Below, in pieces: positions 1-64,000 of a stretch of 64,000 nucleotides of DNA. Below the pieces are notes generated by a model that saw nothing but the letters and a program-made list of their open reading frames with translations, searched no databases and had not been told where the DNA came from. The stretch comes from Candidatus Absconditabacteria bacterium. GTDB taxonomy: Bacteria > Patescibacteriota > Gracilibacteria > Absconditabacterales > Absconditicoccaceae. Location of the stretch: positions 41,222-105,221 of the forward strand of contig JAQUDD010000004.1 in NCBI GenBank assembly GCA_028685875.1, given 5' to 3'. Both the position numbers and the translations under genes were made by a program. The stretch's first letter is position 1. The number at the start of each line of letters is the position of its first letter.

Positions 1-393
1 ACTGACAAATCAGTATCTTGGAGTTCAAGTAATACAAGTGTCGCTACCGTCAGTGCTACGGGAACGGTAACTGCTATCGCTGCCGGTTCTGCTACCATCA
101 CCGTGAAAACGAATGATGGAAATAAGAGCGCTTTTGCTACTGTTACTGTTTCTACCACAAAAGACTATAGCTGGATAAAAATCGGCAGCATCTACACGGA
201 AGTCGTGGGAGAGCACCTGCTCATTAGAGTAGTCGGGACGAAAGCTACTGAATTCACGAAACTCTTTGTGAATACGGTAGAAGTGTCTAACTTCTCCGAT
301 GGAGAGGCACTTGTGCCCATCCAAAATGAGATGTCTATAAAGGTAATAACTTCAGCGGGTGTAAGCGTTGAAGCATGGTATAAAACTCAATAA
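1..393 (+). CDS. Ig-like (Big_2) surface protein, C-terminal fragment
   Basis: The frame is open from the first base and ends at TAA 391-393, so the N-terminus lies outside the window. The visible 130 residues begin with the end of a bacterial Ig-like group 2 domain (motif VSWSSSNTSVATVS followed by GTVTAIAAGSATITV), which in this family is an extracellular beta-sandwich module of adhesins and surface proteins. A further beta-rich C-terminal part of about 75 residues is not recognised. There is no in-frame TGA. Only 10 bases separate it from the next lipoprotein gene, so the two are probably cotranscribed. Base composition is less AT-rich than the rest of the window, which suggests transfer or an assembly join. 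Confidence 0.75.
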   Translation, partial: TDKSVSWSSSNTSVATVSATGTVTAIAAGSATITVKTNDGNKSAFATVTVSTTKDYSWIKIGSIYTEVVGEHLLIRVVGTKATEFTKLFVNTVEVSNFSDGEALVPIQNEMSIKVITSAGVSVEAWYKTQ

Positions 394-403
394 CGTAAAA
401 AAT

Positions 404-1003
404 ATGAAAAAAATCATTTTTGTAGCGTGCATAATAATCCCCTTGCTCTTCGTAGCTTGTGGACCTGATGAGCCCATACTCGAGCTCGTACTCGAGAAGA
501 ACTCAATTGAAGTGTTTGAAGGGGAAACAGTAACAGTTTCCATTAAGCATGGAAACGGAGGGTACTATGTTCAATCTATCAGTCCGCAAGGGCTGATTGA
601 AGCGGTCTGTACCGAGAGATCGGTTCAGATCAGCGGAATAGAATATGGGACAGGAACACTCATTATCGCGGATAATGAGGGGAAAACAGCGACTATTGCT
701 GTATCCGTTAGCTCAAATTCCTTCAAAAGATCTGTAAGAAAATTTTCTTACAAAGGTCTGAATATTGTCTTCGGCGAAACTCCAAACTGGACTATCGCTG
801 GTGTGAATGAAAAGGAGATTGAGTTGGTCTCTCTTGGACAAAAGACTTCCGTATATATTGTATGGAAATCTTCAAGCTCAATTGAACTTCGCCAGTATAC
901 TAACGGTGAAGAAAAGAAGGAGACGCTAAGTATTAAAAACCTTGGAAAAGATGAGAAGGGATATTCCCATTTCCTCTTTGAAGGGGGAGAGTTAGTAAAT
1001 TAG
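404..1003 (+). CDS. Putative lipoprotein, Bacteroidota-like
   Basis: A 199-residue protein with a lipoprotein signal: MKKIIF, a hydrophobic core, and a lipobox ending LLFVAC, with the lipidated Cys followed by GPDEP. This acidic start of the mature protein is common in Bacteroidota outer-membrane lipoproteins. The rest is beta-rich; a segment around residues 30-75 (VFEGETVTVSI, GTGTLIIADNEGKTATIAV) resembles an Ig-like/BACON-type repeat, but no catalytic motif is visible. I chose ATG 404 because it gives the signal peptide directly; an upstream start at 368 would overlap the preceding gene. There is no TGA and no CGA codon, so the gene fits either the standard or the local code. A strong terminator follows. 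Confidence 0.75.
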   Translation: MKKIIFVACIIIPLLFVACGPDEPILELVLEKNSIEVFEGETVTVSIKHGNGGYYVQSISPQGLIEAVCTERSVQISGIEYGTGTLIIADNEGKTATIAVSVSSNSFKRSVRKFSYKGLNIVFGETPNWTIAGVNEKEIELVSLGQKTSVYIVWKSSSSIELRQYTNGEEKKETLSIKNLGKDEKGYSHFLFEGGELVN

Positions 1004-1024
1004 TAAAGTAACCTTTACAAGAAG

Positions 1025-1052
1025 ACTGCCAGCGGATAAGCTGGCAGTTTTT
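1025..1052 (+). terminator. Rho-independent terminator of the lipoprotein operon
   Basis: A 9-bp perfect stem (ACTGCCAGC / GCTGGCAGT) with loop GGATAA is followed by a run of T. It starts 22 bases after the lipoprotein stop codon. Confidence 0.9.
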
Positions 1053-1225
1053 GCATAGAGGGGAAATAATCCCCTCTTCTGTTTTGCTCTCCCGCAGCTC
1101 GTGCGGGACAGGCTCTCTCCCCTTAACAGGAGAGACCAATGTAATATGTTCCTCCCTGTTAGGGGAGGTGACCTGCTAAGCGGGTCGGAGGGGTTATATC
1201 AAGAACCCCAAGTTCTTTTATGCAT

Positions 1226-1478
1226 TGTCATTCAGCGTCGTAGTGTAACGAAGGCGAAGAATCCAGTTTCACACACAGTGGATTGCTTCGCAGGCTCGCA
1301 ATGACGCAAAAGTTGTCATTCTGAATGCAGTGAAGTGAAGAATCCAGTTCATACACAGTGGATTGCTTCGCAGGCTCGCAATGACGCAAAAGTTGTCATT
1401 CTGAATGAAACGAAGTGAAGTGAAGAATCCAGTTCACACACAGTGGATTGCCGCGTCGCTTCGCTCCTCGCAATGACA
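1226..1478. repeat. Three tandem palindromic intergenic repeats
   Basis: Three copies of an ~82-base unit lie at about 1226-1313, 1314-1393 and 1394-1478. Each begins TGTCATTC, contains GAATCCAGT and its near inverse CAGTGGATTG, and ends CGCAATGAC(A), so each unit can fold into an imperfect cruciform. The copies differ by a few bases, mainly in the stretch before GAATCC. The rest of 1053-1634 holds no supportable gene. It carries other short inverted stretches, such as CCCGCAGCTCGTGCGGG near 1091 and a CCCTCCTTACGAAGGAGGG hairpin near 1551. Confidence 0.75.
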
Positions 1479-1634
1479 AGACAAGACCCCGGGGTCATTA
1501 GATATGAACTCACTACGTTCGCCTCCCTCCTTCATAAGGGGGATAAAAAAACCCTCCTTACGAAGGAGGGTTGGGAAGGTTCGTATGTAGGGACAAGACC
1601 CGGGTGGAAGTTGAGAAGTCCGAGTAAAAAAAAA

Positions 1635-3800
1635 TTACGGATTCACGTAACTGATATCTGGGGTCAGAGTAAGTTGTTGATTAAGTTGTTGATCAAGTTG
1701 TTGATTAAGTTGTTGATCAAGTTCTTGATCTGCTCCTACGCTAGTAGTATATTCCTGCATCATCAAAGGATAGAGAGATTCTGCCCCTTCTGCATCGTGA
1801 GTAGCCAGTGTATCCGCTCTGAGCATTGCTTTAAACTGTGCAATATTAAACACTCCTCCGCTAGTGTTTGCATTTAGTATGTCTAAGATATTTGGTTTTA
1901 GGTCATTTCCTCCTTGTAGGGTTCCTACGGTATTTTCTATCCAGGTAGGATCAATCCCTGCTATAATAGGGCTAAAATGCTGCTGAGTATCGGTGCCTTG
2001 TTTTTTGGCAGCAAGGAGCGTTCCAAATTCTTGCATAGCAAGTCTCAGCTCGGCAAGCTGGTTTGGAGAGCTTTCTTGGAGCGTTTTGTTCAACATAGTG
2101 CGGAAAGTTGCAACTTCTGGAGGAGGAGATTCCTGAGCAAGAGCTTGCTCAATGGATTTCCCTTCTGGAAGGAGGGTTCCCAAGGTCTGCACGGTTTCCT
2201 GTGCGGCGAGCGATTTCTGCATTTCTTTTTCCATACGGATTTTTACCAAGTCTTTAGCTCCATACAGCTGGTTTACTTGGGTAAAGAGATAGGATTGCAG
2301 ATTTTTTTGATATTCCTCCATGGACGTGCTGTTTTCAAGGAGCTTTTTTTGTTGTTGCTGAAAGGAATTCTTTACCGTATTTCGGATATCTGCTTTATCG
2401 GGCATAATATATTTGGAGTCTTGGAAGTATTCGTTCCCCACCTGGAATCCTCCTCCCTCATGCGTAGAGAAGTAGCTAGAGGTTTGGAGAGGAGACGGTT
2501 TTGATAAGTCTGATTTCAAGGCAAACGGTCTTCCTTGTACTTCTCCGCGGAAGGTAATACTTTCCTGAGTCATGCTAATATCCTTATTCTGATCAAAGAT
2601 AAATCCACTCAAATCAGCATCTCCCTCTTTGAGAGGAAAATCCAAATAATTAGCGAGCCCAATCACGGGAGCCATCGTATTCATCAGCTCCATATTATGC
2701 ATACTGGATTGGGTGTATTCTCCTCTCAGCTTTTGAAGCGTCTTTTTGTAGTTATCAAGGAAATCGATATCGTGCTGGTTCATCTCTGGAGCAGGAATAG
2801 AAGTTCCCTGGAGAGCTACTTGCTCCTGATAGCTTCTGACCTTGGATTCTCGTTCAGCATGCAAGGTTGTATATCTCTCCGTCTCAGCGGGGAAAAACTT
2901 TCAAAATTGTTCAGAGAGTGCTGAGAAGGTGTTGCTCTCCTCGCTTTTAGTATTAAAGAGGGATTCGTAGTCATCTGCATGCTGTTTGCTATTGTTCTCA
3001 AAAGCTGATTTCACGCTCTCGTTCCCTCTGTCTTTGTGGAGGAGGTCTCCAGAGATTTTGAGAGTCGTTTCTGGACTCGTGAAGGATTTAGGAGACGATC
3101 AGAAAACACTTCTTTCCAAGGTTCCCAAGCTCTTGAGGAAGTCTTGTGTTTCGCGATCCTGATAGTTTTGAGGGTTTTGCTCGATGAGAGATTTGGTTGC
3201 ATGAAAGCTGATATATTCATCGATTTGGGTTTGATCAAATCCTTGGGATTGAAGTTGGTCAAGAAGTCCTTGGGATTGAAGGGATTGCTTGCTGGATTGT
3301 AAGGTTTCTTGAGAAGGCTGAGCTTCTGCATGTTTAGTGAGAAAGCTTTTTTGGCTTTCCCTAGTTTCTAAGAAGAGTCTTTTCTGAAACTCTCTTTCCT
3401 GTTCTCGTTCTATTTGATTTATTGTCTTTTTCCCCTCCGTTTGTGTTGCCTCTTCCTCCGTTTGTGTTGCCTCTTCCTCCGTTTGTGTTGCCTTTTCTAT
3501 CTCACCTACCTTTAAAGTTTTTATGCTGTCTTCAAGGGAAAGCATCATTAATGCTTTCTTTTTTCTTGGCTTCTCTTTTTCCTTATCTAGTTGTTGTAAG
3601 AGTTCGACTTTTTTGTGAGGATTTTCTCTAAGGTATTGTAGAAAATCTTTTTCTAGATTAGAGTCTTCAGGGTATCCACTAAGGAGTTCTTGTAGCAAGG
3701 TAATTTCTTCATTAGGAAAAATGGTCTCCAAAGTTTCTTGTTGTTCTACTTTAGCTAACTGTTCTTGTTTTTCCTGTTGATTTTGTAGCTCTATAGACAT
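1635..3800 (-). CDS. Large glutamine-rich coiled-coil protein, unknown function
   Basis: With TGA read as Gly the frame runs from ATG 3800 to TAA 1635, 721 residues, crossing TGA at 3099-3101 and 2901-2903. The protein is hydrophilic and rich in Gln, Glu and Lys, with long predicted helices and no signal peptide or membrane segment. Two low-complexity repeats stand out: a triplicated ATQTEEE-type unit near residue 125, and a C-terminal LNQQLDQQLNQQL tract about 20 residues before the end. I do not recognise a family. A second uncharacterised gene (3868-4626) lies 67 bases upstream on the same strand, so they may form one unit. Continuity across both TGA codons is supported by uninterrupted helix-like composition rather than by homology. 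Confidence 0.7.
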
Positions 3801-3867
3801 TCGTTATACAAAAAATAAGAGTACACTCAAGTATACTCCTATTTCTGAAATTTTGCAAATTTCCAGC

Positions 3868-4626
3868 TTATTTATTTTCCGCTAATTCCAATATTCATAA
3901 TTCCTCCATCATCTTTTTAAATTCCTTTGAAGGCTCATACTCATCTTTCCGTTTGTTTATCGAACTCTCTATTCGTTTCTTCAATTGGACAATCTCTGCC
4001 TGCTTGTTTCCATTATTTTTTATTTGATTATAATATCCCAATATTTCGGCATCTTCTTTTTGCCCATGTTTTTGCAATTCTAATGCTGCTTGGTTTGCTC
4101 TATCTACTGCTTGGTTTGCTCTATCTACTGCCTGGTTTGCTCTATTTTCTAAGTCTGTTGCATATTCACGCTTTGTTTTCTTAGCAAGTCCTGCATTTAA
4201 AATATATATCTCCTCATTTACTTTCGTAGGATTTTCTTCATCTTTGGTAAATTCTCCAAGATATACTGCAACAAATTCTCCTTGTTCTGATCCCTCAATT
4301 CCCTCATTCTTTATAGCCTTTTTGATGAAATCTTGGTGATAGGTAACTTCTTTTCCCATTCGTTGGACAATCTGTGTTGCCATAGTTCTCCATTCATCAG
4401 GAATTTTCACTCCCAACTCTTTCTCGAACTCCGTCAAAGCCGAGGTCTCCATAAAATCAGCTCTCGCATCATAGGTGCTAGAGGGATTTTTCGTTAGGGC
4501 TTCGGCCAACTGCTCGGTTTGCTGTTTAGTGGTATTCTTAACTTTTTCTTGTGCCTGAAGCTCTGCTGAAGAAGCAGCAACTCATAGTCCTGCACCAAGC
4601 ATTACTGCGTTTGCAAATTTTCCCAT
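3868..4626 (-). CDS. Secreted or membrane-anchored helical protein, unknown
   Basis: A 252-residue frame from ATG 4626 to TAA 3868, with TGA as Gly at 4582-4584 and 3895-3897. The first 20 residues (MGKFANAVMLGAGLGVAAS) look like a signal peptide that is complete only if the first TGA is Gly. The middle holds an 8-residue repeat, RANQAVD, in about three tandem copies around residues 155-180, within a long charged helix. The C-terminus is basic and acidic mixed (EPSKEFKKMMEEL, then eight more residues after the second TGA). No family is recognised. It is 67 bases upstream of the Gln-rich gene on the same strand. Confidence 0.65.
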
Positions 4627-4802
4627 ACTTATTATAGAAAAATATAAAACATCTTTTATTATTTTATATTTCTTTTTCTATTTGTCAAGTATTTTACTAG
4701 GAAGACCACCTCCCTTTTATTAGCATAGAAAAATAGTGTTTCTTGTCAAGAGATAGATGAAATTCTTCACCTGAGTCGGGGGCCACCTAAGTGGATTCTA
4801 GA

Positions 4803-6392
4803 TTACCCTCCTTTCATTGCCTCTATGAATCCGACAAAGAGCGGATGAGGGTGGAGCGGTCTAGATTTTAATTCTGGATGTGCCTGCGTAGCAATCATAT
4901 ATGGATGGTCTTTTATTTCTACTACTTCGGCCAATTCTCCATCCAAACTCGTCCCAGAGATAAGGAAACCCTTTTCTTCAAATTCTGGTCTGTAAGCATT
5001 ATTGAACTCATAACGATGACGATGACGCTCCGCTATTTGGAGTTTCCCATAGACTTTTTCTGCCAAACTTCCTTTTGTTAGGGCACAATCATAGCTTCCA
5101 AGTCTCATCGTTCCGCCTTTTTTTTCTATTCCCTTTTGATGTTCCATGAGATGAATCACTTGATGCTGAGCATCAGGAAAAAATTCTTCACTCGTCGCAT
5201 CAGGATATCCCAACACATTCCTAGCAAATTCTATTGCCATAATTTGTGAACCGAGACAGATTCCGAGATAAGGAATTTTATTTTCTCTAGCAAATTGTGC
5301 AGCCATCACCATTCCCTCAATTCCTCTGGTTCCAAATCCTCCTGGCACACAAATTCCACTATATCCAAGTAACATATCCGTTCCTTGTTTTTCAATTTCC
5401 TCAGCAGAAACAAAATCAATCTGAATTTTGATGTCTTTTCGATACCCAGCAACTTTTAGCCCTTCATTTAAGGAATAATAAGCATCTTCCAGAGAAACAT
5501 ACTTTCCTACCATTGCAATCTTTTTTACTTCTTTGGCATTCTGGATGTGGTCTACTAACTGTTCCCACTTTGAAAGATCTATTTGGGTTTGTGGAAAATG
5601 TAATGCCTGAAGGAGCGTATTTCCTAGGACATGTTTTTGATAATTTACGGGCACTTCGTAAATAGATTTTACCGTAGCACTAGGAATCACACACTGAATA
5701 GGTAATCCACACATCAGGGAGAGTTTTCTAATAATATCTTCTTCAACTGGCATATCTGCCCTCACTACCAAAATATCTGGGTCTATTCCTCTTGATCTAA
5801 GATCTCTTACGGAATTCTGAGCAGGTTTAGTTTTGAGTTCTTTGCTCGCTCCGAGATAGGGGACATATACGAGATGCACAAATACTACGTTCTCAGCCCC
5901 CAATTCTTGTCTAAGCTGACGCACAGATTCGATTAAATATTCATTCTCCATATCTCCTACCGTTCCTCCAATTTCCACAATAGAAATATCTGCTCCACTC
6001 TGCGTGAAGCCTTCTTTGATTTTTTCTTTAACGAGGGACGCTACATGAGAAATCACCTGCACGGTTTTCCCCAAGTATTCTCCTTTTCTTTCTCTTTCAA
6101 AAATTTCTTGATAAATTCTTCCTGTAGTCCAACTGGAATTTTTGGTCATATTGGTATCAATATATCTCTCATAATGTCCGATGTCCAAATCTGTCTCCGT
6201 TCCATCATCGGTCACAAATACTTCTCCATGTTCTATAGGATTCATCGTCCCAGGATCTACATTGAGATATCCATCAAATTTCTGCATAAAAATCTGATAG
6301 CCTGCAGCTTTAAGAATTGCTCCAATGCTTGCTCCCGTGATTCCTTTTCCGATTCCAGAGAGGACTCCTCCTGTAACACAGATAACTTTCAT
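4803..6392 (-). CDS. pyrG: CTP synthase
   Basis: A 529-residue cytoplasmic enzyme that converts UTP to CTP with glutamine as amino donor. The N-terminal synthetase domain starts at residue 1 (VTGGVLSGIGKGI nucleotide loop; KFDGYLNVDPGTMNP; HGEVFVTDDGTETDLDIGHYERY). The C-terminal class I glutamine amidotransferase domain has the nucleophile Cys in GICLGSQ and the His-Glu pair in AHPELKSRP. Length matches the usual ~535. The gene contains no in-frame TGA. It uses CGA once, at a poorly conserved position (AGY-CGA-KDIKI). It is monocistronic, flanked by a divergent HIT gene. Confidence 0.97.
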   Translation of the reverse strand: MKVICVTGGVLSGIGKGITGASIGAILKAAGYQIFMQKFDGYLNVDPGTMNPIEHGEVFVTDDGTETDLDIGHYERYIDTNMTKNSSWTTGRIYQEIFERERKGEYLGKTVQVISHVASLVKEKIKEGFTQSGADISIVEIGGTVGDMENEYLIESVRQLRQELGAENVVFVHLVYVPYLGASKELKTKPAQNSVRDLRSRGIDPDILVVRADMPVEEDIIRKLSLMCGLPIQCVIPSATVKSIYEVPVNYQKHVLGNTLLQALHFPQTQIDLSKWEQLVDHIQNAKEVKKIAMVGKYVSLEDAYYSLNEGLKVAGYRKDIKIQIDFVSAEEIEKQGTDMLLGYSGICVPGGFGTRGIEGMVMAAQFARENKIPYLGICLGSQIMAIEFARNVLGYPDATSEEFFPDAQHQVIHLMEHQKGIEKKGGTMRLGSYDCALTKGSLAEKVYGKLQIAERHRHRYEFNNAYRPEFEEKGFLISGTSLDGELAEVVEIKDHPYMIATQAHPELKSRPLHPHPLFVGFIEAMKGG

Positions 6393-6529
6393 TCTTGTTG
6401 AGTTTTAAGTGGGTAAAATCATCTGTATTCTTTTTTATTTTTTTTTCAAGAGAAGGTGGATATTTTTATCCCCCAGAGCTAGACCCCGGAGTTTAATAAA
6501 CCCTAGAGCTAGCTGTACTTTATAATCCC

Positions 6530-6557
6530 TTGAAAAAATCTGATTTCTCTCTATATA
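6530..6557 (+). promoter_or_regulatory. Sigma-70-type promoter of the HIT gene
   Basis: TTGAAA at 6530-6535 and TATATA at 6552-6557 are separated by 16 bases. Transcription would start near 6564, just upstream of ATG 6584, which argues against translation starting further upstream. Confidence 0.55.
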
Positions 6558-6583
6558 AAAAGAGCTTTATTCTTCTTTTTATT

Positions 6584-6982
6584 ATGCATACTTGTCCTTT
6601 TTGTGCTCTCATTGCAAAACAACTTCCTGCGGATAGCATCTATGAAGATGAGAATACTCTCGTTATTCTCCCTAAAGAAATTGAATCCTATGGGCACACG
6701 CTCATTATCCCAAAACAACATTATCTCTCCTTTTTTGATATCCCAAAAACAGAACTTCATCATCTCATGGACACTACTCAAGTCATAACTTTGCTCTACC
6801 AAGAGAAACTCTGAACTAGTGGCATAAATCTGCTCCATGCTAGTGGAGAGGATGCTGGACAATCTGTGCAGCACTTTCATTTTCACCTTTTCCCAAGATT
6901 CTCAGATGACAATATTGATCTCTGGCCAAAGTTTCCTAACTACAAAGCTGATAGAGAGCACTTTCTCAACACCATTAAGTAA
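6584..6982 (+). CDS. HIT-family nucleotide hydrolase/transferase
   Basis: A 132-residue histidine-triad protein. It begins MHTCPFC, typical of Zn-binding HIT proteins of the HinT/Fhit branch, and the catalytic triad HFHFHLFPR lies about residues 97-105. The TGA at 6812-6814 is read as Gly in the segment EKL-G-TSGINLL, which in HIT proteins is the glycine-containing strand before the triad; without it the catalytic half would be lost. HIT proteins hydrolyse nucleoside phosphoramidates or dinucleotides in the cytoplasm; the substrate cannot be told from sequence. ATG 6584 is preferred because a promoter -35 box occupies the region of any longer start. Confidence 0.9.
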
Positions 6983-7007
6983 ATCACCTATAATAAAAAT
7001 CCAACCT

Positions 7008-7133
7008 TTATTCAGGAGGGATTTTTTTCTCTTTCTTATGAAAGAAGTTTTTTATCTTGTCGTATATTACGATAACAGCGATAACTGCAAAAACCAATAA
7101 TAGTGCTTCAATAGGAACATTTAAAATTTTCAT
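7008..7133 (-). CDS. Small single-span membrane protein
   Basis: A 41-residue frame from ATG 7133 to TAA 7008: a short start, a strongly hydrophobic span (LLLVFAVIAVIVIYD) and a Lys/His-rich cytoplasmic tail (KIKNFFHKKEKKIPPE). The composition is that of a real small membrane protein, but no homologue family is recognised. Its 3' end overlaps an inverted repeat (AAATCC...GGATTT plus T run) that may terminate the convergent HIT transcript. No Shine-Dalgarno sequence is visible. Confidence 0.45.
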   Translation of the reverse strand: MKILNVPIEALLLVFAVIAVIVIYDKIKNFFHKKEKKIPPE

Positions 7134-7273
7134 ATTTGTATATTTTTTGTTTGCAGGGGCAGTGATAGTTAAATGTCCCCTCTTTTTCAAGGAGAAGTGT
7201 CACAATAGTCAGCTTTTCTTCGTTTATAGGTAATATGGTTCTTCCTCTGATTTTTATTTTCTTTGTTTTTCCT

Positions 7274-7957
7274 ATGAAACACACTATTTTGCTTACTTCA
7301 TGTTTGGGGGTACTTTTCTTAGCTGCCTGCTCAGCTCCTACTACTTTTCCACAAAATACAGGCGATCTTGTGAATTCCGGAGGAGATACCTCTACCCTTC
7401 CTCCTGATGCAATGCCCTATAGTGAGAACCTTATTGTGACCGACTTTTGAGCAGTTCCAGAGAGTGGAGTAGAAGAAAATAATGAAGCTACTACGCTCAC
7501 TCTTACTGCCTACTTTGAGGAGTATACAGAGATTCTCTTCCTACCAAGAACGCTATGGAATAACTATCTTGATCCTCTCGAAGATACTACTCCTGGAAAT
7601 GGAATCTTTTTTAGTGGATGGATTGTTTGACTTGATGCAGGGGCAGGGAGTCATTACTACCAAGTGGTACAAGTAGAAGCATTAGAAAAAATCACTACTC
7701 CTACCCAAGATGAAGTAGAAGCAATTCTCAATACCTATAATTATTGTGAACAAGATAGTGATTGCGCGAGCTTTTACGGAGATTGTCCGCTTAGCTGTCA
7801 CCTTGCTGTGAATAAAGATAAACTCGAACTTGCTCAACAGATTTCTCAAAACTTTGCAAGTAGCCAAGAACCTCAGTGTATGTATGGATGTAATGAAATT
7901 GTATCGGTAAGCTGTGAAAATTATCAATGCGTACCCCAAGGAAGACAACGAGAGTAA
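7274..7957 (+). CDS. Cysteine-rich lipoprotein
   Basis: A 227-residue frame, ATG 7274 to TAA 7955-7957, reading through TGA at 7448-7450 and 7628-7630 as Gly. It starts with a lipoprotein signal (MKHTILLTSCLG, lipobox LFLAAC). A Ser/Thr/Pro-rich linker follows, then a middle domain, and a C-terminal domain with about eight cysteines (CEQDSDCASFYGDCPLSC ... CMYGCNEIVSVSC), probably disulphide bonded outside the membrane. This cysteine pattern resembles small secreted disulphide-rich domains, but I cannot name it. A terminator follows at 7997-8019. Confidence 0.75.
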
Positions 7958-7996
7958 ATAGCCTATTTTGTAAGATTTTGAATCATATCTCTCATA

Positions 7997-8019
7997 GGAG
8001 CAGGGACCTGCTCTTTTTT
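7997..8019 (+). terminator. Terminator after the Cys-rich lipoprotein gene
   Basis: Stem GAGCAG/CTGCTC with a GGAC-type loop, followed by six T. Confidence 0.85.
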
Positions 8020-8024
8020 AGAGC

Positions 8025-8052
8025 TTGAAAAATGAAATGATTAAGATATAAG
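8025..8052 (+). promoter_or_regulatory. Probable gpmI promoter
   Basis: TTGAAA (8025-8030) and TATAAG (8047-8052), spacer 16, lie just after the preceding terminator and about 40 bases before the gpmI ATG. Confidence 0.5.
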
Positions 8053-8093
8053 TAGATATATGGGAAATCTTTACATTTTTGACACAAGGGGGT

Positions 8094-9626
8094 ATGAAAA
8101 AAGTAGCTTTGATTATTTTAGATGGATTTGGATTAAACGGGAAGACACCGGAAAATAACGGAATTTCCTTAGCTACAACGCCGACTTTTGATCAGCTTTT
8201 TTCTCTGCCTTATGCTCAGATTCGTACTGATGGGAAACATGTAGGACTTCCTGAGGGACAAATGGGAAATAGTGAGGTAGGACATATGACATTAGGAATG
8301 GGAAGAATTATCAAGCAATCTTTAGTAGAAATTGATGAGTTATTGGAGACAAATACCTTTAAAAATATTCCTGCTTTCCAAGAAGGAATTGCACATGTGA
8401 AAGAAAATTCTTCAAAACTTCATCTTATCTCACTGTTTAGTGAAGGAGGAGTACACACGGTACAGAGACATCTCGAAGGAGTAATACAACTCCTCCCTAA
8501 GGATATCGAGGTATATCTCCATCTTTTTACCGATGGAAGAGATATGCCACAGAAATCTGCACTCAAGATGTTACAAAACTTTGAGAAATTTCTCAAAAAC
8601 TATCCTCAGGTAAAGATCTCAACGCTCGGAGGGAGATACTTTGGGATGGATAGGGACAATAATCGAGAAAGAACGCAGAAGGCGTATGATGAGATTGTCT
8701 TTCAGCAGTCTCAGACAAGCGACACTCCAAGTGAATATCTGGCCAAATCTTATGAAGCTGAAGTGAGCGATGAATTCCTTGCTCCTGTAAGCTTTGTAGA
8801 AGGGGAACCGATTGAAGATGATGATGCTGTCTTTTTCTTGAATTATAGAACAGACAGAGGAAGGCAGCTTACTCAAGCATTGGAAGCGAGTATAGATAAA
8901 GAAAGAATTAAAGAATTCCCTCAGCGATGACCAGGATGTATGACCAAGCAGCTCAATAATATCTATCTTGCTACGATGGCGAAGTATTATCCTGAATATC
9001 AGGAAAATGTTTTCTTGAGAGAGAAAAATGTGAATAATACGCTCTCAGAAGTATTAGCAAAAGCTGATCTGAGACAGCTCCATCTCGCTGAGACAGAAAA
9101 GTATGCTCATGTGACGAAGTTTTTTAATGCTGAGAAGAATATTGTCTATGATGGACAGAAAAATATTTTGGTTCCTTCTCACAAAGTGGCGACCTATGAT
9201 CTCGATCCTGAGATGTCTGCACAGGAAATCTATGATACCTTTGTAGAAAACATAAAGGACTTTGATTTTTTCATCATCAATTTTGCTAATGGAGATATGG
9301 TAGGACATACAGGAGTAAGAGAGGCTATCATCAAGACGGTAGAAAAGTTAGATGAGCTCGTAGCAAAGATTCTGAAGCTAAGTAGGGAAGAAGATGTGGA
9401 CATTTTGCTTACTGCAGACCACGGAAACTGTGAAGATATGGGAACAGTAGAAAACCCCATTACTTCTCATACAACAAATCCTGTTCCTTTTTGGTATATA
9501 CAGGAGGGTAAAGTACAAGATAGTATCAAAGCTACAGGAGAATTGCAAGACTTTGCTCCTACAGTGTTAGCTTTGTTTGGTATCGAGACTCCAAAGGAGA
9601 TGACTGGGAAGAATCTCATTAAGTAA
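8094..9626 (+). CDS. gpmI: 2,3-bisphosphoglycerate-independent phosphoglycerate mutase
   Basis: A 510-residue glycolytic enzyme that interconverts 3- and 2-phosphoglycerate with two Mn ions; length is exactly that of the family. The alkaline-phosphatase-like metal and Ser site is seen in LILDGFG and the phospho-Ser loop GNSEVGH. Other landmarks are HLFTDGRD, the arginine region NYRTDR, ADHGN and TSHTTNPVP. TGA at 8928-8930 is Gly in FPQ-x-G-PGCM and joins two halves that are each incomplete. The CGA at 8664-8666 falls in MDRDNN-x-ERTQKAYD, where the family has an invariant Trp (RDxRWERV). ATG 8094 is preferred over TTG 8079. A terminator follows. Confidence 0.97.
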
Positions 9627-9648
9627 TTCTTATTAATTAGATACAAAA

Positions 9649-9678
9649 AAATCTAGGATGAGTAACCCTAGGTTTTTT
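9649..9678 (+). terminator. gpmI terminator
   Basis: Nine-pair stem AAATCTAGG/CCTAGGTTT (one G-T pair), nine-base loop, T6. Confidence 0.85.
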
Positions 9679-9689
9679 CTTCTAGTCAT

Positions 9690-9752
9690 ATTCCATTGTC
9701 ATCCTGAGCGAATGCGAAGGATCCAATTGTTACTATTTTATCAATTGGGTTA
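9690..9752. repeat. Single copy related to the palindromic repeats at 1.2-1.5 kb
   Basis: Contains TTGTCATCCTGAGCG, GAAGGATCCAATTG and the inverse CAATTGGGTT. The core resembles the TGTCATTCTGAA...GAATCCA units at the left end, linking the two ends of the sequence to one repeat family. Confidence 0.5.
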
Positions 9753-9778
9753 ACTTATTTCGTCTAAAAGAATGGCAT

Positions 9779-10696
9779 CTACTCCATAATTTTCTCCACG
9801 ATACTTGGAGCATCAAAGTCCGCCTGCTCTGCTGAGAATTCGTCGAAGATCGTAGTTAACTTTCCGTAATTTGGAGTGAAATATAGCACCTCAATATCTT
9901 TTAATTTTGCTTTTTCTAGTTGAACAGAGATTAAAGACCTCAAGGACTCTATAGGCAAATGATCTATCAAGAAGAAGAGTTTTTTTGTTCTTTTAAGGGA
10001 AGTAATAATTTCATCACTCCACTCTAGATTTAACAAACTCACCATAAAAATATCTATACTTTTTTCTTCTTCATTCAGGATATCTCCGATCTGTAAAGCA
10101 GTGGGAAAGAGCGATGCTGTAGCAAGTAATGTCCCCTCATCTCCGTGATATCCATAGCTCGTGAGAGAGAGAAGATCAATAGAAGCAATAATTTGTTGAT
10201 CTACGATACCAATTTCTTCCACTGCAAAAATGTCCTCCGGGAAATGCTGATGTCCTATTCTGAGGTACTTTTGATGATGACTTTCTAAGATATTTTGAAA
10301 GGTAAGCAGGTCTAAGGGCTCGTATACTGCATACCCTTTGGGAACAAACTGGAGATCCCCTAGCTCTGGAGAAATCTTTCTTCCTAGACTTCCCATACCC
10401 GCATGAAGATTGATAATGGTGATATGTTTATCCGGATACTGCTTAAACAAAGGGCTCAGTACTTCTAGAGATAGCTGATCCATGATAATCCAGGGATGAG
10501 CGTAGGAACTGAGTACGAAACTTCGATATTCAACCAGAGTCATCTCTTCTGACTTTTTATCGAGGCTGAATACAGGAATTTGGCTCTCTCCATAAGCGAT
10601 ATCGGAAAGAATAGCATCACAAGGGAGTTTGTGCATTTTAATATGCTCTAAAAAAAGAGGAGAAGCGATATATTCAGAAAGATAGAGACTCTGCAT
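9779..10696 (-). CDS. Transketolase-like protein lacking the TPP domain (tentative)
   Basis: 305 residues from ATG 10696 to TAG 9779. The first half has features of the transketolase pyrimidine-binding fold (INLHAGMGSLG, then KGYAVYEPLDLLTF and KYLRIGHQHFPEDIF). The second half looks like a transketolase C-terminal domain (LTSYGYHGDEGTLLATASLF, a LFFLIDHLP strand, FDAPSIVEKI near the end). No N-terminal TPP-phosphate domain (GDG...N motif) is present here, so it could be the beta subunit of a split enzyme or a non-catalytic relative. The start is uncertain: it lies 31 bases after the PBP2 stop, and longer in-frame starts would overlap that gene. The order PBP2 then this gene suggests cotranscription. 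Confidence 0.5.
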   Translation of the reverse strand: MQSLYLSEYIASPLFLEHIKMHKLPCDAILSDIAYGESQIPVFSLDKKSEEMTLVEYRSFVLSSYAHPWIIMDQLSLEVLSPLFKQYPDKHITIINLHAGMGSLGRKISPELGDLQFVPKGYAVYEPLDLLTFQNILESHHQKYLRIGHQHFPEDIFAVEEIGIVDQQIIASIDLLSLTSYGYHGDEGTLLATASLFPTALQIGDILNEEEKSIDIFMVSLLNLEWSDEIITSLKRTKKLFFLIDHLPIESLRSLISVQLEKAKLKDIEVLYFTPNYGKLTTIFDEFSAEQADFDAPSIVEKIME

Positions 10697-10727
10697 AGAC
10701 AAAAGCAAAAAGATAAAGAAGCTAATA

Positions 10728-13196
10728 CTACTTAACCATTGAGTATCCGATAAGAAATTTGGCAACATCTTTAAATACCTTCCCCGAAGTATATCCTCAC
10801 CACTGATTTGTTCTTGGACGAGAAGTTCGGACAAGGACCACATATTCTGGATCATCTACGGTTACTACTCCTACAAAGGTTCCTTGAGTCCATCCGAGTC
10901 CTCTTTGATATTTCCCTCTAAAGGCGATCTGTGAAGTTCCAGATTTTGCCCCTAGACGATATCCTTCTATTTTTGCATTGATGCTCACCTCACTATTTTG
11001 TTCTACTACTTGAAGCAATGCTGTCTTCATCTCTTCTCCAACCTCAGGTCTAATAATCTGACTTATCACCTGGGGAGTAGTTGAAATAGTTTCTCACTCC
11101 GGATTTTCTAAAGATTTTTTTACTTGTGCAGTAATGATAGATGGTTTAATATAACGTCCACCATTGAGCAAGACTCCATATGCTGCTGCAAGCTGAATTT
11201 GGGTTGTTTGTAGCCCCTGTCCAAAGGAGTTATTTAAAAATCTGGCTGCTGATACTGTGGTTTCATTATCCACAAACCCTGGCTTCTCTTCTGCAAGTTC
11301 GATCCCTGTGAGTTCTCAGAATCCAAGTTTTTTGAGATAATTATAAAACATTTCTTTCCCTACTTTTTGCACAATCCTCACCATCCCAATATTACAAGAG
11401 TTGATGAAAGCATTTAGGAAAGGATGATTCCCCGTACAGATACTGGAGGCATTAGAAATGGTGTAGGGTCAGATTTTTACTTGCCCCTCATCAACATAAT
11501 AGTCATAGAGTCTTATTTCATCCGCATCTAATCCCATTGCTACCGTAAATGATTTGAAGGTACTTCCTGGTTCAAAAGGAGTTGAGATATTTTTGTCTAC
11601 AAATACCTGTGCCCCATAAGTATTTCTAGAGATATACTTTTCTAAGCTAGTATCTTGTCTTTCGGAAATAGTAGCAAGTTTATATTTCCCTCAGCTCAGT
11701 ACATATACGGGGATATCTATATACGTGAGATCATCTACTACCGCCGCATTTTCGATACCAAGGGGATCTAGAATATAAGCATCATTGTAGTTATTGGGGT
11801 TGAAGCTTGGAGCATTTACCGAAGCTTTTACTTGTCCTTTGTGAGGATCATATACTACTACACTAATAGCATCCGCTCTAAATTCTTCAAGATATCTTTT
11901 GGCGATAGATTCCACTTCCTTTTGGATTCCAATATCAATAGAGAGGATCACATCGTCTCCGTTTTGGGCGTCAATTACTTCAAAATCATTAGCTCCTACA
12001 GATCCTCAAAGAAAAGAAGAAGCACGACCGACAATTTTCCCGTCAATTCACTTGAGTGCATCATCAAAATACTTTTCAATCCCATAGTAGGCATCTCCGT
12101 TTTTATCTACATATCCAAGGATATTGGACATAAAATCCCCGTAAGGATAATATCTCGTTGTTGTCGGCTCTAAGATTACCCCATGGAGCACAGGAACATT
12201 GTCTTTGGAAGTTTCTTTGTAGTATTGCTGCTTAAGTGCCTTAATATCTTGTGCAATTTGGGGGTTTGCTGAAGTGAAAAGTTTGATATATTTGTACTGC
12301 TGCTGAGTAAAGAGTTTATCGATTGCTGAAGAGGAAAAGCTATATCCATATTTGGTAAGAAGTGTCTGAAGTTGCAACTTATCTCTGGAGGTGTTTGTAG
12401 AACTTGTGGGTACTACATAGACATAATAACTACTCGCTATGGAGATAAATCAAAAATTTGATCCTCTGAGTTCGTTGAGCAATTCCTCGTCGGTAAAGAA
12501 TCCGAGATAGTTTCTTTCTTTGATTCCGATCTGAATTTTTCTATTAAGTCTCTCAATGATAAGATCATGTGCTTGTTCCTTTGTAAATCATGAGATAATC
12601 TGCAATCTCTTCTCATCATATCCCGTAAAATCAAAGGTATCATACTCTGGAGAATAAAGTCCTGATCCATAATAAAAGAAATCTGGTTTCTGGGGAAGCA
12701 GTTCTACTCCAGCAAAGAGTTCTACATTTCTCACACATCACTCTGGAGTGACCTGATCCATTCCATTGATAACACAAAGATGCTTGTAAACTACTGGCGT
12801 CAGAATCCCAATGAGACGGGATTTAAGGGGGAGTCCGTCCTTTGTCTCTCCAACCAAGGTAGGATCTAGTGCAATATCGTAGAGTGAAATATTTTCCGTA
12901 AGTTTCACGGGTTGTCCGGTTTTATCTAAGGCATAAATATTCCCTCTATCTGCTTTTACAGAAGTAGATCTCGTATGCTGTGTATTGAGTCTCGTTTCAT
13001 AGTAATTGTGCTGGATAACTTGCAAATAAAACAACCTGATTGCCAATACTCCAAACATCGCGAAAAAGAGGACGATAAGTTGTACCTCTCTCGTTAAACT
13101 AAGGTTTTTTAGAAACGGGATCTTTTGTAAAAATTTTTCAAAACGTTCCTGAAGAGTATGCTGTTTTTTGTGAGTTTTTTTATACTGAGGGATCAT
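10728..13196 (-). CDS. Class B penicillin-binding protein (PBP2/FtsI type)
   Basis: 822 residues from ATG 13196 to TAG 10728, reassembled through at least ten in-frame TGA codons (12738, 12588, 12450, 12048, 12006, 11691, 11469, 11316, 11094 and 10797, lower coordinates), all Gly. Layout: short basic cytoplasmic start, one membrane anchor (residues ~35-57, LIVLFFAMFGVLAIRLFYL), dimerisation domain with ADRGNIYALD, a long insert, then the transpeptidase. Active-site motifs are STFK (SxxK, residue ~543), SCN (SxN, ~599) and KSGTS (KTG, ~748). The end, QWGGYTSGKVFKDV, is the usual class B C-terminus. At 822 residues it is larger than most (~600-700). It cross-links septal or side-wall peptidoglycan, presumably with the FtsW/RodA at 56783-57997. 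Confidence 0.93.
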
Positions 13197-13266
13197 AGAA
13201 TAACAAAAATAATAAGTCAGATTTCTCTTTTGTTATGTCTAAGAAAATAGAGTGTTTTTTCAAACC

Positions 13267-13291
13267 AAAAAATTAGCATTGCTGCTAATTT
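13267..13291 (-). terminator. Terminator between the pilin-like gene and PBP2 gene
   Basis: On the minus strand, a 9-bp stem AAATTAGCA/TGCTAATTT with a GCAA tetraloop and trailing T. It ends the upstream transcript about 70 bases before the PBP2 start. Confidence 0.75.
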
Positions 13292-13319
13292 CTTTAATAT
13301 ACTATTCAGAATATGATTC

Positions 13320-13745
13320 TTATAATTCGTAGCTTGTGGTGCTTGAAATATCTCGCTCTGTAGAGGAGGAAGATCAGAAGTTTCCATCAGGGTAGTCTCT
13401 AATTACGATTCCTACCAACTCTCCAATCCCCCCTGCGATATCTCCAATTTTTGCGAAGATACTTTTTGCTGTATATACCTCGGCATTCGGCATATTTACT
13501 CGTTTGAGGAGTTGAGGTCCAATGAAGAGCAACATAATGGTAAGGAATAACCCTATGATGAGATATCTGATACTATTCCATGCTCCTTTTACTTTATCAT
13601 CTGCTCCTTTGGAAAAGATAAAGAGGAAAATCGCCTGGAAAAACGCATAGATACATCCCACAAATACCAAAAGTACTGCAACTGCCAAGATGAAGAGGAT
13701 GATGTCTTCTGGCTTTTGAAACATAGTGTTGAACGTTTCTGGCAT
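13320..13745 (-). CDS. Small three-span membrane protein, VirB2/pilin-like
   Basis: 141 residues, ATG 13745 to TAA 13320; TGA at 13374-13376 is Gly and adds an 18-residue tail. Two clear membrane spans (ILFILAVAVLLVFVGCIYAFFQAIF and IRYLIIGLFLTIMLLFIGPQLL, cited in parts) flank a short loop with FSKGADDKVKGAWNSI. This arrangement, two helices separated by a G(x)D(x)KV-type turn, is common in the small pilin-like/type IV secretion VirB2-type proteins of candidate phyla. A third weakly hydrophobic stretch (IGDIAGGIGELVGIVI) follows. Function is inferred only from this pattern. Confidence 0.6.
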
Positions 13746-13808
13746 TATCTACGAGGGAAGGTAAAAGAATTGAGTAAGAAAAAATCCTTGGACTAAGGAT
13801 TTTAATCA

Positions 13809-14111
13809 TTATGCGTTTTCCCTTTCTTTTTTAGTTACCGCCTTTCTTTCAATTTCTTGATAGAAATCTTTGTAAAAATTGTCGTTTGTAGATTTGTAGA
13901 GCAGCTTTGCTACTCTTTCAGAAGGCTGAGCTCCCTTAGCAATCCATTCTTTGATGATAGGAACATCAGCGATGAATTCATGCTTGAGGGGATCATAAGA
14001 TCCAAGAACAGCTTTATATCCACTTTTTGCTGGCTTAGTATGTTCGGTGAGTACTACTCTATAAAAAGGTCTTTTGCTTCTTCCATGTCTGGAAAGTCTG
14101 ATTGCTAACAT
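13809..14111 (-). CDS. rpsP: 30S ribosomal protein S16
   Basis: 100 residues. The N-terminus MLAIRLSRHGRSKRPFYRVV is the family signature and KSGYKAVLGSYDP follows; the C-terminus is a Lys/Glu-rich tail. It binds 16S rRNA during small-subunit assembly. No TGA or CGA is used. It sits 29 bases from rpmG on the same strand, so the two ribosomal genes are probably cotranscribed. Confidence 0.97.
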   Translation of the reverse strand: MLAIRLSRHGRSKRPFYRVVLTEHTKPAKSGYKAVLGSYDPLKHEFIADVPIIKEWIAKGAQPSERVAKLLYKSTNDNFYKDFYQEIERKAVTKKERENA

Positions 14112-14140
14112 GCGTTTGTAACAAAAATAAATTAAAAAAA

Positions 14141-14317
14141 TTACTTCAACTTTTCTCTAGAAGTATGCACTACGTGCTTTCTAAGTTTTGGACAATACTT
14201 TTTTAGTTCTAACTTTGGAGTGGTTGATTTATTAATCTTTGTGTAATAGTTAGTTGCTTTTGATTCAGAACACACCATTGCTACTTTCACAACTCCTCCT
14301 TTCTTTTTAGCTGCCAT
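14141..14317 (-). CDS. rpmG: 50S ribosomal protein L33
   Basis: 58 residues starting MAAKKKGGVVKVAMVCSES; TNYYTKINKS and LELKKYCPKLRKHVVH are typical of L33. One Cys in the first motif and one in KKYCP remain, fewer than the four Cys of zinc-binding forms. I chose ATG 14317 rather than an upstream alternative codon because family members start with a short basic segment. It is the first gene of the rpmG-rpsP pair, immediately downstream of two tRNA genes on the same strand. Confidence 0.93.
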   Translation of the reverse strand: MAAKKKGGVVKVAMVCSESKATNYYTKINKSTTPKLELKKYCPKLRKHVVHTSREKLK

Positions 14318-14377
14318 AATGGGACAAAACAAATAATAAAATATGATGAATGACGGATTAGATGGTTATAATGCGTT

Positions 14378-14451
14378 TGGCTCTGGGTAGACTCGAACCA
14401 CCGACCTCGCCCTTATGAGAGGCGCGCTCTAACCTGCTGAGCTACAGAGCC
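14378..14451 (-). tRNA. tRNA with CAU anticodon (Met, or Ile2)
   Basis: On the minus strand: acceptor GGCTCTG/CAGAGCC with A73, D-arm GTAGCTCAGCAGGTTAGAGC, anticodon loop CTCATAA (anticodon CAU), T-loop GGTTCGAGTC. CCA is not encoded. Elongator Met, initiator and lysidine-modified Ile2 all carry CAU; the A-U/G-C acceptor start does not show the initiator mismatch, so it is elongator Met or Ile2. Confidence 0.93.
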
Positions 14452-14473
14452 ATGTCTAATCATCTGAGAAAAT

Positions 14474-14560
14474 CGGTGAGGGCGGGATTCGAACCCGCGG
14501 ACCCTATTACAGGTCGACTCGTTAGCAGTGAGCTGACTTCGACCACTCATCCACCTCACC
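14474..14560 (-). tRNA. tRNA-Ser (GCU)
   Basis: On the minus strand: acceptor GGTGAGG..., anticodon loop CTGCTAA (GCU), a long variable arm typical of class II tRNAs, T-loop GGTTCGAATCC, acceptor 3' strand CCTCACC and G73. It lies 22 bases from the CAU tRNA on the same strand. Confidence 0.95.
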
Positions 14561-14665
14561 TCCAAACCAATTCGTGCATTGAATATAGAGAAATGCTATT
14601 GTATTTCAAGCCAAAAAAACTACAAAAATCTGAGTGTTCTTCTCTTTATTTTCCTCTAAATATCT

Positions 14666-15265
14666 ATGGCGGAAGAATTTATGTGAGCAATTGAGAGTAA
14701 TGAAACCTGAGGGGCTAGTAGTGAAAAAGTTTCAGAAGTTGCTATCCAGAAAGTCCAAGAAGAAGCCAGACAAGCTAAGAAAGTAGCTCAACAACTCAAA
14801 AAAGATAAGGCAATCAACGACAAGTTTGCTCAGTTTTTGTCGTATCTGATGAATGAAATTACCAATGAGCATATTATCAAAGGGATCTATGATACCTTTT
14901 TTACTACTCTAGATTACAAAACCAATATTACTTATCTGAGGAAGAATATGAATACCATTGTGGTAGTTGGAGTTTTTTATCCTTTCTTTCAAGAAAAGGG
15001 AGATGAGCTCTGATTGGATCAAGTTTTTGCTAAGATTTTGGAGCCAAGAAATGGGTTTAGTATCCGTGAATATGTACAGTATCTCCAAAAGATTTCTGAC
15101 CATTATCACGATAATATCCCTCTCAATCAGGGTAGTTTCATTACACTCCTTATTGAAATCATCAAGGAGTATATGAAGCATGCTTCTGATGTCCCAGCGC
15201 TCAAGGAGGGAGAAATTGATGAAGAAGCTTATAAGAACCTGACCTATCAATATTTGCATGAATAA
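14666..15265 (+). CDS. Conserved-looking helical protein, unknown
   Basis: 199 residues, ATG 14666 to TAA 15263-15265, reading TGA as Gly three times (in MAEEFM-G-AIESNET-G-GASS and in KGDEL-G-LDQVF). It has a charged N-terminal helix (EVAIQKVQEEARQAKKVAQQL), then an all-alpha globular part (FAQFLSYLMNEITNEHIIKGIYDTFFTTL ... ISDHYHDNIPLNQG). No signal peptide or membrane span is seen. I do not recognise the family. It is a single-gene unit: it starts after the divergent tRNA genes and ends at a strong terminator. Confidence 0.75.
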
Positions 15266-15287
15266 TATTTTTTAGAAGAAGGAGAAA

Positions 15288-15310
15288 GGCAACAATTGTT
15301 GCTTTTTTTT
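15288..15310 (+). terminator. Terminator after the 199-aa helical protein
   Basis: Stem GCAAC/GTTGC around AATT, then eight T. The last T is also the first base of the next promoter -35 box. Confidence 0.9.
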
Positions 15311-15338
15311 TGACAAAAAAATGATTTTCTGATATAAT
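15310..15338 (+). promoter_or_regulatory. Consensus sigma-70 promoter
   Basis: TTGACA (15310-15315) and TATAAT (15333-15338) with a 17-base spacer, a perfect match to the consensus. The start of transcription would be near 15345, which excludes a GTG start at 15342 and supports ATG 15372. Confidence 0.9.
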
Positions 15339-15371
15339 TGAGTGAAGATTTTTAAGGATTCTGGAAATGAA

Positions 15372-18300
15372 ATGAATGTAAATCTTGAGAAACAACAAAT
15401 TAATAGCCCAGAAAAGACAACTCTTACTCCTGTTAGTTATGAGGATTTTTCTCAAAAAATAGGAAATAAAGAATTTGATCGCGATATAAAGGTTGTAGAA
15501 ATTAACAATGGGATGGTGCAAGTAACTACAGAACTTGACTCCGTCGATCGAAAGAAAGGAGACACACTTCTTATAAGTAAGGCAGATTTTGAGTCCTTTA
15601 AAGCAAGGCTTGAACAAGAAAGAGAGAGCAAACTAACTCAAGAAGAGACAAAAGCGGATGAAAAAAAAGTAAGAGATCAGGTTATTGTTACTTCATCAAC
15701 TACTACAGAACTTGCTGAAATGCAAGCAGAAAATGAAAGACTAAAAGAAGAAAATGATCTTCTTAAACAGCAAGCTGAAGAAATTGATAATGAGGTAGAA
15801 GATGCCCTAGAGAAACCTACTTTTGATACTATGGAAGGATTTGTCCTTGCACTAAGAGAGTTAGAAAATGACTTTAAACTACAAAAAAGACTGGTAAAGG
15901 AGAATTTCTGGGAACGATTTAAAGATCCTCTTGAAAAAGATGATACCAAGCAAAGAATGCAAAAGGATCTTAATAAAAAGATAGATGACTGGTTACAGCA
16001 AATAAAACAATGGAAAAAAGAAAAAGAGGATGAGATTAAGGGATATAATAAACATAATAAAGGATCTGAAAAGAAAGGCCTTTCTTCTCGTGCACCAGAA
16101 ATAAACCAGATTGATATAGAATGATTTATGGAAGCATTCCAACAATCGAAAAATCTAGAAAATGATATCAAACACTATCAACAAGGGAAATTACATTATA
16201 CCGCTACTTTTGTGGGGTATAGCCTAGAGTCCACTAAAAAATCTATTAAACAGAAGGAAAAAAACTATGCTATGCGACAGGAACTTAACAGACTAAAAAA
16301 CACTAATGCTGTATTAAGAATTTTTGAAGGGAAAGAGGCATTAGCAGAAAGATATTTTGATGCAGTGATAAAGGGAGAAATGACACCAGAATTTGATCAA
16401 TATTATGACAAAGTCTCTACCTATTTCTGACAGAATATTGCGAACTACCCATTTCTCGCTCAACAACATTTAGTATGCAAAGGAGGAATTCCTTCCCCAT
16501 GAATAGGAGCAGAAGCAATGTATCGTGAAGTAGGATGACCCTCTGTAAGAAAAAAAGGACATCATTATGTAGACTATAGCAACAAAGACTGGGGAGAGAC
16601 CTTTAAAGAAGGTGGAGTTAATGGAACCCTCAGAAAGGTTTTCGATCAATTTCCTAATCTCACGACCGAACAAAAAAATACCCGAAGCCAGCTTACCTCT
16701 CTTGCAGTGATGGGATTTGGTATTTTAAAAGGAGTACAATGGCTCTTTAAAGGAGAAAAGGATGGTGGGATGAAATGGCGACAGAAGGGGCTTACCCTTG
16801 CAGGAGTTACCTTTGGGACACAGGCTCTCCTTGGAGAGAATCCTATTTCGCTTGTTAATAAGCTTATGAATGGAGGATTAAGTTTTGAAGAATTTGGTGA
16901 TAGATTAAAAAATTCCACAACTCTCTGGGGAGGAAAAGAAGCTGAAAACCATATTAGAGACTACTCTCTTATGCAATGTTTTGGGAACATGACTCCAAAT
17001 GAATTACAAAGCAAGATGGGGATTTGGAAAGAAAGTTCTGCAGATTGGTCTGCCTTTTATACTCCACTATTGGCAACATATGGAGACTATCCTGCATTCA
17101 AAGATCTTGGACCAGAATATCAAGAGGATAAATTTATTGCCTGGCTTGATAATTGTGGGATTTGATACCCTGCAGCTACGGCGTTAGGTTCAGTAAAAAT
17201 CTTAGAAATTAAAGAGAAAAAAGAGAAGAATCAAGAATACATAGATACTTATACTACTAAACGAGGTCTTCTGGCGAATAAGGATAAAAAGAAACAGATT
17301 GATGTGTATTTAGCTCGTGAAGATCTTTCAAATGAAAAGACTTTAGAAAGAATGTATGAAGAGGGATTATTTTTGCCAAATATTAATGCAGCATATACGG
17401 AAAGACCAGAAGACCTTACTTACCTTAAAGGAATTGAGAACCAAATTAAAAACAAACTTTCTCTTTCTGCAGAAGAAAAGAACGCTTTATTTACTTGAGC
17501 GAGACTCTTCTATAATGAGAGAAGTATTGGTAACAAGCCAAAATTTGAATTTATTCAAGAAGGAGATAAAATCTATCTCATAAGTCATGAGAATGAAGAT
17601 GGAAGAGCACAAAAGATCGAGATTAATATTAAAGAAAAAAGTTTGGTAGGGTTTGCAAAAAATGGAGTAGCATTGTCTTTTCCAGATTATAGAGAAGTGA
17701 TTAGGGTGGCTTACCTCTCAGGAGGACTCATGAATATAACCAAAGATCAAAAGACAGATAATCCAAAACCTTTCCAATTTAGAAGTATTTGGACCACCCT
17801 CAAATGGCAAACTCCTCCACCAGTTAGTGGTTCTGGGATTTATTTTGATGGTAAACTATGGAATGAATGGGGACTGGATACTCAAATGGTTTCTTATGGA
17901 AGCTTCTTTGGGCGATTCGGAAAAATGGATGATGTTTCACAGTTAATACATAAGAATCCTGAAGCATACTCAGACTATCTTAACTCCTTGTGGAATCAAA
18001 GAGAAGGAAATTCTGTAAATACTACTGTAGATACTCCTGCAGATTCCTCGAAAGAGGAATTTGATACATGGAATGATACCGCAAAAGTAAAAGAGCAGAT
18101 TAGAACCCTTGGACTCCCAGATGAAGAAAACTTGGAACTCCAGAAGACACTGAATGCCCTTTGGGATAACATTAGTGAGCCTAATAAAACCCGTGGACCA
18201 TTATCAATCACAAATAATAGCTTCTGAAGTTATGGGGAAAATAGTTGAATAGATATTTCTACAAAATCTATCCAAGGACTCTTGACTGCTGAGGGGAAAA

Positions 18301-18590
18301 ATATTATCTTTTCTAGCTTAACAGGACTCCTTGAATCCGTACATATAATAAATTATATTAAGTATCTCACTAAAAACAAAAAGACACAGAGATCAGACCC
18401 ATCGTTAGAGCCATTTTATCTTAGCAAAATTGGGGAAGTAAAATTTAGAGAAACTGCTGGAGGGGATACAAATCTCCTATGAACTTTAGATGGTTTATTT
18501 GTACAAATCTTCAAAAAGACTACTCTTGAGGCAAATAAAGATAGACTTGTTAGATATCTTAATCAGTGGTTTTATGGTCTACCTTCTTAA
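15372..18590 (+). CDS. Giant coiled-coil protein, unknown function
   Basis: 1072 residues, ATG 15372 to TAA 18588-18590, uninterrupted only if TGA is Gly; TGA codons lie at 16122, 16428, about 16491, about 16530, 17163, 17496, 18225, 18246 and 18480. The N-terminal part has a strand-rich segment with FAR-like spacing, then a leucine-zipper-like coil (residues ~125-150, EMQAENERLKEENDLLKQQ). A Gly-containing globular region follows (GGIPSPGIGAEAMYREVGG) and a region near residue 445 with amphipathic or weakly hydrophobic helices (LAVMGFGILKGVQWLFKG). No signal peptide is seen. The family is not recognised. It has its own strong promoter, and the next gene, a lipoprotein, follows after 38 bases, so the pair may act together at the membrane. 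Confidence 0.75.
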
Positions 18591-18628
18591 TATAACTTAT
18601 AATCATTTATCCCCTTATATATGTAATA

Positions 18629-19153
18629 ATGACGGAACAAATAAAGGTACAACATACTGTTTGAAAAGAAACAGTAAGCAAAGAAAAAGGTCTTCTAGAA
18701 AGAATTGGTACCAAAACTAATAAGGCACTTCTTGGAGGACTCATTACTCTATCCGTACTTTTTAGTACTGCATGTAGCAATAATTCCTCTAAAGAGTATA
18801 GAAAAGCATATAATAAAGGTGTAGATATTTATAATACAAACTTTACTACGGACTACAATTCCGCCAAAAAAAGTTATGAGTTGGCCGAAAAAAAATATAA
18901 AGAATTTGAAACAAAAGGTACATTAGACACCCCTAATGGAGTTGCTGCACAATTAGATTATGAAAGAGCAAAAAAACAACGAAATCGTATCCAGAAAGCT
19001 AACAAAGAATACCGTATAACATTAGAGGAGCTTCAAAAAAAATATGATAAGGCAAGAAAAAAAGAAGGGATGGATGCTATAAAAGAACCTTTAAACGAAA
19101 AAAATACTTCTACAAAAGAAGCAGGACTATCAACTTTCAATAAAATACCTTAA
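18629..19153 (+). CDS. Lipoprotein-like protein with coiled coil
   Basis: 174 residues, ATG 18629 to TAA 19151-19153, one TGA read as Gly at codon 12. A 34-residue polar N-terminus precedes a hydrophobic segment that ends in a lipobox-like LFSTAC followed by SNNSSK, so the lipidated Cys would be near residue 51. The mature part is a Lys/Glu-rich coil (YELAEKKYKEF, KKQRNRIQKANKEYRI, LEELQKKYDKARKK). The long polar leader before the hydrophobic core is unusual for a lipoprotein; alternatively it is a single-span anchor. It follows the giant coiled-coil gene by 38 bases and ends at a shared terminator. Confidence 0.65.
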
Positions 19154-19178
19154 TTTTTTCTTCTTATGAAGAGATATA

Positions 19179-19212
19179 AAAAACAGACCTACATTTATAG
19201 GTCTGTTTTTAA
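19179..19212. terminator. Bidirectional terminator between convergent genes
   Basis: An 11-bp stem AAACAGACCTA/TAGGTCTGTTT with loop CATTTA, flanked by A and T runs on both sides. It can end both the lipoprotein transcript and the pnp transcript. Confidence 0.9.
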
Positions 19213-19226
19213 AAATCCCTCCTAAT

Positions 19227-21362
19227 TTATCCCACTTTCTTCACAGCAATCTTTCCATCAGTTCCTATTGACGAGATGATTACTTTCATCTTATCTCCCA
19301 CTTTGAAATGATTGGAGAGGCTGTCTGGATATTTCTGTCCAAGCTGAGAAACATGTGCAAGTCCCATCTTCCCTTTTGGTAAACGAACAAATACTCCGTA
19401 ATCCTCTACTCTTGCAATCTCTGCATCAAAACTTTGTCAGACTTCTAGATCGGTTACAATCTCCATAATAATGGCTTTCGCTTTATCGATAATATGCAGA
19501 TCTGCATGCGTGAGGTAGCAAGTCCCATCATCTTCGAAGTCAATCTTGATGTTATCACAGTCTTCGATGATTTTATTGATCACATCACCACCCTTTCCAA
19601 TTACTTCTTTGATCTTGGCAGGATCAACGGTGAAGACATGAATCTTTGGTGCATATCTTCCTACCTGAGCTCTCGGAGCTGGCAAGGTTTCTAGCATCAC
19701 TTCCATAATCTCTCTATATCCAGCATTCGCCTGATCTATCGTTTCAAAGACAATAGAAAGCGGAATCCCTTTGAGTTTAGTATCAAGCTGAATAGCAGTG
19801 ATTCCGTCTCTTGTTCCTGCTACTTTGAAATCCATATCTCCGATGAAATCTTCGGTTCCCATAAGATCATTCAGTACTGCATATTTTGTAATCGTTCCTG
19901 CTTCATCATGCTCCGTAAAGAGCCCCATCGCAATTCCTGCAACAGGTTTTTTGATTGGCACTCCAGCATCCATAAGGGAAAGTGTTGATCCACACACAGA
20001 TCCCATAGAGGTTGATCCTCCTGAACCTAAACATTCAGAAACAACTCTGATCGTATAAGGAAATTCTTCTTTAGTTGGAATCATTTTTTCTAGTGCTTTC
20101 TCAGCCAGTCTTCCATGTCCGATTTCCCTTCTTCCTACTCCCCTAATTCCTCTCGCCTCTCCTACTGAGAATGGTGGGAAATTATAGTGATGGAAGTATC
20201 TCTGCTGGATATCGTCATTTTCCATATCATCAAGGATGAGGTATTCTGTTGGTCCACCGAGCGTTACGGTAGAAAGCACCTGCGTATCTCCTCTCCAAAA
20301 CAGTCCCGTTCCATGCGTCCTCTCAAAAAGTCCCACTTCGCAGTAGAGCGGTCTAATATCAAGTTTCGTTCTGTCATCTACTCTCTTCCCAAGATCTAGT
20401 GTTCTATTACGGATATGGTATTTTGTTACATTGAAAAACGCCATTTTTACCTTAGAGACAGAATATTCTACGTTGGTTTCATCAGCGATTTGCTCCTTGA
20501 ATGCTTCGAGAAGCTCCTTTTCAAAAGCAGAAAAACCTTCATTAAAAGATACCTTGGCATTTCCCATCAGACTTTCTAATTTTTCTGATCCTAGATAAGA
20601 TTTTACTGCTTCTTCAAGAGTTGCTGAAGGTTTATTAAAGGTTACTTCTTTTGGAGTAATAGTGAGTTGAGCTAAGAATTCTGACTGAAAATCGCAAGAT
20701 CTATCGATCTCCGCCTGTCCGATTTCAAAAGCTTTTTTGAGGACCTCGTCACTCACTTCATTTGCTTCGGTTTCGATCATATTAATAGAACCTTTCTTTC
20801 CTGCTACTACGAGATTAAGCGTAGCAACTTCGAGCTGTTCATTGGTCGGATTCACGATATACTCACCATTTACATAGGCAATTTGCGCAGCTCCTACAGG
20901 TCCTTCAAAAGGAATCCCTGCTGCCATAATGGAAATAGAAGATCCCACAATAGACACTACTCCAAGAGGATAGCGAGGATCCATTGCCATTGGTGTTACG
21001 GTGATGACAATGTCATTTACCATACCCTTTGGGAACATAGGTCTGATTGCTCTATCAGTCAATCTTGCATTGAGGATCGCTTGATCAGAAGGGCGTCCTT
21101 CTCTTCTACGATATGCTGCTCCACCGATTCTTCCAGCGGCTGCGAATGATTCTCTCATCTCCACCATTAGGGGAAGGAAATCAGCATCAGATTTAGCCTC
21201 TTTACTCATTACGGTTGAGAAAAGGACTCTCGTATCTTCAAATCCAAGCGTTACTGAAGCGTCCGCTTGTACTGCTAATTTTCCAGCAGCGAAGGAAAGT
21301 TTTTTTCCGTTTCGTTCAAAGGATGACTGGTACTCATGTACCGCTCTTTTTGTTGTTGGCAT
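19227..21362 (-). CDS. pnp: Polyribonucleotide nucleotidyltransferase
   Basis: 711 residues, ATG 21362 to TAA 19227. Two RNase PH domains and the linker helical domain are followed by KH (VDPAKIKEVIGKGGDVINKI) and S1 (VEDYGVFVRLPKGKMGLAHVSQL) domains. The catalytic core motifs GSGGSTSMGSVCGSTLSLMD and GTEDFIGDMDF are intact. TGA at 19437-19439 is Gly between KH and S1; stopping there would remove S1. The CGA at 21312-21314 aligns with the Trp of the family start (Bacillus FTIDWAGRTL), supporting CGA=Trp. Starts upstream of 21362 would add a hydrophobic stretch foreign to the family. It degrades RNA 3'-5' by phosphorolysis. Confidence 0.97.
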
Positions 21363-21698
21363 AGAAAAAAATAGGGAATAAAATCCAGAGAAGAAAGAAG
21401 AAAGAAAGTTGATTACAAGAGGTAAATCTTGAAAGATTCTCCATAACATAAACGATTTAACTTTTGTAATCATCTTCCTGGTTTCCTCTTCCCTTTCTGA
21501 TCAGGTTGAGTATATGATTTTTTATGAGAATTGCAAACTGCAAATTAGGCTGTGGGATCAGATTCCTAGCTCTCTTATATTTAATGATTAAGGAGGAAAA
21601 ACATTTTTTGTCAAAAGTTTTTGAAGAAGGAGGTTAGCAAGCACTTGCTTTGAGGAAAATAATATATATCATGCTAGGTGCTGTAGCGTTTTTACTTT

Positions 21699-22175
21699 AT
21701 GAAAATATACATGGCACCTAAGAAATCAGAAACAAAAGTAATTAAAAAGACAGAAACAAAAAAAACCACAAAAGCACCTACCAAGGCCGTTAAAGCCAGT
21801 ACAAAAGTTTCTCCGGTAAAAGTGGTAACAAAAACCCTTGCACCAAAAGTAGTGGTAGAAACCAAAAGTTTAGAAACTCCTGGAGCAAACTGCTGTAGCG
21901 AAAAGAAAGACTCTTGCAAAAGGAGAAAATGTTGCTTTACGTTAATTGTAGTATTACTCTTATTAGCAAATCTTATCTTTGTTATCTGGGGATTCTGTCT
22001 CGTAAAGGAACAGAGGGACTTTACTATTGCGAATCTTGGGGGAACAGAAAGTTATGAGCATTTCAAACAGATTTATACCACTCAAGAATATCAGAGCATT
22101 AAGGCTCTTCAACCTTACCAGCTAGAAAGTGAGATCATTGCTATCTTGGAAAATCAAGAAGTACAAGAAAACTAG
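21699..22175 (+). CDS. Single-span membrane protein with Lys-rich N-terminus
   Basis: 158 residues, stop TAG 22173-22175. The first 65 residues are rich in Lys, Thr and Val (an extended cytoplasmic segment), followed by a Cys-rich patch (NCCSEKKDSCKRRKCC), one membrane span (LIVVLLLLANLIFVIWGF) and an extracytoplasmic tail. The tail segment NLGGTESYEHFKQIYTTQEY resembles the juxtamembrane segment of the next gene (KTGGKENFEILNEYYKSEAY), so the two are related over the anchor region. It precedes the DsbA-like gene by 60 bases, probably in one operon. ATG 21711 is an alternative start. Confidence 0.75.
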   Translation: MKIYMAPKKSETKVIKKTETKKTTKAPTKAVKASTKVSPVKVVTKTLAPKVVVETKSLETPGANCCSEKKDSCKRRKCCFTLIVVLLLLANLIFVIWGFCLVKEQRDFTIANLGGTESYEHFKQIYTTQEYQSIKALQPYQLESEIIAILENQEVQEN

Positions 22176-22235
22176 CATTCTTTTTTAATATCAATCCTTT
22201 GATATATCATTTTACCTTATTATTTTTCATAATAC

Positions 22236-23057
22236 ATGACTAAAGAAACTGGAGCAAGTTGTAAAAAATGTGGAAGCATCGTTGTAGCAATTCTTCTTAT
22301 TGCAAATATCGTGCTTTCTGCATTAGCTTACTTTTACGCCTATAAAAACTACGATCTTGAGATCATCAAGACAGGAGGAAAAGAAAATTTTGAGATTTTA
22401 AATGAATACTACAAATCTGAAGCATATATCAGTGAGGTAAGTGCTTCCTTAGCAGGGATAAATGGGGAAACTCCTACAGGAGACATTGCTTCTGTGGGTG
22501 AAACAGCAACTTTGGATCAGGCAAGCATTCAAGCATTAAAAAATACAAGTAAGGTTCTTGGAGACCCTGATGCAACTATTACTATCATAGAATTTGGGGA
22601 TGTAAACTGTAGTTTCTGTCAAAGACAAATTGCTCAAGATAGAACTATCCAAACCGTGATGGCAAACAATTCTGACGTAAATGTTATCTACAAGAATATG
22701 GCTCTTAGAGGATCTGTTCCTCAATCTCAAGTCATTGAATGTGTAGGGGCACAAACAGACGTGGATACTTATTATAGCTTTATGGAAGCGGTATATGGAG
22801 CAAGTGATATTAGTGTAGAAAATCTTATCGCTCTTTCTGAGACTTTTGGAGCAGATACTGCTGAAGTACAGGCTTGTGTGGATGAGGAGAGATTTACTGA
22901 TTTAATTAACACTCATATCGCTGAGGGAAACAGCTTTGGATTCAATGGAACTCCAACAAGTATTATTATCAACAATGATACTGGAGAATATGAAATGATC
23001 AATGGAGCATATCCTGTAGATGAATTTGAAAGAGTAATTGCAGCACTTACTGCATAA
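22236..23057 (+). CDS. Membrane-anchored DsbA-family thiol oxidoreductase
   Basis: 273 residues. A short Cys-containing start (SCKKCGS) precedes a membrane span (residues 14-34), a juxtamembrane region like that of the preceding protein, a linker, and then a thioredoxin-fold domain of the DsbA/DSBA-like type. The redox motif CSFC (residues ~126-129) follows IIEFGDVN. The cis-Pro loop (FNGTPTSIIIN, ~245-255) is present, as is the helical insertion between them. It probably forms or rearranges disulphides outside the membrane, fitting the several Cys-bearing surface proteins in this window. It contains no TGA. A strong terminator follows. Confidence 0.92.
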   Translation: MTKETGASCKKCGSIVVAILLIANIVLSALAYFYAYKNYDLEIIKTGGKENFEILNEYYKSEAYISEVSASLAGINGETPTGDIASVGETATLDQASIQALKNTSKVLGDPDATITIIEFGDVNCSFCQRQIAQDRTIQTVMANNSDVNVIYKNMALRGSVPQSQVIECVGAQTDVDTYYSFMEAVYGASDISVENLIALSETFGADTAEVQACVDEERFTDLINTHIAEGNSFGFNGTPTSIIINNDTGEYEMINGAYPVDEFERVIAALTA

Positions 23058-23104
23058 TAGAGTTAACAAAAACTCTAACATAGCGAACAAAAACGCATAC
23101 AAAG

Positions 23105-23130
23105 AAATCCCACTTCGGTGGGGTTTTTTT
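23105..23130 (+). terminator. Terminator of the DsbA-like operon
   Basis: Stem CCCAC/GTGGG extended by A-T/G-T pairs, stable TTCG tetraloop, then seven T. Confidence 0.92.
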
Positions 23131-23281
23131 ATATACTATGGATAAGAATGCACAGCAGATTTTTATTTTTTAGAAAAAGAAAAAAAGCCGATCACGAGGA
23201 TAGCTTCTTTTCTTATGGCTACTTCATATTGCTACGAAATAGCTATAAAGGAGAGATGGAATTAATAGATATGTCACATTC

Positions 23282-24102
23282 TATTATATTCAGCTGGGAA
23301 GCTGAGATATAACAACCCTGAAGATTCAGGCTAACCTGAGGTCTTCGTGAACAAGGATCTCTAGCAGATTACTCTACTATTTGATACAAAAGTTCCAAAT
23401 TATTTTGTAATTAAGAGTCTTTAGTATCTCAACAGATGCTTCGTGGTATCTTTTTTGATCATTCACTCATCACATACACTAGGGAAGCTAACTTTTGGAA
23501 AGCATATAGTAATATCTGCGGTTGAAGACTTTGCATTCTTAATGATATTCTCAATGCGATTATATATTACCTGAATAAGCGTCTCTTTCACTCATTCACA
23601 ACTTGCTTAAGGCTGACCAATATAAACTCTCATAACGCAATCAGATTTCTCTGACTACTGGAAGCTAACAAAAATGTTTTTCATAATTCTTGTTGCCGAA
23701 AGGAGTTAAAACTCATAGAGATTGATACTCTATAATGTCCCTTCATTTATACGGTGTAAGATATGCTAAATACTTTTCGATACTAATGATAAGTTAGTAG
23801 CGACTCATCGTGATAGATATCACTTTTCCTAATTTTGTAGAATAAAGTAATACAACACAATAAGAATCTAGGCATCTTGATAAGTTTCCTCTATCATTAT
23901 CTCCTTTATCCAGATGGACAAGTGAGGATAGCATCAGATTTACTCGATATTCCTTGGGAGGGAACAGTAGAAAACCTTTTAGTGACACTACCAAATACAA
24001 ATAGATTACCCATATACTATTAATGATCACATCCTCCTATATCCTAGAGCAATAATACAAGATCACTACCCGAGGATATAGGAAGACGTTTTTCTTTTTT
24101 TT
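23282..24102 (+). ncRNA. Large structured RNA candidate, copy A (~0.8 kb)
   Basis: No coding frame of note exists here under either code, yet blocks are nearly identical to copy B at 24121-24990. In order these are a hairpin TCAGCT-GGGA-AGCTGA (GNRA-type loop), a block with CCTGAAGATTCAGG and CCTGAGGTCTTCG, ATTATTTTGTAATTAAGA, CATAACGCAATCAG, the hairpin CAGATTTCTCTG, and TTAAAACTCATAGAGATTG. The end is a long stem CCTATATCCT/AGGATATAGG plus a T-rich run. A -10 box TATTAT at 23282-23287 precedes the first hairpin, so the RNA probably starts near 23294. Variable stretches lie between the blocks. Size is in the range of the GOLLD/ROOL/OLE giant RNAs, but I cannot assign a family. 23131-23281 holds no gene. 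Confidence 0.7.
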
Positions 24103-24120
24103 AAATTAGGAAGAGAAGTA

Positions 24121-24149
24121 TTGAAAAGCTGGAGATCACATTCTATTAT
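24121..24149 (+). promoter_or_regulatory. Promoter of RNA copy B
   Basis: TTGAAA (24121-24126) and TATTAT (24144-24149), spacer exactly 17. The -10 box and its CACATTC flank are conserved in front of copy A (23275-23287), while the -35 of copy A is weaker. Transcription would start at about 24156, at the first conserved hairpin. Confidence 0.7.
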
Positions 24150-24155
24150 ACTCAG

Positions 24156-24990
24156 CTGGGAAGCTGAAATATAACAACCCTGAAGATTCAGGCTAACCTG
24201 AGGTCTTCGTGAAGACTTATTCTCTATCTCTTCTAATTGCTTAGGAGAGATATTTGAAGACTAAAGTTCCGAATTATTTTGTAATTAAGAATGCAATAGT
24301 TTTCTCAGTAGACATAAGTGCCGCTATCTTTTTTAATCATTCACTCATTATCTCTCAGGGACTACCACTTTCACAAGTAGAAGTATTTACAGATAACAGT
24401 TGAAGACTTTGTAATCATAATTATGGTCTTAATATAGTAATACAATAGATGAATAAGGCGTCTCTTTCGCTTATTCACAGCTTATTTAAGGCTTTTCTAT
24501 CTTATCTCATAACGCAATCAGATTTCTCTGACTACTGGAAGCTCATAAAAAGGTTTTTCATATTCTTTATGGCCGAATAGCGTTAAAACTCATAGAGATT
24601 GATACTCTACAATAACTACTCTCAGATAGAATCTACTATATGCTAGATACGTTCCCCTGGGTATGATAAGTACACAAGGACCTTACATGATAGATATTAG
24701 CACTCCTACTTTGCTAGAATGTGATAATACAACATATAAAGAATCTAGATATCTCGATTCGTTTCCTCCATCATTATATCCTTTATACCCCAGCAGAACT
24801 GCGATACAAGTGACAATAGTATCTAATAGCGTCGATATTCCTTGGGAGGAACAGTACTCCATTATTGGATGATACCACTAATTACAAATGGATTAGCTCT
24901 CAAACTTTTAATGACCTCATCTTCCTATATCCTAGAGCAATAATGCAAGATCACTACCCGAGGATATGGAAAGATGTTTTTCTTCTTTAT
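24156..24990 (+). ncRNA. Large structured RNA candidate, copy B (~0.83 kb)
   Basis: A diverged second copy of the element at 23294-24102, with the same block order and spacing. At the helix 24544-24548/24567-24571 the pairing strands are CATAA/TTATG, against AACAA/TTGTT in copy A: two base pairs changed on both sides, which keeps pairing. The stem near 24450 (GAATAAG...CTTATTC around TCTCTTTC) is better paired here than in copy A. It ends with the stem CCTATATCCT...AGGATATGG and a T-rich stretch. Short open frames inside it do not match between copies and are not counted as genes. Confidence 0.7.
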
Positions 24991-25020
24991 CTAACGATAT
25001 TAGTATATTCGCAGATATAT

Positions 25021-25241
25021 ATTTGTCAAATTTTTTGACACTTTTTTTGGACTTTTTTATCATTCAGGTTTTTCTTCTTCATTGATAAGGTAAGTATATT
25101 CCCGAATCATCTTTTGTCAAATTTTTTGACACTTTTTTTGGACTTTTTTATCATTCAGGTTTTTCTCCTTTATTGATAATATAAGTATATTCCTGAATCA
25201 TCTTTTGTCAAATTTTTTGGCACTTTTTTTAGACTTTTTCC
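25021..25241. repeat. 91-bp tandem repeat, about 2.4 copies
   Basis: The unit begins TTTGTCAAATTTTTTGACAC, then seven T, TTATCATTCAGG and AAGTATATTCC, and repeats with a 91-base period (guide G at 25025, 25116, 25207). Each unit carries the inverted repeat TGTCAAA/TTTGACA followed by a T run, so each could act as a weak terminator. There are no spacers, so it is not CRISPR. It separates the large RNA units from guaD. Confidence 0.8.
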
Positions 25242-25300
25242 AACAGGAGAAAAACAGCTTTAGAAGCTGAATATTCTATTTTTTTTACTACTATAGTATT

Positions 25301-25771
25301 TTAATAGGTAATCTTATCGTTTTTATCTGATCGTTCTTGGAAGACTTTAATAGCTTCGGTATTGTCTAATTTATAAATAGGGAGTTTTCTTTCCTCTAAT
25401 TTTCTTTCTAATTCTTCATAAATAAACTGATCATCAAAATTGATTGCTGCTGCATCTTCTTTACTATTTGCGTAATACATTGCTTCTGGCCTTGCTCGAT
25501 AGATGGCTCATAAACACATAGGACACGGTTCACAGCTTGTATAGATAGTGCATCATTCCAATTGGAAGGTCCCAAGATTTTTACATGCATCGCGGATAGC
25601 ACTTACCTCTGCATGGGCTGTCGGGTCATTGAGAGAAGTAACATTGTTCGCTCCTCTTCCCACTATTTCCCCATCCTTTACTACAACCGCTCCGAAAGGA
25701 CCTCACTTCCCAGCTCTCATATTTTCTAAAGAAAGTTTTATTGCTTCTTTCATAAAGTCTTCATGATTCAT
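25301..25771 (-). CDS. guaD: Guanine deaminase
   Basis: 156 residues, ATG 25771 to TAA 25301, the same length as Bacillus subtilis GuaD and similar along its whole length. The cytidine-deaminase-fold zinc site is intact: HAEV (His and proton-shuttling Glu), then TSCEPCPMC with both Zn-binding Cys. TGA is Gly in AGK-G-GPFGA, QLE-G-CTIYTSC and MCL-G-AIY, all glycine-type or loop positions of the family. The CGA at 25496-25498 is in AIY-x-ARPEA, where the family has Trp (AIYWARP). The enzyme converts guanine to xanthine. It is the last gene of an rsuA-like/DUF192/guaD cluster; the gap to the DUF192 stop is 11 bases. Confidence 0.95.
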
Positions 25772-25782
25772 TTGACAGTCTA

Positions 25783-26223
25783 TTATTGGGATAAAACACA
25801 TGTTGTTCCAGAAACGATTCAGTTTTTTGTACTGATTCCTTGATTGATTTCTAGGACATATTGAGCTTTAAAAGATGGGACGTACGAACTACAAGGTTCT
25901 TCTCTACAGGGGATAGCCTCTTGAATGTCTACAATTTGAAAATTGGAATCTAATCGAATGATATCAAGTCAAATGAGAGTATTTTTCATTCGGAAAGGAT
26001 ATATCCCTTCATCTGAAAAGATAAAAAGCATTCCTTTATTTCCTTCAAGGTAGTTTCTCTGCATGAGTCCCTGTTCTCTCTCTTCATCAGTTTGAGCTAG
26101 TTCTAGGTCAAAGCAAAGTCAGTTACAGCATATTTGTGGAGAAGGAGCAAGAGCATACCGAAACACTCCCCCAAGGAAGAGAATACTAATGATACAAAGC
26201 GCAATCAAGTATTTTTTTTTCAT
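25783..26223 (-). CDS. DUF192 family secreted protein
   Basis: 146 residues, ATG 26223 to TAA 25783, three TGA read as Gly. A signal peptide or anchor (KKKYLIALCIISILFLGGVF) is followed by the DUF192 fold: LELAQTDEEREQGLMQR, NKGMLFIFSDEG, the core motif F-x-MKNTLIGLDII, and YVLEINQG near the end. The x in the core motif is CGA (25990-25992), where the family is almost always FWMKNT, so CGA is Trp here. Four Cys (ICCNGLC and the CREEPC pair) could form disulphides. The molecular role of DUF192 is unknown. It lies 7 bases from the rsuA-like stop and 11 bases before guaD. Confidence 0.92.
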
Positions 26224-26230
26224 TGTGTGT

Positions 26231-26914
26231 TTATTGTTCTAAATCAATTAATTTCCATTTCCCTTCCTCGAGATTTCATAAAGTATATTCGCCTTCTTTG
26301 ATTCTTTGAAGATCAAGGAGGGTATACCCCAAGGATTTAATTACCCTTCTGATATGCCTTTTCTTTCCTTCTGAAAGGATGACTTTATAAGTCAGCTTGG
26401 TATCTGTAGGAAGAATATCCTGGAATTTTAGGATTTCTGCTTCATCGTGAATTCAGACTTTTACTTTCTGAATATCTTCCTGTTTAAAGGCGGAAGAAAG
26501 CTGAATCAAATATTCTTTGAAGACATTGAAGCTTGGATGTTCATATTGATGGACAAGCCCGGGAGTATTTGTTAGGAGGAGTAATCCTCTGCTTTCTTTA
26601 TCTAGCCTCCCGATATAATACCGAGAAGAGAATTCTGCTGGAAGAATCTCGTAAATTGTTGTATTATGAGGATCGGATTTTGAGACCACATATCCTTTGG
26701 GTTTATTGAAAAGTAATAGTTGTGGAACTACTTTTGTTTGTTCTGTTACCTGTATCCTTCCTTTGGGAAAGATTATTTCATCTCCAAGGGTGAGTTCCTG
26801 CTTAAAAGATTCCAAAGGAATCCCATTTAAAAAAATTTTCTTTTCTTTTATTAACTGAACAATAGCACGACGAGAAAGATGCTTATTCTTTTGGAGATAG
26901 CTGAGGATATTCAT
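26231..26914 (-). CDS. RsuA/RluB-family rRNA pseudouridine synthase
   Basis: 227 residues. An N-terminal S4 RNA-binding domain (LSRRAIVQLIKEKKIFLNGI) is followed by the catalytic domain with the Asp motif IGRLDKESRGLLLLTN, LFNKPKGYVVSKSD upstream and KRHIRRV downstream. TGA at 26453-26455 and near the C-terminus are Gly; the first sits in KVKV-G-IHDEAEI, before a family-conserved strand. These enzymes isomerise specific uridines in 16S or 23S rRNA; which one cannot be said. It is first in the cluster leading to DUF192 and guaD. Confidence 0.93.
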
Positions 26915-26952
26915 ACAGAATCTTCTGTGTTAAAGGATGTTTTTTTGCCCAA

Positions 26953-26984
26953 AAAAAGTAGAGTCACTAGTGACTCTACTTTTT
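26953..26984. terminator. Perfect palindromic terminator
   Basis: A 16-bp-arm palindrome: AAAAAGTAGAGTCACT and its complement on the other side, with A and T runs at the ends. It ends the acidic lipoprotein transcript and insulates the rsuA-like cluster. Confidence 0.9.
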
Positions 26985-27005
26985 CTATTTTTTGTTGCAA
27001 GATAA

Positions 27006-27326
27006 TTATTCTACTACAACATCAGTAGATTCTTCTACAGGAAGGTTTTCAGTCCCCTCAACTTCTGTAACAAAATCAGAAACAACTTCTTCTACTTCTT
27101 CAACAGATCCTGAAACAATTTCTTCTGCATTTTCGAGAAGTTCTTCAACTTCGTTGATAGTTTCATCTACAAGAGATTCATCAATTACATCTCCTGTAAC
27201 AACCTCTTCTACAATTTCGAGGTCTCCAGTGTTTACTTCAGATTCTACATCTACATTGTTACCACATCCAGCGAGAGTGAATACTCCGAGACCAAGTACA
27301 GAAAGTACTAATAGACTTTTTTTCAT
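27006..27326 (-). CDS. Acidic lipoprotein
   Basis: 106 residues with the signal MKKSLLVLSVLGLGVFTLAGC and lipobox LAGC. The mature part is extremely acidic, made of Glu, Val, Asp and Ser (for example EVEELLENAEEIVSGSVEE), with no cysteines beyond the lipidated one. It may be a surface spacer or cation-binding coat protein, but nothing identifies a function. It has a divergent promoter pair with the next gene and its own terminator. Confidence 0.85.
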   Translation of the reverse strand: MKKSLLVLSVLGLGVFTLAGCGNNVDVESEVNTGDLEIVEEVVTGDVIDESLVDETINEVEELLENAEEIVSGSVEEVEEVVSDFVTEVEGTENLPVEESTDVVVE

Positions 27327-27377
27327 TTTCCAAATACCCTAAATAACTAAAAAGTTTGTGAAAAAATACACGCCGTG

Positions 27378-27405
27378 TGTATAGGGAAAATAAAACTGAA
27401 TGCAA
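27378..27405 (-). promoter_or_regulatory. Promoter of the acidic lipoprotein gene
   Basis: On the minus strand, TTGCAT and TATACA with a 16-base spacer, about 50 bases upstream of ATG 27326. Confidence 0.5.
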
Positions 27406-27421
27406 GCGTTTTTATCTAAAC

Positions 27422-27449
27422 TTGCAATAAGGTATAAGATACATATAGT
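27422..27449 (+). promoter_or_regulatory. Promoter of the large membrane protein gene
   Basis: TTGCAA and TATAGT with a 16-base spacer, about 40 bases upstream of ATG 27488. It is divergent from the lipoprotein promoter. Confidence 0.5.
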
Positions 27450-27487
27450 TTTTCCGATATTTCTTTATTCTTTATTGGGATGTTTTC

Positions 27488-30400
27488 ATGAAAAATCTTT
27501 GCATTAAACACATCTGGAGATTATTGCTTGTTATTATCTTTGGATGGTTAGGAGTAGAGTCTTTCTTAGCCTATCTAGCTAACCATCAATATTATGGAAG
27601 TATGTTGGCTAATGGACAGAATTGGGGACTTTTGATTAGTGTTATTATTTCTAGCTGTATCCCGCTGCGATACCTTCTCAAGGCGAGAAAAATAAAGGTT
27701 GTTTCTTTGATTATTTCTCTCTTTTCTAGTGTAGCGCTCTTTGGATTACTCCATAGCTGGATAAAGGCTGAGACTCTAGGGTTTTGATGGTTAATTATGC
27801 TTTTCAACTTTGCTATCCTTTTTGGATTGGGACTTTATATCCTTATCTGATCTCTAGCGTTGGGAAGCCGGATTCAGAGAAAATGGATTACATTTAAAGA
27901 AATTAGATGGCAAGAATTATTATTGAGTTTCTGAATTGGACTCGTCAGCTTTTTGGTTATTATTCAGATTTTTTTGTGAATTGGGATATTCTATAGTATT
28001 GTAGCACGAATATTTTTCATTGGATTAGGGGTACTGATTCGATACGAGAGAGATCATTTGAAAAACTATGGAGAGATTGCTATGAAACCATTCCGTAGTC
28101 TTCAGGAGCAATGTAAAGAAAATAATCTCTGGGCCTATGTTATTCTAATCCTCCTTGGCATATCAATCGCTTACTATCTCTTTGGATTTCAGAATTCTTT
28201 TATTCCCTACTCAACAGCTTGGGATGCTAATCATGAGTATCTCTATATTCCAAAAATTCTCGCGGAGAATGCAGGTGTCTATCGAGGGAATAGCGTAGGA
28301 GGGGGAATCCCAGGATTTTGGCATCTCTTTATCACTTTTTTCTTTTCTCTGACAGGGGCTACTAACTGATGGTTTGGACTTGCTCCTGATACCATAGCTG
28401 TTTCCATGAATTTTCTCAGTGCAGTATTGGTATTGGTATTTGGTGTTGCATTACTCTTCCAAATTAGCGAATTCTTTGGTAAGAAGAGAGGAGAGAATGC
28501 GCTTACTGAGATAGAAGATAAAGCTGAAACAAAGGAGAAAAATATCCTAGTACAAAAAGGAGAAAAACATCCGAATCTTTTCGGAATTAGCATGGGACGG
28601 GGAACACTCCTTCTCTGGATGACCTCAGGAATGGGTGCATTTTTGGTCATGGTTGATAATAAAACCGATCTGGGAGTGATGGCCTTATCCCTACTCGCAC
28701 TCTTAGCAGGAGCGATTTTTCTCGGAAAAATAAAAGAGGAACACGAAGAAAAGAAAGAAAAAATGAAGTATATTATTATTGCAGGACTTTTCTTTGGATT
28801 TGCTTGTTTGGCAAAACCCACTGCTTTCGTTGATATTGCGCTTTTTGGAATATTTTTATTGGGACTTTGGTTTTCTCCGCTCTGTAGCTTGTGAGCGGGG
28901 ATATCGCTCATGGGAATATTAAGGCTTATGAATATCCTTACCTCTAGTTTCATGATTACCGAGATACAAGCATGGCGATTGATTGGTATTGGAATAGTAA
29001 TCCTCCTACTCGGAATAATTCTTGGGATTAGGAAGAAGAAGCAAAAACTCTGGACGACTCTTAGTTATCTTCTGAGTTTAGGTGTAAGTTTCTTGATAGT
29101 TCTTCTGCTTTTTAAAGCTCCATGGATTATTACCAGTCAGATTATTAATGATAGTTTTTCTCCAAGCCAAGTAATTAAAACGCTTTTTGCAAAAAGTACT
29201 TTGGAAGGAAATAAAGCTCTCCTTGCTACTAGTGGGGAATTAGAGGCATTGGAATTACAATCTCAGCTAAATCAAGAAGTGTTTGAAGAAAAGGGATTTT
29301 TAAACAACAATACACAAGTGGAATTCTGAAGATGTAGTAGTATTTATGATGAGGAGGAACTTTATGCGAACCTACAAGAAGTAAAATGAGGTGGATTAGT
29401 GGAGGATTTATGAAGGTATATTGGATATGGATGGAAAGAATTTTCCTCGGAAGATAATAGGATGTATTCCATTATGAAACTCTTTTTCCCCGTATCGGAG
29501 ACTTGTTATGGATTTAATCATGATGCTAAAATTCTCTGTAATAATGCAGAGGCGATAGATTCCTTTGATATCTCTCTCCTAAAAGAAATCTATGCAAACG
29601 AATTGAAAGATCAAAATTCTGAAGCTGGAATTTTAGTCAGGGCAGCTATTGAGGACTTTGATGCTAGGGAAGGAGTAAATGCATCCTCTTATACTGCAAG
29701 TGATTTTAGAGATCATAGTGTAGCGTTGAGACAATATTATCAATCTCATGCTATCAAATCTGATGCTACAAGCATTTCAATTCCCTATAGGTCTATCGTT
29801 CCTTTGAATATTGTCTTTAATCGATCACTTCAGAACCATAGCAGTTATTATACCGATATTGGTTTTGCTTGGATTCTTATCTTTATTCTTCTCTTGATCA
29901 GTCTTCCTGTTGCTCTCCTGCTGAGGGAAAAAGATTTCATTGCACTGAGTATAACAACACTCGCAGGATGGATAATCTGGTGGATTATTGGAAGTGCTAT
30001 CCTCTGGTATGGAACGGTATTAATCTCTTGGACAGCTATTACTTTATTGGTATTCTTTTTGAGAGTTGGAGAAAGACTTGGGAAGAACCCTAATCAACTC
30101 TGGATTATTATTCTGGTAGCTCTGATAGGTTTAGCAGGGATGGCTCAGATTTTTCTCAACTTTATGAGAATCGGATCCCAAGGAGCGAGTGGACCTTTTG
30201 TCTGGTATAAAGGAAACGTGGGGACGCAAAACTACATCAACGAAAATTTGCAGACGAAGGCCAAAACACAATACGGATACGGAGCTAAGGAAATCTTTGA
30301 TCTCCAATTTCCTCAGTATAACCCTATTATCAACGCACTAAAAGGAAGGGAGGATAAAGATTGAGTGATCGTTGCAGGAACATACATTCAGTACTTCTTG

Positions 30401-31138
30401 GATAATCAACAGAATCTAAGGATAGATGGAATGCTTGACAGCTTCCGAATTAATATCTCTGATTATGATCTTTGTAAAAGTTATCAAAGATTAAAAGCGG
30501 AGAATACGAAATATCTCATCATAGATCCAAATATTGGAACCGTGGGAATGGGCGAAGGAAATGAAACACTTTTCCACAGATTCTTCGCAAAACTCAGCGT
30601 AGATAACCAAAGGATTGAGGAAGACGGAACCCTTACAATGTTGATAAGAATGTATACCTACGGATATTTAGATTTAATTAGCACGAATAACATCGGAGCA
30701 CTCTATGCTTTTAGTTTGGATGACACAACCCTTAGGACATATTTTGGGGAGATAAGTGATGAAGAACTTATTCTCAAAAGAGCAAAATTAGTCGGTCTGA
30801 GGTATTTTTCTGGGGAAGCAGATAGTATCTTTTCTCTTATTGGGTCAATTTTTTCACAAAGAGTGATGAATGGCGAAGCAATCCAAGATATTGCGTCTAT
30901 TCTAGGAACTGAGATAGATGAATACAGAGTGAATTCTGCTATTGCCAGCATTCTCCAAGGGAAAACGCAATGAATAGAAGAATTGACTCAGGGGGAAAGA
31001 GTTGTGTTAATTCAATATCTTAATATCTATCAATCCTTTGCGTCAAACAACAATACTGCAGCGCAACAAATTATCCAGAATCTCCTCCTCAATAGTGTAA
31101 GTGGATCTAGTCAGGTTATTGCGTTGGAACTTAAATAA
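27488..31138 (+). CDS. Very large polytopic membrane protein, possibly GT-C-like
   Basis: 1216 residues, ATG 27488 to TAA 31136-31138, joined across at least eleven TGA codons read as Gly. There are many membrane spans in three groups (residues ~10-200, ~220-560 and ~790-910), a charged cytoplasmic loop (residues ~335-365, EIEDKAETKEKN), and large extracytoplasmic regions after the second and third groups. A segment after the first group (PYSTAWDANHEYLYIPKI) with acidic residues just outside a membrane helix is reminiscent of GT-C glycosyltransferases or oligosaccharyltransferases, but no motif is decisive. Several CGA codons lie inside hydrophobic helices (for example QAW-x-LIGIGIV), where Trp fits better than Arg. 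It has its own promoter. Confidence 0.7.
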
Positions 31139-31285
31139 TAGTCGGGATAGTTATAAGAGCCAATTTTTATACAAAGATCTCTCTAGGCATGGCGCTTGGG
31201 AGGTTTTTCGTGTTGAAGAACTTTTTGTATTGAGGATTCGTATTGAGGAAGTGATCAGAAAAATCAGAGCGGGAAGATAGAGATT

Positions 31286-34096
31286 TTACTTAAGCTTTTT
31301 CTTTTGAATTTGAATTTCTAGTCTTTGAATCTTTTCCTTTACCTCTTCCATCTCCTGCATTCTTGCGTGCAACTGGTCATTGGCGCCATAAGTTGTTAGA
31401 TTCCTTATCTGCATTCTAAGGTATTCAAGATGCTCACATTGATCGCGATATTCTTCTTCTATATCCTCCAAACTCTCTTTCTTTATTCCTGGGGATTGTA
31501 TCGCAGCTTTAATTCCAATCGTGATTCCCCCATCTGCTTCTTGTTCATATCCTAGTGGTTCTTGTTCATGGAGTCTTATATATTTAATCTCTATTATGTG
31601 AAGAATTTTTTTAAATATTCCTTCGTGTTCAGCAAAAAATTCTAGGAAATTTGGATCCGTTTTGAGGAAAAGGTGAATAGGCTCATGTTTCTTGATAGAA
31701 GTTCTTCGCTTTGCGATATATATCCTCTCGTACAAGGTATAGAGTTGTTTTTCTTGAAAAGATACAGGGAAATTGCGAAGACCCAGAAAAGATTCGCTGA
31801 GATTAACTTTAGTGAGTTCTGCCAATGCTTCTGCATAGCTTGGTACATAAGGAACTAGGATTTGGATCATAAGCTGAGAAATAAGGGAGAGTACCTCATT
31901 CTTTGCTGCACTTTCTTGATACTTCTGTACCTCCAAATATCGATTAAGGAATTTTTGCTGGATAAACTGTTGTCGTTTTGGAAAAAATTCAATAAGATCT
32001 TTTGTCGGAGTCAAACCAAGATATTCTTGATAGAGTGCGGAGAATTCCCCTAATATCCAAAAATCAAAAGCGTCAGCTTTTTCTTCTATGGTAGACAATA
32101 GTACCTCTGTTTTCTCAGAAGGGATTGCATTTGCTGAGATATATCTTACCCCATTCCAAATTTGGCGTAACAAGTTATCATACATCTTTATAATGGATTC
32201 TTCTATGTTCTGTTGGATCAAGAGACTGAGCCTTACCGCATTTTCTCCATAGTCTTGGAGAGAATTTTTGAGCTGTGTTGTTTGTAAAGAATAATAAGAA
32301 AATCTTTCCTTATTTTTATCGGGCAATGAAGGGAAAATCTCTAAGTTTTGGAGGGTATTTTTTCTTCAGAGACATAATTGGAGGAAAAATAAAGGAAGAA
32401 ATCAGTCTTTTTTTGCCGATTCAATATACATTTTTTCTGTATGTGGATAATTATATTCCTGCAGATAGAGGAGAAAGAGAAGGTTTACAACATCGCTATC
32501 AAATACCTCACCATATGCATGTTGCTCTTTCCCTCACAAAAATTTAGTGAGAGTAAAATGGTATTCTCCTTCCTCTTCTTGAAGGAATAAAGAACGTTCT
32601 ATCAATGAATCAATAGCATGCTCCTCACTTTCCTGATTAATAATAAAACATTGACGGAATGCCTCTCCCTCTTGTTGGCTAACGAGGTTTTCTTGGATGA
32701 GATCAGTAATTGCATTCTCCAAAACCGAGAAAGAACGAGAACATAAAGAGAAAATTCTTTCTGGATCTCCCTTAGCAGGATATCCTTCTTCTGCTAGACG
32801 AAAGAGGATATAATCAAAACAGATTTGTTGAGGATCTTTTCTCCTCTGAGCAATATCTGCAGGAGTATACATTGTTAGTTCTCCGGTCTCCTCTCTTCTC
32901 CATAAAGGAATACTATATCCCCAAGGCAATTGACGATTAAGTGTAATAGAGAGAGGTTTCTCCTCTCGTCCTAGGGAAAATTTGGCAAATTGAGGATGAT
33001 CTTCAAAAAATTGTTGCAAGATTTCCTTATGACTTTCTACATTGATAATTAACTCTGACAAAAGTAATGGATGGAGTAAGAGATTGGTTTCTGTATGGTA
33101 AGGAAGGTCTACTTCTTCTTCATATATTGCCCCTAGATTGGAAATATCTTTGAGAAATTGTAAAATATTAGGAGAGAAGTCTTTACGACTTTTCCCAGCA
33201 TATTCTCCTAGATATTCTGTATAGAATCCATCTTTGTCAAAGACGTAGTGATTTGTTGGTAACTGATGTTTCTTTGCCAAAAGAAGACTCTCTTGATCAT
33301 GTGCGGGACAAACTCTCTTTATCCCATTATCCAACGAAATATTTACACTCTCATCTCCGATAATAGGAATGGGTCTATTAACGATAGGAATTAATGCTCT
33401 CTTCCCAATCAGCTTTTTATATCTCTTGTCTTGGGGATGCACAAGTAGCGCAACATCTCCAAAGATGTGATCTAAAGTAAATGCACAAACAGGTAAAACA
33501 TCATTTTTCATTTCTACAAAATATTTGATGGTATAGTTTTTGCGGAGCTCCTTTTTGAACGTGATCTGAGAAAGGGGGATACTGGTTTGAAGCTCTAATG
33601 ACCAATAAGCAACATGATCGATTTGCTGAACATATCCTTTCTTCCAAAGGGTTTTGAAGGTAGTATGTATAAAGCGTAGAAAATCTCCTTCTTGGTCAAA
33701 AAATTTGTGGGAAGAAGAGAAGTTTGCATCAATGTTTTTGGTGTTTACTTTCGATATTTTTTGAGCGAGTGCGTTTGCATAGGTATGGAGTTTGTGGAAA
33801 CCTACCTGTTTAGGAATTTGACCCTTCTTTGCAAAGAAATCATACACCTGCTTGGTAGTCTGTATTCCGTTTTGTTGGAAGAAGAAAAGAAATTCTACTC
33901 AATCTGCTCCTTGGAGTTCAGAAAATCTATAGAAAAGGTCCTTTAGATAGAGAGAGTAGAAATGTCCTACATGTAGGGTTTGAGCTGCGGGGAGAAAGGA
34001 AGCAACTATTTTCGAAGGAGTAGAATGTTTTTCTTTGTATTGCTTTGACAAATTTTTGATATCTTTTGTTATATATTTTTTTGGAAATTTTTGCAT
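31286..34096 (-). CDS. Valyl-tRNA synthetase-like protein with degenerate motifs
   Basis: 936 residues, ATG 34096 to TAA 31286, through TGA at 33899 and 32534 and two more near 32400 and 32360. The architecture is that of ValRS. HVGH in TLHVGHFYSLYL stands in for HIGH. A CP1 editing domain has FGDVALLVHPQDKRYKKLIG and PIVNRPIPIIGDESV...CPAHD. It is followed by NRQLPWGYSIPLW, LLRQIWNGVRYIS and the anticodon-binding helices ending in a C-terminal coiled coil. However, the PPPNVTG start is FLPAAQT, TRPET is TLDHI, and the KMSKS region reads KNKERFS. CGA at 31940-31942 falls in FLN-x-YLEVQK, the family's CDWYLE Trp. It is either a fast-evolving ValRS or a paralogue. Confidence 0.75.
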
Positions 34097-34143
34097 AGAA
34101 AAGGCACTAAGATATAAAGGCTATAGATTACACAATATACATA

Positions 34144-35823
34144 TTACTCAGCATATCTATAAAGTCTAATCCCTCCATAAATCAGAAGAGAAACACAGAT
34201 TAAGAGGAGGATATCATCCATTGGTCCTACCTGAATTTTTTTTGCGCTCGTAATTTCCATCACTTGTCCATCAGCACAGGTTGCCTCTACTCGAAAATAT
34301 GCATACTGGTCTTCTTCAGCAGCATGATCAAAGGGATACTCATATCTAGTTTCTGTAGTAGTAAGTACCAAACTCTTGGAATCCACATCAAACGTTTCCG
34401 CTCTGTAAATACTATAACTAGTCGCATTTGGTATTTCATTCCATACAAGGTAATATTTATCTCAGATTTTCTCCGTTGTTACTCTGATCCCTTTAATTAC
34501 ACAGGTAGGAATAGCTTCGGGAATATCTATAATTACATTCCCTGTTATTATCCCCCCAGTAAGAGGAAGGTTTGTCCCTGTCTGTACTTGCACAGGAGGA
34601 ATATATTTGTAGATATCCGTTGAAGCACCATGATCTTTAGCCTCCCCCAGTAATGGTGTGATTTGAAAAAAATAGGTCTGTGTGGTATCTATTCCCTCAA
34701 AAATAATTTCCTGTTGGCTCGTCTCAGATCCTGAACCTAAAGATTCTTCTTCTGTTCCATATTGTACGAGATAGAGAGAAACTCCTGTTCCTACAAGTCA
34801 TCGACTTAATTTTAACTCCGTGGGATTTTGACCGACCGTGAATTGCACATTTTCTACCATAGGGGCATCATCAACGAAGAGAGAAGCTATTCCCGTATAG
34901 GTTTTGGTTTCTCCCATAGCAATAATTTCCAGGGAAACATCTATAGTCCCTGTATTGATGAGCATCAGATTCTTGGTGAAGAATCCGTCTCTACTTTTGT
35001 CTACTGGCACCTTTTGTCCATTACTAAGGAGAAGAGTTACTGAAGCAACAAGGTCATTTGTTTGTACCTCAAATAATATTCTATCTCCCAATCTTAGTCC
35101 TGTTGAAGGAGTAATGGAAATATTTTTAAATAAGTCATCCTGAAATGGAGCATACGTAAAGGATATTATCTCAGATTCTCCTAATAATTCTTTAAGATAA
35201 GATTCTACTATGATTTGTAAGGTATTAACGCCCTCTTGCATTCAAGAGTTTATAATCTTGGATAACTGTCCACCTTGGTCAAAGGATATTTGATCAATAA
35301 GTTGATTATTTAGATAGATTTGTGCAAGGCCATTAGGAAGATCTGGAGAGGAAGCAAGTAACAAGATTGATTTGTCGGTTTCTGCTGAATTGGGTAAAGG
35401 AGATAAAATTGCAATGGTTTTTTTTGTTGACTGAACACTTGTATCCTGCACATTAATCTGCGTAGAACCGACTATATCTTCGGAAAGACTTGCTGCTTTG
35501 AGAGTAAAAGTTCAGCTTTTTTTGATTTCTAATCCTTTACTCAAAGTCTTCTTTCCCATATCTTCAAGAGAAAAGGTATATCGCGCATGTGAGGGTAATA
35601 CATACTCACTTTTTTGTAAGCCATCGATACTAAGATAGACATCTCCAGTATATTGGGTATCTACTTGTCCATCTTTCATCACAGTAATAGTTACATCGAC
35701 AGGCTGGTTTTGTTGGAAAGTACTTGGAGAGACTTCAACAAGAAAAGAGGTATTGGATTGCTGTGCAAAGCTCAGTCCAAAGAACATCAATGATGTGATC
35801 AAGATTCCAAGATATTTTTTCAT
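34144..35823 (-). CDS. Secreted multidomain surface protein with C-terminal anchor
   Basis: 559 residues, ATG 35823 to TAA 34144, with TGA as Gly at 35512, 35242, 34798 and one near 34462. A signal peptide (MKKYLGILITSLMFFGLSFA) is followed by several beta-sandwich segments. The last resembles fibronectin type III (KIGDKYYLVWNEIPNATSYSIYR ... YEYPF, cited in parts). The end is a membrane helix (ILLLICVSLLIYGGIRL) and a short basic tail. It is therefore displayed outside the cell on a C-terminal anchor. Downstream in the same direction is the ValRS-like gene; upstream, 33 bases away, is another anchored protein. Confidence 0.8.
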
Positions 35824-35856
35824 CCGGTAACGGGATAGAATAAAGTAGAGTTAATT

Positions 35857-36354
35857 TTAGAGGTGTTCTGTTAGTTCTCCCAAATCTCCTATAGCATAAG
35901 GATAGGTCTCAAGCTGATTGGTGATATATTCTAGGGTAATATCTTTAGTCTCTCCTAAGAAGGGAATAATGAGTACCCCTTCATCCACATCTCCCTGAGA
36001 GAAGTTTGTTATCTGAAATATAATCTCTCCTGGTACATCCGAAATAATTTCGTAGCTATAGGGAGAGGTAATGAGAGATGTATCTATCGTTAATGCTTGA
36101 GGAGCATAAAGAAAAGAGGCAAACAATATTGCTTCTGACTGAAGAGGAGATGAGATAAATACCTCTATCTCATTATTAGATTTTTTGTAAGCAGCATCTC
36201 GTTTGAGCTCGGTCATAAATTGACGTTCCTGAAGATTAAGGATGCTGGCCGAGAGGTCTCTTGCATCATAGACCAAGAATGCAAAAAGGATTCCTAGAGT
36301 TATTCCAAGGACCAAAATAATAAGATGTTTACTAAGTGATTGAACTACTTTCAT
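35857..36354 (-). CDS. Anchored extracytoplasmic protein, unknown
   Basis: 165 residues starting at ATG 36354 (MKVVQSLSKH), because longer starts would add a hydrophobic stretch in the mltG-proximal intergenic region. One N-terminal membrane anchor (LIILVLGITLGILFAFLV), a short helix, then a beta-rich domain (EIEVFISSPLQSEAILFASF, PGEIIFQITNFSQGDVDEG). The ordering of strands recalls cohesin- or cadherin-like carriers, but there is no diagnostic motif. It lies 33 bases upstream of the larger surface protein, so the two are probably made together. Confidence 0.7.
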   Translation of the reverse strand: MKVVQSLSKHLIILVLGITLGILFAFLVYDARDLSASILNLQERQFMTELKRDAAYKKSNNEIEVFISSPLQSEAILFASFLYAPQALTIDTSLITSPYSYEIISDVPGEIIFQITNFSQGDVDEGVLIIPFLGETKDITLEYITNQLETYPYAIGDLGELTEHL

Positions 36355-36482
36355 GGTAGGGAAAATACAAAAACTATGAATTACTCGTAAATGTAGTAAA
36401 ATTGCAGTAAAAATCAAATCTATCTTGACAAAAAAATTGTGAAGAAATGGAAAATGTTAGAAGTTTTATTTCTGAGAATATT

Positions 36483-37538
36483 TTAAAGATATTTTTTATT
36501 AGCATTATGCTCAGTATTGGTTGTTGCATAATAAATTTTTCCATCGGTTCCGTGGAGATAGAAGAGATAGTTGGAACTCTGAGGGAATAAGACTGCTTTG
36601 ATGGTATCAAGATCAGGGTTTGAAATTGGAGTTGGAGGGAGACCTACGACTCTTCTCGTATTGTAAGGATTGGTAGTATCTGAGATATTCTTTGCGATCA
36701 CGGAAGGGGTACAACTACTATAGGGCTTTTTGAAATTATAACATAAGGTAATATCTGCCTCAATTCCCATTCAGATTTTTATTCTATTGTAAAAGATGCC
36801 TGCAACCGTGGGTTTATTTGCAGAGTTCTTTTCTTCTTTTTCTACAATGGATGCAAGAATAATCGCTTTGTATACCTCCAATCCATAATTAGACTGAATC
36901 GTAGAAAAATCTGAGCTATGCACGTCTCGCACCTTCTTTTTAAAGGTATTGAGCTGAATAGAGACAAGCTGCCGGACAAGATCCTGCCGGTTATCAAGAT
37001 AATAGGTATCTGGATAGAGGAATCCTTCCATACTGACCGCGGTTGAAGGGAGAAAATCAAATTTTTGGGAGAGCTCTTCTATCTTTGAGAGATTAGTCGT
37101 ATAAGAAATATAGTCTCCTTCTGTGATTAATCCTTTTGAAGTAAGGTCTGCATCAATGTCATAGATAGACCATCATTCAAGCACGGTGTAGGAAATGTAG
37201 TTTTTTTCTGGTCCTTTAGCAATATGTTCTAAAAACTCTATAGCTGTATAGGTACCACTAAGTGCATAGGTTCCTTCCTGGAGGGAAGTAAAGGACTCAG
37301 GATGTTGTCTCAGATACCACTTTAGCCAAAATACTTCTGCGGAAGAAAGATGTTCATAAAAAGCAGAAAGTGATGATCCTTTGGTTATTTCTACTTTCGT
37401 TTCCTCGAAAGAGAGATCTCTTGGTCCTCGTGCTGATCGTAGTCGAAGTAGCCCTCCTAGCGCAATTACCAAAAAAACTCGTATTCCTCCCCCAGATTTC
37501 TTTTTTGATGGTTTTGGAGTTCCAAATGTTCTTTTCAT
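36483..37538 (-). CDS. mltG: Endolytic peptidoglycan transglycosylase MltG
   Basis: 351 residues, ATG 37538 to TAA 36483, TGA read as Gly at 37173 and 36771 (the latter in NRIKI-G-MGIEAD, where the family has Gly or an adjacent residue). Motifs of the YceG/MltG fold: MEGFLYPDTYYL, the catalytic Glu in ASIVEKEE, AGIFYNRI, and YNTRRVVGLPPTPISNP. The N-terminal membrane anchor (VFLVIALGGLL-x-L-x-SA-x-GP) contains three CGA codons; read as Trp they complete a normal helix end, read as Arg they would put three charges there. It cuts nascent glycan strands and fits with the PBP2 and FtsW/RodA genes. CorA lies 17 bases upstream. Confidence 0.93.
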
Positions 37539-37555
37539 ATCAGCAGAATTGTTGA

Positions 37556-38485
37556 TTAAAACCGTTTTTTCTTTCTAAAATAGAGCATAGCAACTGCTGC
37601 AATTCCCACCATAGTGAAACACAGTAAAGTGAACGCCCAAGGATCATCTTGGAAGGGAAGATCCACATTCATTCCGTACATTCCACTTAATCGTGTGAGA
37701 ATTCAAAGGATTACTGTGAAGATAGTAAGGATGGAGATGACGTTATTCGTCTTCATGGTCGTAAGGGTATCGGAAACATCGAAAAGAGATTCTGTATTTT
37801 CCTTTACAATGGAGATTAAAGAGAGAATTTTATCAGTTTTATACTGAAGATCTTCAAAATATACATCGAGATCTCCTTCGTAAAAATTCATCGTTGCTAC
37901 CTGGAGTTCTCTAAGAATCTCTGTATGAGGAGAAATCAAATGTCTCATTAGTACTGCATTTCTTTTTTTAATCAAGAGTTCGGAAAGTAAATCATGACTA
38001 ATAGTACTACTATCCATTGCCTTATCTTCTATTTTTATGAGATCCTGAGAAAACTTTGTGAGTCCGATAAGTGCTTTATCATACATTGCATCGATAATCT
38101 TATAGAGGATATAATACGGAGAAAGCTTGAATTCCTCTGTTTCCCCATCTTCTTCAAGCTCTTTACGGTAGGTATCCTGAATACTCTGGATATTATTGGT
38201 TACGTGCGAAGTGACTGTAATAATAAAGTCCTTTCCCAAGATTGCATGAAGATGGTTGGCAAAGTGTTTCTTGGTTCTTGCGTTGTATTTTGGGAAACGC
38301 ATTACCAGAAAAATACAGTCATCATAGACATCAATTTTGTCCTGTGTGGTAAAATCCAAAAAATCCTGTTCAATAATCTCATGTAAATCATACTGATCTA
38401 CTAGGATATCTACATCTTTTTCTTTGGGATCAACGAAATGGGTCCAAGAGATTCCGCCTATTTTTAGAGTTCCACTATTCATCAT
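37556..38485 (-). CDS. corA: CorA-type magnesium/divalent metal channel
   Basis: 309 residues. A long soluble N-terminal domain (acidic alpha/beta, then the helical stalk with KFSQDLIKIEDKAMDS) is followed by two C-terminal membrane helices. The family-defining GMN motif appears as SGMYGMNVDLPF between them. TGA at 37703-37705 is Gly in the first helix (TVIL-G-ILTRLSGMYGMN); stopping there would remove the pore motif and second helix. The very short basic C-terminus (YFRKKKRF) is typical. It forms a pentameric channel in the cytoplasmic membrane. It lies 45 bases after the bPH2-like gene and 17 before mltG. Confidence 0.93.
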
Positions 38486-38530
38486 AGGGCTAATATTTAT
38501 CAGGTAAAGGAGATAAGTACGTCAAAAAAA

Positions 38531-39166
38531 TTATTCCTCATCTATTTCATAAAAATCTGATTTTTCTTCCAGATATTCTTTAATTACCTCACCAAGAGCA
38601 TCTACAAGTACATCGAAATTTTTCTGGTCACCCTCGAGGTCTTTTTCTATCTTTTGCTTTTGCTCTTCTTCATAATTTTGTTTATAGAGCATCATCTTGG
38701 CGACTTGCCTCTTGGGGGCAGATACGTCATGAAAAGAAAAGTCCACATTATTCCCTAGCTGAATAGTAATATCGCCTTTGCCAAAGAGTTTATCCCGTAG
38801 AGAGTTCTGACTATGAGACACGACATTGATTTTAGATCGATCAATGACTTCTGTCCTATATTCGAGAAGTCCTTCTCGGAGGAATACCGTTAGTTGATTT
38901 TTAGAGAACAGCAAACAATCAAGGTAGAGATTAAGAAACACAAAGACCCGACGAATAAAGAGCACAAGTCCTGCGATTCCTGCGATTCGTTTAACATACC
39001 ACACCTCTGGTGCAAAATATACTCCCAAAGCATAGCCCAGATATATAAGAAAAAGAAGAACACTATAGAGCAGGACTCCTCTCAAAAAGATGAAAGAACT
39101 ATGCCCAAGTATTTCTTCTGTTCCCTTTACATCAACATATCTTTGAATGAGATATTTTCTAAGCAT
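38531..39166 (-). CDS. Membrane protein with bacterial PH-like domain
   Basis: 211 residues. Two N-terminal membrane helices (residues ~28-50 and ~58-75) are followed by a PH-like beta domain (NQLTVFLREGLLEYRTEVIDRSKINVVSHSQ ... GKGDITIQLG, cited in parts) and a long acidic helical tail. The pattern, a helix pair followed by a strand set with a conserved R-x-x-I turn, is that of bPH2/YdbT-type proteins, whose role is poorly known. First gene of the corA-mltG direction; no TGA is used. Confidence 0.7.
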   Translation of the reverse strand: MLRKYLIQRYVDVKGTEEILGHSSFIFLRGVLLYSVLLFLIYLGYALGVYFAPEVWYVKRIAGIAGLVLFIRRVFVFLNLYLDCLLFSKNQLTVFLREGLLEYRTEVIDRSKINVVSHSQNSLRDKLFGKGDITIQLGNNVDFSFHDVSAPKRQVAKMMLYKQNYEEEQKQKIEKDLEGDQKNFDVLVDALGEVIKEYLEEKSDFYEIDEE

Positions 39167-39236
39167 TGATTATGAGATGCCTTGATAAAAGTCTATGTAT
39201 GAAACTCTCTCAAAGCACAGCAGAAAACCACCAAAA

Positions 39237-39470
39237 CTAAGCAGCTTTTTTCTGAGCTTCTTCAATTTTCTTTTGCTTTTCTAGATACTTTTCCATCATA
39301 CCTTTTACTACCTTTTTCACCTCCTTATTTTTATTGAAAGCTGGATGACATTGATAACAGGTTTCTACTTTGATTGGTCCTGCTACAGTGGCATTTACGG
39401 TAAAGGTAGCTCCACAGATACAGCTTACTTCTACATCTTTGTGATATGCAGGATGAATTCCTTTTTTCAT
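39237..39470 (-). CDS. rpmE: 50S ribosomal protein L31
   Basis: 77 residues, stop TAG. MKKGIHPAYHKDVEVSCICG and VETCYQCHPAF match L31; four Cys/His zinc ligands are present (CxC and CxxC). The C-terminal tail is a Lys/Ala-rich helix. It binds the large subunit near the central protuberance. It stands alone between the bPH2-like gene and the surface-protein terminator. Confidence 0.95.
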   Translation of the reverse strand: MKKGIHPAYHKDVEVSCICGATFTVNATVAGPIKVETCYQCHPAFNKNKEVKKVVKGMMEKYLEKQKKIEEAQKKAA

Positions 39471-39568
39471 TCAATTAGCAAATAATCTAAAAATTAGATT
39501 CCGAACGGAGTGAGTATATAAATTTTGATGTGGCTTTCAATAGCTTTTACTGAGAAAAGTCTTGTCTC

Positions 39569-39598
39569 AAAAAATCCCCCAAAGGGTTGGGAGATTTC
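39569..39598 (-). terminator. Terminator of the surface-protein operon
   Basis: On the minus strand, stem AAATCTCCCAA/TTGGGGGATTT (one mismatch/wobble) followed by six T, about 100 bases after the 499-aa surface protein stop. Confidence 0.8.
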
Positions 39599-39695
39599 TT
39601 GATAATGCGGTCAGGCATCTATTTTGTACTTCTCATGAGCATGAGCCAGACGAAGGGGAAGGGGTAATCTAGGACAACTGATTCTCTAGATGGAA

Positions 39696-41195
39696 CTATT
39701 TAGCTCTAGCAATTTTTGCGTAGGTAGTTCCTACTCTAAAGTAATCATTGTAAGCTGACTTTTCAATAGTAACAGGAGTTCCATTAACAGAATACACGAT
39801 TTTGTCGATGTATTTTACTGCATCTGGGTCATTTGCTACTTCTACGAAGTCATTATTACTGAACTCTCCAGAAATAGTTCCTACAACAGCACCACTAACA
39901 TATACTGAAAGGTCTGAAACAATATCAGAACTTGTCTTCTTGTCTACTGAGAAAGTGAACTTAGTCTCATCATCATCAGATACTTGGTTGTAGATATACA
40001 CTAATGCACCAACTACTTTTCTTTTGTATTCTCTATTCTTGTTCACTCCATTAACTTTACCAAGTGTAAGGCTATAGTCACCTGTACCTAGCTCCGCAGT
40101 GTGAGATATTTCCACTTCTACTCCGTCGGTTAGGTCGTAGTTAATTCCCTCTACTAGATATTTAGAGTTTGCACTATCCCATACCGCATCTTCAGTGGTT
40201 CCATCAATTCTTACTCTAATGTAGTTAGAGTTTTGTAATAATGCTGATCAAGTGAAGTCAAAACTTGTAAGGTCAGCAATACTAGAATTTTCCTCAGCTT
40301 TTAATACAAAGCTAGCAAGTACTACATTGGTATCAGATTTAATTACCGTATTTCTAACAGCGTTTCTATCTGTAATAGTAATAAGAGTAATCTTGTTCCC
40401 ATTGATTGTATAGATATTGAAATTTACTTTTGGAGGGTTGATAGAAACTCTTGTGTTAGTGTTAGTTTCTACTGCGCGGAAAGCTGTAGCATCTTTGATA
40501 GAAAGTTCAATAGTTTTACCAAACTCATCTAGTCCTTCAAATCCGAAGGATACTATATAAGTAGTACTCTTTCTTGCCTCAATAATGTCTTTAGGGAAGT
40601 TAATTCTTATTTCATCTCCTACTGTAGAAAAGCTTACATCATTAAGAGTTATACCGTTCTTAGTTACCGTTACCTCTGAAAGGTAGCTCTTTACATCGAA
40701 AGATCCGCTGTTAGTTAAAGTGAATCCATTCACTGCAATCTCTGCAGCATTAGCTTTTACCTGAAGCCTTGCAACTTCATAAACTTTCCCAGCACTGTAA
40801 TAATGGCTGCTCGATTGTCCTTTTGCAGTCAAAGTAGCTCCACTACCTATATAATCTGTACAAGGACAATCAGCGCTGTCTAATGCACAAGCAAGAAGTA
40901 CTAATGGATCTTCACAATTTACTATTTCTGTTTGTTCAATTATATCTTGTATTTGACCAATTACATATTCTATTCTCCCACTTAGCATTTCTACTTGTCC
41001 ATTTAGATATTCCACATTTCAAACTAACTTATTCCAGTTTTCTGCTGTCAATACAGCACCAGGAATTGCCTCCAAGTTAGCAGTGTTTGTTCGATTATTA
41101 TTTATAGCAGCATACACAGATAATCATCCTATAATAACTACTAGTCCCGATAGTCAGATAACAAAGCCTGACTTAATATTTTGTAATATGTTCAT
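39696..41195 (-). CDS. Secreted, beta-rich surface protein
   Basis: 499 residues, ATG 41195 to TAG 39696, TGA as Gly in the signal segment (FVI-G-LSGLVVIIG-G-LSVYA), once before residue ~60, and at 40248. It opens with a signal peptide or N-terminal anchor, then NLEAIPGAVLTAENWNKLV and a short coiled coil (VEYLNGQVEMLSGRIEYV). A Cys pair region (LACALDSADCPCTDYIG) and several beta domains follow. The overall plan (anchor, coil, beta repeats) suggests a fibrous or S-layer-type protein; I cannot assign a family. It lies 27 bases after the SLH-like gene and ends at a good terminator. Confidence 0.78.
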
Positions 41196-41222
41196 AGTAT
41201 TTATGAAGAAGAATATAAAAGA

Positions 41223-41990
41223 TTATTGTAAGATGCAAGTGTTAAATTTTCCACTATTGAAGGTACATTTCTCGGTCTTAGTAGAAGATCCTCCCCCTCA
41301 CCCTCATCATCCTCATCAAGAAGTTTTAGTTGATTGCTCTGCCCCTGTTGTGGTAACTCAACTTTCGTTTATTTCTTTTCATTCTGTATCTCTCTGTTCG
41401 TTCTGATAGGGGTTTTGTATTGTATCTATACCTATATTTCCCTTAACTCATGATCTTTGAATCATGAGCATTACGTATCCCCTAAGCTCTTTTTCCTCTG
41501 GTTCATCAATATTATTCATAATTCCTTCTTTTTGTAAGGCCTGCAAATGTTGTATGTAATATGGAGTTGCTCCATCGTTTCTCGTTCCCCAAATGGCTCT
41601 TGATAAAACCGTACCGAATTCAGCTCTGCTTACCGTATCATAGGGTCTAAATTCTGTAATTCCTACCCCCATGAGCCCCATCTGACAAGATTTTATAATC
41701 CAATCTGCCAAGTCTCCTTTAATTGATGAAGTATCTGTGAAGGTGCAAAGTTTAGAGGTGTCAGCCTCTATCCCTATGACTCTCTCAGCCCAAGCCCCGA
41801 GTATTTTTGCCATTTCTGCTCTTGTCATGGTTCAATACATATTCGCATTATCTATAGATTCTTGGGTAGTCGCACCTACATCGTAAGCATACCTATAAGC
41901 ATTCTGCATTTCGAGAGAATGGTCTGCTCAAAACGAAATTCACCCTATACATAGTAGTAGTGGTGGAGCAAAAATTAATCGTTTTTTCAT
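41223..41990 (-). CDS. SLH-domain-like surface protein with Gly10 tract
   Basis: 255 residues, ATG 41990 to TAA 41223. A signal peptide (KKRLIFAPPLLLCIGGISFGA, two TGA-encoded Gly) is followed by SLH-like repeats: MTRAEMAKILGAWAERVIG, CTFTDTSS...LADWIIKSCQMGLMGV, and VSRAEFGTVLSRAIWG, which bind cell-wall polymers in SLH proteins. A low-complexity tail has a run of ten Gly at 41289-41318, spelled with GGN and five TGA codons mixed, then SSTKTEKC and a final short segment with two more Cys. It is the first gene of a two-gene unit with the 499-aa surface protein, preceded by the structured RNA element at 42005-42166. Confidence 0.85.
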
Positions 41991-42004
41991 AGAAATACCT
42001 TAAA

Positions 42005-42166
42005 ATAAAAAAGACACCATAGAAGTGGTGCTTCAATACCTCATCGCGATTTTAACAATCATTCAACTCAGTATCCACGACTATGATGTCATTTCTCTGG
42101 GTTAAATAATATATGGTTAAAATCACGCGTGGATACTATCCTTGCGATATACTGGTATTGAAGCAA
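42005..42166 (-). ncRNA. Compact pseudoknotted RNA or leader with terminator
   Basis: On the minus strand three perfect inverted repeats interleave. P1 is 42154-42164 with 42030-42040 (11 bp), P2 is 42128-42137 with 42070-42079 (10 bp), and P3 is 42116-42124 with 42048-42056 (9 bp, extendable through a one-base bulge). P2 and P3 cross inside P1, so they form a pseudoknot or two alternative states. A hairpin CACCA/TGGTG followed by TCTTTTTT ends it at about 42007. A promoter sits exactly upstream, so transcription would start at P1. It may be a stand-alone small RNA or an attenuator leader of the SLH gene, whose ATG is 15 bases further on. Confidence 0.65.
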
Positions 42167-42170
42167 TTAC

Positions 42171-42198
42171 TCTATACGCATTTAAGGAAGAATTGCAA
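42171..42198 (-). promoter_or_regulatory. Promoter of the pseudoknotted RNA / SLH operon
   Basis: On the minus strand, TTGCAA (42198-42193) and TATAGA (42176-42171), spacer 16. The predicted start is at 42164-42165, the first base of helix P1. Confidence 0.6.
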
Positions 42199-42216
42199 AG
42201 GGAAAAATAGCTTTCT

Positions 42217-42765
42217 TTAATGGGAATAAGAAACGGCATAGTTATCCCTAAAGTAGGATTGCACAGCATATTTCTTCCCTTGAGAAGAAAGAATTTGGCA
42301 ATATGCAAGTTCCCCTTCATTTGATGAAGGTGAAGGTGTTATTTCTAAAACTGTTATTCATGGAAGATCGTCACTCTGCAGATCTAGGAATTTTACTACA
42401 CACTCTTTGGCTGTCCACTGAAGGTAGAAATCCGTCCAATCATCACATCATGACTCAGAGAGCAAAGAACTATCTCTTTCTTTTATCTCTTCGATATCAA
42501 TAGCTACTTTCTGTTTCCCTATGATAATCGCGATGAGCTCTCCACTATGGGAGGTAGAAAAAAAGTAGTATCAATGCTGAAAAATTCCTTCTCTAGGTAA
42601 AAAATCTGATGCTCAGAGTTTTCTCATCTCTTGCACCAAGAGATAACGAGCAGCGATGGAGTGAGGAGATTTGAGTACAATATCACTCCTCCCTTCACGA
42701 AGGAAAAAATCTCTCGCATGTTGGAGCAAGTCTGGAGTAAAGTCATATTCTTTTATCAATAGCAT
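42217..42765 (-). CDS. 4'-phosphopantetheinyl transferase (Sfp-like)
   Basis: 182 residues, ATG 42765 to TAA 42217, four TGA codons read as Gly positions. The gene is invisible under the standard code. PPTase motifs in order are FSTSHSGELIAIII (His/Ser region), the metal-binding acid pair in VAIDIEEI, and the W-T-x-K-E-x-x-x-K signature (FYLQWTAKECVVKF). It transfers the phosphopantetheine arm of CoA onto the Ser of a carrier protein. The only carrier domain in view is the ACP module inside the neighbouring fusion protein (43062-45710), 296 bases upstream on the same strand, which makes that its likely substrate. Confidence 0.88.
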
Positions 42766-42872
42766 ACTATCTCTTTATCTATCAAAACTCTTTATCAAGA
42801 TTGTATATTCCCCTACCCAACGAATTCCGGAAGAACACGAAGAAGTATTAAAAGGAATTCCTTTTTTACCTA

Positions 42873-42934
42873 GATTCTTCGTCATTCCAGTTCCGTCTCA
42901 TTCTTCGACTTCACTTTCATTCCTCTGAATGACA
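42873..42934. repeat. Palindromic repeat between PPTase and acyl-ligase genes
   Basis: GATTCTTCGTCATTCCAG at one end and CTCTGAATGAC at the other form an imperfect inverted repeat of the same type as those at 1226-1478. The rest of 42766-43061 contains a CTCCTCC/GGAGGAG hairpin (42979-42997) and two copies of ATCAAAACTCTTTA, with no gene. Confidence 0.5.
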
Positions 42935-43061
42935 AACATTTCTACTTTTTCTCTTTTCTTCTCCACTTCTTTAGTTCTCTCCTCCTTCTAGGAGGAGCCG
43001 GAGGAGGTCTCTACTCTTTTATTCCTCTTTACCTATCAAAACTCTTTACCTGTTTATCTCT

Positions 43062-45710
43062 CTATATAATCATTGCTCTCAAAGCCATAAAGTCTGTTTT
43101 CCCTGTTCCAAGAAGAGGTATTTCATCAAGAAGTACTGTTTCTTTGATCGTTACGAGATTAGAGATTCCCTGTTCATGAAGGTAGGTATTTATTTCACTG
43201 AGATTGTGTTCATTAATGGAAAAGAGGACGAATTTTACACTTCCATCTTCATATTCTTTTGCTTCTACAGCGAGCGTTTGCAGCTCTGGTGATCCATATT
43301 TTTCAAGCAAAGTAGCCTCAATAGCAGGGAGAGAAATCATTTCTCCAGCAATTTTTACAAATCTTTTGAGTCTTCCAGAGATATAAAGATACCCGTCTCT
43401 ATCTAGGAATCCTAAATCCCCTGTCTTGTAATATTTTTTACGATTGATAGTAACAAAAGGTGATTCAATATTCTTGTCGAAATATCCATTGAAGACAAAT
43501 TTTCCGGATACGTAAATCATTCCTTCCTTTTTTGCTCAAAGTTCTTTATCTGTCTCTACATCCAGTATTTTTATATCTGCTCCTAAAATAGGCAGTCCTA
43601 CTGAACCATTTTTGATTTTCGTATGCGGAGAGAAAGGATTTGCTGAAATTACCGGACTACATTCGGTAATCCCATATCCTTCTAAGAGAGTACTATTAGG
43701 AGCTTTCGTTTTAATAAGTTGGAAGAGTTCTTCTGGTGCCTTTTCTGCTCCAGCAATCGCTATACGAAGGGAGCTAAGCTGATCTTTGTGTGCAATACTG
43801 ATGATTCCTTTGAGAAAGGTTGGAGTAGATGTAATGAGCGTCGTCTTGGTGTGTTGGATGAGATTTGTAAGCTGTGCCGCATCATTGGGATCTGGAGAAT
43901 ACACTGCACGAATTCCGGAGATCAAAGGGAGGATAGTATTTACGGTGAATCAGAAACTATGAAAAGGGGGGAGGAAAGCGAGCAATATTTCATCCTGTCT
44001 AATATCAAGAATCCCCATCGCTCCGGCTAAGTCTTGCAAGATATTTTGATGTGTTAAGGGAACCGCTTTCGGTAAAGCCTCACTTCCTGAAGTAAAAAGC
44101 ATTACCGCTGTTTCATCCAGCTGTTTTGGGAGAGCGAACCTGATTGCTGAAAATAGGGCCTTAATCTTTTTAGAAAGTTTGAGATTTTTGAGGAGTTCCT
44201 CGAAGAAGGTCATCTCATACTCTTCAAGCCGAGGCTTTTGAATTTTTTTGAAGAAGGTAGCAGAGGTTAAAATAACAGAGATTTCCTGACTCTTTACACA
44301 GTGAGCGAATCCTTCTTCCGATTGGGTTCGGTTGAGCATTACTGGGACTTTTTCTGCTAGATAACAGGAGACAATAAGCAACGACGTTGCAGAGAGGGAA
44401 GGAAGCATAATGGCAATATTTTTTCCTGGGAACTGACGGAGAATATCTGCAATCAAATATGCTTTGATGAGAAAATCTTGGTGAGATTGTACTCCAAAAA
44501 TCTGATCATAACAAAAAGAATTTTTCTTCTGCTTTTTAAAGTTTCTTTTGAAGAGGGTAAGGATTGTGTCTTTGGGAGTAAGTTCTTTTTTGAGGGAAGT
44601 ATAAATCAAATTAGAATTTTCTGGATATACCCGTTCACAAGGTTTGAGATCCTCTACAAAAGGACTCTTTCCCATCGCCATTAGGACTAAATCTCCTACT
44701 GCTTTGAGATCAAGTAGGGGAGGATTGGATGCTCCAGAGAAGTCCTGAGTGATAGAAGATTTAATCTCTGCCATATCCAAGGAATCAAGATAACAATCAA
44801 GAATGAGGTTGGTACTCAGCGTTATTTCCCCCTCATATTCAGGTTTGATAGTACGAATCTTTTCTTCAATGGTTTTGAGAATACCCTTAGGATATTTGAG
44901 TGTGGAATAATCAACCTTTTTTCTGAGAGTATCTAGAGATCCTTTAATCTGATTGGGGGCATGATGATGCAAAACAGTATTGTACCAACAGAGTCCAGAA
45001 CGATAAAAAATCTGTTCTTCTCCAGCAGCATTATAGATTTTTTCTAGGGAGATATTGAAGATATCGAGTCCTGAGCTTTCTGCTTTTCTGAGGTCTTTAC
45101 TATATTCCTGAATTTCTATGGAGACTTTCCTTTTGGGGATAAAGACGAAGAGATTAAAAATGGCGAAAAATAAGCCTTTGAGAAGAAAAATGACAAGACT
45201 GGGACCATCGCCATTTCGAGCATAAGACGAACGAGATCCCCATAGCCCTTTGATATTTATGGTAATAAGACGGGTATTTTTGGGAGCATTCTGCACTGCA
45301 TAAAAAGCTGCTTTCTTACCGATAATTGATTGATAGCCCTGTCTTGCAAGTTCTCCTTGAGGATAAAGTAAGATATTTTCTCCTTGTGCTAGAGCAGAGG
45401 AAACCTGTTGCATCATAGCTTGTGCGTCTTCTTTATCTCCTTTGTCTTTTTCAATTTCCGCTACGGGAACCGCCTTGAGGAGACGGAAAATGGGACGCAA
45501 GAGAGGAGAAGAGTAGAAATAATTAGTGACCACGGGATGAAGAATCATATTTCTTCTTAGTAAAGCTCGGATAATAATGGGATCGACCAACGCAATATGG
45601 GCCGGCATAATTAGATAAGGAGCGTCTTTACCTAATAATTCCTTTCCTTGAACGCTAATATCATAGCGTAAAGAAAGCAGAAAATACACTAATCTCGCTA
45701 ATACTTTCAT
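43062..45710 (-). CDS. Acyltransferase-ACP-acyl ligase fusion (Aas-like)
   Basis: 882 residues, ATG 45710 to TAG 43062, TGA as Gly at 43950 and 43536. Three modules are visible. The first is an N-terminal PlsC-type lysophospholipid acyltransferase (residues 1-215; PAHIALVD is the HX4D motif, YPQGELAR the second). The second is an acyl-carrier domain (~290-355) with the DSL attachment serine in DCYLDSLDMAE. The third is an AMP-forming acyl ligase (~400-882) with LFTSGSEALPKAV, EGYGITECSPV and YKTGDLGFLDRDGYLYISGR. E. coli Aas has only the first and third. The plan suggests that free fatty acids are adenylated, loaded on the built-in carrier and transferred to a lysolipid at the membrane. Confidence 0.92.
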
Positions 45711-45829
45711 ATAGAGATAGGAAGGATATAAAATTTCTCAGCTTTGATACTATAAACTTTTGAGCAATTATCAAGAATTTTTTTGTATAAAAAGTCAACT
45801 CAATAGTGTATCTAGTTGTTTGATTTTTT

Positions 45830-45858
45830 TGCTTTTGAGAGGAAGAGAGTGTATAATA
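45830..45858 (+). promoter_or_regulatory. ftsE promoter
   Basis: TTGCTT (45830-45835) and TATAAT (45853-45858), spacer 17, 28 bases before ATG 45887. Confidence 0.65.
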
Positions 45859-45886
45859 AGATATCTTTATTGTCCTTCGTACTGAC

Positions 45887-46558
45887 ATGAATCATCTTGA
45901 AAGAACGCCATTAATTGCCGTAAAAGACCTTACTCGAGGCTATCCTGAACAGACCAAACCTCTTTTTAGAAAGCTGAATTTTGAACTTTTTAAGGGAGAT
46001 TTTACGATAGTCCTTGGAAAATCTGGAGCGGGGAAGTCTACCTTGGTAAGATTTTTGATTGGAGAACTTAGACCCTATAAAAAGACCGTGTACTATAAAA
46101 TGGATGATCTCTCAACACTCAGTGATGATGAAATTCAGAGATATAGAAGGAACATCTGAATTGTTTTTCAGGATTATAAACTCATGGACTCCCTCTCTAT
46201 TAGAGACAATATTATGTATCCTCTTAGACTAGATGGACTAAGTGATACCGTGATTAAAAAGAAATATAAAGAAATCTTACAAAAATTGAATATCGAAGAT
46301 GATGAAAGACTTTCAGGAAAAAATGTATCTGGAGGAGAAAAGCAGAAAGTATCAATAGCCAGAGCATTAATTAACAATTCAGAATTTATTATTGCGGATG
46401 AACCCACGGGAAACCTTGATTGGGAATATACTCAGGAAATTGGAGATGTATTGATTGAAGCTAATGGTAGTGGAAACACCATCCTGCTGATTACTCATGA
46501 TATTCACCTACTTAACTATATTAAGTCTAAAACTAAAGTTCGTATCTTTCAAATGTAA
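45887..46558 (+). CDS. ftsE: FtsE-type ABC ATPase
   Basis: 223 residues. Walker A GKSGAGKST, Q-loop in FQDYKLMDSLSIRDNI, signature VSGGEKQKVSIARAL, Walker B FIIADEPTGNLD, H-loop ITHDIHLL. TGA at 46157-46159 is Gly in RRNI-G-IVFQDYKLM, the family's IGVVFQD position. FtsE works with the membrane protein FtsX to control peptidoglycan hydrolysis during division, but the next gene is not FtsX-like. CGA at the beta-strand start (DLT-x-GYPEQ) could be Trp. The family assignment within the FtsE/LolD/MacB group rests on the DYKLM Q-loop and is not absolute. Confidence 0.85.
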
Positions 46559-46586
46559 TTTTATCCCTTTGTAGTGAATACCATCC

Positions 46587-47075
46587 ATGAGAAATCCTCT
46601 CTCACAGAATAAAGAAGAACTCTACTCAGAGATTATTGATAGCTGTAATGCGCTTCCTATCGCACAATATCTCAAACATGAAGTAGAAAGTTCTTTGAAA
46701 TACTTTCATCAGTATAAACTCCATAACATCAAGAAAAATCTGAACATGTTTTGTGATTACTTGCTTTTTCTCAATGAAGAAAATGGGAAACAAATTCTCG
46801 AATTAACCACTGAAGAGGGAAATAAAGAACTCTTTCAGCAAGAGATTAGCTATTTCTTTGTCAATTCTGAAGCAAGTGAGGAGGAACTAGGTATTGTAAA
46901 AGCTCATATCACAAATAACCCTTATCAAGTTCTCAGTCTGATGCAAGGAGTGAAAGGACTTTTACTACTCACGATTGATGAATTTTGTAATGCATCTCCT
47001 ACGAGGATGGCAATTAATAGCTTTGTCTTTGAGAAAGAGACGAAGAAAAAACAAAAGAAGAAATCCCGCGAATAG
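46587..47075 (+). CDS. Helical cytoplasmic protein, unknown
   Basis: 162 residues, stop TAG, starting 28 bases after ftsE. Composition is all-alpha with a Lys-rich C-terminal tail (KETKKKQKKKSRE). No membrane span or known motif is present, so it does not replace FtsX. The short gap suggests cotranscription with ftsE. The central part (NMFCDYLLFLNEENGKQIL) looks amphipathic. No TGA is used. Confidence 0.7.
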   Translation: MRNPLSQNKEELYSEIIDSCNALPIAQYLKHEVESSLKYFHQYKLHNIKKNLNMFCDYLLFLNEENGKQILELTTEEGNKELFQQEISYFFVNSEASEEELGIVKAHITNNPYQVLSLMQGVKGLLLLTIDEFCNASPTRMAINSFVFEKETKKKQKKKSRE

Positions 47076-47153
47076 GTAGAGACTTGAAATAAAAAACTGA
47101 ATAGATATCATACTTCTGATTTGATATCTTTTTTATTCTCTGAAGAAGGAGTG

Positions 47154-47483
47154 ATGACTACGCCCGCATGTAAGCAGTGTAACTATGAATTTACCTATGA
47201 AAATAATGGAGTAATTGTCTGTCCGGATTGTGACTATGCATGGTCTCCTAATGCTACCCATGAAGAGCAGAGTGAAGATGCTATTGTAGATGCCAATGGG
47301 AATGTATTAGCTGATGGAGACAACATTATCGTGATCAAAGACCTTAAATTTAAAGGAGGAGTTGTAAAGATGGGAACAAAAGTAAAGAACATTAAACTTG
47401 TAGATGGTGACCATAATATTGACTGTAAAATTGATGGAATCGGAGCAATGGGACTTAAATCTGAATTTGTAAAAAAAGCGTAA
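47154..47483 (+). CDS. PhnA/YjdM-family zinc-ribbon protein
   Basis: 109 residues. The N-terminal zinc ribbon ([21 protein letters not shown], cited as two CxxC knuckles) is followed by the PhnA domain: [36 protein letters not shown] and [19 protein letters not shown] at the end, a near-complete match to YjdM. Despite the old name there is no link to phosphonate cleavage established for this family. A purine-rich AAGGAG precedes ATG 47154, which supports this start over TTG 47121. A terminator follows directly. Confidence 0.93.
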
Positions 47484-47485
47484 CA

Positions 47486-47518
47486 AAAAAAGAGAACAAT
47501 CTTTTCTGTTCTCTTTTA
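47486..47518. terminator. Bidirectional terminator between phnA-like gene and topA
   Basis: Stem AAAAGAGAACA/TGTTCTCTTTT with a nine-base loop; A and T runs on both flanks serve both convergent genes. Confidence 0.88.
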
Positions 47519-47540
47519 TATTGAATACTTCCAAGATAAT

Positions 47541-49901
47541 CTACTTTTTTAATGTCTTAGACTTCTTCGCAGTTGTAGTCTTTCTTCCTTTTCCACCTTT
47601 AGTCTTTTCTCCTCCTGTATCTTTTCCAATAATCGCTAAGCAATCTTCCAACGTCAGATCTGTCGCATCCTTTCAGCCTTTTGGAATTTTATAATTCTTC
47701 TTTGCATACTTGATATAAGGACCATACATCCCATTCAGCACCTCGACTTTCTCTCCATTATGCTCATAAGTGTGGATATATTTATTCGCATCAGCTGTCT
47801 TTTTGTCCTCGATGAGCTGGATCGCCTGCTCCAAAGTAATAGAAAATAGATCGAATTCCGAGTCCTTCTTGATACTACAAAAGAGCGTCTTCCATTTCAC
47901 ATAGGGACCAAATCTCCCATTATTCGCCAACACTTTCTCGCCTTGGTATTCTCCAAGCTCACGAGGAAGTTCAAAGGCTTTCAGTGCTTCCTCAAAGGTA
48001 ATCGTCTCAATACTCGCTCCAGCAGGCAGATTTGCAAACCTTTTCTCCTCATCTTCTTGCGCACCGATCTGGAGCATTGGTCCATATCTCCCAATTCTCG
48101 CGATCATCGGCTTCCCGCTTTTTGGATCCGTTCCTAGTGCCCTTTCAGCACTTACCCTCTCAACACCGCTTGTTTCAATGATTCCTTCGTGAAAGGGTCC
48201 ATAAAACTGAGCGATCATCTCATTTCGTTTGAGGTTTCCTTCTGCAACTTCGTCAAACTCTTGCTCCACATTTGCTGTAAAGGAGTAATCTAGAATCTTG
48301 GGAAAATGCTCTACCAAGAAATCCGTTACCACCATCCCAATATCCGTTGGAAACAGTTTTTGCTTCTCTGCACCAGTAATTTGAGTGAGTGTTTCTGAGG
48401 TTATTTCTCCCTTTTTCAAGGTATATTCTGCATATTTTCTTTCTCTTCCTGGTCTGTCTTCTTTCACGACGTATCCCCTCTTCTGCACGGTAGAAATCGT
48501 CGGTGCATAGGTAGAAGGACGACCAATTCCCTGTTCTTCGAGCTTTTTTACGAGGCTCGCTTCGGTATATCTTGGGGGATGGTTTTTGAATTTCTCCGTA
48601 GCGGTGATCTTTTGGTCTTCGAGATGTTCTCCCTCTTTGAGCTGAGGAAGCATCCCTTTTTGGAGCTCATCATCTCCTTCCTCATCACTCGATTCGAGGT
48701 AAAGCTTTAAAAATCCATCAAATTTGATCACTTCTCCTGTCGCTACAAATTTTTGCTTACTCGTTGAAATATTGATCGTTGCTTTCGTCTTTTCGAGTTC
48801 CGCTGGCGCCATCTGCGAAGCAACGGTTCTCTTCCAGATCAAATCATAGAGCCTTTTTTCACTTGCATCATTTCCCGCGATGCGGTTTTCAAAATGCGTT
48901 GGCCTGATACATTCATGCGCCTCTTGAGATCCTTTCGCCTTAGTCTTATAATTCACCGGATGGGAATATTCTTCTCCAAATTCCTTGCAAATCTGCGCTT
49001 TCGCAGCTTTGATCGCCTGATCAGAGAGATTTACGGAATCCGTTCTCATATAGGTAATATGTCCTGCTTCATACAGCTTTTGTGCCACTTGCATCGTCCT
49101 CTGCACAGAAAATCCTAATTTACGAGATGCTTCTTGCTGAAGTGTTGAAGTCGTAAAAGGTGCAGAAGGAGATTTTTTCCCTGGTTTTACTTCGATATTT
49201 GCAATAGAAAAAGAAGCTGATTTCAGATCTTCGAACAGTTTTTCCACTTCTTTCGCAGTTTTGAGTTGCTTATTGAGTTCGGCATCAAATGGTTTTTTCG
49301 CATCTCCCACAAAATTCGCCACCACTTTGAAAAATCCCTCAGATTCAAATTTTTGGATTTCTCTCTCACGTTCTACAATCAAACGCACCGCCACGCTCTG
49401 CACTCTTCCGGCAGAAAGTCCGGTTTTTATTTTTTTCCAAAGTACCGGAGAAAGCTCAAATCCCACCAAACGATCCAGCACTCTTCTCGCCTGCTGTGCA
49501 TCCACGAGCTTCATATCCAGCGTTCTCGGATTTTTTACCGCATGTTCAATCGCGCTCTTGGTAATCTCATGAAAGACAATTCTTGGTGCTGTTTTGATAT
49601 CCAATCCCAACTGTGTAGCCACATGTCGACCAATCGCTTCCCCTTCACGATCTTCATCGGTTGCGATCCGTACTTTTTCTGATCTCTTGGCTAGTGACTT
49701 TAATTCTGAAATTACTCTCTTTTTATCTGGGGAAACCTCATACTGGGGGGTGAATCCATGTTCAATATCAATCCCCATCCCTTTGCTTGGGAGGTCTACT
49801 ACATGTCCATAGGAAGCTCTCACTTCATAGTCTTCTCAGAGAAATTTTTTAATCGTTTGAGATTTTGCGGGAGACTCCACAATCACGAGATTCTTTGCCA
49901 T
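47541..49901 (-). CDS. topA: DNA topoisomerase I
   Basis: 786 residues, ATG 49901 to TAG 47541. The start MAKNLVIVESPAKSQTIKKF is canonical but is joined to the rest only through a TGA (KKFL-G-EDYEV). The TOPRIM acids are in ATDEDREGEAIG, the active-site Tyr in ITYMRTDS, and the GRPSTYAPTI motif is present. The C-terminus has several small non-zinc repeats (GRYGPMLQIG, GRFGPYVKW, GMYGPYIKYAKKN), then a Gly from TGA 47673 and a basic Lys/Thr tail. CGA at 49626-49628 gives GEAIG-x-HV, where type IA enzymes have Trp (EAIAWHL). It relaxes negative supercoils. Confidence 0.97.
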
Positions 49902-50052
49902 AGCAGGGGAAGAAGAAAGTAAATACTGAAATTACTTTTGCTCTTTTTATAGAAGAGGCGTAAAAATGCAAGTGAGAGAGATTTCATGAGAAAAATTTGT
50001 ATTTTTAAACAGAGTTAATACAGTTATCCTGTTTATATTTCGTGGAATATTT

Positions 50053-50092
50053 AAAAAGATGTCTACTCTATTTATTCCATAGGCATCTTTTT
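50053..50092 (-). terminator. Terminator after the 253-aa membrane protein gene
   Basis: Stem of AAAAAGATG(C/T)C with GGCATCTTTTT, read on the minus strand, about 90 bases past TAA 50184. 49902-50052 shows no gene. Confidence 0.75.
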
Positions 50093-50183
50093 CGATTAGA
50101 TTTAGAAGAACATCTTAGATGATGTGGTAACACTTACTGCACCATTATCAAGCATAGAACGACCGTAATTCCTTATATTTTGA

Positions 50184-50945
50184 TTATATTTGATGATAAA
50201 ATACCTCCATAGTAGTTGGCAGAGATGAATCTAGTTGAGACCAACGGGTTTGTAGGATAGTAGACGGATAGTCTGCCGGATTTGGGGTAACAATGAGATG
50301 GCAGTCTGGGAAATCTGATTTTCGAGTATTGTGGATAATATTTGAAGAATAGAAAGCGAGACAGAAATCTCCTTTATATCCGCTATATTCTCGCATGCTA
50401 TTGAGTCCATACCAGCGATAATCTATTTTTTGATATGGATCTAGGAGACTTTGAAATTGAGAATTATAAAAGAGGAAGTTGTAGATTAAGAAATTGCTAT
50501 TATGGAAGCGGAGTTCAATAATGTTGCTTTTTGCTCATTCGTAGTTTTCTTCTACTTCTTCTAAATAGCTATTTTCTTCATGTATAAGATTTTTAATTTC
50601 TGGAGTATTAATTATAAAATTATATTTTTTTTCTGTGTTTGTTGTAGAGGGAGAGAGTATTGTTCCAGAAGTAATCTCTATCATTTCTCCATCGATATCG
50701 TCTATGGTGAAAGGTTCTAATCCTCCTTTTCCCATTTTCTCCTCAAAGTTCCCTAGGATGTATGTTGTTCGTGGGAAATCCTTGCTTACTTGGTAATAAA
50801 ACTTTAGATAGGTGCTATCATTTCCCATAATGTGAGGATTCTTTGCCTCATATCGAAATATATAACTACAAAAAAATCCAATAAGAGCAAAGAAAAGGAC
50901 TATCGCTCATAAAATTATTCCGACGATTTTGAAGCCTTTTTTCAT
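50184..50945 (-). CDS. Single-span membrane protein, unknown
   Basis: 253 residues, ATG 50945 to TAA 50184; TGA is Gly in the membrane helix (GIIL-G-AIVLFFALIGFF) and at 50535. An N-terminal anchor is followed by an extracytoplasmic domain of mixed strands and acidic loops (FTIDDIDGEMIEITSGTILS, LHEENSYLEEVEENYE-like acidic stretch, then RFHNSNFLIYNF). A small Cys-containing end part (GDFCLAFYSS, FPDCHLIVTPNP) may form one disulphide. Family not recognised. The neighbouring NERD protein, also membrane anchored, is 131 bases upstream. Confidence 0.72.
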
Positions 50946-51076
50946 ACTCTGAGCATTGTAGATTTGCATAGACATAAGTATATTATTTTGATATAAAATG
51001 TAATGAAAGGGGAAGAAAATATTTTCTTCCTCTATATCTAGGAGAGTGATAGATTTAGAGCTCACCTGGTGCAGAA

Positions 51077-51808
51077 CTAACCTTTTCGATAACTAGAAAT
51101 AAATTTTTTGGAAAAACTTTTACGAATGTTTTTTATGTTTTCTATGTGTTTTTCTTTGTACTCATCTGATTTTTGAGTTAAAGGAAATAATTTTTCATAA
51201 ATAATTTCAATATCATCGTCCGACAATTCTTGTGAAAATTTTCTTTGTTTTATTGTTTTATAAATATTGTAGCGATTGATGATTTTGTGTTTTTTTGAAG
51301 TTAGTGTGATATTTTTTAAAGTACAACGATCACTAAAGGCGATTATAGAATGATATGGTATATTTTTATCGATTCATAAAAATAGTTTTAAGTAGAAAAT
51401 GTGAGAATCATTTTGCTTAATTGGATTGTAGAAATGTACTTTATTCCCGCGATCATAGGTTGCTGTCCAAGTATTTTGATTTTCGTTTCAAAAAATCCAA
51501 CCACTATAGTTTTTGGATTCAATAACATAAATTCCTGAATTATGCAAGAAAATAACGTCTATTTCTGATGAAACCTCCTGATCTAGGGTTTTGGGAATAT
51601 AAACATTAAAAAGGAATTTTGTATTTCCTGGAAAATCTTTTAATTCATCATAGACGAAATATTCTCCGCGTAATCCATCGTCACTCATAGTTTTTCCGTA
51701 AGAATTATGGGTTATTGCGAAATATTCCGTTTGTTTATATCTTACTCTCTTTATGATTTCTATTCCTATCCCCGTAAATAGTATAAGTGTTATAATTAAA
51801 ATTACCAT
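51077..51808 (-). CDS. Membrane-anchored NERD-domain protein
   Basis: 243 residues, ATG 51808 to TAG 51077, TGA as Gly at 51488 and once near residue 155. An N-terminal helix (VILIITLILFTGIGIEII) is followed by a NERD (nuclease-related) domain: GLRGEYFVYDELKDF, SEIDVIFLHNSGIYVIESKNYSGWIFG, with the Glu, Asp, Glu-x-Lys residues expected for a restriction-endonuclease-like fold (E, D, ExK). The C-terminal part is Lys-rich and helical. NERD proteins are thought to act on nucleic acids; here it would sit on the inner or outer face of the membrane. Confidence 0.85.
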
Positions 51809-52005
51809 TTTAATGATCTAAAAAACTTAAAACACCCTAGAATGCGGGTTCTTATAACCAAAATATCCGCCGTAAGACTTCTAACAAGATTATCCACACA
51901 AACTAGAGTGTTTCATTCCTTTATTAAAAGGGAAAAACAGTCTAACGAAAATACTTGTTCAAAGATACTTTGGCATAGGCAATTTTTATATATGGATATA
52001 TAGAA

Positions 52006-52086
52006 AATAGTCAAGAGAAGTCCGTAGGACAGTTTCGGTCAAAAACCCACGGGGAGCGAGTGGGGCGCCAGAATCTCTTGACTATT
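52006..52086. ncRNA. Small multi-branched stem-loop candidate
   Basis: A perfect 13-bp inverted repeat AATAGTCAAGAGA/TCTCTTGACTATT encloses a GC-rich 55-base core with two more hairpins: GTCC-GTA-GGAC and CCCAC/GTGGG. The core is far richer in G and C than its flanks, as is usual for structured RNAs in AT-rich genomes. The strand is unclear; the minus strand continues into TTTTC. Two copies of AATTGAGATAGTAAAA follow at about 52100-52131. The rest of 51809-52240 has no gene. Confidence 0.5.
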
Positions 52087-52240
52087 GCCCTTCATATAAT
52101 TGAGATAGTAAAAAATTGAGATAGTAAAAAAAAGTGGATTTCAATTTCCCTTTTTTCTTTATTAAACCATCAATACTATAACCAACGCTAGGCATTTGCT
52201 ACATCATTGGCACGATACCTTTATATTTTTTATAAGCAAA

Positions 52241-52607
52241 TGGAGGTGCGGAGAATCGAACTCCGGTCTAAAAGGCATGCATATCAACTTCTACCACGAT
52301 AGTCACTTTTTAACCAGAATTTTTTGAGTTATGATGCGCGGGAAGAAAAGAAAAGAGACAAACTTATTTTCTTATTTCTCATCACAACTTTTAGGTTTCC
52401 TACTTAAGTCTACCTCTCGCCTAGTAGGAGTCGAACGAAGAGGTTAATTACTGGCTAGACTAAGCGTAAGCTTTTACTAGTTCAGCTCTCGCAAGGAGAG
52501 ATTTTGATGCGTTAGCATTGTTTTTTGATTCATGTTATGCTCTAGAATCATCGAGCAGTGGCTATCAATATCCACGATATCCTTCCATCAAATCCAAAGT
52601 CACCCCC
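52241..52607 (-). ncRNA. ssrA: tmRNA (trans-translation RNA)
   Basis: About 367 nt on the minus strand. The 5' end GGGGGTGACTTTGGATTTGA pairs with the 3' end CACCTCC followed by encoded CCA, and the T-arm reads GGAGTTCGATTCTCC. In the middle a frame ends ...ELVKAYA then TAG, the presumable proteolysis tag; TAG (not TGA) is used as its stop, as this code requires. The region between the tag and the 3' end contains pseudoknot-like pairings. It rescues stalled ribosomes together with SmpB. Confidence 0.92.
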
Positions 52608-52666
52608 ATGGATAGCTTCAATATAGTTATTTCCTAGCAAAACTCAAATATAAATCTGTATCTTGA

Positions 52667-53302
52667 TTAAGCAGCTTTTTCTAAAGTTTCGTTAGCTCTT
52701 GCTATTTTCTTCTTTTTTGCTCAAGCCTTAAGACTACGCGCTCCTTTAATTCATAATTTTGCAACTTTGGGAACTTTACGAAGTCTGAGAAGTTTAATTA
52801 CATCAGCAAAAGGGATAATAGACACTGCTGAAATCCCCGCATCTAACAGATGCTGTTTTGCCTCTTTTCCTTTTCCTGTTAAAGCAGATTTGACACTTCT
52901 AAACGCATAGATCAGGCTATTTGCACCATCAGCGAAGACTCCCCAAGTTTGCTCCAGTCCTGCAATGTCCAAGGCAGCCTGTAATGCATCAATTGCTTTG
53001 AGTTTTTCTGGATCATTTTGATATTTTTCTTTAATCTCGTCTACGGATTCATGTCCTAGTTTCTCTTTTGCTTGTTCAAGGGTTTCTTTGTAGTGAGAGG
53101 GTAGATCTTCCTGATTTTGCTCAATTGCCTCAACTAATTCTTTTAAACGTTCACGAATATGCAATATTTCAAGCTGTTCTGCCTCCGAGAGCGTTTGTTC
53201 ATCAAAATCCCCTTCCAAGGTCTCTAATAAGAATTTCCCTTGATTGAGAATTTCTGTTCTCTTTTCTTGTTGCTGATCTCTAGAGTTGATAGCTGTCTTC
53301 AT
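52667..53302 (-). CDS. Helical protein with hydrophobic C-terminal module, unknown
   Basis: 211 residues, ATG 53302 to TAA 52667; TGA as Gly at 52751 and 52721. The first 110 residues are a charged coiled region (ILHIRERLKELVEAIEQNQE). Next comes ALDIAGLEQTWGVFADGANSL and a hydrophobic helix (ISAVSIIPFADVIKLLRL), followed by a repeated Lys/Ala/Leu tail (KVAKLGIKGARSLKAGAKKKK). That tail resembles helical pre-toxin or membrane-associating segments of some secreted multidomain proteins, but there is no toxin domain. No family assigned. Confidence 0.65.
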
Positions 53303-53443
53303 TGTTTTCTATTACTTAATAAAGCTCTTTCTATGATACGGATTTTTGGTAAAAAGGCAAAATCCCCTGCACATTTTATCTCGAATTGTTTTTAGAGAGG
53401 AGAAGAGTATACTTCTTTTTGATTTATCGACACATACCAACAT

Positions 53444-55165
53444 ATGAAAATAGGACTAGTAGGATCTACCAATGTAGGGAAGTCTACCCTCTTTAATAGA
53501 CTGATTGGACAGTTTAGAGCAATTGTGACTGACATCCCAGGGACCACAACCGACATTATAAAACACAAACTTCATCTCGAAAATGGTGGGGTTTTGCAGT
53601 TTTTTGATAGTCCAGGACTCCTTGATTTTACCGACGAACTCCCTTACATCAGCAAGATTGTACAAGATTCTGATTTTTTACTCTTTTTGGTTGATGATAG
53701 TGTGGGAGTGACTGCAAAAGAGCAGCATATTTTGGAGCTTATTAGATCTGAAGAAAAGCAAGACAAGACCTTGCTGATCATCAATAAACTTGATGTGAAG
53801 TGGAAAGAACATCAGTATGATCTCGCAGTAGCAGATTATTACGATTTAGGAATCCCCAATATTATTGGAATCAGTGCAAAATTGGAAAATAATCTGAGTG
53901 AAATTGAGGATGCTTTGATGAAAATTTATAAACAACGGAAACAAGAACATCCTGATGGAGGAGAAGAAGTGGAAGAAGAGAGAATCTGATTGGCGATCAT
54001 TGGGAAACCAAATGCTGGAAAATCTACTTTGCTTAATACGCTCGTGAAAGAGGAACTTGCGAAAGTAGAAGATACTGCGGGAACCACAAGAGATTATCTT
54101 GCAGGAGACTTTGAATGGAGAGGGAAAAAATTTACTGCCTTTGATACCGCAGGGATTAGGAAGAAAGGATCTATTCATGGGATAGAAAAAATCGCCTATG
54201 ATAAAACCAAGGCAATGCTTGAATATACCAGACCTATCGTGGTGTTTATGGTTGACTGTACCCAAGGGATCACCCATAGGGATATGACTCTTTTACAGGA
54301 AATCCATACTCTAGCCTTGCCGATTATCTTTGCATTGAATAAAGCAGACCTAGTAAATCCAAAGGGACTGGAGGCGATGCTCAGAAATGCTCAGAGTTAT
54401 TTAGAGTTTGCAAAATATATCCCTATTGTCACGATGACTGCCTTGGAAGGAAGAGGAGTTGAAGAGGTGATGAAAATGGTAGGGAAACTTCAACAAGAAA
54501 ATACCAAGAGAATCCAGACCAGAGAACTCAACAAGGCAGTTCAGCAAGAAATGATTATGAGACCTCCGAGGTTCCCTAAAAATAAGATTGTGAAAATCCT
54601 CTATGCAACGCAGATTGCTGTTGATGCTCCGACGTTTGTGATCTTTGTAAATCACAAATCAAGAGTGAACTTTGCGTTTAAAAAGTGGTTGGAAAATACG
54701 ATTAGGAGACATTTTGGATTTGTGGGAGTGCCTATTGTAGTCAAATACAGAAATAGAGGAGAAAATGGTATGGAAAGAGAAATTTTGGTAAAGTATAATG
54801 AAGAGGAGGCAGAACAACTTGAGGAAGCAGGAAATGAAGGAGCGGAAGCATCAAGTAATAATCCTTATCACAGAAAAAAAAGCTGAATGAAGAAAGCCGA
54901 TCAGCTCAACAATAAAGGGAAAAGAAAACGAGAAAAGACCGATAACAAATGAGAAGAAAGGGGAAGGTCAGAAGTAAAGATCAAACAAGCTAAAGTAGAT
55001 GTTAGCAAACAAAGGTTAGAAGAAAGACGCAAGAGAGAGGGGAAATATACGAATGTAAAAAAAGGAGATCAGAAAAAGCTGAACGAAATGTTTAGCAAAG
55101 TCTATGGAGAAAAGAATTTGGATAAAAATAAGAAAATTAACAAGAGACGTTATATGAAGAAGTAG
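53444..55165 (+). CDS. der: Ribosome-assembly GTPase Der (EngA) with basic extension
   Basis: 573 residues, ATG 53444 to TAG 55163-55165, TGA as Gly at 53987 (RI-G-LAIIGKPNAGKST), 54884 and one more in the tail. Two GTPase domains: G1 STNVGKST with FDSPG and NKLD; G1 GKPNAGKST with DTAG and NKAD. The KH-like C-terminal domain (RPPRFPKNKIVKILYATQ ... GVPIVVKYRNR, cited in parts) is complete. After it, where family members end (~440-490 residues), 90 more residues follow, rich in Lys, Arg and Glu and dependent on TGA=Gly. Der acts in 50S assembly; the tail may contact rRNA. Confidence 0.95.
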
Positions 55166-55190
55166 GTGTTTTACATTTTCATTAAGGAGA

Positions 55191-55664
55191 ATGATTACTA
55201 TTGCTTCAGCAAAAAACTCTGATTACGAAGATTTTCTTGATATCTTTGGTATTGTAGAAGAGCAACATAGACTGGCCCTTCCTCGAAAGTACACAAAACC
55301 CGATATTCTTTTTACTCAAGAGGAATATCAGCACTTGATAAAACAAAAAAAACATCAGATCTTTATGGCGAAATCAGGAGAAGAAAGTGTTTGAATACTT
55401 TTAGCTGAAATAAAATATGCCCCAAACAAACCAACGCTTAAAAAAAGGATGTATGTAGATATTGATACGATCTGTATTCGTCCTGAATGGAGAGGAAGAG
55501 GAATTGGGAAAATGCTTCTGGAAACCATTGAAATATGGACGAAAGAAAAGTGAGTTCATGATATTCAGCTTAATGTTTGGTCATTTAATCAGGAAGCTCT
55601 AGAATTTTATGAAAAGAATGAGTATATAATAGTTAGTTCACTGATGAGAAAACATTTATCATAA
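55191..55664 (+). CDS. GNAT-family N-acetyltransferase
   Basis: 157 residues, TGA as Gly at 55392-55394 and in KEK-G-VHDIQL. The acetyl-CoA loop RPEWRGRGIGKMLL (residues ~100-113) and the strand-helix end QLNVWSFNQEALEFYEKNEY are diagnostic for GNAT. The substrate is unknown; the combination with der and the tRNA-modification gene hints at a ribosome- or protein-directed enzyme but proves nothing. It lies 25 bases after der and 10 bases before the next gene, so it is probably in one operon. Confidence 0.9.
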
Positions 55665-55674
55665 GAATGTGTAG

Positions 55675-56685
55675 ATGCAAAATATTTATCAACCTAATCA
55701 AGAAACCTATCTCAAAGCTAAAGCACTCTTTGAATCTGATGAAGTGCTCGCTTTCCCAACAGAGACGATTTATGGACTCGGAGCCAATGCACTCTCAGAC
55801 ACTGCTGCTGAGAAGATTTTTGCATTGAAAGGAAGACCAAATGACAATCCGCTTATTGTACATGTAGGAAATAAACATCAAATTAGTGAGTATGCAGAGA
55901 TAGAAAATGGAATACAGCAGGTAATCATTGATAAACTCATGCCTGGACCTATAACGCTGCTACTTAAGAAGAGAGATATTATCTCTTCTGTAGTCTGTAA
56001 TGTTCCTTATGTTGGGATCAGGATCCCTGCGAATCAGATCGCACAAGAACTTTTGACGACAGTAGGATTGCCAATTGCTGCACCGAGTGCTAATATTTCT
56101 GGGAAAGCAAGTCCCACTACGGCTGCAATGGTCTATGATAATCTTTGAGAGCGTATTCCGATGATTATTGATGGTGGGGAGTCTGAAGCAGGAATTGAGT
56201 CCAGTGTTGTTCAGGTGATCTTCAAAGATGAGAAATATACCATTCTCATTCTGCGTCCAGGATTTGTGACAAAAGAGGATTTAGAAGCTTGTTTTGAAGG
56301 AGAAATAGAAGTACACTACTCACAAAAAAATCCTGAACTTTCTCCAGGGATGAGGTATAAGCACTACTCTATTGGAGGAGAAGTCAGAATTTTTTCTTCT
56401 TTGGAGGAGATTAGACTGGAAAAGAGTAAGAAAATCTGAGTTTTGGCAACTCAGGAGTTTTTACTTGATCATCAAGAATTCTTCGCACAGCAGGCAGGGA
56501 ATTTTCTTATCCAAGAGCGATGAACCTATCAGAATCTTGCTACTTGTGCCCATAACTTATTTGAGAAATATCATTACTTCGATATGGAGGGAGTAGATAT
56601 CCTCTATGTAGAACAACTTCCAGAACAAGGGATTGGCTACTCTATTATGAATAGAGTGAAAAGGAGTGCTGAACAGCATTCATAG
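55675..56685 (+). CDS. L-threonylcarbamoyladenylate synthase (Sua5 type)
   Basis: 336 residues, ATG 55675 to TAG 56683-56685, three TGA read as Gly. The YrdC domain has FPTETIYGLGANA, KGRPNDNPLIVHV, MPGPITLLLKK, VGIRIPAN and APSANISGKASPT. The extra C-terminal Sua5 domain ends in GIGYSIMNRVKRSAEQHS, matching the long two-domain form. It makes the threonylcarbamoyl-AMP used for the t6A37 modification of ANN-decoding tRNAs. CGA in IQE-x-GTYQN is at a variable site. Third gene of the der operon. Confidence 0.93.
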
Positions 56686-56782
56686 TATAGTATTCAGCTG
56701 TTTGAAAAAATTTACTAGAATAAATCATTGAAAGCTTGTCCGATAATCCTATAAGAGAGGAAGAAATTTTACTATCCTCTTG

Positions 56783-57997
56783 ATGGAGATGAAAAAAGGG
56801 ATGCCCCTACTTATAGCCGGGATTCTTCTAATTGGTTTTGGGTTACTTGCAGTATTTAGTGTAAGTATTTATGAATCGTTTGGATTATCGCTTTGTAATA
56901 AAGGAAGTGCTGAAACTATTGCTAAGTGTTTAGCAAGTTTTCCTGAACCAACAAATTACTACTATTTTCAACAGCAGATTTCGTCTCTCCTTTATATTGC
57001 TATTGCACTTTTTGTGGTTTGGAAATTTCCTATAAATATCATCAAAAGTCATAAATTTGCTACTTTTGCTTTAGTAGCCGCGTTCATAATTCAGATTTTA
57101 GTATTTACTCCCCTGGGGAGAACCTATGGAGGTGCAGCAGGTTGGCTCTATATACCCGGACTTCCAAGTATCCAGCCTTCTGAAATTTTCAAACTCGCCT
57201 ATGTACTTTTTATGGCAAGTTGGCTTCTGAGAAAAAAGGGGGAAATGCAGACTCCAAAATTCTTACTCAATTTCATTGTTATCTGTGCGCTTCTTTATGC
57301 AGTATTTCTCTTTATTCCTGACTTTGGAACGGTACTCATTCTCGGAGGAACTGCACTTATTATGGTGCGATTTGCAGGGCTAAGTATTAAAAAAACGCTT
57401 GCTATCCTCGTCTTAGGGCTCTTTGCGGGAGTTTTTGCAGGATTTTCTATGGCAGTAATTAATCCAAATCTGACCTATATCAGAGAGAGGTTTTCTTATT
57501 TCTTTGAAACAGATCAAGAAGCTAAGGCTGCCCAAAAAGAGAAAACCTGACGACAACCAGAACAGGCATTGATTGCTATTGGTGGAGGGGGATTCTTGGG
57601 GAAAGGATATGGAAAAGGATTGCAAAAGTTTGGATATATCCCTGAAGCACAATCAGACTTTGTCTTTGCTGCATATTCGGAGGAAATTGGATTTGTAGGA
57701 AACATGATTTTGCTTGCACTCTACTGCTGGATATTCTATTATTTTTTGAAGCATCTTCAATCAATCAGAGATCCACAATCCAAACTTATTGGAGTAGGAA
57801 TTACCTCGCTTTTAATGGTGCAGACTTTTGTAAATATCTGAGTAAATATACAAATTATTCCTAATACTTGAGTAACGCTCCCCTTTGTGAGCGCGGGAGG
57901 AAGTTCGCTTCTGATCTCTTGTATAGAGCTCTTATTACTGTATAAGATTCTTAGGTCTGAAGACCCTAAGAAAGTCTGACTTTCTTCTAAGGAATAG
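56783..57997 (+). CDS. SEDS peptidoglycan glycosyltransferase (FtsW/RodA)
   Basis: 404 residues, ATG 56783 to TAG 57995-57997. About nine or ten membrane spans. Diagnostic loops: QPSEIFKLAYV, FIPDFGTVLIL (with the conserved Asp), QALIAIGGGGFLGKGYGKG, IPEAQSDFVFAAYSEEIGFVG, and NTGVTLPFVSAGGSSLL. TGA codons are Gly in EKT-G-x-QPEQA and VNI-G-VNIQIIPNT-G-VTLPF, matching the invariant NIG and TG residues. It polymerises lipid II into glycan strands and works with a class B PBP such as that at 10728-13196. FtsW versus RodA cannot be decided. Confidence 0.95.
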
Positions 57998-58021
57998 CCC
58001 TTTATCTTGCCTGTTTTGTAT

Positions 58022-58885
58022 ATGCATATTAGTATTGATGAGCAGAACCTCCTCTGCTGTGAAGACTCCTCGCTCCATACTGGGAAACGTTATCAGCAGT
58101 TTTTTCAAGGATTTTCTTTTCAGAGTGAAAATAAACATCTCTTTGTGAGTCATAAGAAGACGATAAAACTTTTAGACTTAAAGGATCTTTGAAGCGGAAT
58201 GGGAGTGTTTTTTTGCTTAAAAAGAGATGTCCTAAGCGAAATACCGCTCTCTCTTGCTGCAGTACAGCTCGCTGCTCAGATTTTTGATGCTTGGGATGAG
58301 GAAGAAGGAAAAAAATATTATTTCTTGCCCTATTTTCCGACTAAGGAGGTTGAAGAAAAAAGTCAGATTTTTACTCAGCTGAAGCTCAATATTTCCCTTA
58401 GGAAGGATACAAAGGGAGTACTTCTCGAGACGGAAGAACAGGAGGTAGAACTAGAGAGCATCCAAGAGAAACTCAGCTTTTTATTTTGACTTACTCTGCT
58501 TTGGGGAAAGTTTGAAGCAAAAGGAGCGCAGTTGAATGCTATCAAATTTCATATTCCCCTGTTTGGACAATATTTGAAGATTCAAGAACAATTAGAGAAT
58601 ATACTGGAAGATTTACAGGCTGAAGGGATTTTTTTGCAGTCGAGCAGTAACAACGCAGGAGGAAAAATCTCTTATCAAATTACGAGTAATGATTATGAGT
58701 TGCTTGAAATTTTCGCGGAGTGGTATAAAGAGATTGAAAACTTTTCGCAAATCACTAAAAGAGAACTTGCTCTGCAAGCAGTGGCACAATTGAAGGAGTT
58801 CATTGGGGAAGGGAACTTTGATAATGCCTCTGAGATTGTGGAGGTAGTAAATACTTCACTGGTTAAGGTGCTGATCAAAAGTTAA
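58022..58885 (+). CDS. Two-domain protein, WhiA/LAGLIDADG-like (tentative)
   Basis: 287 residues, ATG 58022 to TAA 58883-58885; TGA as Gly at 58190 and 58487. The second half (LLWGKFEAKGAQLNAIKFHI, then PLFGQYLKIQEQLENILEDL and GGKISYQITSNDYELLEIFA) has the helix-strand order and spacing of a LAGLIDADG-type half, as in WhiA or homing-endonuclease derivatives. The first Asp/Glu and Gly of the motif are weak (FEAKG). The first half has no clear match. Function is open. It ends 24 bases before the UCG tRNA. Confidence 0.5.
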
Positions 58886-58908
58886 GGTATCATTGGATGC
58901 AAAGATAC

Positions 58909-58979
58909 GGGTGGTTGGTGTAGTGGTAACACATCGGTCTTCGGAACCGCTATCGGGGGTTCGATCCCCTCACCACTCG
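58909..58979 (+). tRNA. tRNA with UCG anticodon, candidate tRNA-Trp for CGA
   Basis: 71 nt, no encoded CCA. Acceptor GGGTGGT/ACCACTC (one G-T), D-stem GTGT/ACAC, anticodon stem CGGT/ACCG with loop CTTCGGA (anticodon UCG at 58941-58943), T-arm GGGGGTTCGATCCCCTC, discriminator G73. By the standard code it is Arg for CGA. But G73 and the CGGTCT...AACCG anticodon arm match bacterial tRNA-Trp (CGGTCTCCAAAACCG), and CGA stands at Trp positions in this genome. The D-arm is more like tRNA-Glu/Gly. Position 27-43 is mismatched. Confidence 0.85.
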
Positions 58980-59088
58980 TTTTTTTTGTTAAGAGACATT
59001 TTTGAGATCATCTTTGAAAAAAAGCTGTTTGCAATATTCACAAAGATTCTTAGAGTAAAGAATAGCTTTAGATTCTATTTCGTTTCTC

Positions 59089-59565
59089 ATGGCAAGTGTA
59101 GTGATTTTTTTCGTTTTCTTAGTTGCTTGATGAGGTATTTTTTTGATCTTTGGGACACGTTTTCTTGATATGATCACTTCCTCTGCAATGCAAGTATATC
59201 TCATGGTGCTGAGTGGGATAGCAATGGGGATGATCGTGCTCAGTGGTGGGATGCTTCTCTCTACTGCAGCAAATACTCTATTCATTAGTGAGCAAGCCTA
59301 TTTGGATTCAGGACACTGGGAAATTCAACAATGTGATGGAGCTAGCTCCGTGAGTAAACGAGGACCTACTAGGGAAGGAATTGCTTCATCCATAAAAAGT
59401 GAGGAGGAGATTATTGCCTGTGTTGAAAAGGCAGAACAAAAAATTCTCTTAAAAAAACAGTATAACGATAAAGAAACCTATCTTGGATTTGGGATTTTAT
59501 TTCTCTTGGGGATCGTGCTTTATGGACTGAGCTTCCCAAGATTTCTAAGACTATCGAGAAAATAA
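59089..59565 (+). CDS. Membrane protein with three spans, unknown
   Basis: 158 residues, ATG 59089 to TAA 59563-59565. The N-terminal span (VVIFFVFLVAGGGIFLIFG) contains two adjacent TGA-encoded Gly, so the true start is hidden under the standard code. A second span (MVLSGIAMGMIVLSGGMLLS) and a third near the C-terminus (YLGFGILFLLGIVLYGL) flank an extracytoplasmic part with two Cys. The end is basic (RFLRLSRK). No family recognised. A terminator follows. Confidence 0.7.
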
Positions 59566-59588
59566 TTATTGAATATAAGAAAATTAAA

Positions 59589-59623
59589 AAAAGCCTGACT
59601 CAAATACTGAATCAGACTTTTTT
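59589..59623. terminator. Terminator between convergent genes
   Basis: Stem AAGCCTGACTCA/TGAATCAGACTT (two G-T pairs) with loop AATAC and flanking A/T runs. Confidence 0.8.
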
Positions 59624-59637
59624 ATTATCATGAGTTA

Positions 59638-60009
59638 CTAGGCTGCTTTTTTTAACATTCCTACAAACTCTTCTTGTGTTGGGATTTCTCCTCTTTGAGG
59701 AACGAAAGGTATCTTAGTTTCAGATACTCCGGCTGACACAGGGACAATTTCTTGTCTTTGATTAAATACTTTTAATACATTTCTTGATGTTGTATGAAGA
59801 ATATTTCCTTGATCCCAAGGCTTCATTGTAAATGTATTAGCAATATTTTGGTCATAATATTCCTTTGTGTAGGGAGCAAATTTCAGAGTACCATCATTTA
59901 CCTTTTTAATATCTCTTTGTGATATATTGTGAGCTTTTTGGTTTCTTTTCCCATACTCTAAAGCATGGTGATTGAATTTTAATGTTGTAGGATCAATATA
60001 TTTTTTCAT
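59638..60009 (-). CDS. Small soluble protein, unknown
   Basis: 123 residues, stop TAG. Hydrophilic, with a Lys/His/Asn-rich first half (DPTTLKFNHHALEYGKRNQK) and a C-terminal EEFVGMLKKAA helix. No signal peptide, TGA or known motif. It lies 42 bases downstream of the SLH protein gene on the same strand. Confidence 0.6.
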   Translation of the reverse strand: MKKYIDPTTLKFNHHALEYGKRNQKAHNISQRDIKKVNDGTLKFAPYTKEYYDQNIANTFTMKPWDQGNILHTTSRNVLKVFNQRQEIVPVSAGVSETKIPFVPQRGEIPTQEEFVGMLKKAA

Positions 60010-60051
60010 GAGTATAGATAATAAGAGTATAAAATAATGTGTGATAGTGGA

Positions 60052-61509
60052 TTATGATATTTTCATCAGTTGCTTAAATGCATCTCGTAATGAATTTGCT
60101 TGTTCCTTGGAGATAAGTGAATCCAGAGCTAAAGTATTAGACTCAGATTCTTGCTTCTCGTCCAAAGCAAAGACATTAACTAAGAGATAAGCTAACTCTC
60201 CTCTCGTCAGGTACTGGTTTCCAGTATCTGGGGTGGAGAACTTGACTGTAGTAAGAGCCGATAAGATTGAAGTAACCTGTCCCCAAGAAAGTAATCTATT
60301 AGGAGAGAAGGCAACACCTGACGATTCTTCATCAAGTAACGTATCGCACATCTCATACCTAAGACAGTACTCAAGATAGGGAGCAAACGTGGAAGTTGTT
60401 GAAACATTTTGTAAAGGTTTTATATAATAAAAGCTGTCTAAAGCGACTGGGGATCCTTCTTTTGCAAGGAGTGATCTGGTCAACATAATGACAAAGTCTT
60501 TGTTTTCGACATTGGCATTAGGATAGAATTTCCCATTGACTCAGGCGACTATTCAGCGTCTTGCGAGCATCTGTATAGCATCCTGATAGGACGTTCAGCT
60601 AATATCTGTAAAAACCGGTAAAGCATGTTCATTGATTTCCAAAGCGAATGCTTCTACTAGCATCTGAGCCATTTCCTCTTTACGAAGCGTCTGGTCTGAC
60701 TCAAAAGTCAGATTCTTAGGACTTTGCACCAGTGTTGGTGATTTTTTCTCTATGAGAGAAAGAATATCCTGAGCTTCTGTGGGAGTAATGAATGCTCAAA
60801 TACGAGGATTTCAATCTGTGTCTTCTAAAGCAAGTTTCTGTAAAAATCATAACTCATACGCACTATTTATCCTTATTACGATCTCCTGTGGAACAGTTGT
60901 GTAAGAAAAATATTTTTTTTCTGACAACCCCTCTAGGTTTTTTGGACTGTATCATAGTTGTAGACGATAAGTATCCATCACTACCCTGACGAAATCGCTT
61001 ATACGTACGTAGTTATTAAGATTGAAGTTCTCTGCTTTCTGAATGAGATCATTGGAATAAAGATTCAAAATGGCTTCTTTAGCAGGACTATTGGCGATGT
61101 CGTTGTATACCAAAGGGTAAGGACGAGCTTCTGCCAGACTAATCACTGCTACAGATTCCGTTTCATCATTGGAAGAAGTTTGATTACTAGAATTTGACTC
61201 TATTGGTCAAACATTGGTTTCCGATGAAGAAGGGAATGATCCATTTTGTACAAATTCCACAATACCATTTCGAAGAGAAATCGCTTGTTCAGCAAGTTTC
61301 TGTTCTACAGAAGCAGAAGAAGGTTCTTTCGACGTAGCATCAACAAAAGATGATTGATGAGTCTGAGACGAAGTATCTGTGTTTTTGTTTGTGAGATTAT
61401 TCACTGCAAAAACGCTTGATACCGTATATCCGACACCGACCAATATCATGAGGAATGCCACAATCGTCAGAAATCCTAATGATTTCTTTGTATTGCTTTT
61501 TTGTAGCAT
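60052..61509 (-). CDS. S-layer homology (SLH) domain surface protein
   Basis: 485 residues, ATG 61509 to TAA 60052; TGA as Gly at 61207, 60952 and at least five more. An N-terminal anchor or signal (IVAFLMILVGVGYTVSSVFA) is followed by a Ser/Thr/Asn-rich linker and a helical part. SLH repeats follow: VRISDFVRVVMDTY, LRKEEMAQMLVEAFAL, FTDISGTSYQDAIQMLARRGIVAGVNGKFYPN (cited in parts), LLSWGQVTSILSAL and LTRGELAYLLVNVFAL. SLH repeats bind pyruvylated or other wall polymers. It should sit on the cell surface, like the shorter SLH protein at 41223-41990. Confidence 0.9.
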
Positions 61510-61660
61510 GTGTAAAAGATAGGGAATAAATCGGTGTGTGTAGAACCAGATTTATTATCATTTTATAGCCATCATAACAAAAGACTGCATACCGAACCAA
61601 GCTTAGTAAGAATTCTTTCAGTACTGCTTAATTTTGACAGGCGTCTATAAAACTTCCCTC

Positions 61661-61691
61661 GTAATATTTTCCCCTTTCCTGAAAATATTAC
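61661..61691 (-). promoter_or_regulatory. 5'-terminal stem-loop of the SLH mRNA
   Basis: A perfect 11-bp stem GTAATATTTTC/GAAAATATTAC with loop CCCTTTCCT. It begins at the predicted transcription start, so it would cap the ~180-nt untranslated leader of the SLH gene; such 5' hairpins can stabilise mRNA. 61510-61840 otherwise has no gene. Confidence 0.5.
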
Positions 61692-61697
61692 ATTACT

Positions 61698-61725
61698 ATT
61701 ATATACTATTTTTATATTTTGTCAA
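61698..61725 (-). promoter_or_regulatory. Promoter of the SLH gene
   Basis: On the minus strand, TTGACA (61725-61720) and TATAAT (61703-61698), spacer 16: both boxes match the consensus. Confidence 0.75.
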
Positions 61726-61840
61726 ATATTTGAAGAGTTTTTCAGGTACATAGATACGAGTCTGACTTCTTTGATATTTCGTCTTTTGTTTGAGAAAGAT
61801 TTTTATAGACTCAAAACGATTTATTTTTTACGCACATACT

Positions 61841-62554
61841 ATGAACTCGGAAGAACTTACTCCCCCAAAACACATTGGAATCATTATAGATGGAAATAGA
61901 AGACGAGCAAAACAACATTGACTCACTACCTTTGAAGGACACTACAAGGGGGTGCTTGCGGTAGAAGATGTTATGGAAGCTGCTCAAAAAAGGGGAATCC
62001 CCACTCTTAGTATCTATGGGTTCTCCACCGAAAATCGAAAGAGAGAAGGAGAAGAAATTGAAGGGCTGATGAAAATTTTTTCTGAAATTCTAGAAAAATT
62101 ACTCTACAAGGTGATCCAAGGGAAGAACATAAAGATCAATATTCTGGGGGATAAAGAGAGATTTTCTGAATCTTTACAAGCATTAATGCAAAAGGTTGAG
62201 TCTGCAAGTGACCAGAATACTCAGTATACCTTAAATCTTTGTCTAAGCTATGGAGGGAGAAATGAAATCGTACAGGCATGTAAAAATATTCTCAAAGACA
62301 CCCAGTCAGGGAAAATAGTGGAGGAAGAAATCTCAGAAGATCTTTTCAATAGCTATCTCTACACCCAAGGACAATCTTATCCTGATCTTATTATTAGGAC
62401 AAGTGGGGAACAGAGACTAAGCAATTTTCTCACCTGGCAAAGTGCGTATTCTGAATTAATCTTCCTAGATACACTCTGGCCAGACTTTAATGAAGAAGTT
62501 TTAGATCAGTGCTTGGAAGAGTTTAGTAGAAGAAAAAGAAGGTTTGGAAAGTAA
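61841..62554 (+). CDS. uppS: Undecaprenyl diphosphate synthase
   Basis: 237 residues, ATG 61841. Cis-prenyltransferase motifs: IIIDGNRR-x-AKQHGLTTFEGH, YGFSTENxKR, RTSGEQRLSNFLTWQSAYSE, LWPDF. Codon 27 is TGA (Gly of the family's RGLP/HGLT). Two CGA codons, 61904-61906 (DGNxRW position) and 62036-62038 (STENW position), both stand where the family has invariant Trp. TGG is also used for Trp in the same protein (FLTWQSAY, LWPDF). Condenses isopentenyl units to the C55 carrier lipid of peptidoglycan synthesis. Confidence 0.96.
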
Positions 62555-62603
62555 TATTAATCAATAACTGGGATCAGATTTTTTTTATTATCCTATCATT
62601 TCT

Positions 62604-62984
62604 ATGCTCCGAGGAAAAGCAGTGCGCAACTTAGATGATAAAAACAGAATTGTTATTCCTGCACGGATGAGAACAACATTTCAAGACAATATTTTTAGTG
62701 TTCTTGTGAATGACGAGAAGTATCCTTACCTAAAATTCTACGATCCAGATAGATGGGAAGAACGTTATAAAGATATTAACTTTGATGAGATTAGTACGGA
62801 AGAAGGACAAAACATACTGCCAGATTATAGTAAAGATATAGATAGTCAAGGGAGGATTCTATTAAACGGGAAAGAACTGGAACATTTGTTTGGAAGTGGA
62901 TACAAGAATATCAATAATAAAAACGTGCTTTTTGTTTGATTTAAAACCCATATTAGAGTATTCAAAGGAGATGGAGAAAGGTAA
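62604..62984 (+). CDS. MraZ-like protein
   Basis: 126 residues; the last 16 follow a TGA read as Gly (62937-62939). Two SpoVT/AbrB-like halves: AVRNLDDKNRIVIPARMRTTF and KDIDSQGRILLNGKELEHLF, as in MraZ, a DNA-binding regulator normally placed at the start of the division/cell-wall cluster. Here it follows uppS by 49 bases, without mraW. A CGG (62664-62666) stands where MraZ proteins have Lys or Arg, so CGG may still mean Arg. It converges on xerC, with stops 4 bases apart. Confidence 0.85.
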
Positions 62985-62987
62985 TCT

Positions 62988-63950
62988 TTACTCCTCCATA
63001 ATATCGTCATAGTCTAGACTCTCAAAACTCTCCTCAGATTTTTTCTCCAATAGATCATGGACTTTCTGGAGATATTTATCCTCAACATGCGTATAAATTT
63101 GTGTGGTAGTAATGGAAGAATGTCCTAGCAATACCTGTACTGAACGGATATCGGCTCCGTTTTTGATCAATGAAGTTGCAAAGGAATGTCTCAAGGTATG
63201 CGGAGTCACTTTTTTGTTGATTCCTGTGAGTGAAGCGTAGTGTTTAACCAGGGTCTCAACACTATTTCTACTCAGAGGCCTCCCATAGCTATTCCCAGAG
63301 AGGGAAATAAATAAAAATTCTGCATCATCTCCACGTACCATAAGATATTTTTTGATTGCATCTCTTGCAGCATTAGTCATGAATACTGAACGGAGTTTCC
63401 CTCATTTTCCGATGACGGAAAATTGTTTTTCTCAAAGTTTGATGGCCTTTTTCGTGAGAGAAATGAGCTCAGTCACTCTGAGTCCTGTTCCATAAAGTGT
63501 TTGTAAGATTGCCTGATCTCTTAGTGCCTTCAGTGGTTTTTTTTCAAATTGATTCGGAGCTTTCAGAATTTTTTCTACTTCGGTTTCGGTAAGATAAGAA
63601 AGCTGTCTTGGAGGAATCTTTGCAAGATCAAGCTTATCTGGACTTATTGTCTCAATATCATTTCTCAGGAGAAACTTAAAAAAGGATCTGAGTCCTACCA
63701 CATGATAATTAATGGTTTTTGGACTGAGTCCCTGTTTCGTGAGGAAAATTCTGAAATCCAAGATATACATACTTTTTACCTGATCGGCAGGAATGTCTCA
63801 GATATATTCAATAAATCTATTGATTCGTAGGGAATAATTTTCTATGGTCTTTGGGGAAGCATTTTTGGTATATTGGAGATAATTTACAAATCTTTCTAGA
63901 TGAGAACTGAGAAGATGAAAATCTGAACCAGCCTTTTTATCTGTTGGCAT
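62988..63950 (-). CDS. XerC/XerD-type tyrosine recombinase
   Basis: 320 residues, ATG 63950 to TAA 62988; TGA as Gly at 63432, once in IGK-G-GKLRSVF, and once in the N-terminal domain. The SAM-like N-terminal domain ([20 protein letters not shown]) is followed by the catalytic domain with [14 protein letters not shown] (Arg I), HTLRHSFAT (His/Arg II), [15 protein letters not shown] (His and nucleophilic Tyr). It probably resolves chromosome dimers; no att site is visible nearby. Its start overlaps the end of the upstream gene. Confidence 0.93.
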
Positions 63951-64000
63951 TGTAGACGAAGTCTGTCAATTCTTGTTCGAGTGCGGCTTGGTCGAAGTCG
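63937..64000 (-). CDS. C-terminal end of a gene entering from the right
   Basis: Twenty codons ([20 protein letters not shown], then TAA 63937-63939) overlap the xerC start by 14 bases, typical of translational coupling. Too short to identify. Codon choice (GAC, GCC, GTC) is richer in C than most neighbours. Confidence 0.5.
   Translation of the reverse strand, partial: DFDQAALEQELTDFVYNANR

Follow-up and report, generated by a model that had tools for sequence, protein, structure and literature searches.

On its minus strand, the window (the whole 64,000-nt stretch of Candidatus Absconditabacteria DNA that was analysed) very probably encodes a new class of giant structured RNA, about 850 nt long, insulated, strongly promoted and trans-acting, for which an architectural role is the most likely one. 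Two tandem units, A and B, represent the class: both are non-coding, they are 73% identical, and at ~0.85 kb each they occupy window positions 23274-24990. Unit B (24136-24996, minus strand, ~860 nt) would run from about 24995, a start placed by its -10 box, to 24136, where it ends in the conserved AAUAGAAUGUGA; unit A (23274-24100, minus strand) is ~830 nt long, and no promoter of its own was found. The whole functional unit is larger than first described, comprising a promoter array (25002-25240), B, A, and a terminator (23178-23213). Repeat finding and alignment of the window place the two copies 862-888 bp apart, and long identical blocks alternate with variable stretches in the alignment of A and B, the shared blocks including 78 nt at 97%, 282 nt at 76% and 85 nt at 89% identity, plus others. 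This similarity is far beyond chance, and blastn and sequence profiles recover further copies in other genomes. The two diverged tandem copies with a common block order that had been described from the letters of the window are confirmed by these repeat blocks and the alignment, and so is their lack of a coding frame: in the five full copies no shared open frame exists on either strand under genetic codes 11 and 25, and the longest stop-free runs span 48-106 codons over 771-934 nt, the 106-codon maximum being antisense to copy A in code 25.

The structured RNA is encoded on the minus strand, and all the lines of evidence agree on this. Alifold gives consensus energies of -272.9 kcal/mol (minus) versus -211.3 kcal/mol (plus); z scores of single-sequence folds range from -3.2 to -8.1 (minus) versus -1.3 to -3.7 (plus); and G-U cells outnumber A-C cells by 140:22 in the pairs predicted on the minus strand and by 57:20 in the pairs predicted on both strands. 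The initial annotation had assumed a plus-strand RNA, for which it can be said that the plus-strand consensus fold likewise beats shuffled alignments and that a near-consensus plus-strand promoter also lies inside two of the three 91-bp repeats upstream of the units (25035 and 25126). These promoters, however, direct transcription away from the units and have no near-consensus counterpart in the homologues, and no plus-strand promoter is conserved across the loci. With the G-U/A-C asymmetry, the fold energies, a GNRA loop and the direction of promoters and terminators all indicating the minus strand, an RNA on the plus strand is extremely improbable. The motifs that the initial annotation listed are real as plus-strand sequences but were read on the wrong strand: in minus-strand orientation, CAGATTTCTCTG becomes the GNRA hairpin CAGA-GAAA-UCUG, with a GAAA loop conserved in four of five copies, and what was called a "GGGA loop" becomes UCCC.

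The block of conservation that extends beyond the plus-strand 3' end of the units is a predicted minus-strand sigma-70 promoter with an A-tract (TTGACA-N16/17-TATACT). In the window it is present three times, as 91-bp tandem repeats (25002-25260), each with an A-tract, a TTGACA box, a 16-nt spacer and a TATACT box on the minus strand: P3 at 25184-25242 (TTGACA at 25211-25206, TATACT at 25189-25184), P2 at 25093-25151 (25120-25115 and 25098-25093), and the proximal P1 at 25002-25060 (25029-25024 and 25007-25002). At each of the homologous loci L010, L011 and L012 the promoter occurs once and faces the RNA everywhere, the -35 box being weaker (TTGCAA) in the copy at L010, in genome G005. The same A-tract with a promoter-like TTGACA...TATACT element is also found elsewhere in the window's genome (G000:C9:28301-28327, locus L031), at a contig end; as an RNA locus this match was rejected, for it has no RNA copy and, by eye, directly follows a restriction-enzyme-like gene. 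Upstream of the promoters, an intrinsic terminator on the minus strand (CAGCTTCTAAAGCTG-TTTTTCTCC, 25255-25269) ends an operon of pseudouridine synthase, DUF192 and deaminase genes, and is predicted to insulate the RNA unit from that operon; the same element, CGGCTTCTTAAGCTG-TTTTTC, is conserved at the equivalent upstream place in L010 (3923-3937, plus strand), despite a different upstream gene, one for a WG-repeat protein. At the other end, the predicted B-A transcript finishes at a minus-strand terminator hairpin, GAAAAGAAGCUAUC-CUCGU-GAUCGGCUUUUUUUC with a T-run (23178-23213), and the minus-strand fold of this region (23165-23290) has a z score of -4.7. Terminators on the RNA strand also follow the L011 copy (ATCCTGAACTTGTTTCAGGATCTTTTTTT) and the L010 pair (GTTAATCATTATGGTTAGCTTTTTTT), and none satisfying the scan criteria follows the L012 copy.

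Taken in order, then, the gene would consist of an upstream terminator, one or more sigma-70 promoters with an A-tract, the RNA, and an intrinsic terminator. Because no promoter lies between B and A, the two would be transcribed jointly, B first and then A, from the triplicated promoter, as a predicted primary transcript of ~1.8 kb with possible processing between them; and because this triple, near-consensus promoter carries A-tracts, expression is probably strong.

The gene neighbours differ at every locus, and the RNA is therefore an autonomous gene and not the leader of a particular operon. In the window the neighbours are the deaminase operon and dsbA; elsewhere they are lgt (L011), the WG-repeat protein gene and clpP (L010), and, judged from its translated open reading frame, a gene resembling copper or heavy-metal transporters (L012). 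The location of the RNA, downstream of the deaminase operon and codirectional with it, might suggest that it serves an adjacent gene as cis-acting leader or 3' UTR, but the upstream terminator intervenes, the unit is convergent with dsbA, and the neighbours differ in four of four loci, so that such a role is highly unlikely. At the far side of the L012 locus, 110-190 bp beyond the RNA copy, the contig ends in short tandem repeats of the AATTCGC type (positions 1-75).

The consensus fold of the minus strand comprises 224 predicted pairs and is 21 standard deviations more stable than shuffled alignments (60 alignments, columns permuted within gap and conservation classes). The number of pairs changed on both sides is 79, versus 22.5 +/- 4.4 expected from the shuffles; the alignment behind this count is shallow (three genomes, contributing five full copies and one with a deletion) and has modest covariation power, and it served for both prediction and counting, a circularity that is controlled for by shuffling the columns. 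In most helices 85-100% of the cells are paired, and compensatory changes occur in most of them. The covariation and the homologues together support the large structured RNA that the initial annotation had proposed.

As folded, unit B begins with a long 5' hairpin (CAUCUUUCCAUAUCCU.../AGGAUAUAGGAAGAUG, 24917-24977, minus strand, fold z -4.1) that is absent from the homologues in genome G001. Read from the sequences, the 5' and 3' ends of the G001 copies can instead pair with each other (in L011, for example, CAAGGAUAUAGGA with UCCUAUAUCCUUG), the hairpin's 3' arm being the 5' partner of the RNA 3' end, and in A and B local hairpins replace this end pairing. The predicted core domain of B (24408-24888, minus strand, ~480 nt) is closed by a long-range helix between UUUGUAAUU (24888-24880) and GAUUACAAA (24416-24408), in which 45 of 45 cells are paired; the equivalent helix in A joins 24001-23993 to 23538-23530 on the same strand. 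Within the core of B, all on the minus strand, are a 10-bp hairpin (24654-24680) whose stem differs in all copies, with seven pairs changed on both sides, and whose 7-nt loop CUUAUCA (24670-24664) is invariant in all five; the GAAA (GNRA) tetraloop hairpin that holds CAGATTTCTCTG (24514-24535); and an 11-bp hairpin (24449-24478), also with seven pairs changed on both sides, whose near-invariant loop reads AAAGAG(A/G) in five of five copies. A 3' domain follows the core and terminates in AAUAGAAUGUGA; its hairpin GAAG..UCAGG-UUAG-CCUGA..CUUC (24182-24208, minus strand) shows compensatory UCAAG/CUUGA and UUAGG/CCUAA in the homologues. All copies also conserve an unpaired segment, GAGG(A/U)AAC.

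Invariant loops on freely drifting stems fit a model in which the hairpins make tertiary, intermolecular or partner contacts; no self-complementary conserved loop was noticed among the predicted helices, and neither a partner nor an oligomer was found, which counts against such contacts. The same pattern would be expected of a trans-regulatory base-pairing RNA or sponge, in which the CUUAUCA and AAAGAG loops and the GAGG(A/U)AAC segment would bind mRNAs or ribosomal RNA: the 7-nt loops stay invariant while their stems change wholly, as one would expect of partner contact, and the segment is common to all copies. More than 200 conserved pairs and a core closed over a long range are, however, needless for antisense pairing, and the length also counts against this reading, regulatory sRNAs being usually 50-300 nt long; we regard it as a minority possibility. 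We prefer a structured RNA that folds into a large multibranched core shut by the long-range helix, with an additional 3' domain.

Homologues were found by blastn in two more species of the genus: two copies, on two contigs, in G001 and one full copy in G005, the full-length profile covering all five copies almost end to end. In G005 a second, tandem copy is internally deleted (L010 4878-5018 and 5131-5278, within 4878-5390); its 5' part and 3' domain remain, but ~450 nt of core are missing. The 5' part is ~70% identical to A and B versus 60% to its own neighbour, suggesting an old origin for the tandem arrangement. With covariance models of the core and the 3' domain, carriers amount to three of the eight genomes of one genus, five being without the RNA, and no other carrier appeared among 353 genomes of the class beyond chance-level matches. 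In a sample of 380 genomes of the phylum, only the window's own genome matched, and phage and plasmid collections gave no match. A pattern scan of 84,980 genomes returned only two relevant organisms, BNUE01 (SR1 bacterium MS502-49) and JAISMG01, and the patterns in the genome collection gave names to two of the carriers: SR1 bacterium MS502-49 and the metagenome-assembled genome Im510_bin22. These results support a class confined to some members of one genus.

The other matches were set aside as chance. Those of the pattern scan have higher GC and lack the rest of the element; those on viral contigs yielded nothing to model R1 in the 80 loci checked; and the weak covariance matches outside the genus (G061, G065 and others) include, for model R2, a stretch of G065 (L148 1501-1640) that lies inside a 517-aa open reading frame of another genus.

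Since five of the eight congeneric genomes are without it, the RNA is dispensable, and the earlier claim that two copies imply strong selection is unsupported. The dsbA surroundings of other congeners contain neither the deaminase nor the RNA and so offer no clean empty site. This patchy presence, with neighbours that differ from genome to genome and with tandem and dispersed copies, one of them internally deleted, could reflect a selfish or mobile RNA-coding element (a satellite or a decayed intron-like element) kept by duplication and not by host function. Against such an element, a repeat search of the window found no terminal inverted repeats at the unit ends, no transposase was seen beside the window locus or the homologous loci, no reverse transcriptase was found adjoining, phage and plasmid matches are absent, and full-length covariation at 56-73% identity amounts to sustained selection on the fold. 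We therefore consider it improbable, and favour an RNA whose structure is itself under selection.

In kind, the RNA is a giant ornate RNA, with hundreds of nucleotides of covarying conserved structure, but it falls into no named family. A cmscan search with all 4227 families of Rfam 15 found nothing at the gathering score for the RNA of the window; GOLLD, ROOL, OLE, HEARO and raiA are absent among the matches of A and B up to E 10 and gave no match in the three homologues up to E 0.5. The initial annotation's remark that the units recall GOLLD, ROOL or OLE in size and match none of them thus holds. Weak Rfam matches (mir-137, STnc100 and others) score below the cut-off and correspond to the dsbA terminator and the long 5' hairpin. 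Because the genome has both separately, the RNA is not a replacement for RNase P RNA (G000:C7:31049-31406, E 3.7e-27) or for tmRNA, which lies in the window itself (52238-52607, minus strand, RF00023, 69.7 bits). No description of the RNA was found in open-access papers, and a paywalled or unpublished account is possible.

Circularly permuted group II RNAs ("T-large", about 900 nt) were formerly listed among the giant RNAs (PMC8637638), and a divergent group II intron or an RNA of that type would share with the new RNA its similar size and a multidomain ribozyme architecture. Among the Rfam models, however, neither group II nor any other intron matches up to E 10, and in place of exons the copies are flanked by promoters and terminators of their own. 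The inspected helices, the GNRA hairpin CAGA-GAAA-UCUG included, contain no domain 5-like element; as neither domain 5 nor the exon arrangement is seen, the circularly permuted reading is unsupported, and a group II origin has very little probability.

The closer comparison is with GOLLD, ROOL and OLE, which form RNA-only multimers: GOLLD is a 14-mer cage, ROOL an 8-mer nanocage, and OLE dimerises and binds the membrane protein OapA (PMC12286853). The new RNA resembles GOLLD in size class, elaborate covarying secondary structure and patchy distribution, but has no Infernal similarity to it, is tandem-duplicated behind a triple promoter, and has no detected phage or tRNA association. Like ROOL (Rumen-Originating, Ornate, Large) it is a stand-alone, large and ornate RNA; again there is no Infernal similarity. 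With OLE it shares the character of a large conserved structured bacterial RNA, but neither Infernal similarity nor, at its loci, an OapA gene or other conserved neighbour.

By analogy with these three families, we tentatively suggest a trans-acting architectural role, as a scaffold or multimer, in which the RNA would act as a stable, abundant scaffold or as a self-assembling particle and the invariant loops would provide the tertiary, intermolecular or partner contacts. A more specific form of this proposal, which we put forward only as a speculation, is an RNA-only self-assembling particle of hetero-oligomeric make-up, its two paralogous subunits co-transcribed from the triple promoter, in a few species with genomes of ~1 Mb. 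To our knowledge, no hetero-oligomeric tandem-pair arrangement has been described for GOLLD, ROOL or OLE.

Very few classes of bacterial RNA are this large and complex, and what GOLLD, ROOL and OLE do is poorly understood (PMC12286853). The RNA described here would add a further, unrelated class, in a recoded SR1/Absconditabacteria genome of ~1 Mb, with strand, promoters and helices assigned. As a new class it would allow two questions to be tested independently, whether multimers are the rule among giant structured RNAs and why small genomes keep them, and the tandem paralogues A and B would provide a natural comparison between two subunits within one cell.
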